Shown: positions 1 through 34,700 of the stretch, one piece after another
How positions within the stretch are numbered: position 1 is the first letter of the stretch
Layout: the number at the start of each line of letters is the position of its first letter
Source: Myxococcales bacterium
Lineage (GTDB): Bacteria > Lernaellota > Lernaellaia > Lernaellales > Lernaellaceae
Direction of reading: 5' to 3'
Assembly: GCA_012517325.1 (NCBI GenBank)
Contig: JAAYVF010000104.1
Span: forward strand, 1-34,700
DNA: 34,700 nucleotides
Made by a program: the position numbers and the translations under genes
Notes under the pieces: generated by a model
Told to the model about the DNA's origin: nothing
Databases searched by the model: none
The model's input: the letters and a program-made list of their open reading frames with translations, nothing else

Positions 1-2
1 CC

Positions 3-1955
3 CTGGCCGACATCGACCTGAAGGATTCGGGAACCCAGACGCTGACCGTCACCAGCGACACCGAATCGGGCGGCGAGGAAATCACCCTGACCGAAATCGT
101 TTACGATTCGGAAGGCACCGGCACTTTCGTCGGCTCGCTGCCGCTGACCGCCGGTGCGGTGGTCAACGACGACGGCGAGTTGTCGGTTGCCGACGGCGAC
201 ACGATTCTGGTCCGGTATTGGGATGAAACGACCAGCAGTTGGAAATCCGACGACGCTTACGCCGACTGCGATCCGCCGCAATTCGCGGGCGTGACCGGCA
301 TCGACGCCGGCGATTCGATCGTCGACCTGACCTGGAGCGCCGCCACCGATCTGACCGCGCCGATCACCTACCTGATCTACCGGGCGGAAACCAGCGGCGG
401 ACAGAATTTCTCCACGCCGACCGGCGAAACGACCGAACTGGCGTTCACCGACACCGGCCTGGAAAACTTCGTCACCTACTACTACGTGGTGCGCGCCCGT
501 GACGCCTTCGGCCACACCGAAACCAACACGGTCGAACGCAGCGACCAGACCGTCGGCCCGCTGGCCTTCTGGGAAGAGGATTTCGACGACAAGGCCGGCA
601 TCCCCGACGATTGGGAAATCGTCAACGGCGCCGCCGCCTGCACCTGGTCTGATGAAAATCCCGGCGGCCGCACCAGCGAAAACTGGAGCGGTCTGTTCGC
701 CCTGGCCGACGCCGAGGATTGCGGCAGTTTCCAAAGCTGGGAAGACTACCTGATCACCGAGCCGATCGATTGCTTCGGCTACACCGACATCCGCCTCAAC
801 TTCACCCACGAATACGTCGTCAGCGAAGGCTTGTTCCCCAGCCACGCCACCATCGACGTTTCCAACGACGGCGGCACGACCTGGCACAACGTGGCCGACT
901 GGCGCGACAGCGTCGAAGGCCTGACCGCCGTCGACATGAGCACCTGGGCCGACAACCAGACCGCCGTGCAGATCCGCTTCGGCTACACCACCGGCAACAT
1001 GGGGCAGTACTGGGGCCTCGACAACCTCGAACTGGCCGGCGTTCCGAACACTGACGCGCCCACGGCCGACTTCTCGGCCACCCCGGTAACCGGCGTGCTG
1101 CCGCTGTCGGTCGCCTTTACCCCGGACACCACGGGCGTCGTGTCTGACTACCTGTGGGACTTTGGCGACGGCGAGACCTCGACCGAAGCCTTCCCGACCC
1201 ACATCTATGAAACGCCGGGCACGTTCGACGTGTCGCTGACCGTCACCGGCCCCCACGGCAACGATTCGCTGACCAAGGAAGGGTTCGTCACCTCGACCTG
1301 CCCGATCCCGCAAATCGACTTCACCGCCGACGTCACCTCCGGTCCGGTGCCGCTTGATGTGCAGTTCACCGACCTGACCGACACGGCCGACGGCTGCGGG
1401 CCCACCGCCGTTGAATGGAACTTCGGCGACGGCGAAACCTCCGACGAAGCCGAACCGGCGCATACCTACACCGAGTCGGGCAACTACACGGTGACCCTGA
1501 AGTACTTCATCGACTACGGCTCCGGCCAGGTCGCCCAATCGAAGATCGCGTTCATCCAGGCGTCCTGCGCGGTGCCGGTCGCCGATTTCTCGGCGGACCA
1601 GACCGAAGGCGCCGCGCCGCTGACCGTTCACTTCACCGACCTGTCGACGGCGTCCGAAGGCTGCCCGATCACCCAATGGACCTGGTCGGCCGGCACGGAC
1701 CTGGACAATCCTTCCGTGCGCGACGATCAGAACCCGACCTTCATCTTCAATACGCCGGGCACCTATTCCGTTTCGCTCGAAGTGACGAACGACGGCGGCG
1801 CCGACACCGAAATCAAACTGGCGATGATCACCGTCACCGAACCCGACGACGACACGCCGGCCGATGACGACGAATCGCCCGCGGACGACGATACTCCGGG
1901 AAGCGGTGATTCGTCCGACGACGACGATGACGACGACAGCGGCTGCGGGTGTTAA
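3..1955 (+). CDS. Secreted multidomain protein, 5'-truncated, FN3 and three PKD domains, Asp-rich tail ending GCGC
   Basis: The reading frame is open from the left edge, so the N-terminus lies outside the window; the GTG at 159 is an internal codon. The visible part begins with a beta-rich module containing VADGDTILVRYWDE, of a kind often seen in large secreted proteases. A fibronectin III-like domain follows, centred on ITYLIYRAETSGG, then a jelly-roll-like segment starting FWEEDFDD. Three PKD domains come next, two with the hallmark W(D/N)FGDGETS and the third degenerate (TWSAGTDLD). The C-terminus is an Asp-rich tract of about 35 residues ending SGCGC-stop (codons 1941-1952). No catalytic domain is visible, so the enzyme class, if any, is unknown. 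PKD and FN3 suggest an extracellular adhesive or spacer role. The same GCGC ending occurs in two other proteins of this window. Confidence 0.85.
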   Translation: MADIDLKDSGTQTLTVTSDTESGGEEITLTEIVYDSEGTGTFVGSLPLTAGAVVNDDGELSVADGDTILVRYWDETTSSWKSDDAYADCDPPQFAGVTGIDAGDSIVDLTWSAATDLTAPITYLIYRAETSGGQNFSTPTGETTELAFTDTGLENFVTYYYVVRARDAFGHTETNTVERSDQTVGPLAFWEEDFDDKAGIPDDWEIVNGAAACTWSDENPGGRTSENWSGLFALADAEDCGSFQSWEDYLITEPIDCFGYTDIRLNFTHEYVVSEGLFPSHATIDVSNDGGTTWHNVADWRDSVEGLTAVDMSTWADNQTAVQIRFGYTTGNMGQYWGLDNLELAGVPNTDAPTADFSATPVTGVLPLSVAFTPDTTGVVSDYLWDFGDGETSTEAFPTHIYETPGTFDVSLTVTGPHGNDSLTKEGFVTSTCPIPQIDFTADVTSGPVPLDVQFTDLTDTADGCGPTAVEWNFGDGETSDEAEPAHTYTESGNYTVTLKYFIDYGSGQVAQSKIAFIQASCAVPVADFSADQTEGAAPLTVHFTDLSTASEGCPITQWTWSAGTDLDNPSVRDDQNPTFIFNTPGTYSVSLEVTNDGGADTEIKLAMITVTEPDDDTPADDDESPADDDTPGSGDSSDDDDDDDSGCGC

Positions 1956-1987
1956 AGCCGGCTTGATTCGCCAAGCCTGAAAGACTT

Positions 1988-2022
1988 CGGGCGGCCCCAG
2001 CGGGTCGCCCGTTTTTTTTTTT
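1988..2022 (+). terminator. Rho-independent terminator of the PKD protein gene
   Basis: A GC-rich hairpin (left arm from 1988, right arm to 2011, one G-T wobble) is followed by eleven T residues. It starts 32 bases after the stop codon of the PKD protein gene. Confidence 0.85.
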
Positions 2023-2037
2023 GTTCATCCGGGATTT
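2023..2037 (+). repeat. Left terminal inverted repeat of the ISL3-like remnant
   Basis: A 15-bp sequence, gttcatccgggattt, matched exactly in inverted orientation at 2337-2351. Confidence 0.75.
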
Positions 2038-2291
2038 CCGGGGAAGGCGGCGCGGATCCATCGCTCTTTCGTCTCGTGCCCCGCGGATACCTCTTCGCCA
2101 CGCCCACGGCAAATCATCCACGTGCCCGGGATCCCCACCAGCTCGATCCACACCTCGGCGTGAGGCCCCTTCTCACCGGCCGCAAACCGGCTGACCGTCC
2201 CCAGCGTGTAGCCTTCCCACTCCCCAAGAAGACGAATGAACTCTTGCTTCGACGACGGTAGACTCCTGCCTATCTCGGTTTGTTTGGTCAC
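2025..2291 (-). pseudogene. ISL3 family transposase, N-terminal fragment
   Basis: The 88-residue frame resembles the N-terminus of ISL3 transposases. It has LLGEWEGYTLGTVSRF, then AEVWIELVG, then a degenerate zinc-finger-like segment (CRGRGEEVSAGHETKERWIR) where family members typically have CxxC and an ERWVRDLP motif. The second Cys of the finger is Arg here, and after WIR the frame ends within eight residues, inside the terminal repeat. Intact family members are about 400 residues and carry a DDE catalytic domain, which is entirely missing. The assignment rests on remembered family consensus; the truncation is directly visible. Confidence 0.65.
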
Positions 2292-2336
2292 AATTGAGAT
2301 AATGCAGATCTACCGTTGTCTCAATACGCTCTCTGA

Positions 2337-2351
2337 AAATCCCGGATGAAC
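2337..2351 (-). repeat. Right terminal inverted repeat of the ISL3-like remnant
   Basis: An exact reverse complement of 2023-2037. Confidence 0.75.
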
Positions 2352-2353
2352 CT

Positions 2354-2384
2354 AAAAAAAAAGGGCGGCCCGACGGCCGCCCTT
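2354..2384 (-). terminator. Rho-independent terminator of the Bor-like lipoprotein gene
   Basis: On the minus strand a perfect hairpin (arms 2375-2384 and 2361-2370, 4-base loop) is followed by a run of T (A run at 2354-2362 on plus). It lies about 20 bases after the stop codon of the gene at 2406-2876. Confidence 0.85.
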
Positions 2385-2405
2385 CCCTTTTCGCCGAGCG
2401 AAAAA

Positions 2406-2876
2406 CTAGTAATTCAGCGCGTAATTCACGTCGCCGTTCAGGTAAGCCTGGGCGTTCTTCACGGCCTGCTGCGCCTGCGGCAACATTTCCGGAGCCACGT
2501 CGGACACGAAATGCAGGAAGCCCGGATTCGTCACGATGGCCGCCACTTCGTCCTTGTTGAGTTCCACGTTGGCGCTCTTGCCGCCGCGGCAGGTGACGGT
2601 CACGGTGGTCGGATAGTAGATCACGCCGACAAACGCGCCGACCAGCCCGTTGAGGAAGGAAATTTTGTTATGGATGGTGGCGTCGCCCGAGGGGCACAAC
2701 TCTTTCACGTTGACTTTCTTGTCGCCGATGATGCCGAACAGCCAGTGGCTGTGCCAGCTGCTGTAGACTTCCTTGCCGTTCGGAGCGCCGGCGCCGACAT
2801 CGTAGGTATGATGGAAGCAACCGACCAACGAAAACGCGAACGTCAAAACGATCGCCAGAACCAAAGCTTTCTTCAT
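2406..2876 (-). CDS. Bor/Iss-family lipoprotein with C-terminal extension
   Basis: The 156-residue protein has a lipoprotein signal (lipobox LVGC, lipidated Cys20). Residues 21-105 follow the pattern of phage lambda Bor/Iss surface lipoproteins: HHTYDVGAG, then a His/Trp-rich HSHWLFGIIGDKKVNVKELC segment, then FLNGLVGAFVGVIYYPTTVTVTC. The two conserved Cys of that family are present. Bor is about 97 residues; this protein continues with some 50 residues of likely helix that the phage protein lacks. In enterobacteria Bor/Iss is an outer-membrane lipoprotein linked to serum resistance; whether that applies here is unknown. The ATG has a good Shine-Dalgarno (aaggag). It is the last gene before a strong terminator and probably forms its own transcript. 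Confidence 0.75.
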   Translation of the reverse strand: MKKALVLAIVLTFAFSLVGCFHHTYDVGAGAPNGKEVYSSWHSHWLFGIIGDKKVNVKELCPSGDATIHNKISFLNGLVGAFVGVIYYPTTVTVTCRGGKSANVELNKDEVAAIVTNPGFLHFVSDVAPEMLPQAQQAVKNAQAYLNGDVNYALNY

Positions 2877-2955
2877 TACCCGATCTCCTTACTTTTTAAC
2901 TGTTTGTTAGGGGGAAGAACGTCGCCACTATAAAGAAATCGCCCGCCGGATACAA

Positions 2956-4119
2956 TTAAAAAATCGGATCCAGTCCCAGTCGCCGGGCGATCACCAGTCG
3001 CTGAATTTCGCTCGTTCCCTCGCCGATTTCGAGCAGCCGCTGGTCGCGGAAAAACCGCTCGACGGCGTATTCCTTCATCAGGCCGTAGCCGCCGTGAATC
3101 TGCACGGCGTCGTAGGCGATATCCCGGAAAATCTCCGAACAATACAACTTGGCCATCGCGGCCGCCTGAGTAAAGGGCCGTTTCTGTTCGCGCAACCAGG
3201 CGGCGTTGTAAAGCAGGAAGCGCGCCGCGGACAGCCGCGTGGCGGCTTCGGCCAATTTGTAGGCGTTGACCTGGAAATCGCCGATGCGCTTGCCGAACTG
3301 CGAACGCTCCTGGCTGTATTTCAAGGCCGCCTCGAAGGCGCCCTGCGCGCCGCCCAGCCCCATCGCGCCGATCGACAACCGGCCGCCGTCGAGGGTCTGC
3401 ATCATCTGTTTGAAACCGTCGCCGCGTTTGCCGAGCAGATTGTCCTTCGGCACCCGGCAATCCTCGAAAAACAGCTCGCCCGTGTTGGACGCGCGCCACA
3501 TCAGCTTGCCGTGCATCTCCTTCTGGATGAAACCGCGCGTGCCGTTGGGCACCAGGATGCAGGAAATTTCGGGCCGGCCGTCGTCCCGTTTGCCGGTGAT
3601 GGCCTGCACGACGCAGATGCCGCTGATCGGCGACGCCGAATTGGTGATGAAAATCTTGCTGCCGTTGATGACCCACTCGTTGCCGTCGAGCACCGCGGTG
3701 GTCTTCGAGGCGCTGGCGTCGGAACCGGCGTTGGCCTCGGTCAGGCCGAAACTGGCCAGGATTTCGCCGGTGCACAACGGCGGCAACCACTGGCGCTTCT
3801 GTTCCTCGTTGCCGAAGTAATAGATCGGACCGATGCCCAGCGAGTTGCCGGCGGCCACCGTCGCGGCATGGCTGCCGTCGACCCGGGCGATTTCCTCGAC
3901 CGCCATGATGTAGGCCACGTAACCGACATCGCTGCCGCCGTATTCCTCGGAGACGAACATTCCGAACAGGCCCATTTCGCCCATCCGGCGGACCATCTCG
4001 ACATCGAACTTTTCCGCCTCGTCCAGTTCCGCGGCGCGCGGGCCGATTTCAGCTTCCGCGAACCGGCGCACCTGATCCCGTAAAATGTGTTGTTCTTCGG
4101 ATGGATCAAAATTCAGCAT
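2956..4119 (-). CDS. Acyl-CoA dehydrogenase
   Basis: A full-length (387 aa) member of the FAD-dependent acyl-CoA dehydrogenase family, which oxidises acyl-CoA to the 2,3-enoyl-CoA and passes electrons to ETF. The all-alpha N-terminal domain (1-115) is followed by the middle beta domain with FGLTEANAGSDAS and WVINGSKIFITN. The C-terminal helical domain contains QIHGGYGLMKEYAVERFFRD and EIGEGTSEIQRLVIAR. Glu367 in GEGT is at the position of the catalytic base of short/medium-chain enzymes. The strong Shine-Dalgarno ggaggagg precedes the ATG at 4119. Substrate chain length cannot be told from sequence. There is no ETF gene beside it. The FabK-like flavoprotein gene lies upstream on the same strand, separated by a small lipoprotein gene. 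Confidence 0.95.
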   Translation of the reverse strand: MLNFDPSEEQHILRDQVRRFAEAEIGPRAAELDEAEKFDVEMVRRMGEMGLFGMFVSEEYGGSDVGYVAYIMAVEEIARVDGSHAATVAAGNSLGIGPIYYFGNEEQKRQWLPPLCTGEILASFGLTEANAGSDASASKTTAVLDGNEWVINGSKIFITNSASPISGICVVQAITGKRDDGRPEISCILVPNGTRGFIQKEMHGKLMWRASNTGELFFEDCRVPKDNLLGKRGDGFKQMMQTLDGGRLSIGAMGLGGAQGAFEAALKYSQERSQFGKRIGDFQVNAYKLAEAATRLSAARFLLYNAAWLREQKRPFTQAAAMAKLYCSEIFRDIAYDAVQIHGGYGLMKEYAVERFFRDQRLLEIGEGTSEIQRLVIARRLGLDPIF

Positions 4120-4248
4120 GCACCCCTCCTCCGTTTTGAAACTCGTACATGGATTGGAAGGATTGGATTGTACAAGACAGCCTTTCGGCTGGGCAATAGC
4201 CCCGGCCGCGAAAAGTCGTTTGTTGATTCAGCCGCCGCGAAGCGCGAC

Positions 4249-4539
4249 CTAAGCCGCTGTCCCGCAGCAGAAGCATTCGTTGTGACAAGCGCCGTAATCG
4301 CTATACCAGTAAGGAACCTGTCCCGAGTCGCAGGAGGCGGCACAGGCGTCGTCGGATTCGGCCTGCCCGGTATAAGTAACGTCGCCGCCGCATAAATCCG
4401 CCGTCTCCTGAGTCAACACGTCCAGATCGCAGGTTTCGGAAACGTCGTCGTTATCGTCGTCGTCATCGCCGCAAGTCATCGCCATGAGCGACAAGCCGAG
4501 CACCGTCGCCAAAAACAAAAACAACAGCGTCTTTTTCAT
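4249..4539 (-). CDS. Small Cys-rich lipoprotein with Asp tract
   Basis: This 96-residue protein starts MKKTLLFLFL and has a lipobox-like LMAMTC with Cys23 as the likely lipidated residue, immediately followed by GDDDDDNDD. The remaining 65 residues carry eight Cys (37, 50, 66, 70, 85, 89, 91, 92), suggesting up to four disulfides in the periplasm or on the surface. The ATG at 4539 is chosen because it has a Shine-Dalgarno (aaggaaag) and begins the signal peptide; the frame is open further upstream without a credible start. The residue before the Cys is Thr rather than Gly/Ala/Ser, which weakens the lipobox slightly. No known family was recognised. It shares the Asp-tract plus Cys-rich design with the proteins at 28127 and 28664. 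Confidence 0.75.
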   Translation of the reverse strand: MKKTLLFLFLATVLGLSLMAMTCGDDDDDNDDVSETCDLDVLTQETADLCGGDVTYTGQAESDDACAASCDSGQVPYWYSDYGACHNECFCCGTAA

Positions 4540-4613
4540 GGGTCTTTCCTTTCGTTCGTCTTCGTTTCCTGAGTTGCCGAAAACCTGCCGCTCGCGCGCG
4601 AAATTCGCGCCGA

Positions 4614-5573
4614 TCAGCGAGTCTGGTCCGCCGGGTCCATCGCGCCGAGGCGTTCGATTACCCGCCGATAGCCGTTGACGAACCGGCCGACGAGTTCGGC
4701 GAGCGGCGGCCGGTCGTGGATCAGGCCGGCAACCTGCCCGCATTGCATCGAACCCCACTCGACGTCGCCTTCCAGCGTCGCTTTCCGGGCGCGTCCCCGG
4801 CCGACGAAGGTGAGGATTTCATCGGGTGACTTGCCCTGCTTTTCCAGTTCCCAGATCGCCTCGGTCAGTTGGTTGCGCAAGGCGCGAACCGGCATGGCGA
4901 AACGGCCCGTCACCGCGGTGCCGGTTTCATCGCTGCCGAGTAGACGCTCGACGTAGGCCGCATGGCCGGTGCTTTCCGCGCAGGCGATGAAGCGCGTGCC
5001 GACCTGAATGCCCTCGGCGCCCAGCGCGAACGCCGCCGCCAGATGCCGCTCGTCGGCGATGCCGCCGGCGGCGATGACCGGAATCGAAACCGCGTCGGCG
5101 ACCGCCGGCCAGAGCACCATGCTCGCGACCGGATCGAGCGCCAGATGCCCGCCGCCTTCCGCGCCCTCGGCCACCACCGCGTCGACGCCGGCTTCCTCGC
5201 ATTTTTTCGCCAGCTTGGCGGAGGGCACGACGTGAATCGCGACGCCGCCGTTTTGCTTGATCAGGCCGGTCAGTTTTTTCGGGCTGCCGGCGCTGGTGAA
5301 ATAGATTTTCACCCCTTTTTCCAATCCGATCTTCACGATTTCGGCGGCGTGATCGTAGATCAGCGGAATATTGATGCCGAAAGCGCCCTTGGTCCGCCGG
5401 CGCACCTCGTCGATCGCCACCGCCATTTCCGCCGGCGTATGGCTGCCGCCGGCCAGCAGGCCCAGACACCCGGCTTCGGCTGCGGCCGCGCACAGATCGG
5501 CGTTCGACCACCACACCATTCCCGCCGCCACGATCGGATAACGGATTCCCAGCAATTGGCAAACACGGTTCAT
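4614..5573 (-). CDS. FabK / nitronate monooxygenase-family FMN oxidoreductase
   Basis: The 319-residue protein is a TIM-barrel flavoprotein of the 2-nitropropane dioxygenase/FabK family. It has the N-terminal strand RYPIVAAGMVWWSNADL, a NIPL segment, the AEGAEGGGHLAL motif with His143 at the place of the FabK active-site histidine, and the FMN-phosphate loop PVIAAGGIADERHLAAAFALGAEG followed by IQVGTRF. The motifs fit FabK-type enoyl-ACP reductase II somewhat better than nitronate monooxygenase, but sequence alone cannot decide. The frame is open 33 residues further upstream; ATG 5573 is preferred because family homology begins there (MNRVCQLLGIRYPI). The upstream region holds a perfect TetR-type palindrome at 5657-5672, so ligand-controlled repression is plausible. 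Confidence 0.85.
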   Translation of the reverse strand: MNRVCQLLGIRYPIVAAGMVWWSNADLCAAAAEAGCLGLLAGGSHTPAEMAVAIDEVRRRTKGAFGINIPLIYDHAAEIVKIGLEKGVKIYFTSAGSPKKLTGLIKQNGGVAIHVVPSAKLAKKCEEAGVDAVVAEGAEGGGHLALDPVASMVLWPAVADAVSIPVIAAGGIADERHLAAAFALGAEGIQVGTRFIACAESTGHAAYVERLLGSDETGTAVTGRFAMPVRALRNQLTEAIWELEKQGKSPDEILTFVGRGRARKATLEGDVEWGSMQCGQVAGLIHDRPPLAELVGRFVNGYRRVIERLGAMDPADQTR

Positions 5574-5656
5574 GTTTTCATCCCGGTTGATTGAAGGTTG
5601 CGCTGCGGTTTTTGTAACGTACCGCGGCGCGCCGGTCAACAAACGCCCCTTGTTGG

Positions 5657-5672
5657 TTGAACGATCGTTCAA
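5657..5672. promoter_or_regulatory. Perfect 16-bp palindrome, candidate TetR-family operator
   Basis: TTGAACGATCGTTCAA is exactly self-complementary. An outer CTTGTT (5649-5654) is matched by AACAAG (5673-5678) with a two-base offset. It sits in the 216-bp gap between the divergent FabK-like (start 5573) and PIG-L (start 5790) genes. The form GAACG-N2-CGTTC is typical of TetR-family operators, including fatty-acid regulators. No regulator gene is in the window. Confidence 0.55.
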
Positions 5673-5789
5673 AACAAGCCTTTACAAGTCGCCCGTGGGA
5701 AGGTTAAAAGCAACAGACGACGGACGCGCGATCGCCCACCGGGGCGTGAAACCGGGCGTCCGCCAGTCCACTGAGCGAATGAGGTGCAA

Positions 5790-6722
5790 ATGAACCGGCG
5801 TGATTTCCTGAAAAGCGGCTTGAGCGCGATGGGCTTTCTGGCGGTCGGCGGATCGCTCGCCTCCGGGACGACGGGCTGCGCCAGCGTGCCGCGCCAAACG
5901 GCGGCCGGCGTGCCGACGTTCGATCATCTGCTGGAACAGGGCGCCCGCGTGTTGTGGGTCGGCGCGCATCCGGACGACGAATCCATGGTCGGCGCCATGC
6001 TGGCCAAGGCCGGGCCGAAGCTCGGCAATCCGATTCATTTCTACGTGCTCACGCACGGCGACGGCGGCGAATGCACCCTCCCCGAGGACTGCCACCCGGA
6101 CCTGGGATCGGTGCGCGGCGAGGAACTGAAAAAAGTGGCCGCGCTCTACGGCGCCACGCTCGAGCACGAATACTACTGGAACGCTCCGCTGCCGGTGGAA
6201 TCCTTCCCCAAACGGCATGAAATCGCGCATAAATGGGTCAAGGAAAACGGCGACCCGACACCCAAGATCGCCAAGACGATTCGCGCATTCAAGCCGGACA
6301 TCTTGCTGACGTTCGATCCGAAACACGGTTTTACCGGCCATCCCGAGCACCAATTGGCGTCGCGCTTCGCCACGGCGGCCGTGCGACTGGCCGCGGAGAA
6401 ACAAGCCGCGCTGGACGGCGAACCGTTTCACGTGGCCAACGTTTACTACGGTTTGAATCGCTATGGGATCGCACGCCTGGCCGGCGTCGCCGACCCGTTC
6501 CCAGCCACCGACGTTTTCTACGGCCGGCAACCATGCATCGGCGGCAAGAATTGCCTGGAAGTCATGGGCGAGTTCACCAAACCGCATCGCACCCAGCGCA
6601 ACGACATGGGCACCGCGCGCCTGCTGACCCGCTTCCTGATCAACGCCTATCTCTACCGGGTCGACCCGTTCGTGGAAATCTACGACCCGTTCGAGCCGAC
6701 GGACAAAGTCGGTATGGGGTAG
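5790..6722 (+). CDS. PIG-L (LmbE-like) family deacetylase, Tat-exported lipoprotein
   Basis: The 310-residue protein starts with a twin-arginine signal (RRDFLK at 3-8), and a lipobox-like TTGC places a possible lipidated Cys at 30, so it is probably exported folded and membrane-anchored. The PIG-L zinc site is intact: GAHPDDE with His60, Asp63 and Glu64, and FTGHPEHQLAS supplying the second HxxH element. PIG-L enzymes are zinc-dependent N-deacetylases acting on N-acetylglucosaminyl or related groups; the substrate here is unknown. ATG 5790 is preferred over the in-frame GTG 5784 because gaggtg lies at the right spacing and the Tat motif follows directly. The stop codon abuts the left end of the repeat-flanked insert at 6724-7279. 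Confidence 0.88.
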   Translation: MNRRDFLKSGLSAMGFLAVGGSLASGTTGCASVPRQTAAGVPTFDHLLEQGARVLWVGAHPDDESMVGAMLAKAGPKLGNPIHFYVLTHGDGGECTLPEDCHPDLGSVRGEELKKVAALYGATLEHEYYWNAPLPVESFPKRHEIAHKWVKENGDPTPKIAKTIRAFKPDILLTFDPKHGFTGHPEHQLASRFATAAVRLAAEKQAALDGEPFHVANVYYGLNRYGIARLAGVADPFPATDVFYGRQPCIGGKNCLEVMGEFTKPHRTQRNDMGTARLLTRFLINAYLYRVDPFVEIYDPFEPTDKVGMG

Positions 6723-6723
6723 A

Positions 6724-6764
6724 GGGAATGGCGAATGCGGAATGTAAGAGCGGCTTAGCAGCCG
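6724..6764 (+). repeat. Left arm of 41-bp inverted repeat flanking the four-helix-bundle gene
   Basis: This 41-bp segment is matched perfectly in reverse complement at 7197-7237. Its first 21 bases are three heptamers of the form gggaatg/gcgaatg/cggaatg, the complement of the array at 7217-7279. It starts two bases after the PIG-L stop codon and contains the start codon of the broken gene at 6728. Confidence 0.9.
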
Positions 6765-7129
6765 GCCCAGTCAAGACATCGGTAACGGATTTGCGTGACC
6801 GAACCAAGTTGTTCTCGCTGCAAATCGTCCGTTTGGTCGAAAGTCTTCCGAAAAATCAAATCACCGACGTAATCAGCCGACAATTGCTGCGCGCCGGAAC
6901 TTCGGTTGGAGCCAACTACCGCGCGGTTTGTCGCGCCAAATCAAAGTAAGATTTCATCACGAAGCTGGCGATCGTGGAAGAAGAATGCGAGGAAACCATT
7001 TTCTGGATGGAATTATTGATCGAAAGCGGCATGGTTCCACATTCGCAGCTCGGCGAACTTACCGAGGAAGCGACCGAATTGCCGCGGATTTTTGTTGCTT
7101 CCGCAAAAACTGCAAAGTCGCGAATTTAA
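6728..7129 (+). pseudogene. Four-helix-bundle protein (23S rRNA intervening-sequence type), interrupted by an in-frame stop
   Basis: Read through one stop codon, the frame encodes about 132 residues typical of the four-helix-bundle/S23 family. It has DLRDRTKLFSLQIVRLVESL, then QLLRAGTSVGANYRAVCRAKSK, then DFITKLAIVEEECEETIFWMELLIESG and a C-terminal helix. A TAA at 6947-6949 stands where family members normally have a small residue in RAKSKxDFI; both sides stay in the same frame, so this is a nonsense change and not a frameshift. The first codons (MANAECKSG) are translated from the flanking heptamer repeat. Family members occur inside 23S rRNA intervening sequences and as dispersed copies; their function is not settled. 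Without readthrough only 73 residues are made. Confidence 0.75.
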
Positions 7130-7196
7130 TTCCGTTGAGTTAATTCTATTCCCCGTTCGTCATTCGCCATTATTCCTTGCGGTATGAGCGGTATCG

Positions 7197-7237
7197 CGGC
7201 TGCTAAGCCGCTCTTACATTCCGCATTCGCCATTCCC
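7197..7237 (-). repeat. Right arm of 41-bp inverted repeat flanking the four-helix-bundle gene
   Basis: A perfect reverse complement of 6724-6764; its last 21 bases overlap the heptamer array. Confidence 0.9.
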
Positions 7238-7279
7238 CATTCGAGATTCCCCATTCGGCATTCGCCATTCCCCATTATT
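7217..7279. repeat. Heptamer tandem repeat, nine units
   Basis: Nine consecutive 7-bp units of the form cattcSN (cattccg, cattcgc, cattccc, cattcga, gattccc, cattcgg, cattcgc, cattccc, cattatt). Two more units lie at 7161-7174. The array runs into the TAA stop codon of the AgmX-like gene (7278-7280, minus strand). Such aatg-rich arrays are, from memory, common next to four-helix-bundle genes. Confidence 0.85.
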
Positions 7280-8210
7280 ACCTCACTGCCGTGAACACGT
7301 ACGGCGCCTGCACCTCGGCCGTGCGGCCGAGCGGCGCGGGCGTGCGGATGCCTTGCAGCACCCGGGCCACGCAGGCGGCGACCTCGGCGTTGCCCATCGT
7401 GTCGCGCGTCACCACGGCCGATTGCACCTCCCCCGCCGCGCCGAATTGCAGCCGCAGAACGATCGTCCCGGACAAGTCGCCGTGCAGCTTCAACACCTGT
7501 TCGTAGCAATTCTTGACCGCCGGCATCCGGGCGCGCAGCGTGTGGCGGATTTGCCGGTCGACATCGGCGTCGCCGGTCGCCACCTCCGGCGGCTGCACCC
7601 GGGAAATCACCTTGTGAATCTCGCGTTCGGCCAAGGGCACCGATCCCGGATTCGGCAGCAGATTCTGTACCGTGGTCGCGACCGCCAGCGGCCCTTCGCC
7701 GCCGCCGAGCGGCTGGCGCCCGTCGCGCGAAGCGATCCGCACGCCGCCGGCCGGCAGGTTCGACAGATCGTTGGAGCCGTGGATTTTTTCGAACCAGTCG
7801 CCGCTTTTGTCCTCGCGGGTCAACAGTTCGATCAATCCCTGATTGCGGTTGAGCAGCTCGACCAGGTTGCCGCCGGGGCCTTTCGCGGCCGCCGGTCCGC
7901 CTTGCCCGCCGCCCGGGGCGCCCGGCTGCCCGCGGTCGCCGAGGTCGGTCCGATTCACGGCCTCGACCACGCGCGGCGGAATGATGTCATCCGTAAAATC
8001 GTTGGGGATCTCGATCAGGTTCGGCACCTCGATTTTGCCGATCGTCAGATTCAACTGCTCCTCGATCGGCAACACGCGAAAGACCTGCCAAAGCGCGAGG
8101 TGGACGATGAAGGAAGCCAGCAGGCAGAGCAGCAGTTTGCGATCGTAGTAGTATTCCCAATCGATGCAAAGAATGTCCGCTCGGAAATCCGACCAGGTGT
8201 ACTTCGGCAT
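7278..8210 (-). CDS. TonB-like protein with AgmX/PglI-type C-terminal domain
   Basis: The 310-residue protein has a short cytoplasmic N-terminus, one membrane helix (about 25-43, LLLCLLASFIVHLALWQVF), a Gly/Pro-rich periplasmic linker (90-115) and a C-terminal domain (215-310). The C-terminal domain starts DADVDRQIRHTLRARMPAVKNCYEQ and holds a probable Cys235-Cys280 pair. This architecture matches the AgmX/PglI group of TonB-like energy transducers found in myxobacteria and relatives. Such proteins link inner-membrane proton-force motors to envelope machines such as gliding complexes; no ExbB/ExbD genes are present here to name a partner. ATG 8210 is preferred over further upstream codons because gggaggt precedes it and family homology starts there. 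Confidence 0.8.
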   Translation of the reverse strand: MPKYTWSDFRADILCIDWEYYYDRKLLLCLLASFIVHLALWQVFRVLPIEEQLNLTIGKIEVPNLIEIPNDFTDDIIPPRVVEAVNRTDLGDRGQPGAPGGGQGGPAAAKGPGGNLVELLNRNQGLIELLTREDKSGDWFEKIHGSNDLSNLPAGGVRIASRDGRQPLGGGEGPLAVATTVQNLLPNPGSVPLAEREIHKVISRVQPPEVATGDADVDRQIRHTLRARMPAVKNCYEQVLKLHGDLSGTIVLRLQFGAAGEVQSAVVTRDTMGNAEVAACVARVLQGIRTPAPLGRTAEVQAPYVFTAVR

Positions 8211-8358
8211 GCTCGACCTCCCGGCAAAGGGTGCAACCATCCCGCCGAGCGGCACCGCGGCCGGAGGCCGCCTGGCGTCCGCCAACGCCGACACCGAGAG
8301 CCGCCCTCGATTACTTGGGACAGCGCTCGGTTGAAGAAAGTTGCCGACCGGGAAAAAA

Positions 8359-10098
8359 TTAACGATGTCCGAAGGCGGATTCCAACAGGCGGCGCACCTC
8401 GGCCGGTTCGATCTTGGGCCGGCGGTCGAAGGTGAACAGGCCGTTCTCCTCCTGGGCCACGTCGCAAAACTGCGTATAGGCGAAACCCTGCAAGTGCTCG
8501 TGCTCGGCCAGCAGATCGAACGTCTGGCGCAGACCGTCCGCCAGGCTGAGCGAGCGATCGCCGTAATGCTTGAAACCGTGCCCGCCGCATTCGCTGATCA
8601 CCACCGGCTGGCCCTGATAGGATGATGGGTCGAGCAGCGGGCTTTTGTACACGCGCCGCGGCAGGGCCACGTAGAGATTCCGCCAGTGCCGATAGGGCAA
8701 TTGGGCGGGATCGGCCAGGCGGCGGTAGAAATCGCGGATCCGCTCGGCGCCCGCCAGATAGTGGTGGACGTCCAGGATGTCCGTCGCGAGGTGCTCGTAA
8801 CCCGAATTGTCGATGACCGGCCGCGACGGATCGAGCCGGCGGGTCAGGGCGATCATTTCGCGCAGCCAATCGCGGGTTTTTTCGCTCCAGAGCAGGTCGA
8901 AAATTCCCCAGGTTTCGTTGAAGAGCAGCCAGAGCATGACGGCCGGATGGCCCAGATCGCGGTCGATCGCCTCGCGCAGCAGCGCCTCGAAGGCGGCGCG
9001 ATCGACGAGCGAAAAAACGAAGGCGCTGGGCATTTCGTCCCAGACCACGAGGCCCAGCCGGTCGCACCAGTAAAGCAGGCACGGATCGGCCAGGGTCTGG
9101 TGCAAGCGCAGGCCGTTGAAGCCGCAGGCCTTGATCAGCTCGACATCGCGCCGGTAGGTCTCGTCATCGACCGCCGTCACCCAGCCTTCGGGGTAATAGG
9201 CCTGATACAAGACCAATTTCTGATAAAACGGCTGGCCGTTGAGCAGCACCTTGCCGTCGGCGACGCGGAACGACCGCAAGCCGGCGTAGCCTTCAGCCTC
9301 GTCGACCACCTGCTCGTTTTGCCGAATCGTATAGCGGACCGTGTACAGATTCGGCTCGTCCGGCGACCAGCGAGCCACCCGGCGCGGATGAACCGGCACG
9401 GCCATCCGCTCGCCGTCGATTTCGGCGTGAACCTCGGTATCCGCCTCCCCGTCCGGGTGAATCAGTTTGATGCCGACCTCGCCACCGACCGGCTCGTGGA
9501 TGCGCAGGTGAAAAACGAAGGACTTGGCCGACACATCAGGCACGGCGTGCGCGCCGATCAAATGCATCGGACCCCGGGTTTCCAGCCAGACCGGCTGCCA
9601 GATGCCCGAAAACGTTTGATAAAAGACCGTGTATTCGACCGGCAGGTGCGTCTGCTTACCGCGCGGCAGGCTACCGTCGCGCGTTTCCTGCACGTGTAGG
9701 CAAAACGAGTTGTCGCCGTCGCGCAGGAACGGATCGACGCGCCAGGCCATCGGCGTGAAGCCACCGGCGTGCTCGCCGACCTTGATGCCGTTGACGTAGC
9801 CGGTGCACTGATAATCGGCCGCGCCGATCCGCAGGTGGATTTGCCGGCCGCGCCATTCGTCCGGAATGCGCACCGTGCGGCGATACCAGAAGTGCAGCGC
9901 GCGGGTTTTGCGCCCCTGCCCGCTCGCTTTGGATTCGACGCAAAACGGCACGACGATCCGCTCGGGCAACGCGGCCTTTTGTTGCCATTTTTCGGCGACG
10001 CCCCGGCCGGCGGAGTCCGCGGCGAATTCCCACTCGCCGTTGAGCGACAGCCAGTCGCGGCGGGACAACAATGGATCGGGATATTCGGGACGGATCAT
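8359..10098 (-). CDS. Glycoside hydrolase family 2 enzyme
   Basis: The 579-residue protein has the GH2 order: a sugar-binding jelly roll (about 1-180, with LNGEWEFA and FWYRRTVRIP), an immunoglobulin-like domain (185-278) and a TIM barrel (285-579). The acid/base is Glu395 in LLFNETWG and the nucleophile is Glu503 in VVISECGGHG, both at family positions. LLNGQPFYQKLVLYQAYYP marks the barrel start. GH2 includes beta-galactosidases, beta-glucuronidases and beta-mannosidases; the specificity cannot be told. It has no signal peptide, so it is probably cytoplasmic and acts on imported oligosaccharides. The Shine-Dalgarno aaggag is well spaced. No transporter or regulator gene adjoins it. Confidence 0.92.
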   Translation of the reverse strand: MIRPEYPDPLLSRRDWLSLNGEWEFAADSAGRGVAEKWQQKAALPERIVVPFCVESKASGQGRKTRALHFWYRRTVRIPDEWRGRQIHLRIGAADYQCTGYVNGIKVGEHAGGFTPMAWRVDPFLRDGDNSFCLHVQETRDGSLPRGKQTHLPVEYTVFYQTFSGIWQPVWLETRGPMHLIGAHAVPDVSAKSFVFHLRIHEPVGGEVGIKLIHPDGEADTEVHAEIDGERMAVPVHPRRVARWSPDEPNLYTVRYTIRQNEQVVDEAEGYAGLRSFRVADGKVLLNGQPFYQKLVLYQAYYPEGWVTAVDDETYRRDVELIKACGFNGLRLHQTLADPCLLYWCDRLGLVVWDEMPSAFVFSLVDRAAFEALLREAIDRDLGHPAVMLWLLFNETWGIFDLLWSEKTRDWLREMIALTRRLDPSRPVIDNSGYEHLATDILDVHHYLAGAERIRDFYRRLADPAQLPYRHWRNLYVALPRRVYKSPLLDPSSYQGQPVVISECGGHGFKHYGDRSLSLADGLRQTFDLLAEHEHLQGFAYTQFCDVAQEENGLFTFDRRPKIEPAEVRRLLESAFGHR

Positions 10099-10173
10099 GG
10101 CCGCGCTCCTTGCCTGGATGGTATAAATTTTAACATTTCTTTCGAATCTTCAAGAAAAAAAGCGGGGCAGGTG

Positions 10174-10202
10174 AAAAAAACCGTTTCCGGATCGGGAACC
10201 CG
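10174..10202 (-). terminator. Possible terminator after the Asp-rich lipoprotein gene
   Basis: Just after the stop codon of the gene at 10203-11141 the minus strand shows an imperfect hairpin (gttccc...ggaaac) followed by seven T. The stem is short and imperfect. Confidence 0.4.
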
Positions 10203-11141
10203 TCACTCCAACGTCAGATCGATGCGCCTCGGAGCGCTGGTTTCCAGGCAGACATCCCGCAGAATCAGGTACAGGTTTTCGGTGATTCCCATCGCGATGT
10301 ACTCGAGAATTTCCGGGTCGAATTCGATGTCGTAGGCGCCGTCGGCGGCGCTGGAACAGCCGATGCCGAGCAACGTCTCCTCGCCGGAGTGAAAATAGGT
10401 GTCGCCGTCACCCTTGATCAGGTATTCGCCCATATTCAGATTGCAATCCTCGTCGGCGTACTCGACCCGCAAAACCACCGCGTCATCCTCCGAGACCGAG
10501 CCCGGCAACTCGATCGGCTCACCGTTGACCAGCACCGACAAATCCAATAACTCGGGCGCGTGGTTCGCCGTGCAATCGGGATCCTCCAACTCGATATCCA
10601 GGTTCAGCGGGACCGAATCGCTTTCATCGAAACAAGCATCGTTCAGGACGACGACCGCCTGATCGGCCTCGGCAAGGATATAATGGAGTTCCGTGGGATC
10701 GACGAAAAAGCGTAGCGGCTCGCCGGCGGCCTCGCTGGAGCAATCGGCGGCGGCGATTTTTTCCAAGACGATCGTTTCGCTGCCGTCCGGAGCCGACATA
10801 TTAATGGCGACCGTCCCGCCGTTGAGATTGCAGTCGACGTCGGCATACTCGATTTCGAATTCCAGGTTGTCCTGCGTGGTCAGTGAGACGGGCGGCTCGG
10901 CGTATTGCCCGTTGACCCGATACCGCAACGAAAGCAGGTCCGGCGGCGTATTGCCGGCGCATTCGGGGTCGGCCGAGTCATCGTCATCTAGTAAATCATC
11001 GTCGTTATCTCCTTCGGTGTCGTCATCGACGGTGTCGTCGTCGCCCGCGCTGTCTTCATCGTCGTCGTCGCCGGAACAAGCATGAATCGCGAGTAACCAT
11101 CCAATCAACAAAAAAGCGCTGAAAATTATTCGTTTCGGCAA
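10203..11141 (-). CDS. Asp-rich lipoprotein with duplicated Cys-containing domain (copy B)
   Basis: The 312-residue lipoprotein (HAC, Cys22) has an acidic linker at 24-56 and then two homologous repeats of about 120 residues. Repeat 1 begins PECAGNTPPDLLSLRYRVNG and contains EYADVDCNLNGG; repeat 2 begins PDCTANHAPELLDLSVLVNG and contains EYADEDCNLNMG. Each repeat has a later DCSSE/GCSSA element, so disulfide-stabilised beta-sandwich domains are likely. No known family was recognised. The start is a TTG at 11141, supported by gaggag seven bases upstream and by the signal peptide beginning there, with no ATG available before the lipobox. It lies 50 bp downstream of a paralogue (11192-12100) and is probably co-transcribed with it. 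Confidence 0.8.
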   Translation of the reverse strand: MPKRIIFSAFLLIGWLLAIHACSGDDDDEDSAGDDDTVDDDTEGDNDDDLLDDDDSADPECAGNTPPDLLSLRYRVNGQYAEPPVSLTTQDNLEFEIEYADVDCNLNGGTVAINMSAPDGSETIVLEKIAAADCSSEAAGEPLRFFVDPTELHYILAEADQAVVVLNDACFDESDSVPLNLDIELEDPDCTANHAPELLDLSVLVNGEPIELPGSVSEDDAVVLRVEYADEDCNLNMGEYLIKGDGDTYFHSGEETLLGIGCSSAADGAYDIEFDPEILEYIAMGITENLYLILRDVCLETSAPRRIDLTLE

Positions 11142-11191
11142 GATTCACTCCTCGGATTAAATCGTGAATTCGTCACCCGAACCGCCCCCGG

Positions 11192-12100
11192 CTATTGGCC
11201 AATCAACGGAATCGGCAACTCGTTGCTCGTGTCGCCGCAATCGTCCTGGATGCCCAGGAAGAATGGTTGTCCGTAACTCGGATCGAAAAATTTCCCCCGG
11301 AAAATCAAATCGAAGGGGCCGTCCGCCTCACTGGAGCAACCGATACCCAGAATCGTGCTTTGCACGTCGTAATGAATTCCATCATCGGCCACGAGGTAAT
11401 AGGTTCCACCGTCGAGGTTGCATTCGTTATCGGCATATTCGATGCGAACGACGACTTCATCGTCCATCCCCACGGTCCCCGGGAGTTCGATCGTTTCGCC
11501 GCCAACCAGGACGGTAAAGGCGATCAATTCCGGAGCCGTATTGGCGGAACAATCCGTTTCCTGATATTCCACCTGGATTTCCAGAGTGACCGGTTCGCTG
11601 GAGTCGCCACAAACGTCGACGAGCTTGAGTTCGGCCGACTCCGCGCCATCCAAGATGGCTTCAATCATTCCCGGATCGACCGCAAAGCGGGCCGGGCCGC
11701 CGTTTTCCTCGCTGGAACAGCCAAGGCCGCTGAAATGTTTTAGCGACTCATCGTTGCCGTTCTCGGCTTCGATCAGCAGTCCGCCGCCGTCCAGATTGCA
11801 GTCCGCATCGTCGTATTCCAAACCGAATTCCAGTTGGTCGAGCGTGGTGATCGAAATCGGCGGTTGCGCCGGTTGTCCGTTCACCCAAATTTGCAGCCCC
11901 AAAAATTCCGGCGCCGCGTTCCCGGCGCATTCCGGGTCCTCGCCGGTGTCGTCACCGCCGGCATCGTCATCCTCCGGTTCGTCGTTTTCGTCATCGTCCC
12001 CGCTGTCGGCGGCGTCATCGTCATCATCGTCGGCGCAGGAATAAAAACAGAGGACCAGGCCCAATAACACCAACACGCTGAAAATGGCTTCGGCTTTCAT
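11192..12100 (-). CDS. Asp-rich lipoprotein with duplicated Cys-containing domain (copy A)
   Basis: The 302-residue lipoprotein (YSC, Cys22) has an Asp/Glu-rich linker to about residue 55, then two repeats with the same signature as the downstream paralogue. Repeat 1 has PECAGNAAPEFLGLQIWVNG and EYDDADCNLDGG; repeat 2 has TDCSANTAPELIAFTVLVGG and EYADNECNLDGG. Both carry a GCSSE element. Like copy B it ends after the second domain without a membrane segment. ATG 12100 is chosen for its aaggagg and because it starts the signal peptide; the frame is open 20 residues further upstream. The two genes are a tandem duplication, and the domain itself was duplicated earlier. Function unknown; probably a surface-exposed binding protein. 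Confidence 0.8.
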   Translation of the reverse strand: MKAEAIFSVLVLLGLVLCFYSCADDDDDDAADSGDDDENDEPEDDDAGGDDTGEDPECAGNAAPEFLGLQIWVNGQPAQPPISITTLDQLEFGLEYDDADCNLDGGGLLIEAENGNDESLKHFSGLGCSSEENGGPARFAVDPGMIEAILDGAESAELKLVDVCGDSSEPVTLEIQVEYQETDCSANTAPELIAFTVLVGGETIELPGTVGMDDEVVVRIEYADNECNLDGGTYYLVADDGIHYDVQSTILGIGCSSEADGPFDLIFRGKFFDPSYGQPFFLGIQDDCGDTSNELPIPLIGQ

Positions 12101-12147
12101 CGCTCGCCATCCTCCTTTTTCAACACCGCACCGGATCAACGACGCCG

Positions 12148-14130
12148 TCAACACCCGCAACCGTGGTTGTCGTCGCTGTCGTCGTCCATTGCTGCGGAGC
12201 GGTCGTCATCGGCATCATCGTCCGATTGGTCGTCGTCGCTTGGATCGCTGTCATCATTGTTGTCGTCGTTGTCGTCGTTGTCGTCGTCATCGCCGGCGGT
12301 ATCGTCATCCAGGTCCTCGTACTCGACCTCGGCGCGGACCATCAAGACGCCGCTCTTGCCGATCCGGGCGTAGTTCACCCATTCATCATGGTAATAGTAC
12401 CAGGTGTGATCGACCGGAGCGGCGTCCTGGTCGAAACAGATGTACGGCGACCGGACCGGATAATTGAACTCGAAGCCGACGAACCATTCGCCGCTTTGAA
12501 TCGGCTCCTGGAACGCGGCGATCGCGGACAAATCGAGCGAGCCCCAAGTGCGCGTCGCGCCGGCCGGAACGCGGTTTTGGCGATAAACCGGTTGGGGTAC
12601 GCCCTGATCGTCGTTGAAAATGGACGGAACGCCGTCGGCCTTGCCGTCATGATAAATCACCACGTCCACCTGCGAATTGCCGCCGACGGCGTCTTCCACC
12701 AGCCAGGAAACGCTTTTCAGGCGGACGGGATAACGAACCGGCGTCAAGGCTTGGACGAAGGGCAGATCCTTTACAACCATCATGGTGCCGGTGTCGCATT
12801 CGCCGTCGTCGTAAGCGATGTTCGGGCTGGGCTTGAGAGTGCCGTCGTGCGTTACGGGGAAAGAAACCACGCTGACCTGCGAGCAGAAAATCTCGTCGCG
12901 GCAAAAGCCGCCGAAAACGAAAAATCGGCCCTGGTCGTCAAAAGCGCCGGCGGTCGGCCCAAGCGGCTGGGGCAATAACTGATCGAGGAATTGAAAGGCT
13001 TCCTTGCCGTCCAGTTTCCGATAGATTGCCGTATTGTGGGGAGCGATATCGCCAACACCGCCGAATTGCCAACCGCCGGCGATCACTTCGGTCTTGCCGT
13101 AAATGCCGTACGCCGAATCCATCCGCCCCGCCGGCAGATATTCCGGCGCGGACCACTCGTTCGCCTCGATATCATAAATGACGAGCGATTCGCTGCCGAT
13201 CACCCGCAGGGTGTCATGATCATAGACGGCGCGGAGATATTCCGGGAAATTGGGATAATTCGCCGCTTCGCCGCGCACCCATTCGTCCGCTTCGACATCG
13301 AAATAAAACACTTCCTGGGAGGGCGTGTAGTTGTCGTTGTCCGCCCCGCCGATTACATAGACCCGCCCCCGCTCCGGATCGCAAACGGCCGTCGTGGCCA
13401 TGAGGCCGCCGCTGGGATCGCCCACCTCCGGCCCGAACGACCAGGAGTCGCCGGGGATATCGTAGATTTGCAAATAGTCGGTGCCCCAGTTGAAATCCGC
13501 CGTGCCGCCGACCAGGTAAAGGCGATCGTTCAGCAGGCAGGAACCGCCAACCGCCGTCGGCACTGCCGGTTGCGCCAGGCCATCGTTGTAGGCGTCGGCA
13601 TCCGGATCGTAGGTTCCGAGGCCGTAGATTGTGTTTTCGTCGTACCCGCCGATCAGATAGAAAATCCGCCGGTTCGGATCCCAGATGATGTTGCTCAGAA
13701 TGCGCGGCGGAGACAAGGAATTGACTTGATCCCAGACCAGGCGCGCCAGGAATTCCAGTTGGTCGACGGTCGAACCGGCCGTGGCGGTCACGGTAATGAT
13801 GTCGTTGCCGGGCGGCGTCGCCGTGGGCAAGGCGACCTCGAATTCCACGCTGAGATATTCGGCGCCGGGCACCGCGACGGTTGACGGGCCGTCGATTTCC
13901 CAATTTTGCAGGTCGGAATAGTCGAGGGAAACGTTCAGGTTTTCGGTGGTTCCGTTGAACACCTTCATCTCGAAGACGATTTTCCGCCCGGCGCCGGCGG
14001 CGCGTTCGGTTGTCGAGGAAGAAATGTGCATCGTCGACAACCGTTTTTGCGGTGATGCCGCGTTCGCGGGCCCGATCGAACAGGTCAGCGCAAAAAGGAA
14101 TGAAAAGGCGACAAAAACCCATCGCTTCAT
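12148..14130 (-). CDS. Secreted Kelch-like beta-propeller protein with Asp-rich tail ending GCGC
   Basis: The 660-residue protein has a Sec signal peptide (cleavage likely after GPANA) and no lipobox. A beta-sandwich (30-125) is followed by a Kelch-like propeller (about 130-420) with repeated elements such as RRIFYLIGGYDENT, DRLYLVGGTADF, GRVYVIGGADNDN and GRFFVFGGF. A C-terminal beta domain (about 425-600) contains NIAYDDGECDTG and a tail of Asp/Asn follows, ending NHGCGC-stop (codons 12151-12162). ATG 14130 has ggag at suitable spacing and starts the signal peptide; the frame is open 93 codons upstream into noncoding DNA. Kelch propellers usually bind proteins or glycans. It lies 47 bp upstream of the two paralogous lipoprotein genes, so a common transcript is likely. 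Confidence 0.85.
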   Translation of the reverse strand: MKRWVFVAFSFLFALTCSIGPANAASPQKRLSTMHISSSTTERAAGAGRKIVFEMKVFNGTTENLNVSLDYSDLQNWEIDGPSTVAVPGAEYLSVEFEVALPTATPPGNDIITVTATAGSTVDQLEFLARLVWDQVNSLSPPRILSNIIWDPNRRIFYLIGGYDENTIYGLGTYDPDADAYNDGLAQPAVPTAVGGSCLLNDRLYLVGGTADFNWGTDYLQIYDIPGDSWSFGPEVGDPSGGLMATTAVCDPERGRVYVIGGADNDNYTPSQEVFYFDVEADEWVRGEAANYPNFPEYLRAVYDHDTLRVIGSESLVIYDIEANEWSAPEYLPAGRMDSAYGIYGKTEVIAGGWQFGGVGDIAPHNTAIYRKLDGKEAFQFLDQLLPQPLGPTAGAFDDQGRFFVFGGFCRDEIFCSQVSVVSFPVTHDGTLKPSPNIAYDDGECDTGTMMVVKDLPFVQALTPVRYPVRLKSVSWLVEDAVGGNSQVDVVIYHDGKADGVPSIFNDDQGVPQPVYRQNRVPAGATRTWGSLDLSAIAAFQEPIQSGEWFVGFEFNYPVRSPYICFDQDAAPVDHTWYYYHDEWVNYARIGKSGVLMVRAEVEYEDLDDDTAGDDDDNDDNDDNNDDSDPSDDDQSDDDADDDRSAAMDDDSDDNHGCGC

Positions 14131-14407
14131 GACAGTGCTCCAAAGACGGTCGGGCCACTCATCGCTATTATATGATGTCAATTTGCAATGTTCGTGCCCA
14201 TTATCACTTAACCAAGATTTTTCCTCGCGCAACAAAAAACACCAATAAAACAAGCGAATTATCGTCGTTATCCGGCCAAACGACCGGCCGGCGTCCCGCG
14301 GGAGCCGGGGAAAATTCCATGGTATTCCGCCGCTCGCCTCAGGTTTTTGAGGAAAAAAGACGACGCACGCCTTGCCTTTCTTCGCTGGTATTCGATACGT
14401 TGGCGGC
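14131..14407. other. Divergent intergenic region
   Basis: This 277-bp gap separates the minus-strand Kelch gene (start 14130) from the plus-strand glycosyltransferase gene (start 14408). The part near the Kelch gene is AT-richer (14160-14270) and probably holds its promoter. I see no convincing -35/-10 pair or operator. The frames open across it lack starts with a Shine-Dalgarno. Confidence 0.4.
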
Positions 14408-15952
14408 ATGGATCACGATTCGTCATTCAAGAATTTCAATCGGACCGATTGGTGGCTGTTGGGCCTGTTCGTTTTGTTGAAAATCCTGATCCATCTGCTG
14501 ACCGACACCCACGGCGCCTACGGTTATTTCCGCGACGAGTTGTATTACCTCGATTGCGCCCGTCACCTTGATTGGGGCTACGTGGATCAGCCGCCGCTGT
14601 CGATTCTGATCCTGGCGGTCACCCGCGCGCTTTTCGGGACCTCTCTGTTGGCGATTCGCTTGCCCGTCATGTTGATCGGCGCGGCGACCGTCGTATTGAC
14701 CGGCCTTCTAGCCGGCGAAATGGGCGGCGGACGGTTCGCGCGGTGCCTGGCTTGTCTGGCGGTCCTGACCGCCCCGATCTTCCTGGCGATGGGCAGTTTC
14801 TTCTCGATGAACGCGTTCGACCAATTTTTCTGGGTTTCGGCCGGTTACGTGCTCGTTCGCTTGATCAAAACGGAGAACCCGCGACTCTGGCTTTGGTTCG
14901 GCCTGATCGCGGGCCTGGGCTTGGAAAACAAGACCAGCATCGGCTTTTTCGGGGTGTCACTGGTCGCGGCCATGGCGGCCACGCCGTTGCGTCGGCACTT
15001 TCGCTTTTGGCAATTTTGGGCCGGCGGCTCGATCGCCGCGCTACTCTTGCTGCCCCATCTGCTCTGGCAAATCCACCACGACTGGCCGACGCTCGAATTC
15101 ATGCGCAATGCCAGCCTGTATAAAAACATGCCGACCACCCTGCTTTCGTTCTTCACGGGCCAACTCCTGATGATCGGTCCGCTCAACACCCCCGTCTGGC
15201 TGGCGGGTTTGCTTTCCCTTTTCCTGGCCCGGGATGGACGGCGCTACGCGGTGTTCGGCATCGTCTACCTTCTGTTGTTCGTCACCTTCCATTTGACCAA
15301 CGGCAAGGTCTATTACCTTTCGCCCGCCTACCCGCTGCTGCTGGCGCCCGGCGCGGTCTGGCTGGAAAAAGCCCTCGCCCGGCGGCGTTGGGCGCAGGCG
15401 GCCGCCGTCGGTTTGCTGGCGGTTGGCGGAATGGCGGTGGCTCCCCTGGCGATTCCGGTCCTTGCCCCGGAGCCCTTTTTGCGTTACCAGGATGCCTTGG
15501 GCATGCGCGCCCCCCAACAGGAACGGGCGCACAGCGGTGCATTGCCGCAACATCTGGGCGACCGCCTGGGCTGGGAGGAATTCGTCGCCCTGGTGGCGGA
15601 CGCCTATGCCAGGCTCGAGCCGGCCGACCGGGCGAAGTGCGCCGTTCTCGTCAGCAATTACGGCGAGGCCGGCGCGATCAATCAGCTTGGGGCCCGCTAC
15701 GGGTTGCCGCGCGCCATCTCCGGTTACATGAACTATTACCTCTGGGGCCCGGGCGACGCGACCGGCGAGGTGCTGCTGGCTTACTGGCCACGGAAAGAAG
15801 ACCTAGTGCCCCTCTTCGACCGCGTCGACGAGGTGGCACGATTCCATCACCCGTACGTCATGGCGCGCCAGAACGACCGGCCGCTGTTTTTATGCCGCGG
15901 GCTCAAGATACCGTTGGCCGAGGCGTGGAAGCTCATTAAAACCTATTATTGA
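14408..15952 (+). CDS. GT39/ArnT-like polytopic membrane glycosyltransferase
   Basis: The 514-residue protein has about ten hydrophobic segments and the first-loop acidic pair of the dolichyl-phosphate mannosyltransferase/ArnT-like family (Asp43-Glu44 in YFRDELYYLDCARHLDWGY, followed by VDQPPLSILI). LENKTSIGFF, LTNGKVYYLSPAYPLLLAPGA and a soluble C-terminal part (from about 360) follow. Family members transfer a sugar from a polyprenyl-phosphate donor to protein or lipid on the periplasmic side; acceptor and sugar are unknown. Start choice is uncertain: ATG 14408 lacks a clear Shine-Dalgarno, while an in-frame TTG at 14372 lies about 15 bases after aggaa. The radical SAM gene follows 62 bp downstream and may be co-transcribed. 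Confidence 0.85.
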   Translation: MDHDSSFKNFNRTDWWLLGLFVLLKILIHLLTDTHGAYGYFRDELYYLDCARHLDWGYVDQPPLSILILAVTRALFGTSLLAIRLPVMLIGAATVVLTGLLAGEMGGGRFARCLACLAVLTAPIFLAMGSFFSMNAFDQFFWVSAGYVLVRLIKTENPRLWLWFGLIAGLGLENKTSIGFFGVSLVAAMAATPLRRHFRFWQFWAGGSIAALLLLPHLLWQIHHDWPTLEFMRNASLYKNMPTTLLSFFTGQLLMIGPLNTPVWLAGLLSLFLARDGRRYAVFGIVYLLLFVTFHLTNGKVYYLSPAYPLLLAPGAVWLEKALARRRWAQAAAVGLLAVGGMAVAPLAIPVLAPEPFLRYQDALGMRAPQQERAHSGALPQHLGDRLGWEEFVALVADAYARLEPADRAKCAVLVSNYGEAGAINQLGARYGLPRAISGYMNYYLWGPGDATGEVLLAYWPRKEDLVPLFDRVDEVARFHHPYVMARQNDRPLFLCRGLKIPLAEAWKLIKTYY

Positions 15953-16014
15953 CCGGCTATTTTCCCGGCCGGCGACCCTCGCTAAACTGAATCGAATTTT
16001 CCGGGAGCAACGAA

Positions 16015-17346
16015 ATGCGCATCCTGATGGTCTACCCGAATCGCAATCGCTACCTCTGCCCGGCGCCGGTCGGCGCGCTCCTGGTGACCGAACGGCTCCG
16101 TCACGACGGACACGACGTCCGGTTTCTGGATCTGATGCACGTCCGCGACCCGCAAGTTTCGTTGCGCGCGGCGCTGGCGGAGCACCGGCCCGAACTGATC
16201 GGCTTTTCCATTCGTAACGTCGATAATCAGACGATGGGGGATCTCGATCGGCCGCTCGACGAGGCCGCCGAACTGGCCGCGCTGGTCAAGCGGGAAAGCG
16301 CGGCGCCGCTGTTGCTCGGCGGCACCGCGGTGACCACCTTCCCCGCCCAAATACGCGCCAAGCTCGGCGCCGATTACGCCATGGCCGGGGACGACGCGGA
16401 CGCGGTCGCCCGCTTCGTCGCCTCGCTGGCGAATGGCTCTCCCGATCCGGAGGCGCCCGGCTTGACCGCGCGACTCGACGCTCGAACGATCCAAAACCCG
16501 CCGTCCATTCGGGGTTATCAAAAACAACGCTTCACCGGTTACGCCGACCTCGACCTGAAAACCTACCGAAAAAGGGGGTATTACGACTGCGGCGTCGTCA
16601 CCCATTCCGGCTGCCCGCTGGGGTGTTCGTTCTGCGACGCCCATCGCACCTTCGGCCGCGAATACGTCCTGCGCGATCCGCAGACGGTGATCGAGGAACT
16701 GACCGAACTCTCCCGGCTGCGCGGCGCGCGCTCGGTCTGGCTGATCAACTCCGGCATCAACCGGCCGCTGGCGTACGGCAAGGAAATCCTGGCGCGGATC
16801 GCCGAAGCGCGGTTGAAGCTGGTTCTTAGTTGCATCGTCGAGCCGGGCGAGTTCGACGCCGAACTGGCCCGCCTGCTGCGCCGCGCCGGTTGCACCAGCG
16901 CGATGATTTTCGGTTCCACGCTGTCGGACCCGGTGCTCGAGCGCAATCAGCCCTTCTACCGCGCGAAGGACGTGGTGGAAATCGCCACCCATCTGCGCGA
17001 CGCCAAGGTGCCGTACTTTCTCGGCCAGATGTACGGCGCTCCCGGCGAGACCATCGCCGGCGTGCGCGCTTCCCTCGAACTCGCCTATCGCTTGAAGCCG
17101 GCGATGATCATCACCGGCTTCGGTTTGCGCGTGCAGTGGGACACACCGCTCCGGGAGGTCGCCGTGCGAGAGGGAGTGATCGCGGCGGATGACGATTGCT
17201 TCGTCGCGCGCTTCTATACTTCGCCGGAAACGCCGCCGGCCGAGGCGCAGGCTTGCCTGAAAGCCTTCCGCCGCCGTCACCCGTGGCAGATGGCGCGTTT
17301 CGCGGCGTTCATCGGCCAAAGCATCGCCGATCAGTTCTTCCGCTGA
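16015..17346 (+). CDS. Radical SAM protein with B12-binding-like N-terminal domain
   Basis: The 443-residue protein has an N-terminal Rossmann-like domain of the B12-binding type (MRILMVYPNRNRYLCPAPVG, then LIGFSIRNVDNQ and LLLGGTAVTTFP) without the DxHxxG cobalamin motif. A radical SAM barrel follows, with the CxxxCxxC cluster at Cys200, Cys204 and Cys207 (SGCPLGCSFC). The barrel continues through QMYGAPGETIAGVRASL, a motif common to this group. The organisation is that of class B-like or lipid/bacteriochlorophyll-type radical SAM enzymes; the substrate cannot be inferred. The Shine-Dalgarno gggag is well placed. Its only plausible partner is the membrane glycosyltransferase gene just upstream. 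Confidence 0.88.
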   Translation: MRILMVYPNRNRYLCPAPVGALLVTERLRHDGHDVRFLDLMHVRDPQVSLRAALAEHRPELIGFSIRNVDNQTMGDLDRPLDEAAELAALVKRESAAPLLLGGTAVTTFPAQIRAKLGADYAMAGDDADAVARFVASLANGSPDPEAPGLTARLDARTIQNPPSIRGYQKQRFTGYADLDLKTYRKRGYYDCGVVTHSGCPLGCSFCDAHRTFGREYVLRDPQTVIEELTELSRLRGARSVWLINSGINRPLAYGKEILARIAEARLKLVLSCIVEPGEFDAELARLLRRAGCTSAMIFGSTLSDPVLERNQPFYRAKDVVEIATHLRDAKVPYFLGQMYGAPGETIAGVRASLELAYRLKPAMIITGFGLRVQWDTPLREVAVREGVIAADDDCFVARFYTSPETPPAEAQACLKAFRRRHPWQMARFAAFIGQSIADQFFR

Positions 17347-17370
17347 CCGGGACGCCGACCGCGCCTTTTT

Positions 17371-18504
17371 TCAGGAAGTCGTCGATCGATGGAAACACGG
17401 CTGCGACAGCGGCGTGCCCCAGGGAGGGTACTTCATCCGGTCGGGCCGCAGATCACGCGCCGGATGCAGTTCTTCCGCCCGCTTGACCAATTCCGGCGGC
17501 GGCGTTCCGCCGGGAACGCAGTGGCTGTAAGTGTCGCAGATCAGCCGCAGCAGTTCGTCCGACCAGTACACCCGGTTGGCGGTGTACTCGTAGACGAAGG
17601 TTTCGTGGGTGAAGAGGCCGGCCCAGGCGATGCCGAAGTAGTCGCCGAAGGTCTTCTCGCGGCGGCGGAAATCGCCTGGCGCGCACTGGCGCGTCCGGTG
17701 GATGTTCGGCCACGGGTCGCCGCCGCCCGGCGGCATCCAGCGCTCGTCGCGGGGCGCGAAGCTCGTGAAGGAATCGAGCCAATCAACCAGGATTTCGAGC
17801 AACCGGTTCCACCGCCGGGTGATCGCCTCCCATAAGACGATGCCCGGTTCCGCTTCCCAGTCGATTCGCGTCCGGCCCATTTCGAACTCGATGGTCAACG
17901 GCTGGCCGAAGGGAGCCGCCGCGGCCAGCCGTTCGAACAACGCCAGTTTCCGTTCGGCCTTTTCCACGTGCCGCGGCAGCCACAACCGGCGCGCGTATTC
18001 CAACTCCTGTTCCAGCGCGTCGCGCATCACCGGCGCCGCGCCCTGCAGCGCCCGCGATAACCCGGCCTCCTCGACAAGCCGTAAATAGACCGGATAGGTG
18101 ACCCCCGAACGCCCCAGCGCGACCATCTGTTCGAGGACCGGAATCAGTTTTGTTCCAGCCTCGCCCGCCTGGCCGGCGCGGTAACTTTGCAACGTCTGTT
18201 CGTAAGCCGAAACCGTTTGCGCCAGCATTTCCTCGTCGCTGGGTTGCGCGGCCGAGCCGGCCTGCGCGGCCTTCGACAACAGGCGGCCGTAGGCGTCGCT
18301 GAATTTCTGAAACAGTTGTTCCTGCATCAGGCGCCCGCTGTAGGCGGCGAAATCGCTCATCTCCTCGGCGTAACGTTCCATCGTTTCGAGGCATTCGCGC
18401 ATCCGGTCGAACTCCTCGCCGGAGAGTTTTTTCGCTTCGCAATCGCGGAACATGTCGCGAAAGGTATTGAGCATCGAATCGCGGTACATTTTTTCGATCG
18501 GCAT
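17371..18504 (-). CDS. Unrecognised soluble helical protein, coupled to the gene at 18504-19181
   Basis: The 377-residue protein has no signal peptide or membrane helix. The first 170 residues look largely helical and charged (for example ERYAEEMSDFAAYSGRLMQEQLFQKF), and a Trp-rich C-terminal part contains WMPPGGGDPWPNIHRTR, FGIAWAGLFTHETFVYEY and WSDELLRLICDTYSHC. I recognise no family. The start is the second of two adjacent ATGs (18504), with ggag seven bases upstream; the first ATG overlaps the TGA stop of the upstream gene. This ATGATG arrangement implies translational coupling and a shared complex or pathway. The 24-bp gap to the convergent radical SAM gene is tight. Confidence 0.7.
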   Translation of the reverse strand: MPIEKMYRDSMLNTFRDMFRDCEAKKLSGEEFDRMRECLETMERYAEEMSDFAAYSGRLMQEQLFQKFSDAYGRLLSKAAQAGSAAQPSDEEMLAQTVSAYEQTLQSYRAGQAGEAGTKLIPVLEQMVALGRSGVTYPVYLRLVEEAGLSRALQGAAPVMRDALEQELEYARRLWLPRHVEKAERKLALFERLAAAAPFGQPLTIEFEMGRTRIDWEAEPGIVLWEAITRRWNRLLEILVDWLDSFTSFAPRDERWMPPGGGDPWPNIHRTRQCAPGDFRRREKTFGDYFGIAWAGLFTHETFVYEYTANRVYWSDELLRLICDTYSHCVPGGTPPPELVKRAEELHPARDLRPDRMKYPPWGTPLSQPCFHRSTTS

Positions 18505-19181
18505 CATTCTTCTCCGACGTACTGGCGGTATTCGGCGATGCGCCGGCGCAGGTGCTCGTCGGCGACGGGGATCAAGCGGCGGTGGCGCTCCTCCCACAAT
18601 AGATCCCAGTTCGGGCAGTAGTTCGGGTCGAACTTCCGCGCCTCGGCCAGGGTGTTCTCCCGCCACAGCTTTTTACCTTCGAGATTCTGCTCGGCGATCC
18701 AGCCGTCGCGTTCGGCGCGCCAGGCAGCCGGCACTTCGGCCGCGGCCCAGACCTCCAGGTTTTCGAGCACGGTCCAACCGGGCCAGAACGTGTTGCGCAG
18801 CAGTTCGTCCATGCTGATCGGAATGTTCCAACGGGTTTGAATATCGGAAGCCATGGAGTTGAGTTCGTTGACGTCGGTGAATTCTTTTGCGTCGAGCGCC
18901 GCCAGGATTTCCTGAAACGGCTTGGCGCGGACCGGCTCCTTGATGCTCAGGTACAAATCCGCCCAGGCCTTCGAGGTGTCGTACACGTAAGCGACGGCGC
19001 AGTTGACGTGCAGGTGCTCGCCGAGCACGCGCTTGCCGAAGGCTGCGAGGTCGACGGCGTCGCGGATGGCCTCGAACATGGCGCGTTCGGCGGCCTCGCT
19101 GCGCGGAAAGAGCGGGTTGCCCTCGAACTTCTGCAACCGCACGCGATAGTATTCGAGGTATTCCTGGTGGCGCTGGTCCAT
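18504..19181 (-). CDS. Unrecognised soluble protein, first gene of a coupled pair
   Basis: The 225-residue protein is cytoplasmic by sequence. It has a helical N-terminus (MDQRHQEYLEYYRVRLQKFEG), a central NCAVAYVYDTSKAWADLYLS segment, a Trp-rich middle (RNTFWPGWTVLENLEVW) and an Arg/Glu-rich end (WEERHRRLIPVADEHLRRRI). I recognise no domain. It ends in TGA overlapping the start region of the 377-residue gene, so the two are translated together. A modest Shine-Dalgarno (aagga) lies about ten bases before the ATG. A strong hairpin separates it from the upstream LVIVD lipoprotein gene, so the pair is probably its own transcription unit. Confidence 0.7.
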   Translation of the reverse strand: MDQRHQEYLEYYRVRLQKFEGNPLFPRSEAAERAMFEAIRDAVDLAAFGKRVLGEHLHVNCAVAYVYDTSKAWADLYLSIKEPVRAKPFQEILAALDAKEFTDVNELNSMASDIQTRWNIPISMDELLRNTFWPGWTVLENLEVWAAAEVPAAWRAERDGWIAEQNLEGKKLWRENTLAEARKFDPNYCPNWDLLWEERHRRLIPVADEHLRRRIAEYRQYVGEE

Positions 19182-19228
19182 GGCAGTCGATCCTTTGTGC
19201 GTATGGAACGGAAGGAGGCAAACCGAAC

Positions 19229-19266
19229 GCCGGCGCCGCGGGACCGTTTCCGGCCCCGCGGCCGGC
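19229..19266 (-). terminator. GC-rich hairpin between LVIVD gene and coupled pair
   Basis: Arms 19252-19266 and 19229-19245 pair almost completely with a two-base bulge. It starts 15 bases after the stop of the LVIVD gene. There is only a weak T tract, so it may terminate inefficiently or protect the 3' end. Confidence 0.5.
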
Positions 19267-19280
19267 GCTATCGTCTTCGT

Positions 19281-20450
19281 TTAATCCGCGATCTTCACGA
19301 TGATCAACATCTGTTCGCCGTTGTCGGCGACGTAAGCGTATTTGCCCATTACCCAAACGCCGTGCGGCGCCGAGCCCATGTCGACCTGCAAGTCGAGGGC
19401 GTCGCCGATCTGCGTCAACGATGCGGGGTCGGAGGCGTCAACGAGCACCAGCCCGCCCCACGATTCGGCCGCCGCCAGCACTTTCGTGTAGGCAGTGCCC
19501 AGGATGGTCAGGGGACCGGCGTTGAAACTACCGTAGAAGCCGTCCGCCAACTGCAACACCGAAAGCTCGGCCATCGCCGACGGATCGGTGATGTCGACCG
19601 CGATCAGGCCGGCGCCCCAGTCGCTGTAATACAGCACGTCGCCGTCGATCTTGACGTCCTGGCCCCACGGCTCGTGACCGGCCGTCCCGGCGTTGAAGTA
19701 GGTGTTGAGCACCGCCATCGCGGCCGGATTGGCGACGTCGACCGAAATCAACGTGCCCTCGCCGCCGCCGCAGTAAGCGACGTCGTTTGCATAGCCGAGG
19801 TTGTAACAGGTTTCAGTCGTCGATACCTGCACCTCGCCCAGCGAGGCCGGGTCGCCCTTCGCTTCGGCGACCGCTTCCACATAACCGTTGCTGCCGTTGC
19901 TGCCGCCGATATAAATGGTGCCGCCGTCGCCCAACGCCACCGCATTGAGCACGCCGATCGTCGTGGGCACGAACGACCACACCAGTTGCGGATCGGTCGG
20001 ATCGGACACGTCGAGCTTCAACAGATCGTCGCGGTTGGCGGCGTACAGGAAGCCGTCATCGTCCATCACCAGATTGTACACCTGGCCGGAAGCCGGGTTG
20101 TACTGGCCGACGATCGCCGGGCTGTCGACGTTCGACACGTCCACCACGATCACGCCCGAATCCTTGGCGGCCAGGTAACAATAATTGCCGTCGCACAGCA
20201 CGTCCTCGGCATAGTCGATTTCCACATAGCCGGTGATGTCACCGAAGTTGTGGCCGTCATCATTGTCGTCATCGGCCACGTCGTCGTCCGCCGCGTCATC
20301 GTCCGCCGCGTCGTCGTCCGCCGCGTCGTCATCGGCGGCGTCGTCGTCGGCCGTGTCGTTGTCGTCGTCATCGTCGCCGCCGCAGGAGACGACAACACTC
20401 AACGCCACCAATACCGACAACAAAAACAGAATCGTCCAAATGCGAGTCAT
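19281..20450 (-). CDS. LVIVD-repeat beta-propeller lipoprotein with Asp-Ala linker
   Basis: The 389-residue lipoprotein (VSC, Cys23) has an acidic linker built from GDDDDDNDT and five AADDD/VADDD pentapeptides, then a propeller of LVIVD-type repeats. The repeats pair a short 'CDGNYCYLAAKDSGVIVVDV' element with 'S(N/D)P' turns: GVIVVDVSNVDSPAIVG, DLLKLDVSDPTDPQLV, GLIAVDITDPSAMAEL, GLVLVDASDPASLTQI. Such propellers are extracellular binding modules; the ligand is unknown. ATG 20450 is chosen over an in-frame upstream ATG because ggagggg sits directly before it and the signal peptide begins there. The linker is encoded by a 15-bp tandem repeat (20266-20355), which could vary in length. Confidence 0.85.
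   Translation of the reverse strand: MTRIWTILFLLSVLVALSVVVSCGGDDDDDNDTADDDAADDDAADDDAADDDAADDDVADDDNDDGHNFGDITGYVEIDYAEDVLCDGNYCYLAAKDSGVIVVDVSNVDSPAIVGQYNPASGQVYNLVMDDDGFLYAANRDDLLKLDVSDPTDPQLVWSFVPTTIGVLNAVALGDGGTIYIGGSNGSNGYVEAVAEAKGDPASLGEVQVSTTETCYNLGYANDVAYCGGGEGTLISVDVANPAAMAVLNTYFNAGTAGHEPWGQDVKIDGDVLYYSDWGAGLIAVDITDPSAMAELSVLQLADGFYGSFNAGPLTILGTAYTKVLAAAESWGGLVLVDASDPASLTQIGDALDLQVDMGSAPHGVWVMGKYAYVADNGEQMLIIVKIAD
20266..20355. repeat. 15-bp tandem repeat (six units) encoding an (A/V)ADDD linker
   Basis: Six consecutive 15-base units of the form tcgtcgtccgccgcg with few substitutions, in frame within the LVIVD lipoprotein gene. Gain or loss of a unit changes the linker by five residues without a frameshift. 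Confidence 0.9.
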
Positions 20451-20791
20451 TTTCCCCTCCCTTTCAATGATTATTGCCGCAAATTTTCCGCTGATCATCA
20501 GAGACGTTTATCTTCCACCACCGAGTGATTCTCTTTACCCGGCGTGTTAGGAAACAGCTTAATCTGATTACAAACGAATGCCCTCCCGCCTGGCGTCCGA
20601 TTTTCGATTCCTTGATAGCACAGAACCGTCGGCCAAATCCAGTTTGTTACTTCTTGTATCTTTTTGCATCGACATGGATGGAAAGTTACTTGAGTGAAAA
20701 ATGAAAATTATTCTTTTTCTATATCGATTGGTTATAATTTTCCACTTTGGATGCTAACTCAGATCGCCGCGAAAAATATCCACTTTGACCG
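20451..20791. other. AT-richer intergenic region without a gene
   Basis: This 341-bp gap lies between the end of the FG-GAP gene and the start of the LVIVD gene, both on the minus strand. It is clearly AT-richer than the genes, especially 20640-20760. It should hold the promoter of the LVIVD gene, but no convincing promoter or terminator hairpin was seen. Confidence 0.5.
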
Positions 20792-22483
20792 TCAACAGCC
20801 GCAGCCCTCGTCATTGTCATCATCGTCGTCGGAGGAACCGTCGATGTCGTCATCGGCCGCGTCATCGTCCGCCGGCGATTGGTCGTCGTCGGGCGCCGGT
20901 GAAGTATCGTCATCCGCGGTATCGTCGTCGACCGGCGCTTCAGGCGCCAACCGATCGAAAAAGAGGCTCACCGCGCCGCGATATTTTCCCCCGTCGGCCG
21001 CCTGAAAAAAGAGATTGGCGCTGACCGCGAGATCGCGCGCCTCATTGTCGTCGAACGTGCCGACCAGCAGATCCCAGCCGAATCCCATATCTCCCAAACC
21101 ATAATAACTATCGACCGGAGCGATTGTATCGAGCGGCAAAACCGCGCCCGAACCGTGCAACTGCCCGGCGGAAACATGCCAAACCTCGCCGGTCCGTTGA
21201 TCGCCCCGCCAGGCGTCGCGATCGGCGAACCACAGCGAACCGCCGCTGTCCGCCGCCGCCGCGGCCAGACAAACGGCAGAAAAGTTCTGGCCGTAGGAAT
21301 AATCCTGGGTTTGGCCGACCACCGTCAGATCGGGTGGCGTAACGGTCAGGTCGATCACGGCGCCCTTGCCGAAGCGGGCGCTGTCGAGCATCGCCAACGC
21401 GCCGGACAGCGTCGCGCCGAAACTCTGATCGCCGACCACCAGATCGGTCCGTCGGTCGTCATTGAAATCGGCCATCACCAGGGGCCAGCCGAACCATTGG
21501 AAGCGCGGATCGGTGCCCGTTTGAACGCGTACGTCGGCGCCGACCTTCGCCAAATCCCACTTCATCGGCGCGGCGCCGAAATCCCGGCCGTAAATCAGGT
21601 ATACCGCGCCGTGATTGCCTTCGCTCAGAAGGTATCGGTTGGCGATCGCCAGATCGGCCCGGCCGTCCTGATTCAAATCGCCCAGCGCCAGGCCTTCGCC
21701 GAACAGCGACGCCGTGCCCAGATGTCCGTTGATCGTCAGTTCGGCCGGCTGCGACGCCAAATCGCGCACCGTGCCCTTTTCCGTGGCCAACGGCCCGCGC
21801 AGCAGGTGGACCACGCCGCGCCCGCCGCCACCCACCCAATAATCGTCGCCGGCGATCGCCAGGTCGACGATCCCGTCGCCGTCGAAATCGCCGGTCGCGA
21901 ACGAACTCCCGAGCAGATAGCTTTCGTGGTTGAGATAGACCGTCCAATCCGGCTTATCCTGCTCGCGCCACTTCCAGACCGTGCCGGCTTTCAGATCCGG
22001 CGAACCGAATTGCACGAAAAACACGCCGGTCGAATGGGGAAGAATCGCCGCCGAATCGGCGATGATCAAATCGTCGCAGCCGTCGTCATTCAAATCGGCC
22101 AGCCCCAATTTGGCGGCGAAGCTGCCGCAGTCGCGCGGGCCGTAGATCGTCAGATCCGCCTGGGCGGTGGCCAGATCCAACGGCGCCGCCGCCGGCGTAA
22201 CAGGACCGAAGAAAACATAGATGCGCTCGCCGCCCGCCTGGGCGGAAGGGTCGCCGCCTCAGGTGCCGGGCGCGCCGATCGCCAGATCGGCCACGCCGTC
22301 GCCGTTGAGATCGCCCTGCGCCAGCGGGCCGAGGTAGTCGTCGGTCATGCCCAGGATCGTCAACCCGGCCTCGCCGGACGGGATGTCGGCGGCGCCGGCG
22401 ATCGCCGGCGGCAACCAGAGAGTCAATACCGCCGCGATCAGGCGAGCCGCGCCGCGCCATAAATATTTCCGCCGATCGCCCAT
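20792..22483 (-). pseudogene. Secreted FG-GAP repeat protein ending GCGC, interrupted by an in-frame TGA
   Basis: The reading frame from ATG 22483 (strong aaggagg, Sec signal peptide ending PPAIAGAA) continues to 20792 with a single TGA at 22259-22261. Before the stop is GDLNGDGVADLAIGAPGT; after it the same frame continues GGDPSAQAGGERIYVFFGP, which is exactly the continuation expected in an FG-GAP/integrin-like repeat. Several further repeats follow (DLNDDGCDDLIIAD, DFDGDGIVDLAIAGDDY, DLNQDGRADLAIANRY, DFNDDRRTDLVVGD), then an Asp-rich tail ending NDEGCGC-stop (codons 20795-20806). Everything after the TGA is intact, so this is a recent nonsense mutation, a sequencing error, or recoding. 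FG-GAP propellers bind calcium and ligands outside the cell. Confidence 0.8.
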
Positions 22484-22537
22484 GACGCGCCTCCTTTCCT
22501 CGCCCCCGTCAGCGGCGTTTTTTTAGCGCGCCGCCGC

Positions 22538-23338
22538 CTAGGACGGGAACCAGTTCTGAAACAGCAACTCGGCGAAGTCGACGATCTGTTCCCAGGCGCT
22601 CTGGTAATCCATCGTCACGAACAGCGCCGGGCCGATCACGCCGAAAATGAACATCGAAGGGATGTTGCCGCGCGCGTAATCGATCATCCAGGCATGGTCG
22701 ACGTACTGCACGCCCTTGCCGGTGCCCGCCGGCAGATATGCCATGTCGCCGGCCAGCGAAATCACCGGCTGGAACTCGCCGGGAGAATAGTTCCACATCT
22801 CGCCGTCGACCATCAAATCCCACACGTCGGATTTGTTGTAACGCCCGGAGAAGCCGTCGGCGCCGATGGGCGTCCCGAAAAACGCCACGTATTCCTTCAA
22901 CGACGCGTAAACCAGCGCCAGTTCGCAGAACGACGTACCCGCGCTGTTGAAGGTCCAGCGCGGCACCGCTTTGATCTTGCCGGGGTGCCGGCGCAGCAGT
23001 TCGGCATGAATCACCTTCCAGGCTTCCTCCGGCGGCAAGCCGACGCCCAAATTGGCGATCTCGTGCATTTCCTCGGGCGTGAATTCGTATTCGTCGTCCG
23101 CCTCCCGGTCGGCCCAGTCCGACATTTTATCGATCCACCGCCACAGACCGATCATCGACCGGCGCGTCGGCGCGCCATCGGCATTCAAGTATTGGTCCAG
23201 ATCGGTCAAGGCATCCGGCGCGGCCGCCGTCTGGCCGGATGGGGCCGCGTCAAAATCGCCGGGTTCTTCCTCGCCGCACGCCGCGGCGAAAAACAGCAAC
23301 GACACCAGGCCGCCGATCAACCACCATTTTGCCTTCAT
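22538..23338 (-). CDS. Lipoprotein with ERG2 sterol isomerase / sigma-1 receptor-like domain
   Basis: The 266-residue protein has a lipoprotein signal (FAAAC, Cys21), an acidic/Ala linker and, from about residue 85, clear similarity to the eukaryotic ERG2/sigma-1 receptor family: FTPEEMHEIA, ELLRRHPGKI, FNSAGTSF, ASLKEYVAFFGTPIG, SGRY, YSPGEF and AWMIDYARGNIPS. The human receptor has ELRRLHPGHV, VNAGG, ASLSEYVLLFGTALG, SGRY, YPGET and TWMVEYGRGVIPS in the same order. Asp174 falls at receptor Asp126 and Asp220 at receptor Glu172 (a conservative change); both are ligand-site acids. ERG2 moves the C8 sterol double bond; the receptor binds cationic amphiphiles. The start ATG overlaps the TGA of the upstream FGE-like gene, so the two are translationally coupled. 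Catalysis here is unproven. Confidence 0.8.
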   Translation of the reverse strand: MKAKWWLIGGLVSLLFFAAACGEEEPGDFDAAPSGQTAAAPDALTDLDQYLNADGAPTRRSMIGLWRWIDKMSDWADREADDEYEFTPEEMHEIANLGVGLPPEEAWKVIHAELLRRHPGKIKAVPRWTFNSAGTSFCELALVYASLKEYVAFFGTPIGADGFSGRYNKSDVWDLMVDGEMWNYSPGEFQPVISLAGDMAYLPAGTGKGVQYVDHAWMIDYARGNIPSMFIFGVIGPALFVTMDYQSAWEQIVDFAELLFQNWFPS

Positions 23339-24222
23339 TCCACCGTCCCTCCCTCGTTGACCGCGGCGTCGTCGCGCACGCAGCGGAAGCCGACGACGCG
23401 GTCGCGATCGGTCGGCGGATCGTAGTTGCGATAGGAAACGCGCAGGTAATCGGCGGTATTGTTCCAGCCGCCGCCGCGCAGGACGCGCCACTGGCTGGCG
23501 TTCGGCCCGGCGGGATCGGCCGCCGGACCGGCGTCGTAATAATCGGCGCCGTACCAGTCGTTCACCCATTCCCAGACGTTGCCGTGCAGGTCGTACAATC
23601 CGAAATCGTTCGGATCTTTCAAACCGACCGGATGGGTCCGCAAATCGGCGTCGTCCAGGAACCAGGCGATCCCGGACAGGCAGGCCTCGTCGTCCCCGCA
23701 GGAATATTTCGTGCTCGCGCCGGCGCGCGCCGCGTATTCCCACTCGGCCTCGGTCGGCAGGCGGGCGTCGAGCAGCGTGCAAAACGCGGTCGCCTGCTCC
23801 CACGACACCTGTTCCACCGGGCAATCGTCGCAAGCGGTGAAATAGCTCGGGTTGACGCCGAGCAGCGCATTGAATTGCGCCTGGGTGATCTCCAGCGGAT
23901 TCATCGCAAACGCCGCGAGCGTCACCGGATGGGCCGGCCGCTCGTCCGCGCGGCAAGCTTCGTCGCCCGCCGAACAGCCCATCGTGAAGTCACCCGCCGG
24001 TATTTCCACCCATTCCAGGCCGATCGATTCGCTGAGGTCGTCCTCGTCGGTGTCGTCGTCCTGGTCGTCGTCGCTGTCGTCATCGTGATCGTCGTCCTCA
24101 TTCCCGTCGTCGGGTGAATGATCGTCGTCCTCGTCTTCCTCGTCGGCGCAATTGATCGCGACGCCGAAAAAGGCCACGAAAAAGAGGATCGTCAAAAATG
24201 CCGGGATGCGCCTTTTGTCCAT
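23335..24222 (-). CDS. FGE/SUMF1-like domain lipoprotein with Asp-rich linker
   Basis: The 295-residue lipoprotein (AINC, Cys25) has an Asp/Glu-rich linker (26-63) and a formylglycine-generating-enzyme-like domain (about 68-286). The domain has VEIPAGDFTMGC, PVTLAAFAMNPLEITQAQF, PVEQVSWEQATAFC, RLPTEAEWEYAARAG, DLHGNVWEWVNDWYG, RVLRGGGWNN and GFRCV. The two active-site Cys of true FGEs, after RGGSF, are absent (WNNTADYLRVSYRN), so it is unlikely to make formylglycine. It is better seen as a binding or scaffold version, as in many bacterial SUMF1-domain proteins. A Shine-Dalgarno (aggtg) precedes ATG 24222. Its stop codon overlaps the start of the ERG2-like gene. Confidence 0.88.
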   Translation of the reverse strand: MDKRRIPAFLTILFFVAFFGVAINCADEEDEDDDHSPDDGNEDDDHDDDSDDDQDDDTDEDDLSESIGLEWVEIPAGDFTMGCSAGDEACRADERPAHPVTLAAFAMNPLEITQAQFNALLGVNPSYFTACDDCPVEQVSWEQATAFCTLLDARLPTEAEWEYAARAGASTKYSCGDDEACLSGIAWFLDDADLRTHPVGLKDPNDFGLYDLHGNVWEWVNDWYGADYYDAGPAADPAGPNASQWRVLRGGGWNNTADYLRVSYRNYDPPTDRDRVVGFRCVRDDAAVNEGGTVE

Positions 24223-24289
24223 GAAGCACCTGCCGTCGAGTGATGAGAACCGTTGTTTTATTAAGTGGTTCGTCTTTCCCTTTTGTCGC

Positions 24290-24322
24290 CAACCGGCTTT
24301 TTACCATCGAAGCGGCCGGTTG
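24290..24322. repeat. Hairpin-forming inverted repeat between two lipoprotein genes
   Basis: An 8-bp perfect inverted repeat (caaccggc at 24290-24297, gccggttg at 24315-24322) with a 17-base loop lies just after the stop codon of the gene at 24335-25231. There is no T run after it on the minus strand, so a terminator role is doubtful. Confidence 0.4.
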
Positions 24323-24334
24323 TCATGTATTCGC

Positions 24335-25231
24335 CTAGTCCGCGGACGGGAACAATTCATCGATCGTGAAATCCACCCAGAACAGGCCCGCCGTCCGGTC
24401 GATCGCCGCCCGCAACGCCCGGCCGATGTCGCCGGGCGGATCGGCCAATTGGCCCCACCAGGCGCGATCCTCGTCATAGCCGAATTGAAAACCGACCGGC
24501 GCCGGCGCCAGGGCTTCACTCCAGGTCCCGAATTCCTCGACCAGGGCCGCCAGGGAACCCAGAGCCATGCTGTCATCGATGAAAAACAATCCCGTCCGGT
24601 ATTGGGGCGGCATTTTTTCAGGCAGCCAATGTTTGAAAAAAAGCGTGTAGCTCGGGTCATACCCGCGGACGAGTTCGCTCCAGGCTGCGGCCTCGCCATC
24701 GGTGACGGCCTGACCGTCGGCCACCGTGTCGGCGCGATACCACTCGACATCGATCCCGATTCCCGCCACCGATCCGTGATGGCCGTACCGCCGCAGCACC
24801 AGGTCGATCAGGGTCGCAACCTCGGCCGCGCCCGGCTCGACCTGCAACCAGACCCGGACATCGTTTTTATCGAACCAATTCAGGTAGGCTTCGTTTTGAT
24901 CCGTTGCGCCGAACGCGATTTTCGCGTATTCGCCGCCCGGCGAGGGAAAATTCAGTTCGCACGAGCCATCGTCTAAAAACACGCCGACGATCCACACACC
25001 GCCTGGTTCCGCGCCGGCGAAACGCCCGGCCATTTCGCGGCTGACCTCGCCCCAGTAAACCGGATTCGGAAACGGTTCAATGCCGTAGCGCGAAGCGCGA
25101 AATCCAGCGACTAACCAATGATTATCACCATCATTTTCGTTGTTGTCGGGTTCGCCGTCGTCGCCGCAGGACAGCCCGGCCGCCGTGAAAACCAAACACA
25201 ACAGTAATAGCCTGACGCCCCTTCGGTTCAT
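24335..25231 (-). CDS. Lipoprotein of unknown function, possible TIM-barrel
   Basis: The 298-residue lipoprotein (GLSC, Cys22) has a short acidic linker (GDDGEPDNNENDGDN). The body contains WLVAGFRASRYGIEPFPN, GVWIVGVFLDDG, VRVWLQVEPGAAEVATLI, GIGIDVEWYRADTVADG, YTLFFKHWLPEKMPP, GLFFIDDSMALGSLAAL and LFWVDFTIDELFPS. Alternating strands and helices with acidic residues at strand ends (DVEW, EPG, FIDDS) suggest a TIM-barrel related to glycosidases, but I cannot name a family and the idea is tentative. ATG 25231 is chosen because ggag lies eight bases upstream and the signal peptide starts there; an in-frame codon at 25267 has no support. The gap of 112 bp to the FGE-like gene downstream contains a hairpin. 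Confidence 0.7.
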   Translation of the reverse strand: MNRRGVRLLLLCLVFTAAGLSCGDDGEPDNNENDGDNHWLVAGFRASRYGIEPFPNPVYWGEVSREMAGRFAGAEPGGVWIVGVFLDDGSCELNFPSPGGEYAKIAFGATDQNEAYLNWFDKNDVRVWLQVEPGAAEVATLIDLVLRRYGHHGSVAGIGIDVEWYRADTVADGQAVTDGEAAAWSELVRGYDPSYTLFFKHWLPEKMPPQYRTGLFFIDDSMALGSLAALVEEFGTWSEALAPAPVGFQFGYDEDRAWWGQLADPPGDIGRALRAAIDRTAGLFWVDFTIDELFPSAD

Positions 25232-25535
25232 TCCTTTTACTCCGCCGGTTCGTCCATTTGGTGACAAGTCTGCCCAATATCAAGGCAAAATGCCAGAAAA
25301 ATGCGCTTTTTCATGGGCGCGTGAAGCGGCAAGTCGCGACAATGATTAAAAAAATATTTCCCGACCGGAAGCAAAGACTTGCATCCGGAGACCCATGACT
25401 TCCGGGGGCATTCATGCTAGTTTTTTCAAGTAAAATGCCGCCTCCCCGCAGGCGCGAAAATAAAAATCATCATTTTTCACGACAAAGCCGATCAACGTGA
25501 TAATGATTCACTTCATTAGAAAATAGAGGACCGCC
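25232..25535. other. Divergent intergenic region between lipoprotein and hybrid kinase genes
   Basis: This 304-bp region holds the promoters of two divergent genes. It is AT-rich from 25340 on. The only structured element I can point to is the inverted repeat at 25501-25518. No small gene is supported. Confidence 0.5.
25501..25518. promoter_or_regulatory. Inverted repeat upstream of the hybrid kinase gene
   Basis: TAATGA (25501-25506) and TCATTA (25513-25518) form a perfect 6-6-6 inverted repeat ending 17 bases before the kinase start codon and just before its Shine-Dalgarno (agagga). It could be an operator; the AT-rich form partly recalls Fur-type sites (GATAATGAT in the left half), but the match is incomplete. 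Confidence 0.3.
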
Positions 25536-27947
25536 ATGTCCGCCTCAGACGACCGCGACCAGACGGCGATGGAATTGGGAAAAGCCTACCAGCGGATAGC
25601 CGAGTTGGAACGTCAATTGGCGCGAATCCAGGAAGAAAAGCGCAAATATCGGATGGTCACGGAAAACGCGACCGACATCATCTGGATCGTCAATCTGGAC
25701 CTGCAATTCACCTTTATCAGCGCCGCGGTGGAAAAAGTGCGCGGTTTCACCGTCGCGGAAGCGTTGCAGGAGCGCTTGACGGATGTGCTGACTCCGGAAT
25801 CCTACTCGCTCACCCTGCATCACTTTCAACAGGAATTGGCCCGGGACCAGGATCCCGATCGCCCCCATGGCCGCAACCTGATGCTGGAATTGGCGCAATA
25901 CCGCAAGGACGGTTCGACCATCTGGACGGAAAACACGATGAAGTTCATTCGCGACGACGCGAATCGCCCGATCGGCGTCATCGGGGTGACACGGGATATT
26001 TCCGCACGAATGAAAACAGATAAGGACTTACGCGAAAGCGAGGAACGCTATCGCCAGTTGTTCGAGTCCGAATCCGATTCGATTTTTCTGATCGACAACG
26101 AAACCGGCCGGCTGCTCGAGGCGAACGCCGCCGCAACCGCGATGTACCAAATGAGCCGCGAGGAACTGCTGACGAAGAAAAACACGGACCTCTCGGCCGA
26201 ACCCGAGGACACGCGGCGGGTCACCGTTTCCTCGCCGGTGATTTCCGATCAAATCATTACCATCCCATTGCGCTTTCACCGCAAAAAGGACGGCACCGTG
26301 TTCCCCGTGGAAATCACCGGTCGCTTTTTCGTTCGGAAAGGCCGGCCGGTGCACATCGCCGCCATCCGCGACATCACCGAACGGCTGCGCGTGGAAAAAG
26401 AAAACCGCGAGTGGAAACGGCGCTACGACCTGCTTTTCCTTTCGGCGGGCAACATCGTCTACGAATGCAACCCTCAGACCGGCGAAGCCGAATGGGGCGG
26501 CAGCATCGAGGCGATACTCGGCTATGCGCCCGCCGAACTGACCGGCGGTTACCATCGCTGGAAGGAATTGATCCATCCAAACGATCGCGAAGCCATCGTC
26601 CGCCGGTATGACGAAAGCTGGGAACGCGGCACGAAGTTCAGTGCCGAGTATCGGTGCCTTCGGAAAAACGGTCATTATGTGTTGCTGCAGGATACGGGTT
26701 ACCCGCTGCTCGACGAGCAAGGTCGCCCCGAGCGAATCCTCGGCGTGATCAACGACATCACCGACAAAAAGGCCGCCGAGGAAAACCGCCGGCGGCTCGA
26801 GGAACAGCTCGTCCAGGCGCAGAAAATGGAGTCGATCGGCCGCCTGGCCGGCGGTGTGGCGCACGATTTCAACAACATACTGACCGGGATCATCGGCTAT
26901 GCCGAGATGATGCTGACCGGGATGGCCGACGACGACCGATCGTTCGCCGAAGTGACCGAAATCAAGAAGGCCGCCGAACGCGCGGCGACCCTGACCGCCC
27001 AACTGCTGGCCTTCAGCCGCAAACAGCTCATCGATCCGAAGATCCTCGACCTTAACCTCTTGGTGGGCCAATCCGTTCGGATGATCCAACGGCTGATCGG
27101 CGAGGACATCGATCTGCAATTCACCGCCGCGCCGGACCTCGGCAGAGTGAAAGTCGACGCAGGCCAGATCGATCAGATCCTGATTAATCTGGCGGTGAAC
27201 GCCCGCGACGCCATGCCACGGGGCGGCAAACTGGTCATCGAAACCGCCAATACCGAAATCGACGCGGCCTTTTGCCGCCGGCATCCGTATGCCACGCCCG
27301 GCTGTTACACCATGCTCGCGATGAGCGACACGGGTTGCGGCATGACGCCGGAAGTGATGCAGCACCTTTTCGAACCGTTTTTCACCACCAAGGAACGCGG
27401 CAAAGGCACCGGACTGGGTTTGTCGATGATCTACGGCATCGTCAAACAGAACAACGGCTTCATCAACGTCTATTCAGAGTTGAATCAGGGAACCAGTTTT
27501 AAAATTTACCTGCCCGCCGTCGCCGTAACGTCCGACCAACCGCCGGCGCCCGACCCGCACGACTTGCCCCCGGGCTCGGAAACGATCCTGTTGGTCGAGG
27601 ACGAGGAAGTGGTTCGCGGGATGGTGCGGCAGATCCTGGAAGATCACGGTTATCGCGTTTGGCTCGCCACCACCGCCGAGGAAGCCCAGGCGCTGGCATT
27701 TGCCGCCGAGCCGCCGTTGGATTTGCTGTTCACCGACGTCGTTTTGCCCACCCTGAACGGCCGGCAGCTCTTCGAATCGTTGCAAGTCAAATGGCCGGCG
27801 CTCCGCGTGCTGTATATGTCCGGTTATACCGAAAATGCCATCGCCCATCACGGCGTGGTCGACGAAGGCGTCATGTTTCTGCAAAAGCCGTTCTCCATCG
27901 CCTCCCTATTGCGAAAGGTCCGCGAAGCCTTGGAGAGAAAACCTTGA
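25536..27947 (+). CDS. Multi-PAS hybrid histidine kinase with C-terminal receiver domain
   Basis: The 803-residue protein begins with a coiled coil (12-37), followed by three PAS domains (about 38-160, 170-285 and 296-412, each ending in a typical GVTRDIS/AAIRDITE/GVINDITD). A HisKA domain carries phospho-acceptor His443 in GGVAHDFNN. The HATPase has NLAVNARDAMP, DTGCGM, FEPFFTTKERGKGTGLGLSMIYG. A receiver domain has phospho-acceptor Asp734 in FTDVVLP and Lys784 in QKPF. There are no membrane segments, so it is a cytoplasmic sensor; PAS ligands are not evident. It is an orphan: no separate response regulator adjoins it. The third PAS plus PAC (YRCLRKNGHYVLLQD) is closest to the PAS_3 type. 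Shine-Dalgarno agagga. Confidence 0.95.
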   Translation: MSASDDRDQTAMELGKAYQRIAELERQLARIQEEKRKYRMVTENATDIIWIVNLDLQFTFISAAVEKVRGFTVAEALQERLTDVLTPESYSLTLHHFQQELARDQDPDRPHGRNLMLELAQYRKDGSTIWTENTMKFIRDDANRPIGVIGVTRDISARMKTDKDLRESEERYRQLFESESDSIFLIDNETGRLLEANAAATAMYQMSREELLTKKNTDLSAEPEDTRRVTVSSPVISDQIITIPLRFHRKKDGTVFPVEITGRFFVRKGRPVHIAAIRDITERLRVEKENREWKRRYDLLFLSAGNIVYECNPQTGEAEWGGSIEAILGYAPAELTGGYHRWKELIHPNDREAIVRRYDESWERGTKFSAEYRCLRKNGHYVLLQDTGYPLLDEQGRPERILGVINDITDKKAAEENRRRLEEQLVQAQKMESIGRLAGGVAHDFNNILTGIIGYAEMMLTGMADDDRSFAEVTEIKKAAERAATLTAQLLAFSRKQLIDPKILDLNLLVGQSVRMIQRLIGEDIDLQFTAAPDLGRVKVDAGQIDQILINLAVNARDAMPRGGKLVIETANTEIDAAFCRRHPYATPGCYTMLAMSDTGCGMTPEVMQHLFEPFFTTKERGKGTGLGLSMIYGIVKQNNGFINVYSELNQGTSFKIYLPAVAVTSDQPPAPDPHDLPPGSETILLVEDEEVVRGMVRQILEDHGYRVWLATTAEEAQALAFAAEPPLDLLFTDVVLPTLNGRQLFESLQVKWPALRVLYMSGYTENAIAHHGVVDEGVMFLQKPFSIASLLRKVREALERKP

Positions 27948-28024
27948 CCGCGCGGCGCGGCGGCCCGTTTGAATTATTTTCGCGTTCCGGCCGCCGCGTT
28001 TGCGTGCCCGCCGGAATTGTGGAA

Positions 28025-28046
28025 ACATGATTTCGTACCATCATGT
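28025..28046. promoter_or_regulatory. Inverted repeat upstream of Cys-rich lipoprotein gene, candidate operator
   Basis: ACATGAT (28025-28031) and ATCATGT (28040-28046) form a perfect 7-bp inverted repeat with an 8-base spacer, 80 bases before the start at 28127. An outer ggaaa/tttcc pairing (28021-28025, 28055-28059) adds partial symmetry. No regulator is known. Confidence 0.35.
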
Positions 28047-28126
28047 CGGGATATTTTCCTTGCGTTCGTTTGCGGGAAAATACGATATTACTCGAAGTTG
28101 TACCATCAACGGGGAGGAGGTTTTGC

Positions 28127-28507
28127 ATGAAAACGGCTAAGTGGTTGCTTTGGTTTTCGCTGATCGCTCTGTTAGCGGGCGGGCTGATTCTGGCCTGCGG
28201 CGGCGATGACGACGACGACGACAACGACAACGACGACGCGACCGATGACGACGCGGCGGACGACGACGCGGCGGCGGACGATGACGACGATTGCACCAGC
28301 ACGGTCGAGGAGGTCTGCGATTTCGTTTTCGCCACCTGCGAGGACCATTGGGGTTGGCCGGACAGCGCGACTTGCTACGAACAATTCATGGCGGGTTGCG
28401 CCGATGAAACGGCCTATTTTTCCTGCGTCTGCCAGTGCTATACGGCCGGCGATTGCGATACCTTCTCCGATTGCGAATTCGCTTGCTGGGACGCGGCCTG
28501 TGACTGA
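28127..28507 (+). CDS. Small Cys-rich lipoprotein with Asp-Ala tract
   Basis: The 126-residue lipoprotein has the lipobox ILAC (Cys24), then GGDDDDDDNDNDDATDDDAADDD-type sequence to residue 55. A compact C-terminal domain has 12 Cys (56, 64, 71, 83, 91, 100, 102, 104, 110, 116, 120, 125), including a CVCQC cluster. The even number and spacing suggest six disulfides in an extracytoplasmic module. No family recognised. ATG 28127 has an excellent ggggaggagg at seven bases; the frame is open upstream without support. The same overall plan, lipobox-Asp tract-Cys knot, appears at 4249-4539. Confidence 0.8.
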   Translation: MKTAKWLLWFSLIALLAGGLILACGGDDDDDDNDNDDATDDDAADDDAAADDDDDCTSTVEEVCDFVFATCEDHWGWPDSATCYEQFMAGCADETAYFSCVCQCYTAGDCDTFSDCEFACWDAACD

Positions 28508-28663
28508 CAAAGGTTACCCGAACGGAAGGTGGGCCTTTTTCGCTCGGTGATGGCAACCCTCTCCCCGGGTTGAAAAAAGGCTTACTTAATCGATCGGGTT
28601 GTCGTAAAATGAAGCAGGGTTTGTCAATCAACCACTTCTTTTTCGGCTTATAAGGGGTGAAGA

Positions 28664-29014
28664 ATGAAGAATTATCACGGCAATTGGGCATTGTTGATTG
28701 TTTCCCTGGCGATCATCGCGTTCGCCTTGGGCGTGGCTTGCAAAACCGGCGGTGCGCCGAGCACGATCACCGGCCTGGCCAGCAAGGCCGGCCTGGACGA
28801 CAAGATCCCCTACGCAAAGGAAATCGCCGATATCTGCAACTACAGGACCGAGAACAAGTGCACGAAGAAAAGCTACGACAAATGCGTCCAGGATCTGGGC
28901 AAATCGGTTGCGGCCAAGGGCGAAAAATTCGGCAAGGCGCTGGAATGCCGCGCCAAATGCACGAAAACCGCCGATAGCTGCGACGCCTACAAAACCTGCA
29001 GCGACAAGTGCTAA
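28664..29014 (+). CDS. Small Cys-rich putative lipoprotein
   Basis: The 116-residue protein has a hydrophobic signal ending LGVAC (Cys26 lipidated) and no Asp tract. The mature part is Lys-rich and contains eight Cys (58, 66, 74, 94, 98, 105, 112, 116), with a helical segment (KAGLDDKIPYAKEIADICNY). It ends at Cys116, the last residue. It is not recognisably homologous to the preceding gene, though both are small and Cys-rich. Shine-Dalgarno aagggg. A strong terminator follows, so it ends a transcript; the 156-bp gap from the gene before leaves room for its own promoter. Confidence 0.75.
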   Translation: MKNYHGNWALLIVSLAIIAFALGVACKTGGAPSTITGLASKAGLDDKIPYAKEIADICNYRTENKCTKKSYDKCVQDLGKSVAAKGEKFGKALECRAKCTKTADSCDAYKTCSDKC

Positions 29015-29051
29015 CGGAAAAAACGGCGATTCGCGATCGCCGGTGATGACG

Positions 29052-29082
29052 GGGCGGCTCGCTTGAGCCGCCCTAATTTTTT
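29052..29082 (+). terminator. Rho-independent terminator after the Cys-rich lipoprotein gene
   Basis: A perfect 9-bp stem (29052-29060 with 29065-29073, loop gctt) is followed by taatttttt. It lies 37 bases after the stop codon at 29014. Confidence 0.85.
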
Positions 29083-29288
29083 AACCTTTCCGGCGGTTCT
29101 CCGGACCATCGTTATTATTCTATCCACTTGCCTGATTAATATTTTTATTTTATCGTTCTGACGACGGGCCGGATTAACTCGGCCGCAACGATCGATTTTA
29201 TCACCATCCTTTTCTCCGCATCATTGAGCCAGACACAACCACCTCATGGATTGAAGAACCGCCGAATAAGCAAGAAAGGGGCTGTCCG

Positions 29289-30470
29289 ATGCGTCCGAAA
29301 GCGAAAAAAGTCCTCTCGGTGGTGTTGGTTGTTTTCTTTCTCCTCGTCCTCGTTGCCGCGATAGTTCTTTACCCCTATTACCGGATGCCACCCGAAAGCA
29401 AAGCCGTACTGGATGCGCGACAGGCGGAATTCCAGGCCGTCGCCGAGGAGATTGCCGCTCGCCCGAAAGACGATCACCTCGCCTTGGAGAAATTGTTCGA
29501 CGATCTGGCGGCGGCGAAATTAACCCTGCCGAAAGAGGTATTTCACGATGCGTGTCCGCTCTTTGTAAACGATGAAATTCAGGCGCAGGCGCCGGTGCTG
29601 GAACAATTTCAACCCTTCCTTGATCGCTTCCACGCCGTGTTGAAAGACGGCCTGGTGATGCAATTGGACAATGATCCGGATGCCGACCTGCTGAACTTCT
29701 CTTTTCTCCGCCAGCTTATTTTCGCCGATCTGGTCGCCGCCGCGCTGGACCTGTCGCAGGGGCGACCGGAAAAGGCCGAACCGCGGCTCGTTCAAACGAT
29801 TGAAACGGAACGCGAATTGCTGAACGCCAAATTTATTCTGCCGGTGATGATTGCCGAGGCGATCGCCCAGCGCATCAACGGAACCATCGTTTTCCTCCTG
29901 CCGCGCCTGCCGGCCGCCACCATTCAAGAACTGCAAAAGCAACTCGAATCCCTGCCCGATGCCCGCGTCATGTTCGTGGAATCGTTGAAGGTCGAAGCCG
30001 CGCATTCGATGACGGCACTGGATCGCCTGTTTACGGGTGGTCGGGATTCATGGGACCGGTTGGGGGATAATGAAATCCATGTGCCGTATTTTTTATTCCG
30101 CCTCGGCGGGATCGTCGGCTTTCTGGACCGCGAGCGCTACATGTCAATCCACATTCGGGCAAAAGACATCGATCATTTCCAGACCTGGATCAACTCCGGG
30201 AGCAAGGAACTGCCGCCTGAGGTGATTCGCGATGACATCATGCATTCGTTGACGGCCCAGATCAGCTATCCCAACACCCAAAGTCTGATGCGGCATTGCG
30301 CCAAAAATATGCAGGACCGCCGCGCGGTTCTGGCCGCGATCACCCTGGAACTGCAACGCCGGCAAGGCAAACCGGCCGAAAAAGCCGAATTGCCCTTCGA
30401 CGATCAACGGCTGATCGTGTTGGAAAGCGAATCCGGCTGTCTGAAAATCACTGTTCCGCCGAAAAAATAG
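29289..30470 (+). CDS. Single-pass membrane protein of unknown function
   Basis: The 393-residue protein has one N-terminal membrane helix (about 8-29, after the basic RPKAKK) and a long, largely helical extracytoplasmic domain. It starts PPESKAVLDARQAEFQAVAEEIAARP and has FLRQLIFADLVAAALDLSQG, a long amphipathic helix ERELLNAKFILPVMIAEAIAQ, and LPARLP-like turns. Towards the end LAAITLELQRRQGKPAE recalls uncharacterised membrane proteins with a helical repeat near the C-terminus that are common in planctomycetes and deltaproteobacteria; this is from memory. No Cys-rich or catalytic motif is visible. Shine-Dalgarno aaagggg. It faces the SGNH hydrolase gene convergently with a 20-bp gap. Confidence 0.7.
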   Translation: MRPKAKKVLSVVLVVFFLLVLVAAIVLYPYYRMPPESKAVLDARQAEFQAVAEEIAARPKDDHLALEKLFDDLAAAKLTLPKEVFHDACPLFVNDEIQAQAPVLEQFQPFLDRFHAVLKDGLVMQLDNDPDADLLNFSFLRQLIFADLVAAALDLSQGRPEKAEPRLVQTIETERELLNAKFILPVMIAEAIAQRINGTIVFLLPRLPAATIQELQKQLESLPDARVMFVESLKVEAAHSMTALDRLFTGGRDSWDRLGDNEIHVPYFLFRLGGIVGFLDRERYMSIHIRAKDIDHFQTWINSGSKELPPEVIRDDIMHSLTAQISYPNTQSLMRHCAKNMQDRRAVLAAITLELQRRQGKPAEKAELPFDDQRLIVLESESGCLKITVPPKK

Positions 30471-30490
30471 AGCCGTCGGACCATGGCGGT

Positions 30491-31462
30491 TCACTGTCCC
30501 GCGCCGGTCGGCGGCACCTCCGGCTGCGTCGAAAAAGGCGCGGCATATTTCGGCGAATCTGGAATCAATCCGTTCTCCATCAAGGCGTCGGCGACGAAGC
30601 GGGCGATGGCGGCGTAACCTTTTTCGTTCGGATGCAGGGTGTCGCCGACCAGTTTCATCGTCAGGCCGAACGGCTGCCGGAACGAGCGGACATCCACGAA
30701 ACCGACCCCGTACTTTTTCGCGGTGCTTTGCAGCGCGTCATCGACCGAACGGCAGGCGAGAAAATAGTTCAAAAAGAGGATGTGAACGTTTTTTTGCCGC
30801 ACCGTTTCGATCATCTCTCCGTAATCCTGAATCAGCCAACGTGTGAGAAACTCGTCGTCCTTGATCAAGCTGGAATATTGCAGATCGTGGTCGCTGCCGA
30901 GACTTCGTTGCAGGTTGTAGACGGTGATTTTTCCCAATTGATAGGTTTTGGAGCGCTCGAGCAATTCGCGGACCTGGGCGCGGATCGGCTGCGTTTTCAG
31001 GGTTTCCTCGCGCCAGAAGCGCGCCTCTTGGAAATTGTGATCGTTGTTCTTGCCGGCGCAGACGATGACCAGGTCCGGCCGGGACTCCGGCTTCTCCAGC
31101 GTTTCCTTGATCTGCCGCAGCGCCTGGGAGGAATTGAATCCCGGCACGCCGCCGTTGACGACCTGGTAGCCGGTTTTCAGGCTCCGTGAGTTGAGCAGGT
31201 TGCCCAGTTGTCGCGGATAGGAAAGATCCGCCGGCGCGTCCATGCCGTAAGTATGCGAATCGCCGCTGCATAAAATCCGAAAGGTGTTCGGCCGCGGCTT
31301 TTCCAGACGGGCGACTTCCGCGCGAATCGGCCGATAGAGAATCCCGCCGGCGACCCGCAAAGTCATTTCCGTCAGGATGATCAAGCCGGCGATGAGCAGC
31401 AGTATGAAAAGAACGACGCGCCAAACGGGCAGGCGAAAGATCAGGCGCCGAACTTTGCTCAT
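30491..31462 (-). CDS. Membrane-anchored SGNH/GDSL-type hydrolase
   Basis: The 323-residue protein has an N-terminal membrane anchor (about 13-33, VWRVVLFILLLIAGLIILTEM) and a periplasmic SGNH domain. Block I is LCSGDSHTYGMDA with nucleophile Ser69, block II VVNGGVPGFNSSQ, block III VCAGKNNDHN with Asn139, and block V DTLHPNEKGY with Asp274 and His277. All four blocks are intact, so it is probably active as an esterase or acyl/acetyl hydrolase on a lipid, glycan or peptidoglycan substrate; the substrate cannot be told. The ATG at 31462 has only a weak Shine-Dalgarno. The gene is divergent from the ferredoxin-nitroreductase gene at 31588. Confidence 0.88.
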   Translation of the reverse strand: MSKVRRLIFRLPVWRVVLFILLLIAGLIILTEMTLRVAGGILYRPIRAEVARLEKPRPNTFRILCSGDSHTYGMDAPADLSYPRQLGNLLNSRSLKTGYQVVNGGVPGFNSSQALRQIKETLEKPESRPDLVIVCAGKNNDHNFQEARFWREETLKTQPIRAQVRELLERSKTYQLGKITVYNLQRSLGSDHDLQYSSLIKDDEFLTRWLIQDYGEMIETVRQKNVHILFLNYFLACRSVDDALQSTAKKYGVGFVDVRSFRQPFGLTMKLVGDTLHPNEKGYAAIARFVADALMENGLIPDSPKYAAPFSTQPEVPPTGAGQ

Positions 31463-31587
31463 GATTGGGGTCCGCTCGTGAACATGACTTGCTGTTTAGC
31501 ACGAAAACGTTCCGCTCCGCACCCCTGGATCGGCGCCGGGTCCTGTGATTTAATTTGCAAAACATCCAATAAGAAGAGGCCACCGCG

Positions 31588-32475
31588 ATGATTCGGATCG
31601 ACGAAAAGATCTGCCGGGCTTGCGGCATCTGCGGGATCGTCTGCCCGCGCCATATTCCGGAAACCACCGAGAGCAACGGAAAAAAACGCACCGCCGTTTC
31701 CCCCGAGCGCGCCGCGCTGTGCATGGATTGCGGCCACTGCGCCGCGGTCTGCCCTGTCGCCGCGATCGACGTCGACGGCCTCGCGGTGCGCGACTTCGCG
31801 CCGCTCCAAACCCTGGACCTCGACGCGGACCGCCTGCTGACCCTCTTCCGGCAGCGGCGCTCCGTCCGGCGTTATCAGGACAAGCCGGTCCCGCGCGAGG
31901 TGCTCGATCGCATCGCCGGCGCCGCGCACGCCGCGCCCACCGGCAGCGGCAGCCTCTCCACCGCGGTCATCATCATCGACCGGGAAGCAACGATGAAAAA
32001 AATGATGAAGAGCGTCTACCAGATGTACGGGATGCTCGATCGGGTGGTGCAAAATCCCCTGGCGCGCCAGTTCATTCGCTTCAAGGAAAGCACGGCGACG
32101 CTGGAGGTCATGCGCAATTTCGCCATGCCGGGCGTACGCTGGTATCGGAAGTGGTATCTCGAAGGGAAAGGCGATGAAATTCGCCGCGACTGCCCGGCCA
32201 TGCTGCTCTTCCACGGCCCGCGCTTCGAACCGGGGGTCGTCGAAAACTGCACGATCGCCGCGCTGCATTCCATTTTCATGGCCGAAGTGCTGGGCGTCGG
32301 CTCCTGCTTCAATTCGCTGCTGCCGCCGATCTGCAGTCGCAGCGCCACGGTGCGAAAAATTTTGAAGCTCGAAAAGGATCGCGACGTTCACGTCTGCGTC
32401 ACGCTGGGATATCCGAAATTCCCCTTCCGCCGTGTGATCCCGCGCCGGTTGGCCGAGGTTCGCTATCTGGATTAG
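31588..32475 (+). CDS. Ferredoxin-nitroreductase fusion protein
   Basis: The 295-residue protein combines an N-terminal 2x[4Fe-4S] ferredoxin domain with a nitroreductase-like FMN domain. The clusters are CRACGICGIVCP (Cys9, 12, 15, 19) and CMDCGHCAAVCP (Cys45, 48, 51, 55). The nitroreductase part starts FRQRRSVRRYQDKPVPREVL, an arrangement typical for this family, with AAHAAPTGSGS as the flavin-proximal loop. Proteins of this design, common in anaerobes, use reduced ferredoxin-type clusters to feed an FMN reductase; the substrate is unknown. It is cytoplasmic. The Shine-Dalgarno aagagg sits nine bases before the ATG. It suggests at least facultatively anaerobic or redox-variable conditions. 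Confidence 0.92.
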   Translation: MIRIDEKICRACGICGIVCPRHIPETTESNGKKRTAVSPERAALCMDCGHCAAVCPVAAIDVDGLAVRDFAPLQTLDLDADRLLTLFRQRRSVRRYQDKPVPREVLDRIAGAAHAAPTGSGSLSTAVIIIDREATMKKMMKSVYQMYGMLDRVVQNPLARQFIRFKESTATLEVMRNFAMPGVRWYRKWYLEGKGDEIRRDCPAMLLFHGPRFEPGVVENCTIAALHSIFMAEVLGVGSCFNSLLPPICSRSATVRKILKLEKDRDVHVCVTLGYPKFPFRRVIPRRLAEVRYLD

Positions 32476-32536
32476 ACCGTCGCCGATCAACCAGCGTCCG
32501 TCACCGCGCAATTCCCGGCGAGATTGGGCCTTTCGC

Positions 32537-32565
32537 TTGACAAAAAACGGCGATCCTCGTAAATC
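32537..32565 (+). promoter_or_regulatory. Candidate sigma-70 promoter of the ceramidase-like gene
   Basis: A perfect TTGACA (32537-32542) is followed at 17 bases by TAAATC (32560-32565), a poor -10. It lies 36 bases before the start at 32602. Confidence 0.45.
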
Positions 32566-32601
32566 GATCCATGGTATTTTTAAAATAATAACCGAGGGCC
32601 G

Positions 32602-34026
32602 ATGAAAGCCGACACGATCATCGTATTTGTGCTCAGCGCTTTTTCCCTGTCATTCTGTTTCTTCGGCCTGGCCTGCGACGATTCCTCGTCATCCGACGAT
32701 GATGATTCGTCGACCGAGCCGACGCCGGCCGGCGACGACGATGCCTCCCCGGTCGACGACGACAACGACGATTCCTCCCCGCCGGATGCCGCGGTTTTTC
32801 GCGCCGGATTCGCCCAGGTGGACATCACCCCGAAGGTTTCCACGCCGTTGGCGGGGTTCGGCATGGAGTTTTTCTCCGCCGACAACCTGCGCTGGTCGAC
32901 CGGCACGCACGATCCGCTCTACGCGCAAGCGGCGGCGTTCGAGGACGCCGACGGCCAGGCCCTGATCCTGATCGCGACGGATCTGGTCGGCCTGATCGCC
33001 AACGAGGTGAAACAAATCCAGGCCGGCCTGGCGACGGAACTGGCGATCGAGCCGGAACGGGTGATCGTCGCCGCGACGCACAACCATCACGGCCCGGACA
33101 CCATCGGCCTGTGGGGAGTCATCCTGCCGCCGATCTCCGGGCGGAACGAGGACGTGATGACGATGATCGTGAAAAAGTCGATCGCCGCCGGCGTCCGGGC
33201 CTGGGAAGCGCGCGAGCCGGCCGCGCTGACGGTCGCGGCGGGCGACGAGCCCCGGATGCATTTCAACAAGCATGAGCGCGGCGATCCGCAGGCGCTGATC
33301 GACAATACCTTGAGCGTGCTGTTTGCCTGGAACGAAGAGGGCGAGATGCTCGGCTCGCTGATGAACTGGCCGTGCCACGTCACCGAGATGATTCCCGAGA
33401 ACACTCTGTATTCGGCGGATTTCGCCGGGGCTTATTACCAGGCGATGCAGGAAGGCGCCGGCGGCATCCACCTGTTTTTCAACGGCGCGCTGGGCGGCAA
33501 CATCCAACCTCTGTCGCTGGACGACCCCTGGCACGATTGGGTTTTCAACGATCGCGATTGGCACGACGTCGAGGCGATGGGCGATCAATTGGCGGCAGAT
33601 GTCTTCACCTTGGCGGAGCGGGCGTCGCCGGTTTCCGATCCGCGTATTCAAATCCTGGCGGCGACGGAATACGAAGTCGCCAACGAGAATATCCTCTTCT
33701 GGCTGGCGTCGGATGTCGGGCTGACCCCGCGCGACATTCCGCCACCCGGCGGCGTTTCCAAATCGACGGTCACGATCGTCTCCATCGGCAAGGTGATGCT
33801 GGGCACGCTGCCGGGCGAATGGGCGCCGGATTACGCGTTCGAGCTGCGCGAGTTGATGGGTGGCCGGGCGCAATTTCTCATCGGCCTGGGCAATGACTGG
33901 ATCGGTTACGCGCTGACCGAACGCGAGTACGACAATTTCACCTACCTGTACGACCGCTCGCTTGCCCCGAGCCGCGAAACGGGCGAGGAATTGCTGGCCG
34001 TCTACCGCGCCGTGTTCGCGCGCTGA
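32602..34026 (+). CDS. Neutral/alkaline ceramidase-like lipoprotein with Asp/Ser linker
   Basis: The 474-residue lipoprotein (GLAC, Cys25) has an Asp/Ser linker (26-60) and then the N-terminal-domain pattern of the neutral/alkaline non-lysosomal ceramidase family. That pattern is FRAGFAQVDITPKVSTPLAGFGM, THDPLYAQAAAFED with His103, LILIATDLVGL, and ATHNHHGPDT with His160-162-163 as probable metal or active-site residues, then MNWPCHVTEM. Known ceramidases are zinc amidases of about 600-700 residues with an extra C-terminal domain that is missing here, so a related lipid or sugar amidase is equally possible. It is surface or periplasmic by its lipobox. Shine-Dalgarno gaggg. It is preceded by a candidate promoter and followed by noncoding DNA. 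Confidence 0.82.
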   Translation: MKADTIIVFVLSAFSLSFCFFGLACDDSSSSDDDDSSTEPTPAGDDDASPVDDDNDDSSPPDAAVFRAGFAQVDITPKVSTPLAGFGMEFFSADNLRWSTGTHDPLYAQAAAFEDADGQALILIATDLVGLIANEVKQIQAGLATELAIEPERVIVAATHNHHGPDTIGLWGVILPPISGRNEDVMTMIVKKSIAAGVRAWEAREPAALTVAAGDEPRMHFNKHERGDPQALIDNTLSVLFAWNEEGEMLGSLMNWPCHVTEMIPENTLYSADFAGAYYQAMQEGAGGIHLFFNGALGGNIQPLSLDDPWHDWVFNDRDWHDVEAMGDQLAADVFTLAERASPVSDPRIQILAATEYEVANENILFWLASDVGLTPRDIPPPGGVSKSTVTIVSIGKVMLGTLPGEWAPDYAFELRELMGGRAQFLIGLGNDWIGYALTEREYDNFTYLYDRSLAPSRETGEELLAVYRAVFAR

Positions 34027-34508
34027 CACTTCCTTTATACCTGGGTTAACAACCGAAATAGCGGAGATAGGAAGTCAGGTGAAAAGCCCTTTGGCTGCCT
34101 CCTCTTAACCGCAGCCCTGAAGAGACTCTTGGCCGTCTCGAAGGGTGCGATTCATTTCGGGGTGCCATGGTCTTCGATCCATCCGGATCGATGGCCATGC
34201 CGAGCGGATTTGGGAGCAATTCAGAGGACATTACTTATCTCCCTCCGCTTTTCGCTTTTCGGATTTCCGTTGGATTTAGGGGGACAGTATCTACAAATTG
34301 GAATTTCTGGAGCATTATTTTACTCCATCCTTTAACTACCGTCAAAATCCTTACAACCGAGGTTTCGATCATTCCTCAGCACATGGATAAATAACACTAC
34401 TTTGCTTTGCCAAAGTCAAGTCTTGTAAATCAGAGAATTTCAAAGTGGAAGCGGTGTGGATTCCGGCTTGTGCACTGAAAGACGGTGAAGGTTTTCATAA
34501 TTTCCTAA
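34027..34508. other. AT-richer noncoding region without a supported gene
   Basis: After the ceramidase-like gene, 480 bases are visibly less GC-rich than the rest. Short frames exist (for example 34046-34231 minus, 34129-34335 plus) but none has a Shine-Dalgarno or recognisable domain. Two similar short strings, ggacattacttatc (34226-34239) and ggacagtatctac (34282-34294), could be ends of a decayed mobile element. No transposase is visible. Confidence 0.45.
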
Positions 34509-34700
34509 CGTCCCGTGAGGGACGATTGAATCTAGCCCAGCGTTTCAACGCTGGGCATAAATGCCGCGGATTTATTCCTCCCGTCAGGGACGTGCCTCGG
34601 AACATGGTTCACAACGAAAAATGTGGGAGATCATTCAGACGTACCTATGGCACGAAGAAAAATGGCGCGAACCGAAACCCAGCGTTGAAACGCTGGGCTA
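34509..34700. repeat. Cluster of REP-like palindromes, running off the window
   Basis: Four hairpins occur in 190 bases. These are CGTCCC-gtga-GGGACG (34509-34524), gcccagcgtt-tc-aacgctgggc (34535-34556, perfect 10-bp stem), tccc-gtca-ggga (34579-34590), and cccagcgtt-ga-aacgctggg (34678-34697). The last is the second copy of the long palindrome in inverted orientation, as in BIME-like REP pairs. The cluster continues past the end of the window, so its partner transposase, if any, is not visible. Confidence 0.7.

Follow-up and report, generated by a model that had tools for sequence, protein, structure and literature searches.

An S23 four-helix-bundle gene between inverted heptamer arrays probably represents a decayed copy of a small mobile element

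S23 (four-helix-bundle) proteins have mostly been described in connection with rRNA intervening sequences (IVSs); to our knowledge, the family has no known function, and we know of no catalytic residues in these proteins. Small repeats of cyanobacteria were reportedly treated by Elhai et al. in 2008. The rRNA IVS of Coxiella, 428 nt in length, has a terminal stem of 28 bp and contains an S23 open reading frame (ORF) preceded by tandem heptamers (GACAGAT), the number of which varies among strains; its S23p relative from Xanthomonas forms a homopentamer (PMC4990558). 23S_rRNA_IVP ORFs have been found in rRNA insertions of CPR (PMC11270868). Heptamers have also been described in Xanthomonas, Nostoc, and Beggiatoaceae (PMC4692102, PMC4679880). 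The GGGAATC repeats of Xanthomonas form 70 to 75 convergent inverted pairs per genome (PMC4692102), and mobility was suspected for the TAACTGA repeats of Beggiatoaceae (PMC4679880). In PMC4692102 and PMC4679880, we came across no reference to S23 or four-helix genes, and a search of the literature available without subscription revealed no general link between S23 genes and matched, element-specific heptamer arrays.

The locus described here lies in a stretch of 34,700 nucleotides (positions 1 to 34700; referred to as the window) that encodes many predicted secreted proteins with Asp-rich stretches (DDDDD...), several with GCGC at the end. The cassette of interest is located between a PIG-L deacetylase gene (PF02585; 5784 to 6722, plus strand) and a convergent gene (7278 to 8294, minus strand), both of which flank the element and lie outside it. 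Its left arm (6724 to 6764, plus strand) and right arm (7197 to 7237, minus strand) form an inverted repeat that is complementary at 41 of 41 positions across a separation of 432 nt; the longest inverted repeats in 20 mononucleotide shuffles of the cassette region measured only 8 to 14 bp. As originally predicted, the cassette fits between two stop codons: a single base separates the PIG-L stop (TAG, 6720 to 6722) from the repeat, and the last bases (CCCCATTATT, to 7279) of the outer right heptamer array (7217 to 7279, minus strand) overlap the stop of the convergent gene (7278 to 7280). The description of the convergent gene as AgmX-like was not upheld, as it had no Pfam hit.

Three left heptamers (GGGAATG, GCGAATG, and CGGAATG; 6724 to 6744, plus strand) correspond to the right-array unit in reverse complement (L021). 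They are read as the first codons of the S23 gene (6728 to 7129, plus strand), whose ATG at 6728 lies inside the array and whose product begins MANAECKSG.... The proposal that this is a 23S-IVS-type four-helix-bundle gene with one TAA was confirmed by a PF05635 score of 59 bits (cutoff, 33.8), a match to the solved structure 2rld (E = 4e-20), and a single in-frame TAA at 6947 ahead of the final stop (TAA, 7127 to 7129). On the minus strand beyond the gene lie a short array-REP-array unit (7144 to 7241) and an inner right heptamer array (ATTCCCCGTTCGTCATTCGCCATTATT; 7148 to 7174). The 41-bp arm stood as a perfect repeat but not as one component: it joins three heptamers to 20 bp of a separate REP-like palindrome (TGTAAGAGCGGCTTAGCAGCCGCGAT), represented in the left arm by a partial copy at 6745 to 6764 (plus strand; TAAGAGCGGCTTAGCAGCCG...). 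The window cassette is a composite of an S23 element and a REP-like palindrome of which the genome has further, scattered copies.

The window copy is decayed and probably immobile. An in-frame stop occurs at the same codon (RAKSK*DFI) in the window gene (TAA, 6947) and in a gene of another genome (L082 of G006; TGA) to which it is 65% identical. Programmed readthrough at 6947 was considered in view of this shared position and is the less likely reading: nearly all other listed members of the subfamily lack an internal stop, and the two genes are not sisters on the tree, so the agreement is probably a coincidence.

When used as the query, the whole cassette had a single match in its source genome. 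A scan of genome contigs gave one locus, and a phage collection gave no match. Its parts recur. The right part (7144 to 7241) is found without a gene at several intergenic places in the same genome (contigs C85, C62, C124, C29, and C99), with best identities of 80 to 93% (91% at C85). Dozens of copies of the REP-like core (TGTAAGAGCGGCTTAGCAGCCGCGAT) are present, mostly free of heptamers and often in regularly spaced groups. Palindrome arrays of this REP-like type on C38, C83, and C110 (L014, L017, and L018) have a spacing of ~95 bp and a common spacer (CCGTCTTTCCGTGCGCCAGCCGGAA), some of them near contig ends, and those on C81 and C114 have a spacing of 36 bp. The genome search for heptamer arrays proposed in the original prediction found them both with and without a gene. 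On C6, a long heptamer array is followed directly by GGCCCAGTCAAGACA, the first 15 bases of the nonarray part of the window gene; judged from these bases, this site probably retains what is left of another copy that had the gene.

At the window site itself, no clean empty allele was seen among the sites compared. In a member of the same family (G001, L172), the order of the PIG-L gene and the convergent gene is kept, and the gap of ~460 bp between them contains neither S23 nor heptamers. The original prediction had named two findings that would make mobility unlikely, i.e., a relative with the gene but no repeats in this gap or repeats that occur nowhere else; neither was encountered.

To place the cassette in a wider context, we collected PF05635 genes from other genomes and plasmids (main set, 121 loci); S23 or four-helix proteins were present in 162 of 386 sampled genomes. 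The flanks of S23 genes carry tandem 7-bp arrays upstream and a reverse-complement array downstream. The best 28-base self-match at lag 7 reached at least 19 of 28 in 76 of 120 upstream and 70 of 121 downstream flanks, compared with 10 of 230 control windows taken ~1 kb from the genes. Enrichment was strong only at lag 7 and its multiple, 14; other lags were close to background, with a minority of loci at lag 8. When each upstream flank was compared with the reverse complement of the downstream flank at the same locus, 90 of 121 loci scored at least 13, versus 0 of 241 permuted upstream-downstream pairs. Matched arms were likewise found for 16 of 20 further genes (22 of 380 permuted pairs) and for 22 of 29 loci from a viral contig catalogue (39 of 812 permuted pairs); relatedness among elements, and hence similarity of their words, probably accounts for the permuted matches in these two later sets. 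The matched-array architecture is general for S23 genes, although approximately one-quarter of S23 loci lack clear matched arrays, and the DGR-type PF05635 genes L022 and L091 have none.

The repeated word is specific to each element and common to both of its ends. Of the 82 loci with an array on each side, 58 had the same consensus word (6 or 7 of 7 bases, in any phase) in the two arrays, compared with <2% of random pairs. Elements of one genome differ in their words (in G022, for example, GATGATT, GGCTAAT, and CAAGGCT), and once protein identity is down to ~50%, words resemble each other little more than background. The arrangement of the arrays recurs, but, as a correction to the original prediction, the heptamer sequence is no family signature, because it differs between elements. 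Other unit lengths were 8 bp (15 loci), 6 bp (3 loci), and 9 bp (1 locus). Units of equal length group together on the protein tree (14 changes versus 18.2 when shuffled; 0 of 200 shuffles gave so few), with the 6-bp units in a single clade. The upstream unit has a polarity, with G exceeding C in 37 elements and C exceeding G in 3 (P = 2e-8). Elements measured 429 to 865 bp (median, 515 bp), and one or both ends usually lay within 10 bp of the end of a neighboring gene, so the tight fit of the window cassette between two stops is typical. In one genome (G014, L070 to L072), approximately ten head-to-head pairs of short S23-like genes with a hairpin of ~50 bp between them were observed, apparently a two-gene variant of the element.

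Compared with the 23S rRNA IVSs that carry an S23 ORF (Coxiella and Leptospira), the window cassette has the same protein family, a similar size, a terminal inverted repeat, and tandem heptamers. It differs in its position between two protein genes, and the elements studied here are intergenic and free-standing: the suggestion that a copy might lie inside an rRNA gene was not borne out, with no rRNA match in the 20 S23 loci scanned, where we reject insertion into rRNA, although the Coxiella rRNA IVS shares the heptamers (PMC4990558). Furthermore, the heptamers here are matched at both ends and are element specific, neither of which is described in PMC4990558. The Coxiella IVS heptamers would fit as a special case of the matched-array rule. 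The heptameric repeats (STRR) of cyanobacteria, the GGGAATC repeats of Xanthomonas, and the TAACTGA repeats of Beggiatoaceae are similar in being tandem 7-bp units in intergenic regions, whereas the units studied here are parts of elements and vary from one element to the next.

Filled and empty versions of one site were found in conjugative cyanobacterial plasmids. Plasmids of Trichormus variabilis (L104) and Scytonema (L109) contain the element; L110 to L113, whose flanks are ~97% identical, lack it. The empty site (GTTAAAAAGTAATTAACAAAT in L110 to L113; ...AAAAAGTAATTAACAAAT...) corresponds to ...AAAAAGTAAT-element-GTAATTAACAAAT... in the filled plasmids, and L114 is an internally deleted copy. 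In L104 and L109, the arrays and the S23 gene arrived together between two copies of GTAAT, a 5-bp duplication containing the upstream gene's stop codon. This is the only pair clean enough for reading a target-site duplication; further filled and empty pairs (L106/L116, L102-L103/L123-L125, L119/L126, L120-L128/L127, and L122/L129) are too diverged for such a reading, and a general test for target-site duplications, in which element boundaries were fuzzy, showed no enrichment. A gap between cas6 and cas4 holds insertions with different words in L107 and L118 and is empty in L117. The L118 insertion, on a plasmid of Pseudanabaena galeata, has approximately ten AAAAGCT/AAAAGCC units in the cas operon, direct beside the gene and inverted further out.

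Multiple copies within genomes point in the same direction. One genome (G059) has four copies at different sites that are 97 to 99% identical over ~430 to 470 bp, with a common left end (TTAAGCGCAATG, with a single-base difference in L064) and a common right end (GTGAATACAAGACG); one copy is followed by shortened copies head to tail, and no target-site duplication was seen for these copies. Another genome (G266) has two copies that are 97% identical over 499 bp and have the same internal TAA; they differ at 11 of 130 positions in the flanking arrays and at 2 of 315 positions in the genes. The arrays and the S23 gene insert together into formerly empty intergenic sites, often beside a gene end. 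The arrays change in copy number and, in the G266 pair, in sequence faster than the gene. At another locus (L179), arrays of the Trichormus type enclose a noncoding hairpin cargo instead of a gene. The existence and spread of stop-bearing copies (G266 and the window) and of gene-less array units indicate that the moving machinery can act in trans. The original idea of a small dispersed element with the arrays possibly as its ends thus gained from the recurrence of arrays in the source genome, the matched arrays at S23 genes elsewhere, and the joint insertion into plasmids; recognition of the arrays as ends is our inference.

The arrays might instead be products of local slippage, or regulatory hairpins, that grow beside S23 genes and do not mark the ends of a mobile unit. 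Copy number does shift by slippage, as between L104 and L109, whose arrays are two units apart, and among Coxiella strains, and gene-less arrays also exist. However, empty sites miss the arrays and the gene together, both arms carry one word that differs between elements, and copies at different sites have the same arrays, which makes this explanation very improbable.

The S23 protein is maintained by selection. The dN/dS ratios of S23 genes were 0.06 to 0.24 for the more diverged pairs with estimable dS (dS was near saturation in several), which indicates purifying selection. The presence of S23 was associated with that of Y1 transposases (PF01797), which were found in 34 of 37 S23-positive and 31 of 61 other genomes (P = 2e-5; P = 1.2e-5 after accounting for genome size, reverse transcriptase, and DDE_Tnp_1), and the association was replicated in 288 other genomes (95 of 125 versus 65 of 163; P = 7.5e-10). 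No association was found between S23 presence and DDE_Tnp_1 (P = 0.30). A Y1 hit was missing in 3 of 37 and 30 of 125 S23-positive genomes. We also considered RAYT genes as an autonomous partner with the same ends and rejected this possibility, since matched heptamer arrays were absent at all 39 Y1/RAYT genes inspected. Approximately half of these genes have inverted ends of their own, as seen at L181, L182, L193, L205, L208, and other Y1/RAYT loci, and several of them, in different genomes, share a type such as GGGGTCAGGTCTTGACATT..GACATT. With the 39 genes free of arrays, the Y1 link is a correlation only, which shared ecology could explain; a Y1/HUH (RAYT-like) transposase is nevertheless the best current candidate for the enzyme, on the basis of co-occurrence and the end structure of one family.

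These data also bear on the possibility that only the REP/BIME-like repeat family is mobile, via RAYT, and that the four-helix gene of the window is a passenger. The REP-like core far outnumbers the gene in the window genome and also occurs in heptamer-free arrays, Y1 transposases are present in that genome, and S23 and Y1 co-occur. Nevertheless, heptamer arrays accompany S23 genes across genomes whether or not a palindrome is nearby, they are absent at RAYT genes, and the cyanobacterial insert consists of arrays and gene only; we consider passenger status to have a slim chance of being correct. Like miniature inverted-repeat transposable elements (MITEs) and REP/RAYT systems, the S23 elements are small and intergenic, with inverted ends, nonautonomous copies, and gene-less derivatives. 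They differ in having variable tandem arrays as ends and in carrying a small nontransposase gene. The fixed-sequence terminal inverted repeats of MITEs and classical insertion sequences are lacking, as the unit sequence varies between elements, and a dispersed palindromic core as in REP/RAYT systems, here with dozens of copies in the genome, enters the S23 elements solely as a component of the window cassette.

A further alternative is movement through an RNA intermediate, in which the inverted arrays would form an IVS-like RNA stem, S23 would take the part of its homologue Avd alongside a reverse transcriptase supplied in trans, and slippage of that enzyme would generate the arrays. The homology of S23 to the four-helix-bundle protein Avd of diversity-generating retroelements (DGRs; PF05635, PMC10053308) and the excision of rRNA IVSs as RNA by RNase III (PMC4990558) are compatible with such a route. 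The predicted fold of the window RNA is strong, with a long closing stem (z = -8.1), and the source genome has a DGR of its own with an RVT_1 hit nearby. This DGR-like locus (L022, on C11) comprises an Avd-type PF05635 gene, the only other one in the genome, adjoining a reverse transcriptase gene, together with a formylglycine-type variable protein region. The RVT_1 hit on C11 is the sole one in the genome, and the window contig has none; thus, the reverse transcriptase gene that adjoins an Avd gene is lacking at the cassette. Avd genes (L022 and L091) also differ in being array free, and free S23 elements do not follow the distribution of reverse transcriptases: S23 was not associated with RVT_1 (13 of 37 versus 15 of 61 genomes; P = 0.36), and the RVT_1 hit was absent from most genomes with at least 5 S23 copies. 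A reverse transcriptase acting in trans was therefore rejected. Mismatches between arms were of the G-U type in 142 cases and of the A-C type in 121 (P = 0.22); with no wobble excess, there is no sign of selection for RNA pairing, and pairing of the arms at the RNA level was also rejected. Overall, an RNA intermediate seems unlikely.

We therefore favor, with a probability of roughly three in four, the reading of the window cassette as a decayed copy of a mobile element of ~430 to 600 bp in which an S23 (PF05635) gene is framed by inverted arrays where a short word, usually of 7 bp, is repeated in tandem, and which moves by the following mechanism. The arrays would be the recognized ends, read by their repeat period and inverted arrangement and not by a fixed sequence. 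The S23 protein, which is pentameric in the Xanthomonas relative, may bind or pair both arrays as the element's own end-binding ring. Cutting and joining of strands would be carried out at the DNA level by another enzyme in trans, for which a Y1/HUH (RAYT-like) transposase is favored. Slippage and template switching between the facing arms may keep the two ends alike. In the history of the window copy, the REP-like palindrome would have entered the arrays later, and the gene would have gained its stop at 6947.

More tentatively, and with doubt prevailing over confidence, the S23 elements could constitute a distinct class of mobile elements whose ends are recognized by period and inverted arrangement. 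The S23 ring would then act as a ruler of ~7 bp (6 or 8 bp in some clades) for private words, and the rRNA IVSs and the orphan heptamers of cyanobacteria and Xanthomonas would be derived from this class.

The interest of the window cassette lies in the general rule that this decayed copy exposed. S23 genes with matched inverted arrays are a recognizable mobile element with definable ends, which provides a testable context for the protein family. S23 elements are a likely source of unexplained 7-bp repeats in several phyla, and they pose the question of how an element is recognized when the length of a repeat, and not its letters, is conserved.
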